Part shown: piece by piece, positions 1 to 64,000 of the stretch | How positions within the stretch are numbered: position 1 is the first letter of the stretch | Layout of the letters: every line of letters starts with the position of its first letter | DNA from: Prunus persica | Taxonomy: Eukaryota; Streptophyta; Magnoliopsida; Rosales; Rosaceae | Assembly: GCF_000346465.2 (NCBI RefSeq) | Contig: NC_034009.1 | Coordinates: 15,478,950-15,542,949 of the forward strand | Length of the DNA stretch: 64,000 bases | Direction: 5' to 3' | Translations under genes and position numbers: made by a program | Notes under the pieces: generated by a model | Databases searched by the model: none | What the model saw: the letters and a program-made list of their open reading frames with translations, nothing else | What the model was told of the DNA's origin: nothing

Positions 1-101
1 CTTTGTAAACATGGAACAATCTGAATACACAATGAGAAGATAAAATCATTCTCTTCTCTCTCTCAATTTCCTCTCCAATTTTCTCCCTAAGATTTACAAC
101 A
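1..101 (+). repeat. LARD-1 5' LTR, 3' part only
   Basis: This is the terminal 101 bases of the 5' LTR. It matches 6728-6828 base for base as far as I can see and ends in TTACAACA. The upstream 69 bases, including the promoter part with the TATA motif, are outside the window. The lack of differences suggests a recent insertion, but only 101 bases can be compared. Confidence 0.9.
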
Positions 102-115
102 CGTTATCAGCACGA
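102..115 (+). other. putative primer-binding site of LARD-1
   Basis: CGTTATCAGCACGA follows directly on the LTR end, and the same 14 bases follow the LTR of LARD-2 at 46364-46377 although the two LTRs are otherwise divergent. Position and conservation argue for a primer-binding site. It does not match the usual plant initiator-methionine form (TGGTATCAGAGC) exactly, so the priming tRNA is left open. Confidence 0.6.
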
Positions 116-673
116 ATTCGCTCTAACAATACCAGCTGAATTCTCTGATGAAACCCAGATATCTTTTCTCTTTCTCTCTCTGCAAACGGAGCACCTTTAC
201 CATAAGCTTCTCTGCAAAATATAGCAGAAAACCCAAATTATATTGGTCATTGCCGTCACTGATTTCTGACCACAATTGTTAAATTGCGCGGCCTTAGCCT
301 CACCCAAAAACACCATCCCAGACCATTTTAGTGCCCGACCAAAACCCCTTCATCTTCCACCTCACGAACTGCAACAACTTCAGCCTCGGACTCAGAGGCC
401 CAAACCTCCACCTTCTGGTCGCACAAACCTCAATTTCCTGCCTCAAAATTTGAGTGTTGCTGAGGATGAATTTGAAATTGGGTTGTCTGTTGCAATCTGC
501 TGACTCGCCCATTCCAAGTTGTGGTGAGTTGGGTCATGTGGTCCATGCGAAGGCCTGGGCTGCGTGTCTCTTAGAGCGGAGGGTACAGCGTGAGGCTGGT
601 TTCACAGAGCAGCCAAATCAGCCTTCCTCTACTCTCAGATTCGTTGTTTGGTCAGACAGCTTAAAATTCAACC
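116..673 (+). other. LARD-1 leader, unidentified part of the cargo segment
   Basis: Apart from the first 30-40 bases after the primer-binding site, this stretch has no counterpart in LARD-2. It is more GC-rich than the rest of the element from about 280 to 600 and contains short open frames in several phases. I could not identify a protein. It probably belongs to the captured material, since the recognisable RPL10A fragment begins directly after it. Confidence 0.4.
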
Positions 674-1046
674 ATGAGTAAAACTTCAGAGTGATACCCT
701 CAGAGAGGGTATTTCCACCATCATGGCTGCGTCCAAGAAAAAAAAAAAAAAAAACCGCAAGTTCACTGAGACCATCGAACTTCAGATTGGGCTGAAAAAT
801 TATGATCCCCAAAAAGACAAACGTTTCAGTGGTTCTGTTAGGTTGCCACACATCCCTCGTCCAAAGATGAAGGTTTGCATGCTTGGAGATGCTCAGCATG
901 TTGAAGAGGCTGAGAAGATAGGGTTGGATTATATGGATGTTGAAGGGCTGAAGAAGCTAAACAAGAACAAGAAATTGGTTAAGAAACTGGCCAAGAAATA
1001 CCATGCCTTTTTGGCATCAGAAGCTGTTATTAAGCAGATTCCCCGT
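674..1046 (+). pseudogene. RPL10A: captured fragment of ribosomal protein L10a (uL1) gene
   Basis: The translation matches the N-terminal half of plant cytosolic ribosomal protein L10a, a large-subunit protein. Blocks such as [40 protein letters not shown] and [20 protein letters not shown] are essentially those of the functional protein. It begins with ATGAGTAAA but has one extra A that breaks the frame after three codons; the long frame resumes further on and is open from 723. An A-run at 737-752 distorts the segment after the start. The fragment stops after the IKQIPR block, about half-way through the roughly 216-residue protein, and goes straight into unrelated sequence. No intron interrupts the 373 bases, which fits cDNA capture if the source gene has introns here. 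It is non-functional as a ribosomal protein. Confidence 0.88.
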
Positions 1047-1056
1047 TTTTTTGGGT

Positions 1057-1344
1057 GGTTTGTCTCAACTTTTCTAATTACATATATTAATGTCATAATA
1101 TTATATTGTTTCCTATTTCCTCTAGTTTTGACAGGAATTACACCAAAAGAGGAGCCTTCAATCAATCTCAAGTTGCTCTTCAGGTTCATGTTCATCAATC
1201 ATGGAGCAGACAAACGCTTTCACGAGCACTATGGTTTGTCTCAACTTTTCTAATTACATATATTAATGTCATAATATTATATTGTTTCCTATTTCCTCTA
1301 GTTTTGACAGGAATTACACCAAAAAAAAAAAAAAAAAAAAAAAA
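1057..1344 (+). repeat. duplicated intron-like segment ending in a 24-base A tract
   Basis: About 90 bases starting TGGTTTGTCTCAACTTTTC and running to GGAATTACACCAAAA occur at 1057-1147 and again from 1229. Each copy contains a GTTTGT...TTCCTCTAG stretch with the look of a short AT-rich intron. Between the copies lie about 80 exon-like bases that I cannot assign to a protein. The second copy runs into 24 consecutive A residues (1321-1344). Shared LARD backbone sequence begins soon after, near 1370. The A tract could be a poly(A) tail of captured RNA or simple slippage of the short A run in the first copy. Confidence 0.6.
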
Positions 1345-1439
1345 GTGAAGGTAATTACAGTTGACAGTATATATATTATTTGATCGTGGTGTTAATAAGA
1401 ACCCACTAATAATTGTCTTTACTTTACCGCACATTTATT

Positions 1440-2085
1440 TTATTTACGGTATGGTGTAGGTTTATTACCCATACTGCAATATTTATTTAAAAGGGTGGTG
1501 CGGGTTTATCGTCCACGCCTTTGCTTTTATTTAAATGTATGGAGCAGAATTAATGCCCATACAAGCACCTTTACTTTATGAAATTTACTTTATCGCAAAT
1601 TTACTTTTTCTTAAAGTATGATGAGGAATTGACCCTCATACTTTATGAAATTAACTTTATGAATTTAAATTACCGCACAGTTACATTTATTTAAAAGGGT
1701 GGTGCGGGTTTATCGTCCATGCCTTTACTTTTATTTAAATGTATGGAGCAGAATTAGTGCTCATACAAGCACGTTTAATTTACTGCAAATTTACTTTACC
1801 GCACATTTATTTTATTTACTGTATGGTGTAGGATTATTACCCATACAACAGTATTTATTTAAAAGGGTGGTGCGGGTTTATCGTCCACGCCTTTACTTTC
1901 ATTTAAATGTATGGTGCAGAATTAGTGCCCATACACGCACGTTTAATTTATGAATTTAAATTACAGCACAGTTACATTTATTTAAAAGGGTGGTGCGGGT
2001 TTATCGTCCACGCCTTTACTTTTATTTAAATGTATGGTGCGGGTTTATCGCCCATACCAGTAATTTATTTACCAGCAATTTATTA
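1440..2085 (+). repeat. degenerate short repeats of the LARD backbone (copy 1)
   Basis: Units built around 'GTATGGTGCGGGTTTATCG', 'CCATACAAGCAC' and 'TTTACTTTTATTTAAATG' recur many times with variable spacing. Each unit carries a half-site pair such as GTATGG...CCATAC that could form small hairpins. LARD-2 has the same type of array at about 47660-48300 with a different number and order of units, so the array is a rapidly changing part of the leader. Short open frames here (for example 1699-1953) are by-products of the repeat. Confidence 0.75.
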
Positions 2086-3002
2086 TATGGATTAAAAGTG
2101 CTGTATGATGAGTTTTTACAGTAAGCAGATCAGGACCAGAAGTTCCTTGATCCTCATCATACAATTACATCAGGACTGGCAGATCCTTGATGATGATGTT
2201 AATATGAGAGCTGGCAGTCTCTCCGGTACTATATTTGTAAACATGTGATCGGACTTGAGGGTCCTTGATCCCTGACATGTAAATAAGGACCTGGAGTTCC
2301 TTAATGATGTAACAGTACCGTATTGGTTCATAATGCCGTACACATGGATGATAACTGTACTGGCAAATGTACTGGAACCTGCAGTTCCTTAAACTCATGG
2401 ATGAGCAATTAAATGAGATGCCAGAAGTTCCTCAAAATATGGACAATTATGTAAGGGCTTGAAATCCAGAAATATGTACTGAAAATTATAAAAATGTCCA
2501 TACCATGAGAATATGTGATTTTGGCCCGAAGTTCAAAATCTAAGGGGATTGAATGTCCATACCATGAGAATATGTGATTTTGGCCAGAAGTTCAAAATCT
2601 AACAGTGTTGAGAACCTGAAGTTCCAACAATTAAATGGACAACCCTCGAGGTATTATTGCAAATTGTGGTACGCCACATATCTCTTTGGCATAAGAGAAT
2701 AATGAACTGAGGCTCCCCACATATTTTGTTATATCTGGGCCGGAAACTCATGAACCCAAATATGAGATATTAGCATGGCTTTTACTCAATTCATATTTCA
2801 TGTCCATTTTGAAAAGGGCAAATAAATTCTGAGTTTGTGTTTAGCCCAGGCCAAAAGTTCCGGGCTCCCATACGTTGAAATATGAAATTTGGGAGGGTCA
2901 ATGTGGTTATTTGAACCTATAGGGCACAAGGTTCCAAACCGTCATTTTGAAAAGACGTAAAAACCACAGGTGCAAATTTTAAGAACGTGCGCAATTATTA
3001 TA
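2086..3002 (+). other. LARD-1 conserved backbone, non-coding
   Basis: This stretch is collinear with LARD-2 from about 48290 to 49500. It contains many short repeated phrases such as 'GAAGTTCCTTGAT' and 'CCATACCATGAGAATATG', the second of which occurs twice within about 70 bases. LARD-2 has roughly 120 extra bases near 49015-49135, bounded by a short direct repeat, that are missing here. No coding potential is visible on either strand. Confidence 0.7.
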
Positions 3003-3690
3003 GCAGGAACATACAACAGATAGATTTTTCCTGCAATGAAGGTGCAGGTCCTGTAAAATCTATAAACATACATTATGTTCCGGAAGCCTCTGAAGGAAGA
3101 GGACGACGCCTCTTAAGCTTAGCCATGAGCCTCTCATGGTCTCCCAAAATTCTTTCATTGGAGACCTGCAGCATGTCTAGCCTTCTCAATGTATCAACAG
3201 AATACGAACTCACCAGTTTCAACAAGGCATTATTCTCTCCTTTAAGTTTCTCAACCTCCTGTTGAGACTCATGAAGCATTCTTTGGAGAGACGAATTTTC
3301 AGTTGTTAAATTCTCAACCTCGTTTGCTCTGGCACGCAAACGATCAGCCATGTTAGAAACGAAAACAGCACTCTGAATGCTAAAAGCCATTGAGTCATCA
3401 ATAGCCTTTTCCTCTGATCTCCCTGTCAACAACATTTCATCCATTGGAGTAATGCAATTCCTAACTACTATGACAGCAGTAGCATCATTCATCATCACAG
3501 AATCATTAACTGTGAGATGACGATTTTTGGATACAAAGGATGGACGCCAAACTTGGGTGTCACTGGTTGTTGTGGGAGTATCATTTAAATTGAAATAATT
3601 TGGGCAGGAAGAAGAGGAGGCCATTTTTAAGAAGGTTTCAAAGAAAGCCTTAAGAAAACTAAAGTTTCAGAAAATGAAGGAAGTTAAGAT
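3003..3690. other. segment present in LARD-1 but absent from LARD-2
   Basis: Backbone sequence matches LARD-2 up to the phrase GCGCAATTATTATA and again from AAGATGAAACGCAGTTG. LARD-2 joins these two points within about 20 bases near 49490-49510. The roughly 690 bases in between are therefore either an insertion here or a deletion in LARD-2. The segment is taken up almost wholly by the antisense reading frame at 3073-3624. Confidence 0.75.
3073..3624 (-). CDS. antisense ORF of LARD-1, coiled-coil protein of unknown function
   Basis: An uninterrupted 183-codon frame runs opposite to the element's transcription. The first 30 residues are rich in Ser, Thr and Asn. Residues about 95-165 have heptad-like spacing of Leu, Val and Met among Glu, Lys and Arg (for example NSSLQRMLHESQQEVEKLKG), so a coiled coil is likely. 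The C-terminus is basic (KLKRRR). I see no catalytic motif or zinc finger and do not recognise the family. An open frame of this length in a pol-less element suggests it was selected until recently or captured recently. It could be a captured host gene fragment; the start chosen is the first ATG, and the frame stays open no further upstream in a convincing way. Confidence 0.55.
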   Translation of the reverse strand: MASSSSCPNYFNLNDTPTTTSDTQVWRPSFVSKNRHLTVNDSVMMNDATAVIVVRNCITPMDEMLLTGRSEEKAIDDSMAFSIQSAVFVSNMADRLRARANEVENLTTENSSLQRMLHESQQEVEKLKGENNALLKLVSSYSVDTLRRLDMLQVSNERILGDHERLMAKLKRRRPLPSEASGT

Positions 3691-6036
3691 GAAACGCAGT
3701 TGCTCCAATCAAGTTTTGCAAAGGCAATATCTATAGGAGGGAATATGGCTACAGTCTTTTCAGAATCCCAATATCTTTTCGGATCCCCATATTTTCTTTC
3801 CCAGATTCCAAAACTTCACGTGGCCTCCATTAATGTTTGTCGGCACTTTCGGCGTTTTCAAAGTATTATTTTCGTCAAAAGCCGATCTTGCTTTGCGGAT
3901 TTCACGGAGCTACTTTTTCAAAAGTATCCCGAGAATCTCGCAATTTTCCTATGGTTAATTTGAAATTCACCGGTTTTACCTATTCATCTTATTTGTGTAT
4001 AAATGTGTTACTAACGAAATTTTCTTTGCAGAAGACATCCAGTTTTCTCCATACCTAGTGATGCGATATCTACTTGTTTTTCTTATCAGTGAGCACTTAA
4101 TATGCCCGAGAAGCAAGACTATCTCTGATTATCCATTCAGGAAGCGAGACTATCCCTGATCACGTTTCCGCTACATTAGGAAACTGTGAAGGCGATCTTA
4201 TGCTCTAATCTCCGGAAGTCCTTTTAGACTAGGAGATATGAGAGCTTATTGTCTGCTCCCACCAGCTTCCTTCCCTGATTGCTTACCTTCTCTTTTTGCA
4301 TTTTTTCTCTTTCTGTAACTCTCTGAGGATTATTTATTTTTGACAGAGAAAAGAGTTTGTGATTTTACTCTTGCAGGATATAACTAGATCATCAAGCGCT
4401 ACATTTACTGGGCCGATACAAGCTTGAATGATACTTGAGAAAAGTTTCTCCCACCTAAGGATGTAAGCAATACTTGTGTTATTTTTTTGCTTATATACTT
4501 ATTTGATATTTTATCTTGAAAGGTAACCAAATGGGAAGATAAGTCCGTTCCAAAAGAATGGCTTGTATGTATCCATGAATTATTAAATGCAAATTTTACA
4601 GATTGCAAGTTGGATACATTGATAATACACTGCCACAGATTAAAGTCCCATAAGAACAGAATATGGGTATAACAGTGATCAATATGATGCACGCCTGTTG
4701 CGTAGCAAATAATATGGATTGAAGTCCCGAAAGGACAATCCTTTAACATGTCAATATTGAGATTATGCACGCCTAATGCGTAGCAAATTATATGGGTTAA
4801 AGTCCCAGAAATTAATTGACATGTATGTATTAATCTGTGGCATACCTGCAGCATGATAGATATATGGGTGCACGCCTGTTGCGTAGCAAATGATATGGAT
4901 TGAAGTCCCGAAAGGACAATCCTTTGACATGTCAATATTGATATTATGCACGCCTAATGCGTAGCAAATTATATGGGTTAAAGTCCCATAATATGAGTTA
5001 AAGTCCCAAAAATTAATTGACATGTATGTATTAATCTGTGGCATGTCTGCAGCATGACAGATATATGGGTTCTAAATGTTCCAACTCCCTAAATGGAGAT
5101 TTTCCACGCCCTATGTAAAATAACGCTCCATTGGAGGTTATAATCCACATTCTCACATAATAAAAGCCCCCTGAAGTGGCTTGGGTACCCAAAAGCAAAG
5201 AAATGCTTATAATTGATGCATGCGCATGCACATGAGAATGGTGGGATCATGAATTGATGAATGAGAATTTTTGATCATGAATTGATGAACGACAATTTTT
5301 TTTGTTTTTGGAGTAGCTACTCAAATCATCAATGGGCTGTGTTGATTGGAACCACGTTCAATTATTAAGTGTCGACAATATCATTGGCCAAAATGGAACG
5401 AGGTAATTCCATTATAAATGAGAATGAACGTGAAAGAACAAACCCACAATACGAACCCCAAAATTTGTTAATACTGAATTTATACTTGGGTGTTCGGAAT
5501 AAAAGGGAATATACCTACTTTGCATGACACACTGTTTCTGGCAGAAACAAGGAATGTTGGGCTTTCTCCATATTTACAGATTCAATTGTGCCCCCCCTTA
5601 TTACACAATTACGGAGACCAACATATTATCTTTGAGGGTTATTAAATGCACAGAGCATATCGCCAGAAGCGATTCCCTAAAGATGTATAAATAGCTGGGT
5701 TAAAGCTATATAATGTGTCATAAAGTTTAATCCCCTTTTAGACAAAATCCGTTGAGAGGATTGACAATTGCATAAAGCAAGTCCTTAAAGGACATGTGCT
5801 TGAAGCACAAAATTTGTACTCAATATTAATATGCATAAATTACCTCAGTGAGTACATTGATGTGATTGCAACATATTAAAGATTCTGCAGAATTCATGAA
5901 ATATTTGTCTCGATCGAGCATTATACCAACGAAATTCTTGCTTATACTAAGAAAGTATTGAAGCATTTTTAAGAGGATTATCCGTTGGACACTTTAATGA
6001 TTTTTCGGAAGTATACTAGACCAAATAGAGCTCAGC
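3691..6036 (+). other. LARD-1 conserved backbone, 3' half
   Basis: Collinear with LARD-2 from about 49500 to 51900. No protein of the retroviral type is encoded. The segment includes the tandem duplication at 4688-5050 and a short C tract near 5589 that is much longer in LARD-2. Short frames on the minus strand around 4405-5231 are repeats of the same phrase and not genes. Confidence 0.7.
4688..5050 (+). repeat. 181-bp tandem duplication in LARD-1 backbone
   Basis: The phrase TGCACGCCTGTTGCGTAGCA starts at 4688 and again at 4869, giving a 181-base period, and the sequence that follows matches over the whole unit with a few changes. Each unit itself holds two related half-units ending in 'ATGGGTTAAAGTCCC' or 'ATGGATTGAAGTCCC'. 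LARD-2 has a single unit at about 50640-50820, so the duplication arose in the LARD-1 line. Confidence 0.8.
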
Positions 6037-6640
6037 TCACACTGTACTCTTTTTCCTTCGTCCAGGTTTTTATCCCATTGGGTTTTTCCTGGTAAGGTTT
6101 TAACGAGGCAGTGTAGCTCAAGGGTTTAGGGTATACTATGAAAAATTTTATGGTCGCTTACTGGACAAAAGCTAGTCCTAAATTTTTCAGGGGGAGATAT
6201 TCATCAGGGGGAGCATGGTTTTAATAAAGACCTTTATACATTGTACTCTTTTTTCCTTCATCCAGGTTTTTATCCCATTGGGTTTTTCCTGGTAAGGTTT
6301 TAACGAGGCAGTGTCGCTCAAAATTGACTCACAGAAGCAGTGTGAACTACGATATTCAGAAAGGTGATCAACAGCATGACTTAAAGATATTTTGCCAAGC
6401 ATCAGGGGGAGCATGCTATCAATACAGATCTTCAAACACTGTACTCTTTTTCCTTCGTCCAGGTTTTTATCCCACTGGGTTTTTCCTGACAAGGTTTTAA
6501 CGAGGCAGTGTCGCACGCGCGTCAATATACTTAGAATTTTATGTTACACATGATTATGTACTCTTTTTCCCTTTGTCCAGTTTTTGTCCCACTGAGTTTT
6601 TACTGGCAAAGTTTTTAACGAGACATATTCTGTATCATTT
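6037..6640 (+). repeat. repeated 3' motif block with several PPT-like purine tracts
   Basis: The block 'GTACTCTTTTTCCTTCGTCC ... GGGTTTTTCCTGGTAAGG ... TTTTAACGAGGCAGTG' occurs at about 6042, 6242 and 6440, with a shorter version at about 6558. Similar wording is typical of the stretch between pol and the 3' LTR of plant Copia elements, which is the best hint of this element's origin. Purine tracts AGGGGGAG precede units at about 6190, 6205 and 6402, as well as the real one before the 3' LTR. LARD-2 has a similar arrangement at 52010-52450. Confidence 0.7.
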
Positions 6641-6658
6641 GTGGTCTCCAAGGGGGAG

Positions 6659-6828
6659 TGTTGTAAAAGAATTATAGTGGAGCCCACCTCCATTTAGGAG
6701 ATGTTTGCCTATAAAGGTTCCACCATTCTTTGTAAACATGGAACAATCTGAATACACAATGAGAAGATAAAATCATTCTCTTCTCTCTCTCAATTTCCTC
6801 TCCAATTTTCTCCCTAAGATTTACAACA
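6659..6828 (+). repeat. LARD-1 3' LTR
   Basis: A 170-bp repeat starting TGTTGTAAAAG and ending TTACAACA, preceded by the polypurine tract CCAAGGGGGAG. A TATA motif (CCTATAAAGG) lies about 50 bases in, and the second half is rich in CT (TCTCTTCTCTCTCTC), as in many plant retrotransposon promoters and leaders. Its last 101 bases equal positions 1-101. Confidence 0.88.
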
Positions 6829-7696
6829 ATAACACAAATCTTTTTTCTTTTTAATTGTGAAAACAGGCTTTCTTTTTTCCTTTTTTTATTTTATTTTATA
6901 AATATGTATATATTTTTTTTTAAGTACAAGGAATTAGAAGAGGAGAGTTTACACAAATATTTATTGAATGTCTGGAAATTTCGAATATCTGTCTACATGG
7001 ATGAAGATGCCAACTAAACTATACCTCACTAGCTCTAGCAAATACAAGTTTTCCATTTTACTTCAACGAAGATGCAATTATCTGCAAATTGTCTATCAAA
7101 CCCCGCAAGCAGGTTTTGAAGGTTAATTAGTAAGTTCTTCTTTTTGTTGATTAATTTAATAAGAGTGGGTTTATAAGCAGTTGACATTTGACCTGCTAAA
7201 CATATATGTGCGTGTGTGTGACATAATTAGCCATGAGCGAGCAGCCACACACAGATCCTACAGATTGTGATTGAAGCACAGTTGACAATTGAAATGTTGA
7301 ATATATGCAGCTCTATATGCATTACGTGATATAGAATGCATCGAGAAAACACCACTTTTACTTAAAAAATTTCAACTTTGATGTCATTTATTGACATGGT
7401 TAATTGTTTTATGGTGAAAAAAAATTTGAGTAAAAACTGAAATATGAAGAAAGATTTTGAGGGACGATTTGAGTCGTATGGGACAAATAACATTTTAAGA
7501 AAATGATTCAAATCGTACCTCAAAGCCTTTCTATTTTAATGTTTACTCAACAAGTAATCCTCATTTAGAATTATGGTTGCTAGCCTCGGATTGGTTAATC
7601 GCTTCACTTTTAGGTTTTAAGTATTAGATTTTGAGAATAACCAACCTATCATTAAATGAAATCGAAGTTAAGGAAAAATGGGGTTATTATCTTGAT
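6829..7696. other. non-coding stretch between LARD-1 and Tat-A
   Basis: AT-rich sequence without a convincing open frame or RNA gene. It contains T-rich tracts near 6840-6920, a run of TG/TA repeats near 7205-7220 and the foldback at 7426-7550. Its right end GGGTTATTATCTTGAT is the target into which Tat-A inserted, and it continues beyond Tat-A at 18433. Confidence 0.6.
7426..7550. repeat. 125-bp foldback, possible MITE
   Basis: The left arm begins TTGAGTAAA and contains TTTTGAGGGACGATTTGAGT; the right arm is its approximate reverse complement, with AATCGTACCTCAAAG and ending TTTACTCAA. Arms of about 50 bases pair imperfectly around a short centre. This is the form of a small inverted-repeat transposon or an old palindrome. 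I see no clear target duplication. Confidence 0.45.
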
Positions 7697-8332
7697 TGTG
7701 GGAACTGAATTAAATCAGATCCTAGGTCAAATAATTCCTTTCATTTGGGGATTATTTGACCTAATTGGGAATTACTCAACTTAATTGGGAGTTACTCAAT
7801 TTAATTGAAAATTACCTAATTAAATTGAGAATTGATTTGATTCCTACCCCAATTCCCAATTAAATGAGGAGTTACCTAATTAAATTAGGAATTGATTTGA
7901 TACCCACCACAATTAGGGATTTGATTTACCATAATAAATCAAATCAATTCCAAATCGGGGAGGAATAATTCATTTCCGTCTACGAAATTATTCCTCTGAA
8001 GTCCTAGCCTCCGAGACTACTATAAAAGGATGGCCACACACAAAGATTAAGGTACGTCTAAATTCCTACTGAAACTCTACATAAATTATTTCTCAAAAAC
8101 CTTGGCCACCTCCTCTCTTTCTCTCTTTCACACAAGGCTCCGGCCACCACACACGGCTCCGGCCACTCGGTTTTCCTTGAAACACCCTACCTAACTTAGG
8201 CATTGTAGGGCCTTTGGCCAACATCCCCCGGGTGTGGTCCTTTTACTTCGATCTGTTTTGCAGGGAGAAAGAGAGACGGAGAAGACGACGGAATCTTGGG
8301 CGAATATTCTCGTGGAAAAATTTGCTCCCACA
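7697..8332 (+). repeat. Tat-A 5' LTR
   Basis: A 636-bp repeat from TGTGGGAACTG to TTTGCTCCCACA. It contains phrases of AT-rich direct repeats (AATTGGGAATTACTCAA, AATTGGGAGTTACTCAA) and a TATA motif (CTATAAAAGG) near 8020. A short GC-rich repeat (CCGGCCACCACACACGGCT) is present in fewer copies than in the 3' LTR. Confidence 0.92.
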
Positions 8333-8354
8333 AATTGGTGCTTTCATTGAGAGC
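8333..8354 (+). other. putative primer-binding region of Tat-A
   Basis: AATTGGTGCTTTCATTGAGA follows directly on the 5' LTR. The related Tat-B has a near-identical stretch (TTTGGGCTTTCATTGAGAGC) in the same place. Position and conservation indicate the primer-binding site; I cannot name the tRNA. Confidence 0.55.
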
Positions 8355-8413
8355 GCAAAATAATACTCAAAGCATACTCCAAATCCATCTTCCACACATT
8401 TTTTCAAACAAAC

Positions 8414-10660
8414 ATGGTTGATACAAGACGTACGAAGAGCAACACCATCACAATGGGCCCGTCACATGGTTTCGTGGTGGAAACCTCAATGCAACCGCAC
8501 GGAATCGCGGCCGCCAACAACTTGCAGACGTCTCCTAGTGCTTTGCAGTCGCTGCAGACAGCTGCTGAAATTGCAGAACATGATCCCGTGACCTCCACAG
8601 CCTTGCTGCCACAAGCGCCGATTGTCGGAGCTGCTCTGCAGCACCATCTTGTCGGAGCTGCTCTGCCTCGCTATCCTGCTGTCGGAGCACAACAGCAACC
8701 ACACCACTCAGCTATCGGAACTGCTGGACAGTTCCATGGCTACTTCGACGTCCTAGCCTTGGAGCAGATCCATTCTCTCCCTCCTCTGCAGCCACACTTG
8801 ACGTATGCACTTGCGTACGCATCTAATGGAACCTAGCCCATATGTCGTTGGGCCCGATGCACACCACTCTACTTGACCCGCTCAGTCAGGTGGACCTTAA
8901 CTCAAGGATTGATCAACTCACACAGAGGGTCGAAAATCAAAATAATCTGATTAGCCAGCTACTCAGGCAGATCAACTTGAATCAAGGCCCTAACCTTGGA
9001 CCCCATGACGAGGAGAGGGGGTGCATGAGCATGCGGGCGAGCAGTTCGAGAGGTCCTAAGCTGGTCAGACTTGGGCAAACAGGCAGGGGAGAGAGCAAGA
9101 TCGTGCAGACGAGACGCAGACAGCCGCGAGCCGTACTTTAAGCCGTTCAAGGCTAGGACCAAGGACCAATGTGCTAGAAAAGCTGGGCCCACAAGGAACT
9201 CGAGTTTGTGAGCAGTCGCGTAATGAGCGCAACGATCAATGCCCACCAGCCCGCTCGAGGACCAACACACGGCGACAAGCTGTAGAGGAATCCTCACAAG
9301 CTCAATCTCCTAATTTGCCCCACGGGCAAGGCACCCAAGGGGATTGACCCTTGGGAACTGAGGAAGAAGTTAGCCAATCGCGCTCGAGGCACCGAAGATG
9401 TCGACCTAAGCGACCCTCCTTGCGGGCAGAAGGTGACGATCGACGCCCACCAGCCCGCTCAAGGACCAACACGCGGTGACAAACTATAGAGGAATCCTCA
9501 CAAGCTCAATCTCCTAATCTGCCCCACGGTCAGAGCACCCAAGGGGATCGAACCTTGGGAACCGAGGAAGAAGTTAGCCAGTCGCGCTCGAGGCACCGAA
9601 GACGTCGGCCTGAGACTCCAGCCCTACGAGCAGAGGATGTCAAGAAGCTAGTAAATGACCGACTCTAAGGTCTCCAACTTAAAGGAAGCATGGAGGAGGC
9701 CCTGTGCAAGGAAATTGATCGAGTCGATTGCTCACCTTTTACTGACAAGGTAGAATGAGTACCTCCACCGAAGTGGTTCACAACGCCATTCATCACTCTA
9801 TTCAAGAGGGGCTCTGACCCTGAGAGCCATTTGAGGCACTTCAAAAGCGCTATGATCCTGTACAAGGCAGACGATGCCCTAATGTGCAAAGTGTTCGCGA
9901 TGACCCTGAGAGGAGCAGCTCAAGACTGGTTCCACACTTTACCGTCCGCGTCGATAGGATACTTCAAGGAGTTAGCCCTCATCTTCACAAAGGAGTACAC
10001 CTCCTACAAGACGGTCAGAAAGCATGCGGACCATATGTTCAACCTGCGCAAAAAGCCAGACGAGTCTCTACGAGACTACCTGAGACGGTTTAAGGCTGAG
10101 AAGGCTAACATCATAGGATGTAATGACCAAGTTGCATCCTCAGCTTTCAAGAAGGGCTTGCTAACCGAGCATGAGCTATACCGGGAGCTAGCCATAACTC
10201 CAAGTCAAACCTTGGTAGAAGTGTTTGCGATAGCAGAGCCCTACGCACTTTGGGATGATGATCGTATCACCGCAAAGAAAGCCAGCAAGTAAGTTGACCA
10301 CCCGACGAAGAAGGCAAGCCAAAAAAGCAACCAATTGGAGCAAAAAGCTCGGGATAAGTGCAGATCACGGCCCCAAGAGGGAGGCTCAGAAATAGGGACC
10401 TTCACTGAGTTCGCTATCCCAAGTCACCAGATTCTGGCTCAAGTGAAGGACAAGCAGTGGGTGAGGAGACCGCCACCCATGAGGGGAGACCCCTCTAAGA
10501 GGGACACCAGTAAATACTGTGCATTCCACGGGGAGCACGGTCATTACACCAACAACTGCAACGCTTGGAAAAGGCACCTTAAGGAGCTGGTCGGAGAAGG
10601 CCATTGCACAGAATTCGTCGCAAAGAAGGCTACCGAACAGATAGAGGATCGAGATGCAGT
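8414..10660 (+). pseudogene. Tat-A gag, broken
   Basis: The probable start is ATG 8414 (MVDTRRTKSN), since Tat-B has a similar start (MVGSKRTRSK) at 24188. A low-complexity Ala/Gln/Pro region follows and the frame stops at 8834. The next frame (8842-9141) has a short coiled-coil-like block (DLNSRIDQLTQRVENQNNLI) that is conserved in Tat-B. The capsid-like core is at 9831-10292, with the usual W-F-x(5)-I-x(4)-L-type pattern around AAQDWFHTLPSASIGYFKEL. A zinc-knuckle variant (CAFHGEHGHYTNNC) is at about 10519-10560. Gag would package the element's RNA into particles. The frames lie in different phases and are joined by stops, so no full protein can be made. Confidence 0.8.
9232..9640 (+). repeat. 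204-bp tandem duplication inside Tat-A gag
   Basis: The phrase GCCCACCAGCCCGCTC occurs at 9241 and 9445, an offset of 204 bases, and the rest of the unit, including 'GAGGAATCCTCACAAGCTCA' and 'GAAGAAGTTAGCCA', is repeated. The unit length is a multiple of three, so it could have kept the frame. Tat-B does not show the duplication. Confidence 0.8.
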
Positions 10661-10743
10661 TGCCAAGGAACCTCCCCAAAAGGTCATTCAAATCAACAAC
10701 ATTCTAGCTGACTCCCAAGGCCGGGCTGACCACCAAGGAGCGC

Positions 10744-11355
10744 ATGAGAAAGATCGCGCAGGCGACTTATGTTTCCCAAGTCACAACAGGAGTACCAGTG
10801 ATTGTGGATACACCCATTATTGGCTTCCAAAAGAAGGACTTGATCGGGCTTGACCTGCCACATAATGACGCCCTAGTCATCTGCATCCAAATTAAACAAG
10901 TTGTGATTGAGCGAGTTCATGTGGATGAGGGATGCGCAGCCAACATCCTGCAATTATCTGTTATCCAACAGATGGGATTGGAGCCCAAGATTAGCAAACT
11001 TGCCAGATCCCTCATTGGCTTCAATGAGGCCACATCAGTCACGGTTGAAACGATCGACCTTGACGTCCAGTCACCCCCAGTGGTCTACTCGCAAACCTTG
11101 ATGGGCCGACCGTGGATCAGCAAGATCGTGGCCATCATATCTGCTCAACAGCAGAAGATTCGCTACCCTATCCTTGGGGGCGGAATCGGGCAGATCAATA
11201 GTGACCAATCCATGGCAAGAAGATGCACAGCTCAAGGACTCAAGAAGAGCAAGCAGTTGCAGTTTACACCAGTAATGCAAGCTGCCAACAAGGCAGGAAG
11301 CGCTCCCAACAGACAAGCAAGCCCGAACGGGAAGAGAGCTGCTACCTCACAATAG
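10744..11355 (+). pseudogene. Tat-A protease region
   Basis: A 203-codon frame covers an aspartic-protease-like domain. The active-site region reads VHVDEGCAANIL, in line with the VDxGSSADIL pattern of this lineage, with Asp kept but Thr/Ser-Gly replaced by Glu-Gly. A second conserved part, with the blocks MGRPWIS and IGQINSDQSMARRCTAQGLK, follows. The usual stretch between these two blocks is shortened. Protease would cut the Gag-Pol precursor. The frame differs from that of the gag core upstream. Confidence 0.7.
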
Positions 11356-11814
11356 CAATTAAGGAGCCAAGATCAAGGCGAGGGAATTAGCCCGGAAGAC
11401 TCCCTTGAAAGGGTTGGAAGCCTGAGGATGACGTTGAGTTAGTACCCCTTGATCCTGGCCAGCTAGACAAACAAGAGCAGATCGGCTCGCGCCAGAATCC
11501 AAACAAGAAGGATCGAGATGAGGGAATCCACCCGGAAGGCTCCCTTGAAGAAGGTTGGAAGCCTGAGGAAGATGTTGAGTTAGTACCCCTCAATCCTGAC
11601 CAGCCAGATAAGAAAGCACATATTGGCTCGCGCTTAAGCCCAGACGAGAAGGTGGAGGTTGACCACCTTCCTCAAGAACAACAAAGACATGTTCGCGTTG
11701 TCACCATCTGACATGCCCGGCATTGACCCAAATATCATCTGTCACCGGCTCCATGTCAACCCTGCCAGCAAGCCCGTGGTGTAGAAGAGACGCAACTTTG
11801 CTCCCGAGCGAGTC
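11356..11814 (+). repeat. Tat-A protease-RT linker with about 140-bp duplication
   Basis: Two copies of a segment holding 'CTCCCTTGAA', 'GGTTGGAAGCCTGAGGA' and 'GTTGAGTTAGTACCCCT' lie about 140 bases apart (near 11390 and 11530). Tat-B has one copy at about 27125-27260. The second half reads through a conserved block (FALSPSDMPGIDPNIICHRL in one phase) that normally precedes reverse transcriptase. Several stops are present. Confidence 0.65.
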
Positions 11815-12864
11815 GTGATCATTGAAGTTAAGATCGACAAGCTTCTAGCAGCCAGATTCATTGAAGAGGTCTCTTACTCGGAATGGCTGGCCAACGTTGT
11901 TCTGGTGGCAAAACAAGAAAATGGCAAATGGAGAGTGTGCGTCGATTACACTGACGTCAACGAAGCATGCCCTAAAGACAACTTCCCGTTGCCGAGAATC
12001 GACCAGCTCATGGATTCAACTTCCGGCAACCAGCTGCTCAACTTCATGGATGTCTATTTCAACTATAATCAAATTATGATGTATGACGATGACAAGGCGA
12101 AGACCTCCTTCATCATCGAGAGAGGGTTCTACTGCTACAAAGTCATGCCCTTTGGGCTGAAGAATGCCGGAGCAACCTACCAAAGGCTCGTGAATAAGAT
12201 TTTCAAGGAGCAGATCGGTAGAACCATGGAAGTCTACGTGGATGATATGCTGGTCAAAGCCCCCAAGCATGGAGGCCACCTCAAAAACCTCACTAAGGCA
12301 TTCAGCCTACTCCGCCAATACCGCATGAAGTTAAATCCCTGTAAATGCACGTTCGGTGTATCATCTGGCCGATTCCTGGGGTACTTAGTCACACAACGAG
12401 GTATCGAGGCACACCCACGCCAAATCAAAGCCATTGTCGAGATGAAGTCACCTGCCACAGTGAAGGAAATACAAAGTCTAACGGGCAGAGTAGCAGCCCT
12501 CAACCGATTCCTCTCGAAGTCTACCGACAAGTGCAGACCATTCTTCAAAGCTTTGAAGAAGGGGCAAAAAGACAAGTGGGACGAGGAGTGCGAAGTAGCT
12601 TTCCAGAGTCTAAAGACCTACCTTACTTCACCTCCCCTGCTGTCGAAGCTAGTTCCTGGTGAAGACTTGTTCGTGTACCTGGCAATGTCCAACTCGGCCG
12701 TCAGCTTAGCTCTCATCCGAGAAGAACTTAGGACCCAACATCCGATATTCTACACGTCAAAAGCTCTCCTCGATGCAGACACTCACTACCCAAAATTGGA
12801 GAAGCTCATTTTGGCCCTTGTTGTTTCTGCGAGAAAGCTGCGACCTTATTACCAAGCTCACTGA
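11815..12864 (+). pseudogene. Tat-A reverse transcriptase plus RNase H (main part intact)
   Basis: A 349-codon frame. The fingers/palm region contains KWRVCVDYTDVNEACPKDNF and PFGLKNAGATYQRLVNKIF, and the catalytic YVDD box (VYVDDMLVKAP) is present near 12235. The thumb and first RNase H follow (FVYLAMSNSAVSLALIREE, FYTSKALLDADTHYPKLEK). The frame ends at a TGA at 12862-12864 after PYYQAH. By comparison with the family this is a former arginine codon (CGA to TGA), the change expected from deamination of methylated CpG. The enzyme would copy the element's RNA to DNA in cytoplasmic particles. Confidence 0.85.
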
Positions 12865-12873
12865 GTCATTATT

Positions 12874-13548
12874 ATGACTGACTTTCCTTTGAGATCAATC
12901 CTCCACAGCCTTGATGCTTCTCAGCGACTCATGAAGTGGGCAATAGAGCTAAGCCAATACGACCTCCTCTACCGGCCAAAGACTGCAATAAAAGCCCAGG
13001 CCTTAGCAGACTTTGTTGCAGAATTCACACCATCAGCCGAAGAAGAGAAGCTGGTCAGCAAAAAGAAGAAAAGTTCGAGAACAGACAAGACCTCTGCGGA
13101 ACCTAACCAACCCAGAGACATGTGGCAGTTACGCGTAGATGGAGCGTCGAACCAGAAAGGAGCTGGAGCAGACGTCATCATCGTCACCCAGGATGGAACC
13201 CTGTTAGAGCAAGCTATCACACTTGGCTTCCCGACTTCAAATAATGAGGCAGAGTACGAGGCATTGCCCTCTGGCTTGTGCTTGGCAAAGGAGCTATCAA
13301 TCAAGAAGATGACCATCTACTCAGATTCCCAGCTGATCACAAGTCAAGCCTCAGGAGAATACATGGCGAAGCACCCAAGGATAATCTTGTACCTTGATAA
13401 AGTCCAAGAGCTGTTGAAGGCATTTCCCACCTTCACCATCCAGAAGGTGCCCCGAGCAGAGAACGCGCATACAGATGCGTTGGCAAGCTTAGGATCAGCG
13501 CTGGATACCCAATTCAGATGCTCCATCCTGGTCGAGCACCTTGACTAG
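12874..13548 (+). pseudogene. Tat-A second (archaeal-type) RNase H domain
   Basis: The frame continues from the first RNase H (MTDFPLRSILHS) into a linker and a second RNase H-like fold. The acidic positions are visible in LRVDGASNQKGAGAD, SNNEAEYEAL and IYSDSQLI, with a late acidic residue around VPRAENAHTDALASLGS. An extra RNase H of this kind between reverse transcriptase and integrase is known from Tat-lineage elements. The domain itself is uninterrupted; a stop follows at 13546-13548. Confidence 0.82.
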
Positions 13549-14838
13549 CGTAGCATAGAAGAGGCAGAACAACTGGACCTGATGTAGATCGGCAAGGATC
13601 CTAGCTGGCAAGACCTTATCATTAACTACCTAGTGAACGAAAACTTGCCCGAGGACAAGTCCGAGGCCAGAAAAATCAAGCAGAAGGCTACAAGATACTA
13701 CATGAAAGGCGACATGCACATCCGCCGATCATACTCCGGGCCTCATCTCACTTGCATCAAGTACCCGCAAACGCTCGAGGTTCTCTGCGAAATACACGAC
13801 GGCGAATGTGGAAATCAAGCTGGGGGTTCACTTGCTTAGAAGGCTCTCAACATTGGCTGTTTCTGGCCTACCATGCGCAAAGACTCCACAGAGTATGCTC
13901 GAAGATGTGATCGATGCCAACGCTAAAAGCTGGTCCTTGGCCTTCCAGCTGAGGAATACCATCCGTAGAACAGTCCATGGCCATTCATGTAGTAGGCTAT
14001 TGACTTGGTGGGACCTATGTCGACAGCACCTACCGATAAGAAGATGATGATCGTTGCCACTGATTACTTCACCAAATGGATCGATGCCAAGGATTTATCT
14101 TCTACCAAGAAAGCTGACGTTGAACAGTTCATCTGGAAGAACATCGTTTGCAGATTCGATTGCCCGCAATCGATAGTCACCGACAATGGTACACAGTTCG
14201 TGGGCAGGTAGATCCTTGCATTCATTGCGAAGTATGGCATCAAACAACACCTGTCAACTCCCAGATACCCGCAAGGCAATGGCCAAGCGGAGGCATCCAA
14301 CAAGATCGTGCTGGACTGCCTAAAGAAAAGACTGGAAGGCGCAGAAGGAAAATGGGTCGACGAGCTGCCAAGAGTCCTATAGGCTTATCACACAACCAAA
14401 AGGAAATCGACCGGAGAGACACCATTTTCCCTGGCCTATGGGACGGAAGCAATCATTCCCCCACACATCACAGTCCCTTCCATGAGTATTGAGGTGGGCA
14501 GTCTTGACCAAAACTACAAGCAGATGAGAGTCAACCTTGATTTGCTTGAAGAAGAAAGAGAAAAGGTCATTGTTCGAGTTGCCGCCTACCAGCAGCAGTT
14601 GATGTCCTACTACAATAAGAAGGCCAAGATCAGATAGTTTCGCCCTGGAGACCTTGTGCTCAGAAAAACTTTCACCACAGCACCGAGGCAAGGGTCAAAG
14701 AAGATGAAGCCAAATTGGGAAGGCCCCTATGTGATCAGCCGATCTGGGGGCAGAGGAAGTTACACCCTCGACACTCTAGAAGGGAAGGAAATTCCAAGAC
14801 AATGGAATGCCCACCACCTTCGGATATACTATCCATGA
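13549..14838 (+). pseudogene. Tat-A integrase, several stops
   Basis: The zinc-binding part is recognisable but frameshifted at 13633-13990 (blocks ARYYMKGD-like and CEIHDGECGN). The catalytic core has the first Asp in VATDYFTKWIDAK, the second Asp in IVTDNGTQFV, and the Glu in [11 protein letters not shown]. Stops interrupt at 14209-14211, near 14381 and near 14636; at least two look like CAG to TAG. The C-terminal segment (KPNWEGPYVISRSGGRGSYT) ends at 14838. Integrase would insert the DNA copy; this one is dead. Confidence 0.82.
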
Positions 14839-14959
14839 AGCTCTTCGCTTACCAGCTCGAGTTCTAGCAGGCGACGAGCCTCTCGTACTTCTATTGAAGA
14901 CAAACTGCTTTCGATGTTACCTATGTTGTTAATTTCCTTTATTCAATAAAGCGATGTAT
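14839..14959 (+). other. Tat-A post-pol spacer
   Basis: Non-coding stretch between the integrase end and the tandem array. It contains AATAAA at about 14946, which may act in 3' end formation. Nothing else can be supported. Confidence 0.4.
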
Positions 14960-16085
14960 TCACACCAACATCAATACAAGAGCAAGCTTTTCAAAGAAGT
15001 ACTTTTTCGAGCATTATGTCCTACAAACATATATATGCAGGCAATAAGCCTTATCTCCATTGCAGACAAGCTGCTCCTCGAAACACAAACTCAATGGAGT
15101 CTTTTTCAAGCATTATGTCCCCGACATACGCACGCAGGCGACAAGCCTCACCACCATTGCAGACAAGCTGCTCCTCGAAACACAAACTCAATGGAGTCTT
15201 TTTCGAGCATTATGTCCCCGACATACGCTCGCAGGCGACAAGCCTCATCTCCATTGCAGACAAGCTGCTCCTCGAAGCACAAACTCGATGGAGTCTTTTT
15301 CAAGCGTTATGTCCCCAACATATGCACGCAGGCGACAAGCCTCACCTCCGTTGTAGACAAGCTGCTCCTCGAAGCACAAACTCAATGGAATCTTTTTCGA
15401 GCATTATGTCCCCGACATACGCTCGCAGGCGAAAAGCCTCACCTCCATTGCAGACAAGCTGCTCCTCGAAGCACAAACTCAAGGGAGTCTTTTTCGAGCA
15501 TTATGTCCCCGACATACTTTCTCAGGCGACAAGCCTCATCTCTATTGCAGACAAGCTGCTCCTCGAAGCACAAATTCGATGGAGTCTTTTTCAAGCGTTA
15601 TGTCCCTGACATAAGCACGTAGGCGACAAGCCTCACCTCCATTGTAGACAAGCTGCTCCTCGAAGCATAAACTCAATGGAGTCTTTTTCAAGCATTATGT
15701 CTCTGACATACGCTCGCAGGCGACAAGCCTTATCTCCATTGCAGACAAGCTGCTCCTCGAAGCACAAACTCAATGGAGTCTTTTTCGAGCATTATGTCTC
15801 TGACATACGCTCGCAGGTGATAAGCCTTATCTCCATTGCAGACAAGCTGCTCCTCGAAGCACAAACTTGATGGAGTTTTTTTCAAGCATTATGTCCCCGA
15901 CATACGCTCGCAGGCGACAAGCCTCACCTCCATTGCAGACAAGCTGCTCCTCGAAGCACAAACTCAATGGAGTCTTTTTCAAGCGTTATGTCCCCGACAT
16001 ACGCACATAGGCAAAAAGCCTTACCCTCAATTGTAGGCAAGCTACTTCACAAGTACAAACTCAATGAAGTCTCTTTCAAGTGCTA
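14960..16085 (+). repeat. 97-bp tandem array, about 11 units, in Tat-A 3' region
   Basis: The landmark 'CAATGGAGTC' (or a variant) recurs at 15092, 15189, 15286, 15383, 15480, 15577, 15674, 15771, 15868, 15965 and 16062, which is exactly 97 bases each time. Each unit reads roughly: CTTTTTC(A/G)AGC, ATTATGTCCCCGACATACG, CAGGCGACAAGCCTCA, CATTGCAGACAAGCTGCTCC. As 97 is not a multiple of three, the array yields overlapping open frames in all three phases (for example 14954-15622 and 15016-15609); these are by-products. Tandem arrays in this position are known in Tat/Ogre-type elements and may seed satellites. Confidence 0.95.
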
Positions 16086-16286
16086 TGTCTCTGGACACAC
16101 ATTTACAAGATACAACGAGATTTGAAGTTCGAAAGACAACTGAAAATTCCATAACAAAGCGGCCAATCAGCCAAGTTCAACAAGAAATAAGGTGGTCAAC
16201 CAAAGACCACTTATTGAAAGAAAATTACAAAGTTCAAAAATAGCAAAAATGAACTACAACTACTAGGGGACTTTAGCAGGTAACCT

Positions 16287-17350
16287 TTAGCTGATCACAT
16301 CCTCAACTGCGTTGGCAACAGCCTCATTCTGCCCAACCAGCACCACCTGCTCAACCGCCTCAGCTGTCTGCTCCTTCACATCCGCCTTAGCCTCATCAGC
16401 TGACCCACTTTGGGGTTTGTCTTCCTCCATTGGAGCTTCATTTGCTATCTGCTCTTCAACTGCTTCTGCATCCACAACATTGAGCTGCTCACTCTGACCG
16501 GCGCGGGGGGGGGGAGGGGGGGATAGGTCAAGACAGGACTGCTCACCATCATCATTTTTGAGACGGCAGCAAGGAAAAGCACCGTTCCTGCAGTCCAAGT
16601 ATCCCAGCTTGTATGCATTAGCAGCAATTTCATGCTTGGACGCCTCCGTGGCTTCAACATGAGTACCAAAATTGACCAGCAAAGCTATCACCAACTCCCG
16701 GATCAGCAGTTCGTGTAACTGAAGGACATTTTGCTCGAGCAGATTACTTTTTAGCTCTTTTTGCTGCAACTTGCGACATTGAATCAGCTCCACGCTTAAC
16801 TATTCGTGGCTTTGTAGATGAGTCATGGATAGAGGTATAGTCCTCTCAATTTGATCCTCGGATCAGCGCAGGCGACCCAAACCCTACTTCTCAACAACCT
16901 TCTTATAAGGCAGATAACGGGTTTTGGGCAGTTCGGGCAGAGACTTGAGCAGAATATCCCAGACCTCCTGCATGCTATTGACTTTCTTGTTGTTGACATT
17001 GACGATGCGCTTGATCTCGGCAGATGAAAAAGGAGCAACTCCCATGGGGATCTTCTCAGCACATTAGACCTCCCTTAAAGAAGACTTGCTCGTGGTAGAA
17101 GGAGGAAGTTCGGTCGAGGACTCCACATGCTCAGCTAGCAGATCATCTAGGCCTGAGCCATACAGCTTCCATCTTTCAACATCTCCGGCAGGGGGCAGAC
17201 CACCAACCTCCTTTCAATGTTTGCTCAGCAACCAGCGCTATTCAAGGAACCTGATAGGGATGTTCAGAGCTTGCTGAACCTTGGTCATGTTCGGGCCGAG
17301 ATCGAGTTTATTGCAGATGTCATTCTTTGTAAGCAGGAGATGAAAGTTAG
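16287..17350 (-). pseudogene. Tat-A antisense gene (aORF), broken
   Basis: The best-preserved part is 16287-16793, 168 codons on the minus strand: a basic coiled-coil-like N-part (LIQCRKLQQKELKSNLLEQN), a conserved block KLGYLDC, then an acidic tail rich in Ala, Glu, Val and Asp. Further upstream on the minus strand, up to about 17350, other phases show blocks such as ALNIPIRFLEQRW, with homologous sequence in Tat-B. Tat-B carries the same gene at 31337-32960. Antisense ORFs in this place are reported for several Tat-lineage elements; function is unknown. A G run at 16504-16520 has probably disturbed one phase. Confidence 0.6.
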
Positions 17351-17777
17351 TCAGATACACAACAAAGAATTCCTTGGCAACTGTAGCAGATCAAAGGGAT
17401 GCAACTTATCATCATAATAAGTGAGAAGAACGAGCGGACCGTCGCCAACCTCCTCTTCCTATCTGCCGTTGACTTTCAACATGTTCGTGCTCTGCACATG
17501 ATCGCCTTGACTCATACTAATCCTAGTTCATGGCACAAAAAGAAGAAGGAATTGAAGCCATTTGGATCAGCCACAAAAAAGACGACCCAAACTGCCACCT
17601 GCTCCAGCAACAGATTGCGCGCCTCCAGCCCAGTTATAGCTGGACAACCCGAGTAAAAAGCCTCCTCCATGCAGGAGCCCAAATCAAAGAAGGAAGCCTA
17701 GTTGTAGTTGGATGGCCCAACGGTTAATCCACATCTCCTACATGCCTCCACATGCCATGCAGAAGCTGGGGGGCATT
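17351..17777 (+). other. Tat-A region before the 3' LTR, with polypurine tract
   Basis: Non-coding on the element strand. The purine-rich stretch GAAGCTGGGGGGCATT directly before 17778 is the expected polypurine tract for plus-strand priming. On the minus strand this region could hold the promoter and leader of the antisense gene. Confidence 0.6.
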
Positions 17778-18432
17778 TGTGGGAACCGAATTAAATCAGA
17801 CCCTAGGTCAAATAATTCCTTCCATTTGGGGATTATTTGACCTAATTGGGAATTACTCAACCTAATTGGGAGTTACTCAATTTAATTCAAAATTACCTAA
17901 TTAAATTGAGAATTGATTTGATTCCTACCCCAATTCCCAATTAAATGAGGAGTTACCTAATTAAATTAAGAATTGATTTGATACCTACCACAATTAGGGA
18001 TTTGGTTTACCCTAATAAATCAAATCAATTCCAAATCGGGGAGGAATAATTCCTTTCCGTCTACGGAATTATTCCTCTGAAACCCTAGCCTCTAAGACCA
18101 CTATAAAAGGATGGCCACACACAAAGGTTAAGGTACGTCTAAATTCCTACTGAAACTCTGCAGAAATTATTTCTCAAAAACCCTAGCCACCTCCTCTATT
18201 TCTCTCTCTCACACAAGGCTTCGGCCACCACACACGGCTCCGGTCACCACACACGACTCCGGCCACCCAGTTTTCCTTGAAACACCCTACCTAACTTAGG
18301 CATTGGAGGGCCTTTGGCCAATACCCCCAGGGTGTGGTCATTTTACTCCGATCTGTTTTGCAGGGAGAAAGAGAGGCGGAGAAGACAAAGGAATCTTAGG
18401 CGAATATTCTCGTGGGAAAATTTGCTCTCACA
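17778..18432 (+). repeat. Tat-A 3' LTR
   Basis: A 655-bp repeat from TGTGGGAACCG to TTTGCTCTCACA, matching 7697-8332. It is longer mainly because of one additional 19-bp unit of the type GGTCACCACACACGACTCC near 18240-18260. About 35 substitutions separate the two LTRs by eye. Confidence 0.92.
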
Positions 18433-18433
18433 T

Positions 18434-18669
18434 TGATCATGAGAGTTTCTTCTACAAATATGTGTCAAACAAAGTGGGTAGAATATTTTCAAATTGTATT
18501 TCATTCTCCAAAATGAGGTATTTATAATACAAAAGTACAAACCCTAGTAGGGTTATACTAGGAAACTAAGATAAAGTCCTAATTACATAACATCTATACA
18601 AATGGAAATAAATAGAATCATAATATATTAGAAAGTAAATCTCCTAATTACACTAGGATCTCACTAACA
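18434..18669 (-). repeat. Copia-D 3' LTR
   Basis: On the minus strand the repeat begins TGTTAGTGAGATCC at 18669, directly after the purine tract ACTTGAGGGGGAG, and probably ends at ATGATCA near 18434. A TATA motif (TATAAATACC) lies near 18530. The outer boundary is uncertain because no second LTR is available for comparison and Tat-A's target duplication overlaps it. Confidence 0.7.
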
Positions 18670-20240
18670 CTCCCCCTCAAGTTAGAGCAAAGATGTTGCA
18701 CATGCCCAACTTGTCAAGCGAGTTGAGGAAGTTACTGGTAGAAACAGCTTTTGTAAGGACATCGGCTAACTGATACTCAGAACTGATGAATGGGAAGGAA
18801 ACAATCTTCACATCCAACTTCTCTTTAATGAAATTTCGATCAACCTTCATATGCTTTGTATGGTCATGTTGCACCAGGTTATGTGCAATTGCAATCACGG
18901 CCTTACTGTCACAATATAAATCCATAGGTTTCTTAGGTCCAAAGCCAAGATCTCTCAATAATCTCCTCAACCACAGTAACTCACATACGCCACGGGTCAT
19001 CCCACGATACTCAGCCTCAGCACTAGATCGAGACACCACCTTTTGTTTCTTGCTCCTCCAAGTAACAAGCTTACCACCAACAAACGTAAAATACCCAGAC
19101 GTAGAACGCCTATCAGTAGCTGAACCTACCCAATCAGCATCTATATATCCTTCCACATATGTATGACCATACTTGAAAAATATTAACCCCTTGCCAGGAG
19201 TTACTTTGAGATATCTCAAAATACGCGTCACAGCTCCCATATGGTCTTCACTAGTCGAGTGCATAAACTGACTCACTACACTCATTGCATATGTAATGTC
19301 AGGACTTATATGAGCTAAATAAATTAATTTCCCCATAAGCCGTTGATAGCACTCCTTGTCAGTAGGAATTTGATCAGGATATAACCCCAACTTGTGATTC
19401 TATTCACTAGGAGTATCAATTGGTTTACAATCCAACATTCTAGCTTCTGCAAGTAAATCCAAAATATACTTCATTTGAGACAAAAAAAATACCATGCTTA
19501 GATCTGGCAACTTCAATCCCGAGAAAATACTTCAAGTCACCTAATGATTTCATCTCAAACTCAGACTCCAGATATTTCTAGAGACTCTGTATTTCTGTCT
19601 GATCATCTCCAGTTACAATCATATCATCAACAAAAATTATAAAAGCTGTCAATTTACCTTTGCGGCGCTTCAGAAACAAAGTATGATCAGAATTACTTTG
19701 CACATACCCAAATTTCTTCATAGATGTAGCAAATCTTCCAAACCACGCTTTTGGAGATTCCTTCAATCCATACAAGGACTTCTGCAGTCTACATACAACA
19801 CCCTCCTTAGAGGTCACATGAATACTAGGAGGAAGATCCATGTAAATCTCTTCCTGGAGGTCACCATGTAGAAATGCATTTTTGACATCAAACTGCAATA
19901 AGGGCCAATCGTGGTTAGCAGCAAGGGATAAAAGCACACGCACAGTATTGAGCTTTGCCACTGGAGTAAATGTCTCCAGATAATCCACTCCATATGTCTG
20001 AGTATACCCTTTGGCTACCAATCTAGCCATGTAACAATCAAAGGAACCATCAGCCTTATGCTTCAAAGTAAACATCCATCTGTACCCAACAGCTTTCTTC
20101 CCTTGTGGCAAAAGAACTAGATCCCACGTCTTATTCTTGTTTAAGGCATCCATTTCCACATTCATGGCATCCATCCATTTGGGGTTAGATAGAGCATCCT
20201 GCAATTTAATTGGCACACATACACTAGATAATTGACACAA
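18670..20240 (-). pseudogene. Copia-D reverse transcriptase and RNase H
   Basis: The reverse transcriptase part (20240 down to 19578) contains KNKTWDLVLLPQGKKAVGYR, LLQFDVKNAFLHGDL and the catalytic FVDD box (IIFVDDMIVTGDD). The RNase H part (19390 down to 18677) has the block YIDADWVGSATDRRSTSGYF, the glutamate in SSAEAEYRGM and the aspartate in LYCDSKAVIAIA. Stops between 19391 and 19577 separate the two. Near 19490 an A run may account for one frame change. Confidence 0.85.
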
Positions 20241-20757
20241 ATATGATGCTTATGACTTAGATAAATGATGAGTTGTGACATAATGGCTAATGGGATATTT
20301 CAATTTGGCATGTATATTAGGAGTGTACTTTGGGTTTCCCACGAGTAGTTCGTGGGGGTAATTGATAAGTAGACACAAACAAATCATCAGAAATTAACTC
20401 AGTTGACTCAGTATCACGATTGGACTGGGGCAATGGCATGGCAGAGGGGGGTATTGTATCAAACTCGTCTTCGCAGGAAACACACGGAATAGCATCAGTT
20501 GACCCAGGACACCGGTCACACCAATCTGGGCGACCGGTTGTTTCTAGCCAGAGTGTATCCGGATCAGCGTCACACTACCGGTCGCTATCTTCTGGACGAC
20601 CGGTCGTTTCTAGGCAGAGTATATTATCGTCAAGAATCGGGTCACAAGACCAGTCATGCCCATTTGGGCGACCGGTCATTTCTAGGCAGAGTGCTTCCTT
20701 TTCTGCTCCAGACCTGTGCAACCAGTTTCTATCTACTAGGCGACCGGTCATTTTCTC
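20241..20757 (-). repeat. Copia-D integrase-RT linker with ACCGGTC-centred repeats
   Basis: Four imperfect units of about 60-70 bases at 20505-20760 share 'GGGCGACCGGTC' and 'TTTCTAGGCAGAG' (plus-strand reading). The GACCGGTC core is palindromic. The region corresponds to the fast-evolving linker between integrase and reverse transcriptase. The plus-strand open frame at 20420-20770 follows from the repeat and is not a gene. Confidence 0.7.
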
Positions 20758-22210
20758 TCAGAGATCATGATTTGTATCATCCTCACCCACATCTCTAAGT
20801 TCAAGATATTGCAATCCGATACTCTCCAATTTACTCCCCTTCTCCCCTTGAATTAGAGAGGAGGGAGAAACATAATACGGTACCTCTTCATGAAAAGTCA
20901 CATCCAAAGTAACATGCACCTTCTGAGTATGAGGATGATAGCATTTATAACCTTTCTGAGTAGTAGAATAACCAATGAAGACATAGCGGAGAGCGCATGG
21001 ATCCAGTTTACTCCGTTGATGAGAGTAGACATGAAAGTAGGCAACACACCCAAACACCTTCAGAGGCAACTCAGAGACAGAAACCGGAGAAGTATGGGCA
21101 CACAATATATCGAGTGAAGTCTTAAAATCAAGAACTCGACTAGGAGTACGATTAATCATATAGGTTGCGGCCAAAACACCATGGCCTCAAAGATGATGGG
21201 AACAGACATGTCCAATAGAAGGGAGCGGGAAACTTCAAGTAGTGAATAGAGTGAATGGAGTAGTAGTTTGGTGGATAATGCCTTGATTATGAAAAAAATG
21301 GGTCAAGGAGTTATTCACATATTCACCTCCGTTATCAGTCCAAAACACTTTGACTCGATCATGAAACTGAGCAGACACCATGGCACAAAATTCAAGAAGA
21401 ATAGAACCAACATCATGTTTATTCTTCATCAAATACACTCATGTTAGGCGAGTGCAGTCATCAATAAAAGTAACAAACCAACGAAAACCATTAAAAGTCA
21501 CACGAGCAGGTCCCCGTACACCGAATGTACTAAATCAAAAGGTTTTGCAGCTTTACTGTCACTGAAAGGAAACACAGTGCGATGGCTCTTGGCCAAAATA
21601 CATGTCTCACACTTAAAACTGGACTCATCACAAGAGCGGAATAAAGATGGAAACATACGCTTAAGGTAGCCGAACGACGGGTATCCCAAGCGGCAATGCC
21701 AAAACCAAATTTGTTGTTTGTCCTTAACACTGCAACTTTGAACAGTATGAATGACACGATCACGAACTGGTGTAGAAGGGAATGTCAAATAATATAACCC
21801 CCCTATCCGTTTATCATGCCCAATCGTCTCGCAAGTCTTGAGATCCTGAAAAGAGCAATGTGTAGGATAGAAAGTAGCAGAAGCATTAAGTGTATCAAGT
21901 AATCGGCCAACAGACAACAAGTGACAATGGATATTAGGAACGAGTAACGCACGAGACAAGGACAAAGTTGGAGTGAGAGAGATTGTGCCCTCGCCAGTAA
22001 TTGGAGATGGCAAGCCATTAGCACTAGTTATGTATGGGTCACGGGTGTTACTGGACAACTCATCAAAAAAATGTAGCATTATAAATCATATGATCAGAAG
22101 CACCAGTCTCAATTATCCAAGTATTGGAGCCAGTACCTGGAATACAATCTGAACCACATAAATTTCCAGAATCAGCAGCAACAGCACCAACAAAGGAGTT
22201 ATCACCCATG
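20758..22210 (-). pseudogene. Copia-D integrase and protease remnant
   Basis: Minus-strand frames at 21498-22079, 21235-21438 and 20758-21174 contain a pre-integrase zinc-binding block (IWFWHCRLGYPS, CETCILAKSHRT), the core block VFWTDNGGEYVNN and the later block KVFGCVAYFHVYSHQRSKLD. The stretch with the catalytic Glu (normally NGVAERKNR) cannot be found; the frame ends at about 21235 and restarts. Near 22090-22120 the protease site reads WIIETGASDHM, with Glu in place of the catalytic Asp. The element could not transpose by itself. Confidence 0.75.
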
Positions 22211-22465
22211 ACTGCAGTAGAAATTCAATAGATCACGACAGAGTGTACAATGGAACACAATATAGGCAAAAATATAGCATATGCACAAAGACAAGCACGA
22301 ACACAGTAGAGTTATGAACACAGCAAAGTGCACAGCGGAACACAGCAAAGGCGCAAATACTGCAGATGCACGAAGACAGGCACGAACACAGTAGAGTTAT
22401 GAACACAGCAGAGTGCACAGCAGAACACAGTAAAGGCGCAAATACGGCAGATGCACGAAGACATG
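22211..22465. repeat. 85-bp tandem repeat, about three units
   Basis: A unit beginning GCACGAACACAGTAGAGTTA and ending GCAGATGCACGAAGACA starts near 22295 and again near 22380; a diverged unit precedes them from about 22220. The motif GAACACAG(C/T)A is itself repeated within each unit. The cysteine-rich minus-strand frames seen here (22233-22594) come from this repeat. Whether it belongs to the missing 5' part of Copia-D or to other DNA is unclear. Confidence 0.7.
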
Positions 22466-22776
22466 AATGGCATGAACACGACAACACAACTTACAAACCC
22501 AAAGGGGGGCACACACAGCACAGGTAGAGAAAAAATATAGGGCTAGAATACGGGTGGGCACAACACACAGGTCACTAGTTGATATTACATCCATTCATAT
22601 TCTCTCATGTTTCTAAATTTCTCGATTTATGATTTAAAGTACACATTCCATAAAGTATCATGCATGCCTTGTGGCAAGCTGATATAGACACGTCTAGACC
22701 TTCTTGGAAGCACTTTGTGCATGATCTTTAAGTTACTCCAAAAATTATGCACGTACGTGTCCTGCTTCTTTCTATC
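22466..22776. other. 3' flank of the UGT91-like pseudogene, non-coding
   Basis: No open frame or repeat of note. As it lies just downstream (on the minus strand) of the stop codon of the UGT91-like pseudogene, it probably holds that gene's former 3' untranslated region. Confidence 0.4.
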
Positions 22777-23426
22777 TCAAAACAATGGCTTCAACTCCTT
22801 AGCCTTGTCTCTGTAAATCTTCCCCTCCTTCATCTCTATCACCAGCTTTAGCGACTCAGCCACCGAGTTGTTGGAAAACGACCCATCTTTCTCGTCCCTA
22901 GGAATCGAATACCCAATCTTCCTCTCCTTCAAAAGCCTTGCATTCAACCCTTGGTCATTGGACATGGTCAACAACACAAGAGGTCTCCTAAAGTCAATGC
23001 CTCCACCACCGAGCTCCAGCCTGAGTGACTCAGGAACACCCCAACCAAGTCATGACTCAAAATCTTCAACTGCGGATCCCAACTTTTGCAAACCACTCCC
23101 CGCCCTCCTTTCCTCTCTTCAAAACCCTCAGGTAACTTAATCAGTTTGGTTCTCAACACCCAAATAAACGGCAGCTCAGATTGCTCTAACCCTATGGCTC
23201 TTGTAGTAATTTCCTCTTGGCTCGGCATGGCCTCACTTCCGAAACCCATGTACATGACCAAACCTTTCGGTTGCCTGTCCAACCACTTGCTCATTGACCC
23301 TCATTGATCATTCTAGTCATTATTCGTAGTTGGGAGTTCACCAACTGGCAAAACCTTTTTCCAGTGGATATCTTGTAATAAACGCAGCCATTCATGCTCA
23401 AAATCTATGCAACTTCTTACTGCAAT
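22777..23426 (-). pseudogene. UGT91-like UDP-glycosyltransferase pseudogene, interrupted by Tat-B
   Basis: The minus strand encodes the C-terminal half of a family-1 plant glycosyltransferase. Blocks include SKWLDRQPKGLVMYMGFGSE, a PSPG sugar-donor box (SWDPQLKILSHDLVGVFLSH, SGWSSVVEALTLG) and the C-terminal helix (DGSFSNNSVAESLKLVIEMK), in a pattern I associate with UGT91/UGT79-type enzymes that often extend sugar chains on flavonoids or terpenoids. Defects: in-frame stops just upstream of 23294, a one-base loss near 22977 inside the PSPG box (GDLLCC then stop), Asp instead of Ala in the PSPG start, and loss of the whole N-terminal half. The coding sequence is cut at 23426 where the Tat-B LTR starts. 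Confidence 0.85.
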
Positions 23427-24090
23427 TGTGGGAGCAAATATTTTCGTCTCCAATCACAGCGTGCCATGTGGAAAAGAAGATTACCCCTTAAATTAATTAA
23501 TTGAACCAATTATTTGACCAATTAATTAATTGGGATAGTATCTTAATTATAGGATATCATCTTATAATTAATAAAGATAATATCATTAATTCAGATATTA
23601 TGCTAACAAGAGATGTAATCAAGTCCGACTCAACCTCTACGAATTTGGGTAAAGAATAAACTCATCTTAATAAGAGTTTATTCTCTACGAAATCCTAGGC
23701 CTGAAGCTCCTATAAATAGATGACTTCATTCATAATTCAAGGTACATCGAAAAACCTACATCTATACCTACTTCAAAAAACCTACTCCTAATACTTGAGA
23801 AAAATATGCGAAGCTCTCTCCCTCTCCACTCTCTACTCTCCATATTTTCTCCACATAACTCCGGCCGCTTGGTTCATACCATACATACAACTTCGTACCC
23901 TTTCGTTAGCTATTGTTTTCTTACAAACACTTGAACTAACTTAGGCATCGGAGGGCCTTTGGCCAACACCCCCCCTAGTGTGGTCTATTTACTCTGGTCT
24001 TTTTTACAGGAATTGGAAAAGAAAGAGAAGGAAGATCGACGGTTGAAGGATCTAGAAGCGAATATTCTATCGCGAGATTATTTGCACAAA
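23427..24090 (+). repeat. Tat-B 5' LTR
   Basis: Starts TGTGGGAGC and ends around TTTGCACA or TTTGCACAAACA (24088-24092); the exact end is uncertain because there is no 3' LTR. It contains a TATA motif (CCTATAAATAG) near 23710 and a CT-rich stretch near 23815. The end resembles Tat-A's (GCGAATATTCT), as does the primer-binding region that follows (TTTGGGCTTTCATTGAGAGC). Confidence 0.78.
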
Positions 24091-24187
24091 CATTTGGGCT
24101 TTCATTGAGAGCATGAGTTATACTCAACGCGTGCTCACGGAATCCGTTCCTTATATTTTCCAATCCACTGAAGCCTTCCAAACAACC

Positions 24188-26400
24188 ATGGTTGGAAGCA
24201 AGCGCACTAGGAGCAAGACTGCCGTGGTGGCTCAATCCGCGACGGCCCAAAGCCACTCTTCCCACAATCCCGTGATATATATATATATATATGGTGGCAC
24301 CACCACCTCTCGCCATCATGAACCCGTAGTAAACCTTTGCTGCCGGACCACAACAGCCATCTCGTGTGATTGGAACCATAGTGCCACCCACCGGACTTGC
24401 AGCTGGAACCACCGCATCGGCCTCTGCTGTTGTCGTACCATCTCAAGGCCCTATGGCCTGATCTAGCCACCTTCATAGCATTGCCGCCGAGCATGGTGGA
24501 ACCTCCCATCAGGGTGGGCTCACTACCATCGCCGACTTTGGCCCAATCTTGGAACAACTTCAATCACTCCCTCTATTGCCTCGCGTACACCTCTAATGAA
24601 GCCCTAGCCGGTGTGCAATTGGGCTCCACACACGTTTTTCCTCTCGATCCACAAAGTCAAGTAGACCTCAATCTGAGAGTTGACCAACTAACTCAGAGAA
24701 TGGACTACCAAAATAATTTGATGAGGCAGCTCCTCAACCAAATAAACTTGGCTCAAAACCTTGGCCTTGGACAATAGGGCGAAGAGAGAATGATGGACGA
24801 ACACGCCAATAGACAGTTCGATGGGTACCAAGCTAGTCGAGTAGGAGTAAGTAGACAAGGAGATAGACAACCAGTTGATCAGCTTGCCGAGATATCCCAA
24901 GCACTTGCGAGCCACACTCAGAGCAGATGAAGTCACCCATTGAGATTGAGTTTAATGACCAACGTATGCGAAAGGCTGCACCTACAACTTTACTTTAGCG
25001 CCTACTTGGGTCCGCAGGGAAATGTTCAAGAAAGGCTAGGCTCCTAGGGAGGGCGATGTGACAACTATCACAATGAGGATCATGAAGAAAGGCTCTTCGC
25101 TACCCGCTCGCAGAGAAATATTCCCGAAAGGCTAGGCCCCGAGGCGGTCAACCTGATAACCCTCACAATGAGGACCGTGAAGAAAGGCGCTTCGCTGCTC
25201 GTTCTCGAAGACTCAATTCTCATCACCACGTTATAGAAAATCCATCGCAAGCGCAGTCCACCAACACGCCACATAGGCAGCGCAACCGAGAAGATCGGCC
25301 CTTGTGAACCAACGAGGAAGTTTATCAGCATGACCCAAATTGTGAAGGTAATCAACGTGACCGACCAGCCATGTGTGGAAGACTTGAGAAGCTTGTAAGT
25401 AACCGACTTCGAGACTTTAGGATTAGCGAAAATTTCGAAGATGCACTACGTATGGAAGTAGATCGAGCAAACTCCTCACCTTTCACTGCCGAAATTGAGC
25501 AGGCTGCTCCTCCAAAACTATTCTCAACGCCCTCTTTCACAAGCTTCAAAGGGGCTTTTGATCCCGAAAGCCATCCAGGGCCGAAGATGCGTTAATGTGC
25601 AAGGTATTTGCAATGACTTTGTGAGGAGCAGCTCAGAACTAGTTCCATACCCTGCCATCCAAGTCAATCAGCAACTTCAAGGAGCTTGCTTATGTCTTCA
25701 CCAAAGAATAGACTTCTTACCGGACAATCAAGAAGAACCCTGACCACCTGTATAACCAAGAAGCCCGATGAATCCCTTCGAGATTACTTAAAGAGATTCA
25801 AAGCAAAAAAGGCCATCATCGTAGGGTGCAATGATCGAATCGCATCCTCTACATTCAACAAAGCTCTTCCAGCTGAACATGATTTATACTGTGAGCTGAC
25901 TATCACTCCAAGCCAGACTCTGGCAGAGGTCTTCATGACCGTAGAATGCTACGTGCTTTGGGATAAGGATCGAATTGTAACGAAGAAATTCAATGAGCAG
26001 AAAGATCAGCCAACCAAGCGGGCAGACCAAAGAAGCGACAGGCTTGGCAGCAGGGACAAAGACAAACGCAGGTCTTGCCCACAAGGAGACGCTATGACAA
26101 AAGAGAACTACACTAAACGCTACGACAAAAGAGAACTACACTAAGTTCTCCACCCTCATACATCAAATTTTAGCCCAAATGAAGGACAAACCTTGCTTAA
26201 AAAGACCGCCACCCTTGAAAAGAGATCCGGACAAGAGGGATACCAGAAAATATTGTGCCTCCCATGCAACGCACTGGCACAATACGAATAATTGCTTTGC
26301 TTGGAAAGCACACCTCAAAAAACTTATGAGAGAAGGTCACTGCACGGAGTTCAGCGCGAAGTAGACCATCCAACAGATTGAGGACTGCGATACTGCTAAG
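24188..26400 (+). pseudogene. Tat-B gag, heavily broken
   Basis: A start like Tat-A's (MVGSKRTRSK) is at 24188. It is followed by a TA microsatellite at 24272-24291 that encodes Tyr-Ile repeats, then the coiled-coil-like block DLNLRVDQLTQRMDYQNNLM at about 24667. The capsid-like part at 25371-26144 lacks about 35 bases near 25575-25585 compared with Tat-A. The zinc-knuckle variant (CASHATHWHNTNNC) is at about 26254-26300. Several stops and phase changes separate these parts. Confidence 0.72.
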
Positions 26401-27292
26401 GAGCCACCCCCAGAAGGTCATAAGGATTAACACAATCCTAACCGACTCTGAGGAGTCCGGGCTAACTAGCAAAGAAAAGAAGAGAAAGATCAAATAGGTT
26501 ACCATGATCTCTTAGGTCTCCACTAGTCTCCCACTGGCAGAGATGATCCTGTGATTGGCTTCCAAAAGAAAGATCTAATCGGCCTTGATCTACAACACAA
26601 CGACGCCCTTGTCATCATTGCTTAGGCCATGGTTGACTGAATCCATGCAGACGAAGGCAGTGCAGCCAACATCCTACAATTGACAGTCATCTAATAGATA
26701 GGCTTAGAGACAAAGATCAATATACCAACCAAGTCGCTGACTAGCTTCAATGGCTCAAGAATGGTTACCGTGGGCACGATAGATCTCAATGTCTACTCCC
26801 CACCTATAATCAGCTCACAGACGTTCATGGTCATTGATGAAGTCTCACCCTACATGATCAACGCCATCACCACTGCCACATATCAGAAAATTCGCTACCC
26901 AATCCCTCGAGGCGGAGTCGGCCAGATCAACAGTGATCAAGAAATGGCCAGGAAATGCTCAGCTCAAGGGCTGAAGAGAGGCAAGCAAACATAGCTCCTC
27001 TCTGTGAATCAGGCAGATCTAAAGATAGTAGAACAAGCAGATGCGAAAGCAGATCTCGTTCCTGATGGCAGAACATACCGAAAAGGAAGGGGAATAGCTA
27101 CTCCTCAATAGCAATCAAAGAATCAAAACCAAGTCGAGGGAATCCGTCTGGAGGTCTCTCCTGAAGAAGGATGGAAGCTCGAAGTGAACGTCGAGCTAGT
27201 ACCCCTTGATCCTGACAAGCCAGAGAGAAAAGCGTGGATCGGCTCGCTCTTAAGCCAAGAGGAAAGATGTATTTTCATGGTCACCATCCGAC
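26401..27292 (+). pseudogene. Tat-B protease region and linker
   Basis: Remnants of the protease domain can be read in broken phases from about 26540. The active-site stretch has decayed to HADEGSAANILQL in one phase. The later block is open at 26761-26994 and contains IDEVSPYMINAITTATYQKI and GQINSDQEMARKCSAQGLK. The linker lacks the duplication seen in Tat-A. Confidence 0.65.
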
Positions 27293-28440
27293 ATGCCAGA
27301 CATTGATCCCCAGATGATCTGCCATTGCCTACACGTCAACCCAAGTATCAAGTCGCCAGTAGCGCAGAAGAGATGCAACTTCACCCCCAAGCGGGTTGCC
27401 ATCATTGAAGCTGAGATCGACAAGCTTCTAGCAGCCGATTTCATTGAAGAAGTCTCCTATGCAGAATGGTTGGCGAACGTTGTTCTAGTAGCAAAGAAAG
27501 ATAAAGCCCTGTGCAGAGTGTGCATAGACTACACCGACCTCAACAAGGCATGCCCTAAAGACAACTTTCCACTGCCAAGAATTGATCAGCTTGTCTATTC
27601 AACTTTCGACAATCAACTACTAAGCTTCATGGACGCGTCCTCCAGCTACAATCAAATAATGATGCATGAAGACGACAAGGCAAAGACCTCCTTTGTCATC
27701 GAAAGAGGTACATACTGCTACAAAGTCATGCCCTTTAGGCTGAAGAACGCCGGGGCAACCTACCAAAGGCTAGTGAACAAAATTTTCAAGGAGCAAATCG
27801 GAGAGACTATAGAGGTCTACGTAGATGACATGCTAGTCAAAGCTCCCAAGCGAGCAGACCACATCAAGAATCTTGCCGAGGTATGCATCCTACTCCAAAA
27901 ATACAACATGAAGTTGAACCCGAGCAAATGCACATTTGGAGTCTCGTCCGGCCGTTTTCAGGGATACTTAGCCACCCAAAAAGGAATTGAGGCACATTCG
28001 AATCAAATCAAGGCTATACTCAACACGAAGTCACCTACCACAACAAAAGAGATACAAAGTCTAACGGGAAGAGCGGCAGCTGACAACTGATTACTTTCAA
28101 GATCTACTAACAAGTGCAGGCCATTTTTCAAAGGACACAAAGACAAGTGGGATGACGAGTGTGAAGTAGCTTTTCAAAACTTGAAAACCAACCTCACTTT
28201 ACCTCTCCTACTCTCAAAACCGATACCAGGTGAAGGCATGTACATCTACCGGGCCGTGTCCTACTCAGCCGTTAGCTCAGCTCTCATTTGAGAAGAGCTA
28301 GGGGCACAATATCCGGTATTCTACACTTCAAAAGCTTTCCTCAATGCAGAGACTTTCTATCTAAAAATGGAGAATCTCATTTTTTCGCTTGTGGTTTCCG
28401 GAAGAAAACTAAGGCCCTACTATCAAGAGCACCGGATAAT
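27293..28440 (+). pseudogene. Tat-B reverse transcriptase, with decayed first RNase H
   Basis: A 265-codon frame (27293-28090) contains CRVCIDYTDLNKACPKDNFP, the block PFRLKNAGATYQRLVNKIF and the catalytic VYVDDMLVKAP. In the Phe-Gly-Leu block Gly has become Arg. A stop at 28088-28090 ends the frame, and the first RNase H continues with further stops to about 28440. Confidence 0.8.
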
Positions 28441-29261
28441 TGTCATGACAGAATTTCCTTTGAGATCGATCCTCTACAGCCCCGACGCTTCTCACCGACT
28501 CATGAAATGGGCTATCGAACTCAGTTAATACGGCACCCTCTACCGGTCGAAGACTACTATAAAAGCTCAAGGTTTAGCAGATTTTGTTGTAGAGTTTACT
28601 CTGATAGCCTAAGAAGAGAAGTTGGTCACGAAAAGCAAGAAAAAAGAAAACGATACCTCCCCACATATTCAAACTTGCCTAAAAACATGTGGACGGAGCA
28701 TGAAAGCACAAGGGTGCGGGGGCAGACGTCATCATAATCACCCCAGACGGAACTTTGTTGGAACAAGTCATCACACTAGGCTTTTCTCCTTCAAACAACG
28801 AGGCAGAATATGAGGCTTTGCTCGCAAGATTGTGCTTAGCAGAAGAACTGTTGATCAAAAGATTGGCCATCTACTCAGACTCTCAGCTGATCACGAATCA
28901 AGCCTCAGGCCAGTACATGGCAAAACATCTAAGAATGGTCCAGTATCTAAACAAAGTCCAAGGACTTTTGAAAGAATTCCCTACTTTCAATATCCAACAA
29001 GTTCCATGGGCAGAGAACACTCAAGCAGACACATTGGCGAGTCTAGGATCAACGTTGGACGCCCAGTTCAAATGTTCTACCCCGGTTGAACACCTTGATC
29101 GGCCAAGCATCGAAGAAATAGAGCCAATCGACTTAATGCAGATCGATGAAGACCATAGCTGGCAAGACCCCATCATCGACTACTTGGTGAATGAAAATCT
29201 GCCAACGGATAAGTCCGAAGCTAGAAAGGTCCAGCAGAAAGCCGCAAGATACTACATGTAA
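28441..29261 (+). pseudogene. Tat-B second RNase H domain
   Basis: The N-terminal part, with the first acidic residue, lies in a broken phase around 28690-28750. From 28755 a 168-codon frame carries the rest: SNNEAEYEALLARL, IYSDSQLITNQASGQY and VPWAENTQADTLASLGS. It aligns with the Tat-A domain at 12874-13548. Confidence 0.75.
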
Positions 29262-30315
29262 GGCCACAAGCTCATTCGCATATCATACTCCAGCCCTTAT
29301 CTCACTTGCATAAAATACCCTCAAACACTTGTGGTCCACTGCAAAATTCACGACGGCGAGTGTGGCAACCACTCTAGGGGTAGATCACCATGATCCAAGA
29401 CTCCACTGAATATGTCAAAAGATGTGATTGTTGCCAAACGGTACAAACCAGTTCCTAATCTACTTGCCAAAATATACCATCTGCTGAAATATGCCATCTA
29501 CTTAGTAGGGCCCATGGCACCGGCACCTGTCAAGGAAGAAATGATGATCGTCGTTACTGATTACTTTACTAAATGGATCGAGGCCGAAGCTCTATCATCT
29601 ACTAAAGAAGCCGGTGTGGAATGATTTATCTAGAGAAACATTATCTGTTGGTTTGGCTGCCCACAATTATTAGTTACTGACAATGGCTCACAATTCATCG
29701 GCAAGCAGATCACTGCCTTCTTAAAAAAAAATATAGCATCAAGCAGCATCTATCTATCTCGAGATATCCTCAGGGCAACGGCCAAGCCGAGATATCCGAC
29801 AAAAGAATATTGGATGATCTAAAGAAAAGATTTGAAGGTGCCGAAGGAAAATGGATAGATGAGCTCCGTCGAGGTGCTAAAGATCAACTGCTGAAACCCC
29901 GTTTTCCCTCACTAATGGAATTGAAGCGATCATTCCTCCTCATGTCACTGTCCCCTCCATAGGCATTGAAGTGGGCAGTATTGAGCAGAACTCCAAGCAG
30001 ATGAGGCTCAACCTTGACTTACTTGAAGGTGAGCGTGAGAAAGCCATTGTCCGAGTTGCCTCCTATCAATAGCGGTTTAAGTCTTACTACGACAAAAGAG
30101 CCAAAAGCAGACAGTTTCAATCAAGTGACCTTGTGCTAAGAAAGACCTTCATCACTGCACAAAGACAATGTTCCAAAAAGATGAAACCCAATTGGGATGG
30201 CCCTTACGTGATCAGCCGGTCCGGGGGCAGAGGAAGCTATACGCTTGACACTATAGAAGGGAAGGAGATTCCACGAGAATGGAATGCTTGCCACCTCCAA
30301 AGATATTATCCATGA
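29262..30315 (+). pseudogene. Tat-B integrase, broken
   Basis: Blocks of the core can be read: VVTDYFTKWIEAEAL (first Asp, near 29560) and VTDNGSQFIGK (second Asp, near 29675). An A run at 29723-29732 shifts the phase before the Glu-bearing block QGNGQAEISD. A deletion near 29870 removes the stretch after that. The C-terminal block KPNWDGPYVISRSGGRGSYT is open at 30133-30315. Confidence 0.75.
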
Positions 30316-30529
30316 CGCTTCCTCCTACCTGCTCAGTCTCCAGTAGATAACTGAGCACTGCACATTTATGAAGATGAGAAGCAATTGTTGGAAGGTCTGG
30401 TTCCTTTCTTCAGTTATTTCCATTTCGAATAATGTGATGTAATCTCCTGAACATCAATAAAAGTTCAGTTTCTCAGTCCATAATGGCAAAAAAAAAAAAA
30501 AAACACACAGTTGCTCATAAGCAGCCTCC
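30316..30529 (+). other. Tat-B post-pol spacer
   Basis: Non-coding. It contains AATAAA near 30457 and an A tract at 30487-30502. It matches the place of the short spacer after integrase in Tat-A. Confidence 0.4.
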
Positions 30530-31210
30530 TTCAGGAGAAGCAGGGCGACTACAAAAAGCGTCCTTCGAGAGACGCACCCCTGAAAGAAGCGTCCTAAGGG
30601 AAACGAAAGGTGAGCCATGAATTTCCTAAGAAAAGTATCTAGGTTCCTGAGGGGGCCAGATAGTCATATAGTTGCCCATAAAAAGCGTACTAAGAGAGAC
30701 GTAGGGCGACGATCAGAACGGTCCTTCGAGAGACGCAGCCCACAAATCAGCGTCCTAAGGGAGATGAAGGGTGGGCCAGGAATTTCTTAAAAGGAGGTTT
30801 CCATTCTTCCTGCGGGAAATATCCAGGTTCCTATCAATTTCCTAAACGGATAGTCAAAAAGTTACCCATAAAAAGAGTCATAAGGAAGACACAAGGCGAT
30901 GACCAGAAGCGTAATTTGAGAGACGCACCCCGCAAAGAAGTGTCCTAAGGGAGACGCATGGTGCGCTAGGAATTTCCTAAGGGAGATATCCATGTTCCTA
31001 TCCGTTTTCTAAAGAGGGCAGGATGGCCATACAATTGTCCATAAGTAATGTTCTAAGGGAGTCGCATGCAACAACCAAAAGCGTCCTTCGACAGTCGCAG
31101 CCCTCAAAGAAGAGTCCTAAGCATTCTCCGGAAGATGCCGAATACGCCCGGAGTCCCTCACGGCGGACCATGGCTTTTGCCAATATCCTAAGGGAAATGT
31201 ATAGCCAAGA
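30530..31210 (+). repeat. imperfect 160-190-bp repeats in Tat-B 3' region
   Basis: The phrase GTCCTAAGGGA or a variant occurs at 30591, 30752, 30942 and 31114 (spacings 161, 190 and 172), next to 'TCCTTCGAGAGACGCA' and 'AGGAATTTCCTAAG'. Units are far less regular than in Tat-A and unrelated to them in sequence, although both arrays lie between pol and the antisense gene. Confidence 0.8.
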
Positions 31211-31336
31211 CACTAGTCGGTTACTCAAGCAGTTCACATGACAAGTTCAAAACAAAAAGAAGATGGTCAAACAATACCAATTATTCTAAACAAAAAGCAG
31301 ACTACAAAAGTTGAAAAGAAATAAAGGAGTCTTCAT

Positions 31337-32960
31337 TTACTTCGAAACGCTAGCAGGAGATCCCTGATCTACAACCTCTTCAACGTCCATCTGATCAGTC
31401 ACGCTCTCAGCAGCTCCACATGCCTGATCTATGACGTCTGCCACCACCTCATCAGCTGCATCCTCCTCTGCTCCATCTTCTTCAGCTACCGCCTTTTTAG
31501 CCACCTGCTCTTCAGCTCCTTCCATGTTCACAGCATTAACCTGCTCACTTTGCAAGGGTAGCAAGTCAGGACAGAGCATCTCAATGTCTTCATCTCCAAT
31601 GGCATAGAAGGGATCATTTCCACTTGTGCAATCCAAGTAGCCCAGCTTGTGCGCATCCATGGTAGCTTCGGACTTGGATTCTTCAGCAGACTTATGATAG
31701 GTACGAAATCTAGCCAAAACCTTGTCATACCTATGAGAAATATAGGCATTCTTGCACTCAAGATGGAAGTAAGCATCTTTTCGACTAGCCAAGCCAACAA
31801 CAGAAGAGTTAAGCTTGGAATCCTTCTCAGAAAGGGAACTCTTCAGCTCAGATATCATCGCCCTCAAATCAAACGTCTTTTTCTCATAACGGGTCTGCTC
31901 GACAGAAAGCTTGCTAACTAGCTCGGCATTCTTCTTCACCAACTCACTGAGTTGAGCAAAAGACGGGGTAACAGAAGACGAGTTCTGAATGGTTTCAACA
32001 AAAAAAACTACTCCTTTTTGAAGCATATGAACTATTGCTTCCCTTCATTTTTCCAAGGAAAGACTTGAAAAAGTACCAAGATCGCCAGCCTAACGGATTT
32101 GATCAACCAGCTCAGTACAAGTGGATGGACTTGATAGAAAGTGTGTCTTGAGCAAATCAGACACGCTTGCATCCCCTGCAGAGCTGGACTTGTCCACCTT
32201 TGGATCAGTCGCTAACGTTGCAGAAGAACCTTTCGCTCAGCCAAATGACTCTCTTGCTTTCCTAGCCTCTGCCAACCTTACTTCCAAAGGAATTGGAGAC
32301 GATGAATCAACTCCATGCTCAACTGCTCGTGACTCAACAGTTGGATCATAATGGTTGGATGGATGAGCAAACCTTCACTCTTCGATTGGTGCAAACGACT
32401 CGAATTTCGGAGATGAACATCTGCATCTCTTTGCCTCTCAACGAGTGACCTAAACCGTGCATGGACTACTTCACGGAGCAGATCACGATCTCCAAACTCA
32501 TCAGCAAGAGGGGGAACATCCCTAATGTTACGTATACCGCCAATCTTCTTGCTATCTGCACCAACGAGATGTTTAACCTTGGTAGATGATGCAGGAACAG
32601 CTCCTACTTAGGTTATCTCAGTAGAAGGGAGTTTTGGCTTCTTCGTCAATGGAGACATATTCCTCGCCCCTGAAGAAGTAGCTTGAGTTCTCGAAGACTT
32701 GACATCAGCCTTTCTCTTTAAGGGGCGTTCAGCAGAGCACTTGTCTTGTCCAACATGTAGATAATCAGGGTCCAGACCATCCTGCTTCCATATCTTGACA
32801 TCCTCGGCAAGGGGCAATCCACCATCTTCCTCTCAATACTCGCTCAATAGCTAGCGCCACTCGCAAAAACCTTGGGGGGATGTTCAAAGCACAACAGACC
32901 TTAGCCATGTCCACGCTCTAATTTCTTGCTGATGCCACTCACTACAAATAGAAGACATAA
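31337..32960 (-). pseudogene. Tat-B antisense gene (aORF), partly open
   Basis: The minus-strand frame 32026 to 31337 (229 codons) is uninterrupted. It has a coiled-coil-like first half (LSELVKKNAELVSKLSVEQT, ISELKSSLSEKDSKLNSS), the conserved block KLGYLDC shared with Tat-A, and an acidic Ala/Glu/Asp-rich tail. Further upstream, a block with basic patches (ERPLKRKADVK, PLTKKPKLPS; 32608-32817) could be a nuclear-localisation region. Blocks match the Tat-A antisense gene in the same order. I infer one original protein of several hundred residues of unknown function. Confidence 0.62.
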
Positions 32961-32990
32961 GTTGGTCAGCAACACTTCAAGAAATTCAAA

Positions 32991-33021
32991 TAAAAATTGG
33001 ATTCCTAGACCTACTTCTTTC
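32991..33021 (+). mobile_element. LINE fragment, left piece, before Copia-C
   Basis: These about 30 bases encode the start of a motif typical of the region between reverse transcriptase and RNase H of plant L1-type LINEs (W-x-P-R-P). The reading frame continues on the other side of Copia-C at 39437 once one copy of the CTTTC duplication is discounted. The left boundary with Tat-B is estimated from where similarity to Tat-A ends. Confidence 0.65.
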
Positions 33022-33601
33022 TGTTATTATTTGAAAGGATTTTAAATTTTAAAACGTTTTATTTTGTTTTAATTTTTGGCTGTTTCTTTTATTTATTATA
33101 GGAGTTACAAATTGTTTAATTTTCAGTTTTTATTTTCTATTCATTGCCACCAACTTTTCTGGTTAAATGTGTTTGAAGGTTACGATTATTGGGTGCCTAT
33201 AAAAGGCCACTCCTTCACATTTCAACATACTACAATCAGATTTCTCTATTATCATACTTTCACATATTCCATACTTTCTATATTATTTTTGGGCAACAGT
33301 TCTGTGGCTTAGAGTTTTCTATCCGACTGTGAACGTACTCATAGCGGACCTTAAGCCTGCGTATTGGGGTCGTATCTTGGAGTCTTGTAGACCGTCATTA
33401 CCTGCACGTAGGGAGGCTACAAAGGCTTTAGGACAGCATCTTTGACGTGTTTTCACTATATCAGGCTTCCTTTCTTAATCTTAACTTATTTTATTTATTT
33501 GTTTACTTGTCTCTTTATTTTATTTTACTTTTTAATATATATATCTAAAAGTGTTGAATAAGAATTTTATAAAAAGGGAAAAACCACAATTTTTAATAAC
33601 A
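33022..33601 (+). repeat. Copia-C 5' LTR
   Basis: A 580-bp repeat from TGTTATTATTTG to TTTAATAACA. A TATA motif (CCTATAAAAGG) is near 33197. The repeat is about 20 bases shorter than the 3' LTR, mainly through AT-rich indels near its end. Confidence 0.93.
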
Positions 33602-34286
33602 ATCTAAAGCCTTTGTAGGTTAAAAGGTTTTCCTGACCATATTTGCTGTTGGTACAAGTTCAACTTAGTTTCTTTATTTAATTTATAAATAAAAATTTAA
33701 AAATAGAAAAGGACGAAAGTTTCTTTCTTTAATTTCTTTATTTCCTTACCGTATGCTATTAAACCAATACAACTTTGCTTTAATATTACTACTCAACGTA
33801 TTTGCTCTAATATTAAATACACAGTTGATTTTTTGTTATAAATAGAAAGGAAAAAAAAGAAGGGAAAGTTTCTCCAAATCTTAAATATTGTTTATCTTTT
33901 TTGATTGGGGTTTTTGTCTTCCTACTATTACTTTTCTACATGTTTACAAAACTAAAGTTTAAAGTCCAAAGTTAAGGACTTTAAAATTCAAGATTCCAAA
34001 AATCCCTTTTAAACAAAATCACTTGCACGTTTGTTTTAAAACAAAATCTTAAGTTAGTTTTCAAAAGCTAATTAAGTACACCAGATTTTGTAACCATTGT
34101 TTTAAGAAAAATTTGAAGTGAAATATCTTGTTATAAATTTGGCACGTTTAAAAAAAAAACAGTTATTGTTTGTTTATAAATAGCCTATATTATTTATTTG
34201 CAATTGTTTGATTATTATTAAATCTCAATTCCTATTATATTTAAATTTCAGATTTTGTTGCTTCATTCTTATTTATTGGAATTGAG
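33602..34286 (+). other. Copia-C leader
   Basis: A 685-base AT-rich leader between the 5' LTR and gag start. No standard primer-binding site (TGGTATCAGAGC) is visible directly after the LTR; a sequence like TTGGTACAAG lies about 50 bases in. No coding potential. Confidence 0.5.
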
Positions 34287-35100
34287 ATGGATAGTGTAGA
34301 AACCAATAGTGTTAAACCAGGAAAATTTAATGGGACAAATTTTAAGAGGTGGCAAAGACAACTTAAATATTGGTTAACTGTTTTAGGGTTAGTTTCTGCC
34401 CTAGAAGATCAAACCACACCTGATAAAACTACTGAAACCACTTCTAAAACTAAGGAGAAGATGACAAAAGAAGAGTCAGAATATCATTGCCATAATAGAA
34501 ACCTTAGTGCTCTCTCTGATGATCTGTATGATGTTTATCAAGATACAAAAATGCAAAAACTTTATGGGATGAATTAGAAGCTGAATATGGGATAGAAGAT
34601 GCGGGAATAGATCGTTTTACAGTCTCAAACTTTAATAAGTATATGATGGTTGAGAATAAAACTGTAAGTGAACAAATTCATGAGTACCAAGATTTTTTAA
34701 GGAAAATAGAACTTAAAATACTAAGTTTAGTGAAGAGTTTAAAGTTTCTTGTCTCATGGATAAATTACCCCCAAGTTGGTCAAACTTTGTAAAAACCCTT
34801 AGGCACAAACAAGGAGATTTAACCTTAACCCAACTTTTAAACTCCCTTAGGATTGAAGAGAAACATAGATCAAGTAAAAAGCCTAAGGAAGAAAAGACAA
34901 ACGTGAACCTAGTGGAAAGTTCAAACAATAGGAATCGTTTCCAATCTAGAAGGAAATTTTTCAAGAGGACAAACAGAAATAGCCAACCCAACCATAACCA
35001 ATTCAACCGAAACCAAAATCGCCAGCACAATAGACCCCATAACAATTCCAATGGCAATAAGGATCAACCATGCTTCGTTTGTGGGAGAACAAATCATTGG
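34287..35100 (+). pseudogene. Copia-C gag with frameshifts
   Basis: Starts at ATG 34287 with MDSVETNSVKPGKFNGTNFK and the conserved WQRQLKYWL block typical of Copia gag (UBN2-type). One frame change near 34556 and another near 34725 put the following parts into other phases. The frame from 34756 carries LPPSWSNFVKTLRHKQGDLT and the zinc knuckle CFVCGRTNHWAKDC (about 35071-35112). Confidence 0.82.
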
Positions 35101-36664
35101 GCCAAAGACTGTCATTACAAGAAGACCGAGCCTTACAAGCCCAAACCTAAGTGGAACAAAGGACAAAGGAGTCCTAAAGCCCAAGTGAATGTGTTGGTGG
35201 ATCAAGATGATCAAGATGAACCCAATCTAAGGTATAGTGTTAAGCCTCTAGTTAATGTTGCATATTTAAGTAATAGTGATTGGTGGCTAGATTCTGGGGC
35301 AAACGTACATGTGTGTTTTGACAAACGTTTTTTCAAAAATTACCAGAACTCAAGTGGAGGAACTGTAATCCTAGGAAATGACAACGTCGCACAAGTACGT
35401 GGAATAGGAGAAGTGGAATTGAAGATGACATCTGGGAAGGCTCTAACTCTCAAGGATGTGCGACATGCTCCTGAAGTGCGGAGAAACCTTATCAGTGGAT
35501 CGTTCTTAGTAAAACAAGGATACAAAATTGTAATGGAGTCGAATAGGATTGTTATTACTAGAAACAATGTCTTTATTAAAAAAAAGATATATTTGTGATG
35601 GATTGTTCAAAATTAATGTAGTTTTTGAAGATAATAAAATTTCTCCTCAAGTTTTTAATGTTGAGTCTTGTAATGTATGGCAGGGAAGGTTAGGACATGT
35701 CAGTTTGAGCAAAATCAAAAGGTTAATGGATCTTGAGCTAATCCCTAAGTCTAATATAGACCTTAAGCACAAATGTGAAGAGTGTGTTCAAGCCAAACAA
35801 ACTAGGAATTCTTTCAAACCTGTAGAGAGAAACACCCAAATCTTAGAGCTCATACATAGTGACGTGTGTGATTCAAATAGGTCTCCTACTAGAGGTGGAA
35901 ACAAGTACTTTGTGACATTTATTGATGACTTCTCTATATATTGCCATATTTATCTTATTAAGACAAAAGATGAGGTGTTTAATAAACTCAAGATTTATAA
36001 AAGTGAGGTAGAAAACCAATTGGAGAAAAAGATTAAAAGACTTAGATCTGACAGAGGTGGAGAGTATACCTCAAATGAACTTGGAGTGTTTTGTGAAGAA
36101 CATGGAATTATACATGAAGTTACTCCACCATATTCACCACAATCTAATGGAGTGGCTAAAAGGAAAAATAGAACCCTGATGGATATAGTAAATTTGATGC
36201 TTCTTAGTAATGGACTACTTGAGAATTTGTGGGGGGAAGCAATGTTAACTGCTTGTTTCATACTTAATAGGATAACACTGAAGGATAATGTGAAAACTCC
36301 TTATGAGTTATGGAAAGGAAGATAACCAAACCTAAGAATCCTAAAAGTGTGGGGGTGTTTAGCTAAGGTACTCATACCCGATCCTAAGAGAAAGAAAATA
36401 GGTCCTAAGACTATAGACGCAGTTTTCCTCGGTTATGCAAAAAATAGTAGTGCCAATAGATTCCTGGTGATTAACTCTGAAGTAAAGGAGGTTGCGAACA
36501 ACACAGTTATGGAAGTAACAGATGCTACATTCTTTGAAGATATTTTCCCGTACAAGACAAGAATTTCTAAGGAAGTACAAATAAGTGAGAAGCCTTCTAG
36601 CTCAACTACAATCGAAAATTTAGAATCTCAAGAACTTAGAAGAAGCAAAAGAGCAAGAGTTTAG
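35101..36664 (+). pseudogene. Copia-C protease and integrase
   Basis: The protease active site WWLDSGANVHV is at about 35281 with the catalytic Asp kept. An A8 tract near 35577-35586 causes a frame change. The integrase then shows the zinc-binding part (WQGRLGHVSLSKI, HKCEECVQAKQT), the first Asp (ELIHSDVCD) and the second Asp (RLRSDRGGEYTS). The third catalytic residue is Lys (NGVAKRKNRT, codon AAA at about 36155) instead of Glu. A stop at 36323-36325 and another at 36662-36664 follow. Confidence 0.85.
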
Positions 36665-38235
36665 AAGAACTTTGGAGATGATTTCTATACTTTTCTAGTG
36701 GAAGGAGATCCCACAACTTATAAGGAAGCCGTTATGCCTGTGGATGCACCATTCTGGAAATAGGCTATAAATGATGAGTTTCAATCTATAATTCAAAATG
36801 ACACATGGATGTTAACGGATTTGCCTGTTGAAAATAAAGCGATAGGGTGCAAGTGGGTGTTTAGGAAAAACTTGAAACCTGATGGAAGTATTGATAAGTA
36901 CAAAGCGAGATTGGTAACTAAGGGTTTTACACAAAAGAAAGGGATATATTATATTGATACTTACTCACCTATTTCTAGGATTACCACCATAAGGACTTTG
37001 ATAGCTTTAGCATCTGTGCATAATTTAGTGATTCATCAAATGGATGTGAAGACGGCATTTTTAAATGGAGACTTAGATGAAGAGATCTATATGGAACAAC
37101 CAGAAGGATTCATAGTTATGGGCCAAGAACACAAGGTGCGCAAGTTGGTTAAATCTTTATATGGCCTAAAGCAAGCTCCTAAGCAATGGCATGAGAAATT
37201 TGACAAGGTGATTCTAGATTATGATTTTAAGTTTAATGGTCATGATAAATGTGTTTACTATAAAGAGAATAATGGAGAACACGTAATCTTGTGCCTATAT
37301 GTTGATGACATTTTGATCTTTGGGACGAATTTAGAGATTGTGAATGATGTGAAGTCATACTTATCTAGGAATTTTGACATGAAAGATATGGGAGAAGCAT
37401 ATGTAATCTTAGGAATGAAAATTGAGAAGACAACACAAGGAATCTCCCTAAGTCAATCTAGTACTATTGAAAAGATGTTGAAGAAGTTCAATTACTTTGA
37501 GTGTAAGCCCACACCAACACCTTATGATCCCAATGTTCATTTAAAGAAAAATCAAGGTGAATCATTTTCTCAGCTAAAGTACTCCCAGATGATAAGTTCT
37601 TTGTTGTATATTGCAAATAAGACTAGGCCAGACATTGCTTATGCTATTGGAAGATTAAGTAGGTATACACATAACCCAAGCAAGGAACACTGGAATGCTT
37701 TGGAAAGAGTTTTCAAGTACCTAAGAGGAACAATGGATTATTCACTATGCTATAAAGGATTTCCAAATGTAGTGGAGGGATATAGTGATGCAAATTGGAT
37801 AACTGACAATGAAGAAGTGAAGTCTACTAGTGGTTACATTTTCTTGTTAGGTGGAGCTGCAATTTCACGGGGTTCGAAGAAGCAAACAATTATTTCTAGA
37901 AGTACTATGGAGTCTAAACTCATAGCTTTGGATACTACTTGCACTGAGGCTGAATGGATTAAGAGTTTATTGATGGATATGCCTCTGGTGGAGAAACCAT
38001 TGCCTGCTTTATCTATTCATTGTGACTGCAAGGCTACAATAGACTTGGTGAAACAATTTCATACACATAGGAAAATGAACAGACACATACATGTGAGATA
38101 CAAATCTGTGAAGAGCCTATTAAGTAAGAACATTGTGTCTTTGGAGTATGTGAAGTCGGAGAACAACATTGTTGACTAATTTACTAAAGGTCTTTTTAGG
38201 AGCAGAGTCCTAGAAATGTCAAGGGGGATAGGCTT
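36665..38235 (+). pseudogene. Copia-C reverse transcriptase and RNase H
   Basis: Upstream of the long frame, a TAG near 36763 interrupts the N-terminal part. The 456-codon frame (36809-38179) contains [55 protein letters not shown] and the catalytic box [10 protein letters not shown]. RNase H has the Asp in [12 protein letters not shown] and the Asp in [10 protein letters not shown], but the glutamate of the (E)-S-E-F-type motif is Lys (TMESKLIAL, codon AAA near 37916). A stop at 38177-38179 ends it shortly before the usual FTKGL block. Confidence 0.88.
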
Positions 38236-38835
38236 AAGCCCATAAGGGAGTCACCAAGGGAGGTAACCCAACTTCTGTGATTGGCGATCCCATGAAGGAA
38301 GTTTAATGGGTAGAAACAATCTATACTGCGTGACTCATTGAGCACTGTTTATATCATGTGGAGACATCCCAGAGATGTCCTCATGCTCATCCCTATGACA
38401 TCAGTGCTATATAATGTGACGTTAGGAAGGGAGTAATCCCTGAATAAGTTTCGAGGCGGGCAATCTCCCGCAGGGTGTAGGTCACATGTACTCTTGGAGA
38501 ACTCACCTAAGTGAGAGACGTCGTGGGGACACGACTGTGAGAATTGGCTATTCTCTAGCAACTCTCATGAGAATCAAGATTAGTGCATGGCCATAAATAG
38601 TGCTACCCCGCTTCCAAGCCTCAACCAATACTATGTGTGGGATATGTTGAAGTTTGGTCAAAGGTTCCGAGTTCAATACTGTGTACACTCAGGTTCCTCA
38701 AATGGAAACTATCATCACTAAGTGAAGGTTCAAGCCCAGAAGGCACCTACACCTATTGCATAGTATTATGTTGCCCATATGTATATTTTCTTTATATTTT
38801 ACTATTTTAAAATTTTAAAACCCTTTGTGGGGGAT
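38236..38835 (+). other. Copia-C 3' untranslated region with polypurine tract
   Basis: About 600 non-coding bases. CCCTTTGTGGGGGAT just before 38836 is the polypurine tract. A second purine-rich phrase (AAGGGGGATAGG) lies near 38221 at the end of pol. Confidence 0.6.
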
Positions 38836-39436
38836 TGTTATTATTTGAAAGGATTTTAAATTTTAAAACGTTTAATTTTCTGTTTTAATTTTTGGCTGTT
38901 TCTTTTATTTATTATAGAAGTTACAAATTGTTTAATTTTCATTTTTTATTTTCTATTCATTGCCACCAACTTTTCTGGTTAAATGTGTTTGAAGGTTACG
39001 AGTATTGGATGCCTATAAAAGGCCACTCCTTCTTCACATTTCAACATACTACAATCAGATTTCTCTATTCTCATACTTCCACATATTCCTTACTTTCTAT
39101 ATTATTTTTGGGCAACGGTTCTGTGGCTTGGAGTTTTCTATCCGACTGTGAACGTGCTCATAACGGACCTTAAGCCTGCGTATTGGGGTTGTATCTTGGA
39201 GTCTTGTAGACCGTCATTACCTGCATGTAAGGAGGCTACAAAGGCTTTAGGACAGCGTCTTTGACGTGCTTTCACTATACCAGGCTTGCTTTCTTAATCT
39301 TAACTTATTTTCTTTATCTGTTTACTTGTCTCTTTATTTTACTTTACTGTTTAATATTTATTTTATATATTATTTATATCTAAAAATTTTGAATAAGAAT
39401 TTTATAAAAAGGGAAAAACCACAATTTTTAATAACA
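38836..39436 (+). repeat. Copia-C 3' LTR
   Basis: A 601-bp repeat matching 33022-33601 with scattered substitutions and a few indels (for example TTCTTCACA against TTCACA near 39031). It ends TTTTTAATAACA and is followed by the duplicated CTTTC. Confidence 0.93.
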
Positions 39437-40727
39437 CTTTCCGCCCTTTTTCCCCTCAAGTGCTGGATCAAGAAACTAAAGTAAGTGTGTTTATTTTTCC
39501 TTTTGGGAATTGGAATGTTGATTTACTAAATCTGTGTTTTCATGCGGAAGATGTTAAGGCCATTACCTCCATCCCTTTGAGTGTTAATTATCACAAAGAT
39601 AGATGGGTTTGGCATTATACGAATAATGGAATTTCTTTTGTGAAAAGTGGTTATAGGCTGGAGATGTAAAAAAAAAGGAGTGCAGTGGGCATGTTGGCTC
39701 CTCTTTAGAACCAAGAATATAAAATGCTTTCTGGAGAAAAGTTTGGTCCCAAGAGGTACCACAAAAACTCTTATATTTTAATTGGAGAGCTATTAAAAAT
39801 TATATTCCTTGTAAATCTAATCTGCTAAAAAGGAAAATAATCTATGATGACTCCTGCCCCATTTGTAATGTGAATTCTGAGAGTGTAATACATGGAGTTA
39901 TCCTAATGCCCAAAAAGTTTGGAAAAAAGTGCAGTTCAGGGAGGTTTTTACAGGTGTGCACTTTTCCAACTATGCGGATTTATTTGAAGTTGCCACTATT
40001 TATGTTTCGAAGTTTGAAATGCTCCTATTTTTATATATCTGCTAGAGCTTATGGCAAAACAGAAATAAAGTGGTTGTTGAAGGTCGTTCTTGTACATAGG
40101 AAGGGATTTTCAAAAGAGCTCTTTACTTGGCTGATGAATATGGAAATATTGTGAAAGATGAACCTAAAATAGATGTTGAGAAGCCAACCAAATGGTCTCC
40201 CCCTTTTGCTGGTAAATATAAACTGAATGTAGATGCTGCTTACATTCCCAAAACAGGTGTGGGTGGAATTGGTGCTGTTGTTAGAATTGATAAAAGGGGA
40301 ATTGATGGATGCTATGGCCCTTCCTCTTGTCACCGCCACCTCACCTAAATATGTAGAGATCATGGCACTTCAATTCGGGATGAAGTTTGCTCGGGATGCT
40401 GGCTTTTCTTCTATACTAATTGAGTCTGATTCGCAAGGAGTGGTAAATGACTTAAAAAATGATGAGAAAGAGCCATGGGCAACAGATGGGCATCTCATTG
40501 ATGATATTAGGAAGAGTCTACAACAATTTGATGATGTTACTATTTCTTTCAGTCCAAGGGGGTGCAATCAAGTAGCTCATCCTCTAGCATAATAATGTAG
40601 TAACTTGGATTGAAGAGGTTCCTCTCTGACTGGAGTCAATTGTACAAGATGATATTGTTGTATCCTTTTAATTGTTATCAATGATTTCCTCTTTTGCAAA
40701 AATTAAAAATTAAAAATTAAAAAATTA
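39437..40727 (+). mobile_element. LINE fragment, main piece: zinc-binding and RNase H end of a plant L1-type element
   Basis: The first part (39460-39669) reads like the zf-RVT region that follows reverse transcriptase in plant LINEs: NVDLLNLCFHAEDVKAITSI, then WVWHYTNNGISFVKSGYRLE. The second part (about 40165-40592) is an RVT_3-type RNase H: KWSPPFAGKYKLNVDAAYIP, GVGGIGAVVRI, a block around ILIESDSQGVVNDL and the end RGCNQVAH. Frame changes near 39720 and 40310 break it. An A-rich tail of AAATT repeats ends it at 40727. Together with 32991-33021 it is a typical 5'-truncated LINE copy. Confidence 0.75.
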
Positions 40728-40895
40728 GGGCTTTTCGCAGAAATGGTCCCTCAACTATACCCGTAGTGGTCCCTCAACTATACCCGTAGTTGCATTTGGG
40801 TCACTGAACTCAATTATTAGTTGCAGAGGTCACTCAACTGTGTGTTTCGTTGCACCAGTAGTCCTTTCGTCAAGTCTGGCTAACGTGGTGTCAAT
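40728..40895 (+). repeat. MULE left terminal inverted repeat
   Basis: Pairs with 46040-46176. It carries an internal 23-bp tandem duplication (units at 40744-40766 and 40767-40789, each starting TGGTCCCTCAACTATACC) that the right repeat lacks. Confidence 0.9.
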
Positions 40896-41037
40896 TTCAT
40901 GGGCAAATTTGTCTTTTGAAGTCTGGCATGTCCAACCTCCCATTTATATTCGAAGAAAGCCACATAAAAACAGTAGATGTGCTGAAATTTTAGAAATTCG
41001 AAGGAAATATGGGAAGCCCACACAGTGATGCGCAAAA

Positions 41038-41641
41038 ATGTCGTAGATTTCTTCTTCATCAACAAATCCGAGCCCTAGTACGAGGAAGCTATGTAGGTGC
41101 GGTGGATATATCAAACCCTGGACTTCATCGACTGATTTAAATCCTGGGAGAAGATTTGAGGCTTGTGAGATGAGTCGAGTAAGTTAATCTGTGAAATTTT
41201 ATTTTGTTGCTTGATGGGTTTAGCTTTGATGTTATGAAACGTATTTTGCAGAGAAACAGAGGAAATGGGCATCATTGGGAGTGGCTGGATGCATCGACCT
41301 GTGCAAGAGGAAAAGAACTAATTCCTGGGTTGCTGAGAAGAATGAGAGCAATGGAAGAGGGCCTAAAGTTAATAGAAAAACCAAAGAAATAAGTGGAAGA
41401 TAAGCCGAAAATGGTGGAGAGAGAAAAGAAGGAATTGGAGTACGAAGATGGAGAACTAGGCAAGCAGAAAAGACTGTTGGAAGAGAAAAGAACAGGCCAA
41501 CGACCAAGAGAGAATCAGATTTGGGGGGTTTCATTTCTCTCATTGGGTCTTGGGTTTTTGGTGATTATGATGATGCTCTGTGTCTTGGGCAATTGGTTGA
41601 CATTTCCGGGTGGAAACTATGAAAAGCTTATGATCAATTAG
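41038..41641 (+). pseudogene. GRF-type zinc-finger gene of the MULE, two exons, two stops
   Basis: In one phase the sequence encodes KLCRCGGYIKPWTSSTDLNP, GRRFEAC and, after an intron, WEWLDASTC followed by IPGLLRRMRAMEEGLKL. This is the plant GRF zinc finger pattern (C-x-C, N-P-G-R-x-F-x-x-C, W-x-D-x-x-x-C) with a coiled coil and a final membrane-like segment (FLSLGLGFLVIMMMLCVLG). The intron is 41179-41251 (GTAAGT to TTTTGCAG) and keeps the frame. The probable start ATG at 41038 is followed at the third codon by TAG, and TAA at 41390-41392 interrupts the coiled coil. A nucleic-acid-binding role is suggested by the GRF family; its use to the element is unknown. Confidence 0.72.
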
Positions 41642-42079
41642 GTCGAAATGTAACGGATATGTAGTTCATTTTGCAATGAAATTTGAGTTCGAGTTTGGTG
41701 GACATATTGGTGTTAGTGTATTCATTTTGTTTCCATTTTGTTGATGAGAGGGCATGTACCAAATGTACCAGTTCCAAAATGTACCAAATCAACATATATA
41801 ACACCCAGTTACAAAATGTACCAAATCAGCATATGTGACATCTAGTTACAGCTTCCAAAATGTACCAAATCATGTTCTAAGTGAAACTGAAGCATAAAGA
41901 TAGATGAAGCAGTTTCCCAATTCAGGTTCCAAAATGTACCAAATACAAAACAATGAGAGTAAGTTCCAGCCCAGAGACTCAAAAAACACATCCAATAAAC
42001 CATTTAATGGAACATGTCTAACTACTTCAAAAAAGACACCCAACTGACATCCTCCTAGTTAGCCTTCAAAACATCCATG
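41642..42079. other. MULE spacer between the two gene ends
   Basis: Non-coding, AT-rich. The phrase 'CAAAATGTACCAAATC' recurs at least five times at 41750-41950, a short local repeat without known meaning. The region lies between the convergent 3' ends of the two genes. Confidence 0.5.
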
Positions 42080-45000
42080 GTTTAAGCTTCTTGGCAGGAG
42101 ACTTGAATCTCTTGGTAGGAGACTTCACTCTCTTGGCAGGAGACTTGGGTGGTTTTGATGATGATGATGTAGCTCCAGTGTAAGAGACTGGCTATGATGA
42201 TGATGGGAGTGGTTGTGATGATGAGAAATTGTTTGACATTTCTGTTGTCCCATTTCCAACCTAAAATAAAATGGAACCATATTAACTAACTAAAGTAAAT
42301 TAACCAACCAAAGTAGCATGACAGAGTTATCACTTATATTTCCTCTTCTAGTTGGCATTTCTCCTCTCCCATTTCCTCTCCCTCTTCCTGTAATATTTCC
42401 TCTACCTCTCCCTCTGCCTCTAGTTGGGTTGGGCTGACTAGGGTGGGCCTTAAAAACAAAAATAAACATGATATAAACTAAACAATAACAAAAAAAAAAA
42501 AAAGGGTCATATGAACTGGTTGGGCCTAAAGACCAAAAAAGAATTAAACTAAAGAGATTTTAACTAAAATACCTGAGTTGCCCTTTCGACTGTAGAAGAG
42601 GCAACTGTTCCTTGGTTGGGCTGATTAGGACTGGTCTACAATAACAAAAACAAAAAACTAATTAAAGTTGTCAACAACAAAAGTAAATTAAACTACAGAA
42701 TGCATTACTCAAATACCTGAGCTGCCCCATGGACTGTAGAAGAGCCAAATGCTCCTTGGTTGGGCTGATTAGGAACGGCCTACAATAACAAAAAAAAACT
42801 AATTTAAGTAAATAATAACAAAAGTAAATTAAACTACAGAAAATATAACCCAAATACCTATGATGTCCCTTGGTTGGCATGTCGTGTCTTATTATGTCCT
42901 TCCTGGCCACAAATAGAGCATCTTATCTTGACATAAATCCTTCTCAACTTAATAGGTGGTGGATTGTAAAATTGGGGCAAAGGGTTTGGAGGAACTGGAG
43001 CAGGTACTTCAACATCAGCTGGTTCTTTTTTCCTTGATTTCTTAGGTCTTCCAAGCTGCTTCTTATATGGAGGAGGTTTAATTGGAGGCCAATTAGTTCT
43101 TTGCCACTGGTCCATGGATGGTATTGGGTGTACCATAGGTTCATATGAACTCAGGTAGGCTTCTTTCTTATAGCAGTCATGTGCATAGTCAAACACATTT
43201 GCCTCCTTTTGAAAGATACAAGAAATAGCATGAGAACATGGGATCCCACACAAATCTCATCTTCTACAAGAGCAAGTCTTGGCTTTTAGATCCACTACAT
43301 ATTCTCCGCCATACATATGGCTCACTTGGTATTTGCTCTCACCTGCTAATCTAGGAATGCATTGACTAGCTCCCAACTTGTTCTTCTCAATGATCTTGAC
43401 AATCCTAGGCCCAACTGGATGTCTCCAAACCTTACCAGCAATCCTTCTATTAGCCATCCTTAACATGATATAAACTCTAATCCTTTCTAGACATGTTAAG
43501 ATAGACTTGTCTCTTGAATCTAAAATGCAAGAGTTAAAGGATTCACTGAGGTTGTTCAATAATATATCACACTTAGAATGTGGCTCAAAATGAGATCTAC
43601 TCCAATTTTTGGCTGGTCCTTTCTTAACCCACTTCCATGCCTCTTCATCTTGCTCTTTCATCTTGTCCATTTCTGCTTCATACCAGGGAATGGTAGTTGC
43701 TCTTGCCGCAGCCCAGAGAATGTTTTTCAGTACAAGGCTAGCATGCTCTGTCTTGAAGTTGCTGTAGAGATGCCTAACACATATTCTGTGCTCAGCTGTT
43801 GGAAGCAATGTCTCAATTGCAGGTATTAGACCTTTTTGCTTGTCACTCATAAACACCCAAGCTTTCCCATTCTCAAGTTTTAAGTCTTCAATCAAAAGTT
43901 CAAGGAACCAAATCCAACTACTTTTTGATTCCACCTCTACAACAGCATAAGCAATTGGGTACATTCCATTATTCCCATCAACACCAACGGCTATTAAAAC
44001 TTGCCCTGTGTAAGGTCCCTTTAAATGGCAGCCATCTATACCAATGAGAGGTCTACATCTTGCCAAAAATCCCCTCTTACAAGCTTCCAAACATACATAA
44101 ATTCTTTCGAACACATGTACATTACCCTTCATCTTATTCTTTATAATCATAGTGCTGCCCTTGTTAGCCTTCTTCAATTCTTCTGCATAGTCCCATAGCC
44201 TCGCATATTGCTTCACATAGCTGCCTTTAATGATCACCTTGGACAAGTTCTTTGTTCTATAAATATGATGCTTTGAAACATTCATATGGTACTTTTCTAA
44301 AACCTCAGCCTTGAATGCCCCTACATCCCACTCAGGATTTTTCCTAATCCTGTCAGCAAACCTTTTGGACAGCCACTTGAATTAGTATATTTCAGTTTGT
44401 CCACTCTAGTACACTCATGCTCTAAGGACAGAGTCTTTATGGCAAATGTCTGCTCATCTCTGTCTATCTTGGAAGCAAACAGAATAAAGGGGCATTTCGT
44501 GTGACCTGCACACTTTGCTTGAATCCTTTTATTATCATTCTTCACCAATTTAACATTCCTCCCTTGCATAACTGCATACTCCCTATTAGCTTCCTTGAGT
44601 TCATCCTTATTGGCAAATTGCATTCCAATTCTAAACTTTGGATTTCTCAAATAAGTTTCTTTCCTAAACTGTTTAAAATTTGTCTTCTTCCATTTCCTCT
44701 TGCTTGTCTTTTTTTGACCATCTTCCTCATCACCAGAGCTATCACCATCAGAAGGAAGTCGATCACTATCTTCATCATCATCTGATATCTCCCCTGTAGC
44801 TTTATTAAGAGGCGTTTCATTCATCTCTTCAAAACATTGTGCATATTCAACATTCGGTGCATCGTTCCTTGGTTGTGCTCTTGATGCAACCTCTTTATTA
44901 CCATTTTCTTCTTCTTCACTTAATTCATAATCACTGTCAACAATAACATCCTCCTTTTCCTCCTCTTCCTCCTCTTCCTCTTCATATTCATCTTCATTGC

Positions 45001-45489
45001 CAACATCTTCACTGTGCTGTTGTTGCCTTTTATCTTCACTCTCTAGCTCGTTGTTATGAGTAGGATCATGGTAATACAACACCAATACCTAATCTGATGA
45101 AATGCTCCCAACCAACCCTGGAATACAACTATCATTTACATCCTCATTCACAACATGCTGACCACTTTTTGCAGGCCCCTTATAGTAAACTTTTAAGCTT
45201 GTAACCTTTGTGTTATATCAACTTTGTATCCAAGATCTATCCCAATTTTCTTTAAATCCAATAATGACAAATAGTCATGAATACAGTTGTCAACGTAGCA
45301 TACTTTGCCTCCCTTATACATGCCATTCTCCAACATACCAAAGTGGTGGAGTTCAAGAGTACACAGCTCTTCTTTATCTACCACATTACACAAAGGTATG
45401 CTTACAAACAATTTCAATGACAATGAGGACAAAGTAAACAATGAAGACAAAGTAAGTGCAGGCATGTGCAAGTGTGAAATCACTTCCAT
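42080..45489 (-). pseudogene. mudrA-like transposase gene (MULE), several exons, broken
   Basis: Minus strand. An N-terminal part (45489-45193: LHHFGMLENGMYKGGKVCYV) is followed after a frame change near 45210 by an acidic stretch. The MuDR DNA-binding domain (44640-44390: FRIGMQFANKDELKEANREY, CPFILFASKIDRDEQTF) comes next. A one-base loss near 44378 changes the phase. The transposase core at 43257-44285 shows the first Asp in IGIDGCHLKGPYTG, the second in VFMSDKQKGL and later HRICVRHLYSNFK. A SWIM zinc finger (CSCRR ... CGIPCSHAI) and a zinc knuckle (CSICGQEGHNKTRH) follow. Exons of 63 bp (42717-42779, 42573-42635), a Gly-Arg-rich exon and a Lys-Ser-Pro-rich tail end the gene. The protein would bind the terminal repeats and cut DNA in the nucleus. 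Confidence 0.85.
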
Positions 45490-46039
45490 GACAAACTGAC
45501 AGAAACGGGACCACAGACAATAATAAAGACTCCAACTACATTTTTTTCAACCCTAAAGCCAAAACTTCGTTGTCAACAACAGGACCACACATTTGCAAAC
45601 ATAATATATTGCAATATAAAATGCAGAATGAATATTTAGGTTATAGTAACTTACCATACTTGGGGGGTTCTCCAGACCACCGAAAAATTGTCTCCATTTG
45701 AAGAAGCCTCCACACACAGTAGACCCGACACTTTTCTCTGTGATTTCCACGAAACTGAAATCCTATATCTGTACTTTATCGCTTTTTAACTCAAAATACT
45801 TTGCTACTTAGTCCATTAAAGCATAATGCTGAGATAATGTTCCAAAATCCCCAAAAATCGAAATCAAATACCTCTCGATTTGAAAACCCTAGACGCGATT
45901 TTCCCCTTTTGCTCAGACTGCCATTTCTGTGCAACTGTCGTTCTCTTCAAAAGCAAAAGATTCGTTTTAATTAACTGAAAAATCATATTTGCCCCTCACG
46001 AATCTATGAGATCCTCAAAGATGCTTGCCATGTCATCAT
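45490..46039 (-). promoter_or_regulatory. MULE right inner region: probable leader and promoter of the transposase gene
   Basis: Between the N-terminal frame and the right inverted repeat there are about 550 bases without a clear gene. By analogy with MuDR, transcription of mudrA would start in or near the terminal repeat and run leftwards. I see no decisive TATA box. Confidence 0.35.
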
Positions 46040-46176
46040 TTTAAATAGAAAAAACTAACGGACTTGACGGAAGGACTACTGGTGCAACAAAACACACAGT
46101 TGAGTGACCTCTGCAACAAATAATTGAGTTCAGTGAACTACGGGTATAGTTGAGGGACCATTGCTCTGAAAAACCC
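46040..46176 (-). repeat. MULE right terminal inverted repeat
   Basis: The reverse complement starts GGGTTTTTCAGAGCAATGG and continues with TCCCTCAACTATACCCG, GTCACTCAACTGTGTG and GTTGCACCAGTAGTCCTTCC, matching 40728-40895 except for the extra 23-bp unit and some bases there. Confidence 0.9.
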
Positions 46177-46202
46177 AAAAAATTAAATTAAAACACGCAC
46201 AG

Positions 46203-46363
46203 TGTTGTAAATGTGGAGTTGTGGAGTCCCCAAATGCCTATAAAAGGCTTCCCCCCTTCCCTACTCAATATACACATTTCAGATATACTGAAGAATGAAA
46301 GCATCAGATTTCTATGCTTGATCTATCCCAATTCCCTCTCTACAATCTCTTTAGTTTATAACA
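46203..46363 (+). repeat. LARD-2 5' LTR
   Basis: 161 bp from TGTTGTAAATG to TTTATAACA, with a TATA motif in CCTATAAAAGG about 37 bases in. It differs from the 3' LTR at one position. Confidence 0.95.
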
Positions 46364-46377
46364 CGTTATCAGCACGA
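46364..46377 (+). other. putative primer-binding site of LARD-2
   Basis: CGTTATCAGCACGA directly follows the LTR, identical to LARD-1 positions 102-115. The two LTRs have diverged but this site has not, which supports a role in priming. Confidence 0.6.
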
Positions 46378-46576
46378 TTATCTCTAAAATATTAGCTGAG
46401 AAATTCTTCAAAGCTTCCATCTTTTTCTTCCACCAATGAAGACCTTGCTGCCCAAACGCCTCCTTGGACCATTATCTTTATTGGGTCTTCTGACTCCTAC
46501 TCCTTCCCCTTCTCTGTCTCTCAGCTCGAAGCTAAGGTCATGGCTCTGCTGACCCGAGCCTCACGCATCCCTCTCC
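46378..46576 (+). other. LARD-2 leader, cargo start, unidentified
   Basis: The first 30-40 bases resemble LARD-1. Then the sequences part, and a stretch rich in CT and possibly coding (one phase begins MKTLLPKRLL at 46436) leads to the CAD fragment. I could not identify its source. Confidence 0.4.
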
Positions 46577-46862
46577 AGCTCTTTTGACAAGAAAAGAGTG
46601 GAGGCCATGGAACATATTGGGGCTGATGAGTACCTGATCAGCTCAGATGCCACTAAAATGCAAGAAGCTGCTGATTCATTGGATTACATTATTGACACAG
46701 TGCCTGTGGTCCACCCACTTGAGCCCTACCTCTCTTTGATTTCGCAACGACCCTTTACAATTTGTCTCCCCCATGCTCGTGCTTGGAAGGAAGACAATCA
46801 CAGGGAGCTTTGTGGGGAGCATGAAGGAGACAGAGGAGATGCTTGAATTCTGCAAAGAGCAA
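46577..46862 (+). pseudogene. CAD: captured fragment of a cinnamyl-alcohol dehydrogenase gene
   Basis: The translation carries blocks of plant CAD, a zinc-dependent alcohol dehydrogenase of lignin synthesis. In one phase are [17 protein letters not shown] and [20 protein letters not shown]. After a short deletion and a frame change, near 46745, come [19 protein letters not shown] and [16 protein letters not shown]. These cover part of the nucleotide-binding domain and its continuation, about 95 residues of roughly 360. The catalytic zinc ligands lie outside the fragment. It has no start, is broken and cannot act as an enzyme. Confidence 0.85.
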
Positions 46863-47644
46863 ACCAAGTCCAGATCTAGGCACAAAACTAGCCCAACCTG
46901 GCTTGGCAAAACTATCAGGTTCAGCAACGACAACTCTCCCCTTTAGTGGATGTTTTGTTCTCCTTGTTCTGAGGCTTCATGCCTCCTATCTGGTTAGATC
47001 TCTCCCATCTCCACTATTCCATTCTTCTCAGAGCTGTCCTATGGCCGTCGTCGATTCGATTGCCTGTCTCCTCTTGGTGCGTTGGTGTCTACGATTCCGG
47101 TGGTGAAGATGTTAGTTCTCAGTTGTTGATGGTCAACACCTAGATCCCCCCACTTCCCTTTCGATCAGGTTTCACCACCTGGATAAGCAATGCCTTGCCC
47201 CGTAGCTCCAGCTCTCGGGCTCGGTCCCTCACCATCTCCTCTCCCCCAGTCCTCACCATCTGCCACAGCCAGTGGCCGCTGCTGCCACTTCCACCTTTTT
47301 ATGAAATTACTTTAATCTCAGGTACTTGGCTATGATTCAAAACGGATGCACCATGCCTGCTGGGTGTAGTTCTGTGAATTCCAGAGTATGTAAGCCATCA
47401 AATACTGGTGGTTTTGTCTTGTCGTGCATTCCTCGTTTTCAAACTGGGGTGGCTTCTCCATGCGTCAGTTCATGGAGAGCTCATCAGGACGCTTTTGCTG
47501 CTCATGTCCACCGAGGTAAGCCACTAAAAGTTGTTAACAGGTCGGTGTTGATTTGATGCAAGGCATTGGAGATCGAGCCTAGTGGGATACAGCAAGATTG
47601 ATCAGCCTAGTGGAAAGAAGAAAAGCATCCCACAGTATAATAAT
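46863..47644 (+). other. LARD-2 leader, rest of cargo segment, unidentified
   Basis: This GC-richer stretch has no counterpart in LARD-1. Short open frames (46843-47106, 47326-47556) and splice-like sites (AATCTCAG before GTACTTGGC near 47320) suggest further gene pieces, but I do not recognise a family. Shared backbone begins about 47645 at ATATTATTTGATCGTGG. Confidence 0.4.
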
Positions 47645-48300
47645 ATTATATTATTTGATCGTGGTGTTGATAAGAACCCACCAATAATTGCCTTTATTTT
47701 ATCGTAAATTTACTTTTACTTAAAGTATGATGTGGAATTGACCCTCATACTTTATGAAATTTACTTTACCGCATATTTATTTTATTTACTGTATGGTGTA
47801 GGTTTATTACCCATACAACAGTATTTATTTTAAAGGGTGGTGCGGGTTTATCGTCCACGCCTTTACTTTTATTTAAATGTATGGAGCAGAATTAGTGCCC
47901 ATACAAGCACCTTTACTTTATCGCAAATTTACTTTTACTTAAAGTATGATGTGGAATTAACCCTCATACTTTATGAATTTACTTTACCATACATTTACTT
48001 TTATTAAAAGTATGATGTGGAATTAACCCTCATACTTTATATTTCCTTTTATTTAAGGTATGGTGCGGAATTAACGTCCATACAGCAAGCAATTTAATTT
48101 ATGAATTTATTTTACCGCACATTTACATTTATTTAAAAGGGTGGTGCGGGTTTATCATTCACGCCTTTACTTTTATTTAAATGTATGGAGCAGAATTAGT
48201 GCCCATACAAGCACGTTTACTTTACCAATTTATTTTACTGCACATTTACATTTATTTAAAGTATGGTGCGGGTTTATCGTCCATACCAGTAATTTATTTA
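47645..48300 (+). repeat. degenerate short repeats of the LARD backbone (copy 2)
   Basis: The same unit types as at 1440-2085 ('GGTGCGGGTTTATCG', 'GTATGGAGCAGAATTAGTG', 'AAAGTATGATGTGGAATT') in another order and number. Confidence 0.75.
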
Positions 48301-51300
48301 CCAACAATTTATTTTATGGATTAATTGTTCTGTATGATGAGTTTTTACAGTAAGCAGATCATGACCAGAAGTTCCTTGATTCTCATCATACAATTACATC
48401 AGGACTTGAAGATCCTTGATGATGATGTTAATATGAGAGCTGGCAGTCTCTCCGGTACTATATTTGTAAACATGTGATTGGACTTGAGGGTCCTTGATCC
48501 CTGACATGTAAATTAGGACCTGGGGTTCCTTAATGATGTAACAGTACCGTATTGGTTCATAATGCTGTACACATGGATGATAACTGTACTGGCAAATGTA
48601 CTGTACACATGAATAGTGCCGTATACATGAATAGTGATGTATGCATAAATATTTACCATTTTGGGTAAACTATCACTATTCAAAAGGGAACCTGCAGTTC
48701 CTTAAACTCATGGATGAGCAATTAAATGAGATGCCAGAAGTTCCTCAAAATATGGACAATTATGTAAGGGCTTGAAGTCCAAAAGTATGTACAGAAAATT
48801 GTAAAAATGTCCATACCATGAGAATATGTGATTTTGGCCCGAAGTTCAAAATCTAAGGGGATTGAATGTCCATACCATGAGAATATGTGATTTTGGCCTG
48901 AAGTTCAAAATCTAACAGTGTTGAGAACCTGAAGTTCCAACAATTAAATGACAACCCTTGAGGTATTATTGCAAATTGTGGTACGCCACATATTTCTTTG
49001 GCATAAGAGAATGATGAATTTAATAAAGTTCGATTTTGTTATAATCGACACCTCAAGGAAGAAATATATTTTGTGAATTCCGGTTGTTAAGAATACACCG
49101 TGAAATGGATAATATCAATATAAACCTCAAATGATGAATTGAGGCTCCTCACATATTTTGATATATCTGGGCCAGAAGCACATGGATTCAAATATATGAG
49201 AAATCCCGAATTTGAGGTTGTGGGTATATAGTAGTTAACGCTCTTCACTACTATATTGCGATATTATCGTAGCTTTTACTCAATTCATATTTCATGTCCA
49301 TTTGAAAAGGGCAAATAAATTCTGAGTTTTGTGTTTAGCCCACGGCAAAAGTTCCGGGCTCTCATACGTTGAAATATGAAATTTGAGAGAGTCGATGTGG
49401 TTATTTGAACCTATAAGGCACAAGGTTCGAAACCGTCATTTTGAAAAGACGTAAAAACCACAGGTGCAAATTTTAAGAATGTGCGCAATTATTATAACAG
49501 GAAAGGAGCAAGATGAAACGCAGTTGCTCCAATCAAGTTTTGCAAAGGCAATATCTATAGGAGGAAATATGGCTACAGTTTCCAGGATCCCAATATTATC
49601 TCAGATCCCCATATTATCTTTTCTTTCCCAGAGTCCAAAACTTCACGTGGCCTCTGATAATGCCTGTCGGCACTTTCGGCGTTTTCAAGTATTATTTTCG
49701 TCAAAACTGATCTTGCTTTACGGATTTCACGGAGCTACTTTTTTAAAAGTATCCCGAGAATCTCGCAATTTTCCTATGGTTAATTTGAAATTCACCGGTT
49801 CTACCTATTCATTGTATTTGTGTATAAATGTGTTACTAACGAAGTTTTCTTTGCAGAAGACATCCAGTTTTCTCCATACCTAGTGATGCGATATCTACTT
49901 GTTTTTCTTATCAATGAGCACTTAATATGCCCGAGAAGCAAGACTATCTCTAATCATCCATTCAGGAAGCGAGACTATCCCTGATCACGTTTCCGCCACA
50001 TCAGGGAACTGTGAAGGCAACCTTATGCTCTAATCTCCGGAAGTTCTTCTAAACTAGAAGAAATGAGAGCTTGTTGTTTGCTCCCACCAGCTTCCTTTCT
50101 TGATTGCTGAGCTTGTTGTCTGCTCCCACCAGCTTCCTTCCTTGATTGCTTACCTTCTCTTGTAATCAATATCACATTATTTTTGCATTTTTTCTCTTTT
50201 TATAACTCTCTGTTCATAAGAGATTTTATTTCTTTAGAATGAACATCTGAAGAAAGAATCCATGGAGTGATCCTATCTCTGAGGGTTATTTGTTTTTGAC
50301 AGAGAAAAGAGTTGTGATTTTGCTCTTGCAGAATATAACTAGATCATCAAGCGCTACATTATATTTACTGGGCCGATACGAGCTTGAATGATACTTGAGA
50401 AAAGTTTCTCCCACCTAAGGATGTAAGCAATACTTGTGTTATTTTATGCTTATATACTTATTTGATATTTTATCTTGAAAGGTAACCAAATGGGAAGATA
50501 AGTCCGTTCCAAAAGAATGGCTTGTATGTATCCATGAATTATTAATGCAAATTTTACAGATTGTAAGTTGGATACATTGATAATACACTGCACAGATTAA
50601 AGTCCCATAAGAACAGAATATGGGTATAGCAGTGATCAATATGATGCACGCCTGTTGCGTAGCAAATGATGTGGATTGAAGTCCCGAAAGGACAATCCTT
50701 TGACATGTCAATATTGATATTATGCACGCCTAATGCGTAGCAAATTATATGGGTTAAAGTCCCATAATATGGGTTAAGGTCCCAGAAAATAATTGACATG
50801 TATGTATTAATCTGTGACATGCCTTCAGCATGACAAATATATGAGTTCTAAATGTTCCAACTCCCTAAATGGAGATTATCCACGCCCTACTGCTAAATAA
50901 CGCTCCAATGGAGGTTATAATCCACATTCTCACATAATAAAAACCCCATGAAATGGCTTGGGTACCCAAAGGCAAATAAATGCTTATAATTGATGCATGC
51001 GCATGCACATGAGAATGGTGGGATCATGAATTGATGAATGACAATTTTTGGTTTTGGAGTAGCTACTCAAATCATCAATGGGCTGTGTTGATTGGAACCA
51101 CGTTCAATTATTAAATGTCGACAATATCATTGGCCAAAATGGAATGAGGTAATTCCATTATAGATGAGAATGAACGTGAAAGAACAAACCCACAGTACGA
51201 ACCCCAAAAGATGTTAATACTGAAATTTATACTTGGGTGTTCGGAATAAAAGGGAATATGCCTACTTTGTATGACACACTGTTTCTGGCAGAAACAAGGA

Positions 51301-52463
51301 ATGTTGGGTTTTCTCCATATTTACAGATTCAATTGTGCCCCCCCCCCCCCCCTATTACACAATTACGGAGACCAACATATTATCTTTAAGGGTTATTAAA
51401 TGCACGGAGCATATTGCCAGAAGCAATTTCCTAAAGATGTATAAATAGCTGGATTAAAGCTATATAATGTGTCATAAAGTTTAATCCCTTTTAGACAAAA
51501 TCCGTTGAGAGGATTGACATTGCATAATGCAAGTCCCTAAAGGACATGTGCTTGAAGCACAAAATTTGTACTCAATATTAATATGCATAAATTACCTCAG
51601 TGAGTACATTGATTATAATGTGATTGCAACACATTAAAGCTTCTGCAGAATTCACGAAATATTTATCTCGACTTAAAAATCGAGCATTATGCCAACGAGA
51701 TTCTTGCTTATACTACGAAAGTATTGAAGCATTTTTATGAGGATTATCCGTTGGACACTTTAAGGATTTTCCGGAAGTATATTGGACCGTACATCGTATT
51801 TTCCAGATAGAGCTCAACTCCATCACCATCATTTTGGGATGATGTGAGGCATATTTGATGCTATCTCAGCATAACACCATATAGGGGCATATTTTTTTTG
51901 AGTGAACTTACAAATAGCCCAAGTGTTATTAGATATGTGGACTCTGGAAATCTCTATGGTCGCTTACTGGAAAAAGCTAGTCATGAAGTTTTCAGGGGGA
52001 GATATTCATCAGGGGGAGCGTGGTTTTAATAAAGACCTTCATACACTGTACTCTTTTTCCTTCATCCAGGTTTTTATCCCACTGGGTTTTTCCTGGTAAG
52101 GTTTTAACGAGGCAGTGTCGCTCAAGATTGACTCACAGAAGCAGTGTCAACTACGATATTCAGAAAGGTGATCAACAGTATGACTTAAAGATATTTTGCC
52201 GAGCATCAGGGGGAGCGTGCTATCAATAAAGATCTTCAAACACTGTACTCTTTTTCCTTCGTCCAGGTTTTTATCCCACTGGGTTTTTCCTGGCAAGGTT
52301 TTAACGAGGCAGTGTCGCACGCGCGTCAATATACATAGAATTTTATGTTACACATGATTATGTACTCTTTTTCCCTTTGACCAGTTTTTTGTCCCACTGG
52401 GTTTTTACTGGCAAGGTTTTTAACGAGGCATATTCCATATCATTTGTGGTCTCCAAGGGGGAG
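48301..52463 (+). other. LARD-2 conserved backbone, non-coding
   Basis: Collinear with LARD-1 2086-6658, without the antisense-ORF segment and with one instead of two copies of the 181-bp unit. It has extra bases near 48600-48690 and 49015-49135. A run of 16-18 C residues lies near 51336-51352, against a short run in LARD-1. The 3' repeated blocks (GTACTCTTTTTCC ... TTTTAACGAGGCAGTG) occur at 52050-52440, ending in the polypurine tract CCAAGGGGGAG. Confidence 0.8.
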
Positions 52464-52624
52464 TGTTGTAAATGTGGAGTTGTGGAGTCCCCAAATGCCT
52501 ATAAAAGGCTTCCCCCCTTCCCTACTCAATATACACATTTCAGATATACTGAAGAATGAAAACATCAGATTTCTATGCTTGATCTATCCCAATTCCCTCT
52601 CTACAATCTCTTTAGTTTATAACA
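52464..52624 (+). repeat. LARD-2 3' LTR
   Basis: 161 bp, one difference from the 5' LTR, followed by the duplicated CACAG. Its end lies 413 bases upstream of the UGT92A-like start codon and it is in the same orientation as that gene. Confidence 0.95.
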
Positions 52625-53037
52625 CACAGGACATTTCACTAGTATTATATTCTTAAGAGCATTTATGCTCTCCACCCTTAATTGGTGGTGTGCATTACCA
52701 TCACATTAATTTAATGATAATTAAGTGTGGTGAGAAAAATGTTCTCATACGGCCTTATCAACGAATTTATTAGAGTCTTCGCATTGGGAATTAGTGGTGA
52801 GTAGGAACCATTAATGCCATGGACCACTCAAGCATCTAATAAACAATTGCATTATTGAACCTACATCTGGTAATACAACAAATATAATCGTATTAAACTT
52901 TTAACCCGGCCGGCATATATTCTTATATATTCGTCACCATCGTTGCAAGCTCCAGAAATACCAACCTCATATAATTTCCAGTCAAATTCGAAGGTACCAA
53001 AAAAAAATTATCCCAAAAACGAAAAGGAAAATCAGGG
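52625..53037 (+). promoter_or_regulatory. upstream region of the UGT92A-like gene
   Basis: This 413-base stretch separates LARD-2 from the start codon. A TATA-like run (TTATATATTC) at about 52922-52932 lies some 105 bases before the ATG and is the best core-promoter candidate. The leader just before the ATG is A-rich (ACCAAAAAAAAATTATCCC). No operator-like repeats were recognised. The insertion of LARD-2 has placed an LTR close to this promoter. Confidence 0.4.
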
Positions 53038-54540
53038 ATGGAAGGCCAAGAGCACATTGTGATGCTGCCATTTATGGCTCAAGGCCATCTCATACCATTC
53101 CTTGCACTGGCAAGGAAAATCCAACAAAGAACAGGATTCACAATCACCATTGCCAGCACCACCCTCAACATCCAATACCTCAGTGCAACCATTGCCTCAA
53201 CCTCAAACTCTCAATCGGACTCCAACATCCATTTGGCTGAGCTTTCATTCTGCAGTACAGACTATGGCTTGCCCCCGAACGCCGAGAGCACGGAGGACTT
53301 GCCTCTAAGCAAAATAGGAGATTTTGTTGCTGCATCAACAAGTCTTGAAGCTCCTGCTCACCGCCTAATCTTGGATATCATCGCAAAAGAAGGCCGCCCA
53401 CCACTTTGTATTGTCTCTGATATGTATTTTGGATGGGCAGCTAATCTTGCAAATAACTTGAGCACTGTGCATGTGACTTTCACTACAGGTGGTGCCTATG
53501 GCTCTGCAGCCTTGGTGTCTATTTGGCTTAGCCTCCCACACCGTTGTACAGCTTCAGATGAGTTCCCAGTGCCGGGGTTTCCAGAGAGTTATCGTTTTCA
53601 TATCTCTCAGTTGAATCCATATTTAAAAGCTGCAGATGGTAAAGATTCTGGCTCTAGGATTTTTCAGCCCCAGATTTCACTTTCTACGAAATCTTTTGGT
53701 TGGCTGTGTAGTACTGTTGAGGCAATTGAGCCCTTTGGATTGGAGATCTTGAGGAATTACTTGAGGCTTCCTGTTTGGTCCATTGGACCTCTTCTTCCTA
53801 CAGATGCACTAAAGAACTCATCGACTTTGGATTCAAGTGTTTCAAGGCAACGTGCAGGAAAAGAGTTGGGCATACCTGCTGAAACATGCCTTAAATGGCT
53901 CGATTCGCATGGTTCGGATTCTGTTATCTACATCTCATTTGGTTCCCAGAACACTATCAGCGCCACCCAAATGATGGAGCTGGCTATTGCTTTAGAAGAA
54001 AGTGGAAGGCCTTTTATTTGGGTCATAAGACCTCCTGTGGGATATGACATGAAGGGAGAGTTCAGGGTAGAGTGGTTGCCCCAAGGATTCGAAGATCGAA
54101 TGAGCAAAAGAAAACAAGGGTTGTTGGTGCACAACTGGGCACCGCAGTTGGAGATTTTGTCACACAAGTCCACAAGTGTGTTTGTTAGCCATTGTGGATG
54201 GAATTCAGTGATGGAGAGCTTAAGCCAGGGCGTGCCAATTATAGGGTGGCCATTGGGAGCAGAGCAGGCATTTAATTCAAAGATGTTGGTGGAGGAGATG
54301 GGTGTGAGTGTGGAGCTGACAAGGGGAGGGCAGAGTGATATTGCTCGGAAGGAGGTGAAGAGACTGATAGAATTGGTAATGGACAAAAGTGGCAAAGGAG
54401 GAGAAATGAGGGAAAAGGCTTGTGAAATTAAGGAGCAGATAAGAGCAGCAATAAGAGAGGAGGCTGAAGACAAGGGATCTTTTGTTAAGGCAATGGATGA
54501 TTTTGTTGCTACCATTCTATCAACCAGACAAGGATTATAA
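53038..54540 (+). CDS. UDP-glycosyltransferase, UGT92A-like, intact and intronless
   Basis: A 500-residue family-1 glycosyltransferase, the usual length. The N-terminal acceptor domain has the catalytic His (H17 in MLPFMAQGHLIPF) and its Asp partner (D128 in CIVSDMYFGW). The C-terminal donor domain holds a complete 44-residue PSPG box from W367 (WAPQLEILSH) to Q410 (GWPLGAEQ), with HCGWNS inside; a final Gln is typical for UDP-glucose. It would act as a soluble cytosolic enzyme, transferring a sugar to a small lipophilic acceptor that I cannot name. I recall the overall pattern from UGT92A1-type proteins. There is no signal peptide and no intron. The ATG at 53038 is chosen because it gives the family's normal N-terminus. 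It is the only intact ordinary host gene seen here. Confidence 0.93.
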   Translation: MEGQEHIVMLPFMAQGHLIPFLALARKIQQRTGFTITIASTTLNIQYLSATIASTSNSQSDSNIHLAELSFCSTDYGLPPNAESTEDLPLSKIGDFVAASTSLEAPAHRLILDIIAKEGRPPLCIVSDMYFGWAANLANNLSTVHVTFTTGGAYGSAALVSIWLSLPHRCTASDEFPVPGFPESYRFHISQLNPYLKAADGKDSGSRIFQPQISLSTKSFGWLCSTVEAIEPFGLEILRNYLRLPVWSIGPLLPTDALKNSSTLDSSVSRQRAGKELGIPAETCLKWLDSHGSDSVIYISFGSQNTISATQMMELAIALEESGRPFIWVIRPPVGYDMKGEFRVEWLPQGFEDRMSKRKQGLLVHNWAPQLEILSHKSTSVFVSHCGWNSVMESLSQGVPIIGWPLGAEQAFNSKMLVEEMGVSVELTRGGQSDIARKEVKRLIELVMDKSGKGGEMREKACEIKEQIRAAIREEAEDKGSFVKAMDDFVATILSTRQGL

Positions 54541-55567
54541 AATTCAGAAAGTGTATTATTTGTTAGGTCTTCTCAGGAGGAAATGGAAGGAAACTTGCAA
54601 TTTTGAAGTCATTTGAGAAACCACAAGTGGCTCGCAAATTGCGCCACCTAACCTAAGTGTGTTTCTGGAAACTATTGAATTGGTATGAAGAATTGCATTG
54701 ATTTTTCGCATTTGAAGAACAAAACCTCATGAAAAGAACATACATGAGGGTCATATTCAATGATACCAAGATAGAGATCATTGCACCAATACTGGCAAAA
54801 GTAAGGAATACACAAAAGGCCTCAACTTATGTGTGGGGTTTTATCGCAAAAAGGGTCGATAAAAGTTTAGTAGTTGAACCACTCAGCATATATTGTATTT
54901 TATATTATCAAAGTTCCGATGTGAGACTTTTTTTACATTCTTCAACAAATATGAGTGTAGGATACTTGGTACTATATATTCCTGTTCTTTGAGATATATG
55001 AGATTCCTTGGACCTAAGTCAAAGATGAAGCTATCTAGTTCCTCAGGATTATGACGAAGGTTGGGATTGTATTTCATCCCTTGAAAGGCTGATATTAGGA
55101 TGGAATAGAGAAATCAGAGGATTCTATATATCTGCTAAAAGTGGTTCCCTGCTTTACCCTGAATGAATCATAATTTGAAGGCTCACATTCAACATAATTC
55201 ACAAATCAAAGGTGCAATAGAGAAATTTTTCAAGAGTAGAGGAGCTTAAAAAGCATCCTCCCTTAAGACATGGACAAACCATCTAGCTCTAAGAGGGAGA
55301 TGAAAAATTCCAAAAAAACAGAGAGTATTCCTTACTAGAAATGTTATCTTTTCACTGTATAATATGGTTGTTTTATCCCCCCGGCCCCTGAGTTTCTAAT
55401 AAATACTAATTCTTTTGGCCTTCTAAAGTGAAGCTGATACTATATGTTCTAGGCTTAATTTGGGGATCTTAAAATTATCGTGGTCTATCAAGTTCAAATC
55501 CCCAACCTATAAGAGAGAACCATATATGAATAATGAATGTAGCATCTAATGAATGGCATTACACCCT
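54541..55567. other. intergenic region between UGT92A-like gene and CACTA element
   Basis: About 1 kb without a convincing gene. The first 100-200 bases presumably hold the 3' untranslated region. Short frames (54729-54992 and 54883-55077) have no recognisable features. A stretch such as TTCCGATGTGAGAC near 54915 may be old element debris, but I cannot support that. Confidence 0.45.
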
Positions 55568-56220
55568 CACTACTACAAAAAGTGAAAAAGACGACCAGAA
55601 AACAACGACGGTCTAAGTGAAAACCGTCGTGGTTTATAAAAAGACGACGGTTCTAAAAACACCGTCGTGTAATACAACCTTAGACAACTAAAAAATGGAG
55701 TTTCAAATGGCTGTTCAAAAACAACGACGTACATAATTAAACAACCGACGTCTATTTGAAACAGATTTCCGCAGTGTAAAATCAATGCCAACAAAGAACG
55801 GCAGAAGTTATGAATCGACCGACGTAGAAAGTAAAGACGACGATTTCAATAAAAACTGCCGTTTTTACTCATAAAATAACACGACGAGGTTTTCGTATAA
55901 GACGCCGTATAATTACAAACAAATCCACGGCTTTAAAATACAAAATATCGCCGTATTAAATTAATTTACAACGACGGAAAATATAAATATAACGACGTCA
56001 TTCTCGTATAGTTCTACGACGTTATCTTTAAATCGTACAATAAAATTTATCGTCGTATTTATTCATTTTATACGTCGTACCTTTAATTTTAACGGTCGTC
56101 TTAATAAGAATTTTTGTTAACAATTTATTTCTTTGATTTTCTTATCCTACGTCGGTAGATCTACTTAATGACAAGAATTGAAATAACCACGACGGTTTAT
56201 ATAGAACACCGCCGACATAA
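55568..56220 (+). repeat. CACTA left terminus and subterminal motif array
   Basis: After the terminal CACTACTACAAAAAG, motifs such as AACGACGGT, ACCGTCGTG, GACGACGG, CGTCGTAT and ACGTCGG recur every 20-40 bases in both orientations. Several form inverted pairs, for example ACGACGGT at about 55603 with ACCGTCGT at about 55623, and GACGACGGT at about 55643 with ACCGTCGT at about 55660. In En/Spm, short subterminal repeats are bound by TNPA; here I infer a similar role. Confidence 0.8.
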
Positions 56221-56338
56221 TCAGATTTGTCTGAGATCCCAAGGGTTACGAAATCTTACCAGATGGAACTCTGTTCCACATCATAATCTTAACAGATGAC
56301 ACAGATTTGCAAATATTGCGTCGTGTTAGTTTACAAAT

Positions 56339-57665
56339 TCTAGAACATTAATTTCCCTCATTTTAAATTTCCTCGGGAAAGAAAAATCTATTTATCACGC
56401 TTTGGAATTGAAAACTAAAACTGAAAGAATACGGGAAAAAAAACTCTATTTATAATTTAAAATTAAAATCCACGTCGGTTGTAGTACACTTAACGACGTT
56501 TAACAAAATAATCTACGTCGGTAATTATAAATCTACCGCCATCTTAACTTAATATAGACGACGATAAAAGACGACGGTAGAACAGAAAACCGCCGTTGTT
56601 TCAGTTTCTTTAACATATCTTTCTGCAGGACTTGTGTAGTTCAAAGCATTGACAATGTCTTCATCATATCTCCCAGAAACTACTGATTCAATTGCTCATG
56701 CTTTAGAGGCCATCTGAAGCCATTTCTATTCTTTATCGCATTCTTGAAACCCATCTTCTTCTTCTGAAGCTCTACGGATAAAGGAAGAGGCTATCACAAA
56801 TCCGACGGATCTTCTTAGGCAAGAAAATCAAGGAGAGGATCAGGCACATCTGATCTTCAGATTTCCCTGAGAAGCGAACTTTCCTTCGACAGCGAGTGGA
56901 GGCCAGGCTTGCATCTCTTTTGATGGAAAGCAAGGAGTATTCAGAAGCACTAAGTGTCCTATTTGATGCGAGTAAGCTCAATTTCTCTTTGAGAAAGACA
57001 TCCAAATTATTGTCTTTGAGACATGAGAGACTGAGAGAGGAAGAACTTGGAACCTTAAATGTAAACCGAAAATGAATGAAAGCGACAAATTTATAGAATA
57101 AATTTTTAAAACCAACGGCGGTCCTTACAAAAAAAACGCCGTTTAAATTGTAAAATCAACGTCGGTATGATAGACGTATATTACAGGAATCCACGTCGGT
57201 AAATTAATAAAAACGACGTGTTAAATAATCTACCATGACGCGAGTTATTACTTATGTACTTTAATTTTTGAGTTTATTACGACGGTACCTACAAACTACT
57301 GTCGTATTTATTTACCACGTCCGAAGTTAAATGTACCGTCGTATTTTGTAATTTATACGTCGTAGTTATATGTAACCGCCGTATTATTTTTTTGAAATGG
57401 TTTTATATGTAAGCAACTTTTCGTCTACTTGACTTACACATTAGTTGTTTTTATATTCTTATTTTATTTAAATCTGTCATCCAAAAAAGAAACTTTACAT
57501 ATTGCAGAATATTAATTTCCTTCGTTTTAAATTTCCTCCGGAAAAAAAACTCTATTTATAACGCACTGTAATTGAAAAATAAACTGAAAGGTCACGGGAA
57601 AAAAAATTCTATTCATAATTTAAAAATTAAAATCCACGTCGGTTATATTAAACCTAACGACGTTA
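56339..57665 (+). repeat. direct repeats inside the CACTA element flanking the RPN6 fragment
   Basis: A segment of about 160 bases at 56339-56505 (TTAATTTCCCTC, TTTAAATTTCCTC, AAAACTCTATTTATAA, AAAATCCACGTCGGTTG) recurs at about 57505-57665. A second pair with the phrase CCGCCGTATTATTTTTTTGA lies at about 57376 and 57735, 359 bases apart. These duplications bracket the captured gene fragment and show local segmental duplication within the element. Confidence 0.75.
56619..57060 (+). pseudogene. RPN6: captured fragment of 26S proteasome subunit RPN6 (PSMD11) gene
   Basis: After a splice-acceptor-like TTTCTGCAG, ATG 56655 starts a frame with SSSYLPETTDSIAHALEA, followed in the same and another phase by SEAISILYRILE and EALRIKEEAI. 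It then skips to EKRTFLRQRVEARLASLLME and SKEYSEALSVL, ending with SKLNFSLRK. These match the N-terminal part of plant RPN6, a lid subunit of the 26S proteasome. About 65 residues between the two blocks are missing. There is a stop after HALEA and at least one frame change. The fragment has almost no ACGACGG motifs, in contrast to the element DNA on both sides, in line with foreign origin. Confidence 0.85.
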
Positions 57666-57781
57666 AATGAAATGATTCCACGTCGAACGAAAAATATTGC
57701 GTCGTGTTAGTTAAAAACGACGTAGTTAAATGTAACCGCCGTATTATTTTTTTGAAATGGTTTTATATGTAAGCAACTTTT

Positions 57782-57962
57782 CGACTTACACATGCACTGT
57801 TTCCAAACCCGATTAAAAATTTCAATCTCCCAGAGAAACCTTTTCGTCTTTTTTCCTTGTCAGAGCATTGTCAGAGTTTCTCATCGTCTTCCTCTCGTCT
57901 TCTTCGTCGTCTCTGAACTTAAACATCGATCATCTTCCTCTTGCTTTCATTGCACGCAAAAG
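57782..57962 (+). promoter_or_regulatory. probable 5' untranslated exon and promoter region of the CACTA gene
   Basis: A CT-rich stretch poor in the ACGACGG motif ends in AAAAG followed by GTAAGC at 57963, a good splice donor. The next acceptor is TTTTCACTTGCAG at 58634, 14 bases before the start codon. I infer a non-coding first exon and a 672-base leader intron (57963-58634). The transcription start is not identified. Confidence 0.55.
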
Positions 57963-58648
57963 GTAAGCTTTCATTTTCACTATTTTGGTTACTGTTTTGC
58001 ATGCTCATACGTTTTTTGTTTGAAAAATCTTTTGACCTTTTTTCTGGCCAAAATCATTTTACTTCTTTCCAAGTTTGATAAAATATACAGACAAAGAGGG
58101 AAAGTTTCCAACTTTGAAGACAACTACATCAACTAAATAAGACGACGGTAGACCACGACGGTTCGTCAGTTGTTCTAGCGTCGTCTGAAAATTGACAAAG
58201 TTGTTTTTAAAATAATAGTCTTTTTTTATATGCTTGTTTAATTGCAGGTTTGATTTCTCTGAACAATGGTTTTTATTTTTCCCTTATTTGATAAAATATA
58301 AAGAAAAAGAAACTAGGGTTAATATCTAATATAGACGACAAAATATCTTATTGTTTTACGTCGTGTGAATGTTAATACCACGACGGTGTATTACTATTGA
58401 CGTCGTATGAACATAAATACCACGACGTTATATAAATAATAGTTTACCACGACGGTGTATTACTATTGACGTCGTGTGAACATATATACCACGACGTTAT
58501 ATAAATAATGGTTTTAAACATTTATTACGTCTGAGATTATTTCATTGCGTCGTCTAAAATCATATCATACGTCGTATTTTTTTAATACCGTCGTTTGTGT
58601 TCTTAATGTTTTCCTGAAATATTTTCACTTGCAGTTTTGTCTGTTAAA

Positions 58649-61600
58649 ATGGTTTCTCAACAACAAACTAAGGATTCTGGCTCCAAGAAGCTTGGAATGG
58701 TAGCTCCTCAAGACAAGTCTTCGAAGGAGATGAAGTCTTCGAAGAAGATGAAGTTTGCTTCATCATCTGCTGAGACAGAACAAACCAGCCAGACAACAAT
58801 CTCTGATGATTCAAAGACTGGTCGAGGTATGAGCACAATGCCTCGTGTTGTGAAGAGAAAGCTTCAGAAACTGAGGCCAATTGTTGAGTACAATAAAAGG
58901 GGGAAAGGTGTTGGCCAAGCACATATTGAGATGCAGTCGTATATTGGTGTGTTGGCACACTCCAGGATCCCACTTGTGGACAAGAAATGGTCCCAAATCC
59001 CCAAGGATATAAAGGAGCAGATTTGGGAAGCAGTTGACATGGCTTTTGTCGTAGGCCAAGGGGGCAAGACCTCTGTTTTAGCTTCTGCTTCCAAGAAATG
59101 GAAGGATTTCAAGTCTACACTAACGAGGCATTATATCCTTCCATACACCAATGACAGGGAGAAATTAAGCCAACCCCCTGAAACATATAAATTCATAGAG
59201 AAAGCACAATGGGATGCCTTTGTAGCTTCAAGGCTATCCAAAGATTTTGAGTCTGTGCATTCTCAACATGCACAGATTAGGGAGAAACTCGAGTACAATC
59301 ATCGATTGTCTCGAAAAGGATATGCTGGATTGGAGGATCAATTGGAGGAAACCATGCCTGGGGTAGAAATTGATCGATCTACCTTATGGAAGAGAGCTAG
59401 ACAGGACAAACATGGTAACATCCCTGATCCAAAGGTGGCAGAGAAAGCAAAATTAATTGTAAGCCTACTCACTCTGTTTTAAATTTTTATTAAACTGTGA
59501 ATTATTCTTATTACGTCGTATGTTATATTTTTTGTCGTGTGAATGATATTACCACGTTGAGAAGTTTTTAAAACGTCGTTAACGGTCTAAATAGGAATCA
59601 CTACTCTGTTTTCTTTAATTATAGCATAAGACGTCGGTTGTTTATTCATTTCGTCGTTTTAAATAAATAACCACGTCGGTGTAACTACCGTCGTGATAAG
59701 TTATAATAACGTCGGTTTATACGTTATTGCGTCGTGTGAAATTATATAATACGTCGTTTGTACATAAATAACCGTCGTGTGTTTTTTTGTTTATCTTTTT
59801 TTAGGATGAATTGCAGAAACAAGTCTCGGAAGGCAAAGTCAGAGTAGATGGCAGCAATGATGTGCTGACCATGGCTTTGGGCCCCGAGCATCCAGGCAGA
59901 CTGAGGGGAGTTGGTGCTGGTGTTTCCCCAAGGCAATATTTCAATTTGCCCAAACCACAGAGGTTGAGCTTTGACGACCGTTTGAAGGACAGTTTAAGAG
60001 TTCTCCTTCAAGAAGAGACTAAAAAGATGGAGGCTAAGGCAAGGGAAGAGGCCTTAAGGATGGAGGCTAGGACAAAACAATTGGTAGAGGCTGAGAGGGA
60101 GCATTTCCTGAGTCAGCTTTCCCAATTAATTCCCAATTTTGATCCAAGCATGCTTAAACCAAGAATTAGCCAAAGCCCCAAAAATTCAATGTCTGACAAA
60201 GCTAGCTGCTCTGAAGGTGATGTGAGATCCCTACATTTGGAGGATGATACTGCCAAAATGGGGAAACATCAGCCAGATGAAGAGAAGGAAGAAGAAAAAA
60301 GAGATGAAGAGAAGGAAGAAGAAAATGAGAAAGAAGATGAAGAAAAGCATGACGACAAGGTATGTTCACATAACTTTGCCTTTTTTATTTGTTTTTCAAA
60401 ATTTCAGACGTCGATATTTTTATATAATCCGTCGTTTGTTTAAAACTTAGACGGCGGACTTTTTTTAAGACGTAATAAAATATTTAAACGACGATTTTTG
60501 CACTGTCGTTTAAATGGTTTCAGACGACGCTTTATTAATAACACCGTCGTCTTTATTGAATTACCACGACCGTTTTTTCACCGTCGTTTAAATCCTTTTA
60601 AGACGACGTTTTATTCCTTAAACCGTCGTCTTTATTGAATTACCACGTCATTTTTTTTATTTCTTTAAACAGGTTATTGAAGTTGGTGCTTATTCAAATA
60701 TGGAGGCGCCATCTTCTTTAAAAACCCTTTGTCGTTTTGTGGAAACGACACTCCTGCCTGAGGATAAGACACTCCAATTTACAATTGATAAGGAGGTGTT
60801 TGGTGGTGAGCGCGATACCTTCCTCCTGCCTGAAGATATTACACAATTTGCAGGCATGGAAGAAATTGGAGCTACTGTATTGGCTGTATATATGAGGTTT
60901 GTACTTCTAAGATAATAACTCGTTGGTTTATATATTGCGTCGTCTTAACTAACTAACCACATCGTCTTAACTAACTACCGTCGTGATAATATATTATAAC
61001 GTCTTATCTATTTCAGTACGTCGTGTGAATATATAATACGTCGTTTTTTTATACATAACCGTCGTGTTTGTTTTTGCTGACTTGTTTATATTATTTTATG
61101 TATTTAGGTACTTACACGATGTTTTGAAACAAGCCAATATGTGCAGCATGGTTGGCTTTATTGACCCTGCTACAGTTAGTGCCAACTCTGGCACAATAAC
61201 TGAAAGATCACGACTGGTAGCAGCTCGACTTCAGAAGACAGACGGTGAACAGCTTTTCATGATGCCTTACAATCCAGGGTTAGTCTCCTTAGGATTGTGT
61301 TTTTATGATTTTCAATAAATGACAGATTATAAACTAACCACGTCGGTGTTTTATTTTATTTAGTCGTTTGAAACTACTAACCACGTCGGTATTTATTTGT
61401 CGTCGTGATAAATGTATAATGTCGTCGTTATCTACTTTATTTCGTCGTGTGAAATACTATAATACGTCGTTTTTGTAAATAACCGTCGTTTTTATATTAA
61501 TTTTGTGCAGCCGTCATTGGATCTTGCTGATTGTAAGAGCAAAGAAGGAGACCGTCTATTTTCTGGATCCTCTGCCAGGTCATCGTGTGGTCGACGAAGA

Positions 61601-62067
61601 GGCGAAAAACATCGTGAACAGTGCTTTAAAAATATATAATACCCACATAGGCCGAGCAGGACGTAAAAATGTAATTTGGAAAACTCTCTCAGGCACACCA
61701 AAGCAACCCAGCAATGTCGAATGCGGGTATTATGTGATGCGCTTCATGAGGGACATCATCATGGATCCTTCCTTGGGGTTTGAGAATAAGGTAAGAAGAA
61801 ATTACCTTCATACATTTCACGTCGTTTTTTGTATTATCAACGACGGTCATGTAAAATTAACGTCGTTGAATGGATATACTACGTCGGTTATGAAAAATAT
61901 CGTCGTCTGTGATTGAATTTCTTTTTATTTATAAACCCTAATAGTCATTGTTTATGCAGTATGCCAAGGGAAACCAGGAAGCTTCATACCCCCAAGAAGC
62001 CATTGATGAAGTCCGGAATGAATGGGCAGAGTTTGTTTTCCAAATTATTAAACAGGGCAATTATTGA
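58649..62067 (+). CDS. CACTA-borne Transposase_24 / Ulp1-protease protein, six coding exons, intact
   Basis: Exons 58649-59458, 59805-60359, 60673-60896, 61108-61278, 61511-61790 and 61960-62067 join with GT-AG introns and matching phases to 715 codons plus stop, without internal stops. Exon 1 (about residues 85-265) resembles the plant Ptta/En/Spm transposase domain (PF03004): GQAHIEMQSYIGVLAHSRIP, VLASASKKWKDFKSTLTRHY, WDAFVASRLSKDF. Exon 2 has a helical Lys/Glu/Arg-rich stretch and a strongly acidic-basic repeat. Exons 4-6 form a C48 (Ulp1) cysteine-protease domain with H589 (RHWILLI), D606 (YFLDPL), Q652 and C658 (VECGYYVMRF). It may bind element DNA and remove SUMO-like modifiers. Start ATG is the first after the acceptor. 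Confidence 0.82.
59459..59804 (+). repeat. intron 1 of the CACTA gene, filled with ACGTCG-type motifs
   Basis: In 346 bases I count about a dozen motifs of the CGTCG/CGACG type, for example TTACGTCGTATG, AAAACGTCGTTAA, CCACGTCGGTG, ACCGTCGTGAT and TACGTCGTTTG. The intron starts GTAAGC and ends TTTTTTTAG. The other introns (60360-60672, 60897-61107, 61279-61510, 61791-61959) have the same character. Confidence 0.85.
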
Positions 62068-63364
62068 ACACTTGATATTTATGTATAATGTACAAATTTT
62101 CTCTATAATATGTAATGTAAAAATTTGTTGAGGTTTTCTTAAATTAAAAAAAAAACAAACATACAAATTGCTTAACCGACGTGTAATACTTTTCCAACGA
62201 CCTAATAAAGTCAAAAACCGTCGTATTTTGTTGTTTCGTGTTTTAAACAAATACGACGTAAAAATATAGTTAGACGACGTTCTTTGAACAATTGAGTCGT
62301 TTAAGGTTTACAACATCTTCAATTTCTTAAAGGTTCAGGGTATCATCGAAGACGTTTATGTAACGACAGCGGTTAAGTCGTTGATATATATATTTTACGT
62401 CGTATAGGTAAATAGCCGCCATGGTTTCTCATTTTAACGACGTCATTTTAACGACTTAGTAGTCTATTACAATTTACAACGTCTACAATTTATTAACACC
62501 GACGTGGTTTGTTGTTGTGGTAAGAATATTTTATTATTTTTATATCAAAATATTCAAAATAAATTTAAAATAAATCAGAAAATTGAAAAGTCAACTCCTA
62601 TGAAGTCATTGATATATTTTCTTCCACATAAACCTTGAAAAAATTCATTTTGAATAACAAAAATTTAAAATGACCATCCAAAACAAAATTATTTTGATGA
62701 GTCATAAAATCACTTCTAGTTTTATGGTTTAGGGTTTAGAGTCTAGGGTTTAGAGATTAGGGTTGTTATTTATTGGGGTTTATTTTTAAAGTATAATTTT
62801 TGGGTAGTCTAGGGTATATGTTAGGCTTTAAAACCATAAAACCTTTTATAAACTTAATTTTTTAAATTGTATAATTTAGTTTTATGGGTTTAGGGTATTA
62901 ATTTTTAACGACGGTGGTTGCGTCGTGGAATACATATTTTACGTCGTACAGAAAAACATACGACATGGTTTACTCTTTAAACGACGTCATTTTAATATGT
63001 AAGTCGGTTTATATAATTTACAACGTCTTTAATTTCTTAACACCGACGTGGTTTTTCAGTCGTCGTTATATAAAAAATTCAAAATAAATTTAAAATTAAT
63101 CCGAAAAATGAAGCTTCAAAATGAACGGCCTTACGTTCTTAATCCGAAAAATGAAGTTTCCGTCGTGGAATATTAAATTTACGTCGGTACGTGTAGAACT
63201 TTCGCCTTGGTTTTTCTTTCGACGTTTTAAAACGCGCGAACTCTAAAAATTTTCGCGCGACCTAAATTTTTTTAGATTTGGCTCTTATTCTTATACTTCG
63301 AACCCTGAAACCTAAAATTTTCAGATTTCGCACGACATAACTATTTGATCTTGTCATTTTCCGC
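62068..63364 (+). repeat. CACTA 3' region: motif-bearing non-coding DNA with a telomere-like patch
   Basis: Motifs (AACCGTCGTATTT, ACGACGTAAAA, CCGACGTGG, CCGTCGTTAT) are spread through this stretch at lower density than at the ends. At 62725-62770 there are several near-copies of the plant telomere unit (GGTTTAGGG, GTCTAGGG, GATTAGGG). The phrase AATCCGAAAAATGAAG occurs twice near 63100 and 63145. No gene is visible. Confidence 0.65.
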
Positions 63365-63755
63365 TATGGAGAAAATGATGGGGAGCAAATAGTACCTACG
63401 AAGGAAGAAACTGATAATGAAGATGGGGATTCGAGTGATGATTCTAGTAACGATTCGAGTTATATTAGGTTGTTTTGTTAAAGGGTTTTATGTGTATGCT
63501 TTGCGATCTGTTAATAATGTGCTTATAGGTATGGGTTCATGGATTTTCTGTTTAATGGGTTCATGGATTACATTATCTGTTATGTTGAATTGGGAATGGA
63601 TTTAATTTTGTCGTATCTTTTAATCACCCTATGTTATGTTGAATTGGGAATGGATTTATTGTTTTCATGCTTGGTTTCATGTATATGTTGGTTTCTTGCT
63701 TGGTTTCATATATATGTTGTGTTCTTAATGGGTTTTGTGTTCTTGAAAATAAACT
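63365..63755 (+). other. possible gene fragment with acidic serine stretch in CACTA 3' region
   Basis: One phase reads YGENDGEQIVPTKEETDNED, then GDSSDDSSNDSSYIR, a plausible acidic exon ending near a possible donor at about 63470. The following 250 bases are T-rich, with the sentence-like repeat 'TATGTTGAATTGGGAATGGA' at about 63580 and 63635. They look like an intron or untranslated region. This could be another captured piece; I cannot identify the source. Confidence 0.35.
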
Positions 63756-63950
63756 GAGACACGACGAATTTTAAGGCATACGACGACGATTACACGACGG
63801 TTTTTTTAAACTACCGTCGTTGTATTACTTATACACGACGGTTTTTTCATAAACCGTCGTTTGTATTACTTATAATAGACGACGTCTGTTGAAAATCCGT
63901 CGTCTATATATGCCAAATACGTCTGTTTTTGTTTAAAACCCGTCGTCTCT
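63756..63950 (+). repeat. right subterminal motif array of the CACTA element
   Basis: Inverted pairs are dense: CACGACGGTTTTTT with ACTACCGTCGTTG (about 63794-63822), ACACGACGGTTTTTT with AAACCGTCGTTTG (about 63833-63862), and TAGACGACG with CCGTCGTCTA (about 63879-63907). Their density equals that of the left end, so the right terminus should be close, at 63996 or just outside the window. Confidence 0.75.
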
Positions 63951-64000
63951 GTTGTGTATTACTTGCGATTAGATCATTGTATAATCTGCTATAGTGATGG

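Follow-up and report, generated by a model that had tools for sequence, protein, structure and literature searches.

A CpG-bearing motif lattice with two-turn spacing in the non-coding DNA of a Prunus persica CACTA transposon

Two described systems come closest to the locus analyzed here. In maize En/Spm, TnpA sites are not known to occur outside the subterminal regions, and their spacing is irregular. VANDAL21 of Arabidopsis is a Mutator-like element. Its VANC21 protein binds a short motif in introns, intergenic DNA, and terminal non-coding DNA, with exons free, and methylation is lost (PMC5735166). In the 64,000-nucleotide stretch of Prunus persica DNA that was analyzed (the window), we characterized a CACTA transposon that carries the motif CGWCG (W = A or T) 138 times in 7,691 non-coding bases vs twice in 5,314 coding bases.

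Limits and genes of the element

The transposon is 13,445 bp long and runs from 55568 to coordinate 69012, beyond the window. An earlier sequence-only reading had closed it too early, near 63950, short of a TNP2 gene that starts at coordinate 64052, outside the window. CACTACTACAAAAA stands at 55568 and its complement terminates at coordinate 69012, forming CACTA terminal inverted repeats, and the 3-bp target duplication CCT flanks the element on either side. The in-window part (55568–64000, + strand) begins CACTACTACAAAAAG. The transposase is of the TNP2 type found in the CACTA superfamily, with Transposase_21 (4.2e-96), DUF4218, and Transpos_assoc.

Gene 1, also on the + strand, has a leader exon at 57816–57965 (limits judged by eye from the sequence) and six coding exons at 58649–59458, 59805–60359, 60673–60896, 61108–61278, 61511–61790, and 61960–62067, the last including the stop. 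Once spliced, it encodes a 715-aa protein with Transposase_24 at residues 185–312 and an Ulp1-type Peptidase_C48 at 580–710 (Pfam scan: PF03004, 3.1e-13; PF02902, 3.3e-13), matching the Transposase_24-type second gene of plant elements, the TnpA type. DUF1985 was not found in gene 1 by Pfam scan at E values up to 0.1. Comparison with the PDB gave Ulp1/SENP-type matches only, all weak (E of 0.1 and above), and a structure model built from single sequence for exon 1 alone had a mean pLDDT of 42. Gene 1 is under constraint, with a dN/dS of 0.35 against L033, a copy from a sister subfamily.

Density and spacing of the motif

The commonest forms of the motif are ACGACGT, ACGACGG, CCGACGT, and their complements. 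Six-base cores (ACGACG, CGTCGT, ACGTCG, CGACGT, CGACGG, and CCGTCG) were counted against 200 dinucleotide shuffles, a harsh control because these preserve the very high intron CpG content (observed/expected 2.81). The five coding introns held 54 cores in 1,271 bases (shuffles: mean 5.6, maximum 15), the leader intron 24 in 669 bases (mean 1.2, maximum 6), and the 5′ 1,053 bases 34 (mean 3.9, maximum 11); 17 more lay in 57061–57815, and 12, 13, and 17 in three 3′ blocks. The shuffles reject composition or CpG richness alone as the source of this density, and they bear out the recurrence that the sequence-only reading had described in the subterminal regions, leader intron, coding introns, and 3′ region. 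Intron density no higher than composition predicts, which that reading had named as refuting, is thereby contradicted. A captured piece of host RPN6 (26S proteasome non-ATPase subunit 11; 56621–57060, + strand) is almost without the motif, as had been noticed, with one core in 440 bases. That reading had also proposed that exons avoid the motif and hold only partial matches. Gene 1 exons contain no six-base core in 2,148 bases, but 0.26 are expected from exon composition, so they stand at chance, avoidance cannot be shown, and we reject active avoidance; one full CGWCG does occur in them, near 61594.

Counted as CGWCG and without assigned strand, the lattice comprises a 5′ subterminal block (55568–56620, 22 sites), a block 5′ of gene 1 (57061–57815, 11), the leader intron (57966–58634, limits judged by eye, 13), introns 1 (59459–59804, 10), 2 (60360–60672, 8), 3 (60897–61107, 5), 4 (61279–61510, 7), and 5 (61791–61959, 5), and a block 3′ of gene 1 (62068–63260, 16) broken by a desert at 62521–62905. 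A second motif-free desert lies 5′ of TNP2 (63261–63755) and is followed by the densest block, 10 sites in 205 bp directly ahead of TNP2 (63756–63960). Six-base cores are absent from both deserts. CGWCG is likewise missing from the two introns of TNP2 (outside the window; 101 and 84 bp), and no lattice runs through this long gene. The suggestion that the motif fills the non-coding DNA therefore holds for most of it, the two deserts and the TNP2 introns being empty; likewise, a binding array over the whole length is well supported by sequence for most non-coding DNA, with the TNP2 gene and the deserts free.

A genome search with the lattice triple pattern returned 811 + 863 matches and 0 + 0 with the reversed control. 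The 55,567-base flank holds 23 six-base cores and 28 CGWCG, with no CGWCG pair 19–23 bp apart. L029, a second CACTA family in this genome, shares a TNP2 that is 42% identical over 717 residues and a CpG-rich non-coding array, but its motif is GCGCGA / CGTCGC, shows no clear 21-bp period, and is missing from the introns of the upstream gene; its 55 matches fall at 63–923 (36) and 3832–4413 (17), with one in an apparent exon and one in TNP2. A Pfam scan of three pieces of that upstream gene gave no match above the curated cut-off, so that a TnpA-type label would be a guess. No CGWCG array was found in the stretches examined of L030, L031, and L032, for which neither the ends nor the accessory genes could be placed. 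We thus reject the view that every CACTA family here shares such a lattice. These comparisons bear on the idea that the lattice is bound by a host factor, such as a CpG-dependent regulator under which the element stays open or transcribed, and that the element exploits this factor. Such a factor would suit a short, CpG-based motif whose binder is known here only by inference, but the different L029 array suggests family-specific recognition and the flank is without the spacing, making this an improbable account.

Neighboring CGWCG lie mostly at intervals of 20–22 bp, followed by intervals near 42 and 63 bp, in each of 11 blocks; the spacing is quantized at about two turns of DNA rather than loosely spread over about 20–45 bases, as first described. 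Gaps of 19–23, 40–44, or 60–65 bp numbered 76, against a mean of 18.4 and a maximum of 32 in 2,000 random placements within the same blocks, and 48 against a mean of 11.6 and a maximum of 24 (again 2,000 runs) when paralogous blocks were left out. Within longer gaps, a decayed site (4 of 5 bases) stood at 21 of 45 phase-predicted places vs 2 of 158 off-phase. Exact length was kept in L033 for 27 of 28 neighbor pairs up to 24 bp apart, and for 2,269 of 2,682 control 21-bp intervals, which overlap. Spacer identity was 0.385 for adjacent pairs (n = 15), 0.382 for distant pairs, and 0.368 from composition. Since spacers next to each other resemble one another no more than distant spacers do, a 21-bp tandem repeat was rejected as the origin of the spacing. 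The same measure tells against a functionless decayed satellite or tandem repeat, CpG-rich by chance, as does the behavior of motif CpGs, where mutation is faster but divergence lower than in the DNA around them (below); although the element does contain self-similar blocks and tandem duplications, we give this reading almost no credence.

The coding introns hold 31 CGTCG vs 4 CGACG, whereas the other blocks are balanced (49 vs 53). This bias is unexpected for a purely double-strand signal, although introns 1, 3, and 4 have a common origin. It could be taken as the mark of a signal acting in RNA, either as CGUCG in the introns of gene 1 pre-mRNA or as hairpins between neighboring sites. However, the lattice also lies outside introns in both orientations, and plant introns are U-rich, which could itself produce the bias. 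Neighbors 17–23 bp apart were in the same orientation 30 times and in opposite orientation 28 times, on which count hairpins were rejected. Overall, we consider an RNA signal very unlikely.

Block copying and selection on motif CpGs

Lattice blocks have been duplicated within the element. The leader intron contains a 70-bp tandem pair (58376–58445 / 58445–58514), a 119–120 bp insertion in intron 1 of 15 of 17 aligned copies repeats intron sequence, and the blocks of introns 1, 3, and 4 are paralogous. Among the latter, motif bases differ in 8/198 cells vs 195/734 for background (both directions counted). Of six other self-similar pairs, two show a small gap (6/45 vs 75/349; 3/25 vs 26/175), and in one self-similar pair other CpGs are better kept than motifs (1/54 vs 8/85).

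We aligned the window with 17 of 19 fetched main copies (L010–L028), dropping L018 (rearranged) and L026 (2,879 N); the copies are the best matches of one search and hence no random sample. Across these 18 copies, copy-private singletons fell in 60/476 non-coding motif CpG columns vs 256/5,104 background columns. Differences from L033, with columns of local identity <0.7 excluded from this main comparison, were 6/264 at motif CpGs, 180/3,409 in background, and 11/133 at other CpGs. The resulting fixed-to-singleton (MK-type) contrast, whose two counts are drawn from overlapping, non-identical column sets, was 6:60 vs 180:256 (OR 0.14, p 8e-8). Motif CpGs thus carry more private mutations yet fewer subfamily differences than background, which argues that purifying selection maintains them. 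This extends to the intron sites (4:28 vs 88:81; OR 0.13, p 2.8e-5) as well as the 5′ and 3′ blocks (2:32 vs 92:175; OR 0.12, p 3e-4), and the claim passes the conservation check set by the sequence-only reading, since diverged copies retain the motifs and vary in the intervening bases. Transitions made up 51/76 differing cells at motif CpGs vs 195/513 in background, a pattern compatible with methylated inserted copies.

The contrast is weaker when L033, L036, or L039 supplies the motif definitions in place of the window, with intron motif CpG differences of 7/139, 7/115, and 6/111 vs background rates of 0.081, 0.083, and 0.077; between L033 and L039, motif CpG (4/132) and background (32/979) differ equally. 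In this and the main L033 comparison, some columns with extra L033 sequence at exon borders were labeled exon by position, which accounts for odd "exon motif" counts (7/32 and 6/32) in two rows of the former.

Selection and copying also bear on whether the lattice serves only transposition and self-regulation, the classical TnpA role, with internal sites being duplicated terminal sites kept for titrating or autoregulating gene 1. A TnpA-like gene 1, site-dense ends, blocks copied within the element, and an L029 array that lies outside gene introns are all in keeping with this. By-products would be expected to decay at CpG speed, however, and constraint on the intron sites equals that on the 5′ and 3′ blocks, while their density (24–30 per kb) exceeds that of the two ends (21 and 19 per kb). 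We regard this explanation as rather unlikely.

Proposed role and comparison with known systems

Judged from the sequence, the motif is very probably a binding site in double-stranded DNA that selection maintains. In our preferred explanation, the non-coding DNA of the element, minus the two deserts, would be a lattice of predicted protein-binding sites with CGWCG as core, and the likeliest binder would be the element's own TnpA-like gene 1 protein (Transposase_24 plus Ulp1-type domain), loading cooperatively. That this protein binds the motif we consider likely. As about 21 bp corresponds to two helical turns, successive sites would lie on one side of the DNA. At the ends, the protein may take part in assembly of the transposition complex. 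Transposition itself is not expected to need the intron and intergenic sites, and their most likely role is in keeping the element active; there the protein would keep or make it active sequence-specifically, like VANC21 on VANDAL21. With two CpGs in each site, loading could depend on methylation. For the whole chain, a lattice bound by gene 1 protein with anti-silencing, the balance tips slightly in favor. More tentatively, the TnpA/Ulp1-type protein might polymerize along a helically phased lattice of one site per two turns, its CpGs a methylation gate, as a whole-element anti-silencing system evolved independently of VANDAL; this would help explain the family's very high copy number and near-identical copies. 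Strict two-turn spacing makes the anti-silencing idea directly testable, since one can alter the spacing, the orientation, or the CpG status of sites separately, and the element offers a natural high-copy test of selection keeping a CpG motif against rapid CpG decay.

Like En/Spm, the element is a CACTA transposon with a TnpA-like gene next to a TNP2/TnpD-type transposase and CpG-bearing repeats near both ends. It differs in that sites at about 21 bp also occupy introns and intergenic DNA, with 35 CGWCG sites falling within coding introns and another 13 within the leader intron, instead of being confined to subterminal regions. The sequence-only reading had remarked that intron spread is not known of En/Spm, which holds for that system. 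VANDAL21, however, has that layout for its anti-silencing protein VANC21 (PMC5735166).

VANC21/VANDAL21 (Hiun) anti-silencing is the closest precedent (PMC5735166). There, as here, a short motif lies in introns, intergenic, and terminal DNA and not in exons, the presumed binder is encoded beside the transposase, and arrays change by tandem duplication (here the 119–120 bp intron 1 repeat and the 70-bp leader pair, the 21-bp spacing itself being no tandem unit). The two also differ: the VANDAL21 motif YAGTATTAY has no CpG whereas the CACTA motif is CpG-bearing, VANC has DUF1985 whereas gene 1 has Transposase_24 and Peptidase_C48, and demethylation was demonstrated for VANC whereas the present lattice is known from sequence. 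The element also has TNP2 in place of the Mutator-like transposase and DUF1985 protein of VANC/VANDAL. As the word "spacing" is absent from PMC5735166, no 21-bp lattice is described there. The lattice system is probably a convergent variant of a known anti-silencing layout. If so, the same solution would have arisen in plant DNA transposons of two unrelated superfamilies: an anti-silencing protein encoded by the element itself, with its motifs scattered over introns and other non-coding DNA.

The element and its motif

The sequence-only reading had placed the end of the CACTA element that begins at 55568 at 63950. This was not borne out: its 3′ terminus is coordinate 69012, beyond the window (C1:15478950-15542949, in a 227.5-Mb genome of 192 contigs), and CCT is present at both flanks. 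Gene 1, the TnpA-like gene, whose model was assembled from splice sites, spans 58649–62067 in six exons (2,148 bases, 715 residues, 0 internal stops) and encodes Transposase_24 and Peptidase_C48 domains. Compared with L033, a sister subfamily sequence, it gave a dN/dS of 0.35 at a dS of 0.165. Past the window's edge lies the TNP2 transposase gene, whose three exons give an open reading frame encoding 1,054 residues. A high copy number is only indicated, from first-look candidates of which a fraction was scored: 1,073 for the element's 5′ end (40 scored) and 894 for exon 1 of gene 1 (142 scored), all those scored being 99–100% identical.

Six-base motif cores numbered 54 per 1,271 bases in coding introns and 0 per 2,148 bases in gene 1 exons, with 0.4 per kb in the flanks. 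Across the whole element, excluding the RPN6 piece, the core CGWCG (W = A or T) had 138 occurrences across 7,691 non-coding bases, compared with 2 across 5,314 coding bases; observed/expected CpG was 2.81 for coding introns against 0.37 for exons. The reported concentration in non-coding DNA, coding introns included, therefore stands. Exons indeed lack six-base cores, but zero is the chance level given their composition, so “avoidance” goes too far. Similarly, the motif fills most non-coding DNA but not all of it, as 62521–62905, 63261–63755, and the two short introns of TNP2 hold little or none of it. The second of these stretches lies directly upstream of the motif block before TNP2, with large length differences among copies at 63341, and is possibly the TNP2 promoter region.

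The RPN6 piece, a captured host gene fragment at 56621–57060, had been described as nearly devoid of the motif, and it contains 1 core. Its origin was confirmed for 56881–57006 (best match 2e-7, a PCI-domain proteasome chain, followed by 26S non-ATPase subunit 11). Very many copies exist (977 first-look candidates, 150 scored). Among 18 aligned element copies, variants common to more than one copy made up a larger proportion here than elsewhere in the element (16 shared, 34 singletons), as if the piece were unconstrained.

Spacing and spread of the motif

Centre-to-centre distances between neighbours had their main peak at 20–22 bp (42/137 gaps), with further peaks near 40–44 and 60–66 bp; the motif is recurrent, as first described, but clusters at these distances rather than falling every 20–45 bases. 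Gaps of 19–22 bp were found in all 11 blocks listed. We counted 76 in-phase gaps, against a mean of 18.4 and a maximum of 32 for random placement within the same blocks (2,000 runs); without paralogous blocks, the count was 48, and random placement gave 11.6 on average and at most 24. Within gaps two or three units long, the predicted place scored 4 of 5 in 21/45 cases, compared with 2/158 off-phase places. Sister sequences L033–L037 and L039 had the same spacing (e.g., 59 in-phase and 12 off-phase in L033), and a genome scan with a three-site pattern returned 811 + 863 matches, with 0 + 0 for the reversed control. A remnant 21-bp tandem unit was rejected as the source of the spacing because spacers of adjacent units are unrelated (identity 0.385 over 15 pairs, versus 0.382 for distant spacers and 0.368 from composition).

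A block of about 180 bp is common to introns 1, 3, and 4, where differing cells numbered 8/198 at motif bases and 195/734 at others. Motif bases also differed less than background in all six further self-similar pairs, ranging from strong (0/30 vs 53/336) to weak (3/25 vs 26/175). Intron 1 of 15/17 copies carries 119–120 bp extra, repeating intron sequence. Neighbour pairs ≤24 bp apart were unchanged in length in L033 for 27/28, compared with 2,269/2,682 control intervals, which overlapped one another. Duplicated intron blocks, conserved motif bases, and kept pair lengths together argue that blocks spread by duplication and that their motifs were then retained, probably with their spacing. On the sense strand, the coding introns (59459–61959) have 31 CGTCG and 4 CGACG, and orientation is balanced in all other blocks (49 to 53); shared descent of the three introns, together with U-rich introns, may be the source of this bias.

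Selection on motif CpGs

The element's non-coding DNA carries a periodic motif under selection. We aligned 18 copies (17 plus the window; 2/19 fetched were left out), which came from one best-match list and are mutually related. Singletons in non-coding DNA affected 60/476 motif CpG columns and 256/5,104 background columns (Fisher p 1e-9), an excess that would be expected under methylation of the inserted copies. At motif CpGs, variants found in ≥2 copies were rarer (shared to singleton, 5:60 vs 73:256; p 0.006). Conservation between copies was also evident against L033, where differences affected 6/264 motif CpGs, compared with 180/3,409 background positions (p 0.028) and 11/133 other CpGs (p 0.008). 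Non-coding motifs were intact there in 58/64 cases (8/8, 7/8, 28/31, and 15/17 by block), versus 78% of control 5-mers. Comparing L033 differences with singletons, sets whose columns overlap but are not identical, gave an OR of 0.14 overall (p 8e-8), 0.13 in introns (p 2.8e-5), and 0.12 in the remaining blocks (p 3e-4). With motifs defined on sisters, the raw contrasts in differences were weaker (motif CpG differences 7/139, 7/115, and 6/111), and between L033 and L039 the contrast vanished (4/132 vs 32/979).

Other families and a proposed role

Intron filling is not common to every CACTA family of this genome, because the introns of the upstream gene in L029 (C2:6406500-6416400, reverse; limits read by eye) held 0/55 array matches. 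This family, whose TNP2 is 42% identical to the element's, has its own CpG-rich array of a different motif (GCGCGA/CGTCGC). The 55 matches, which overlap, comprise 36 on the upstream side of its other gene, 17 in the stretch separating that gene from TNP2, and one each within TNP2 and an apparent exon; a Pfam scan of three pieces of the upstream gene found no family over cut-off. A third family, L032 (C1:39841000-39850900, reverse), repeats the word CTAGTCA (16), with no CpG.

L033 itself (C3:15012500-15022300) is a mosaic, its TNP2 part matching the window element at about 99% identity and its gene 1 half at about 83–91%, which suggests recombination between subfamilies. At L038 (C2:1792796-1796346), exon 2 of a gene 1 copy is interrupted by an inverted same-family 3′ end (about 95% identical to element positions 13445–11395), so one family copy lies in or next to another.

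A protein could read CGWCG on one DNA face, once per two turns, and the gene 1 protein, being TnpA-like and constrained, would be the natural candidate. Transposition requires the ends of the element but not its introns, whose sites are nonetheless as constrained as those in the other blocks (OR 0.13 vs 0.12), which argues for a role of the array and gene 1 protein in anti-silencing of the element. We favour this whole chain, giving it slightly better than even weight in view of a known parallel. VANC21/VANDAL21 is a system sharing this layout of sites, in which, according to the published account, binding within introns, between genes, and at the termini accompanies methylation loss (PMC5735166).
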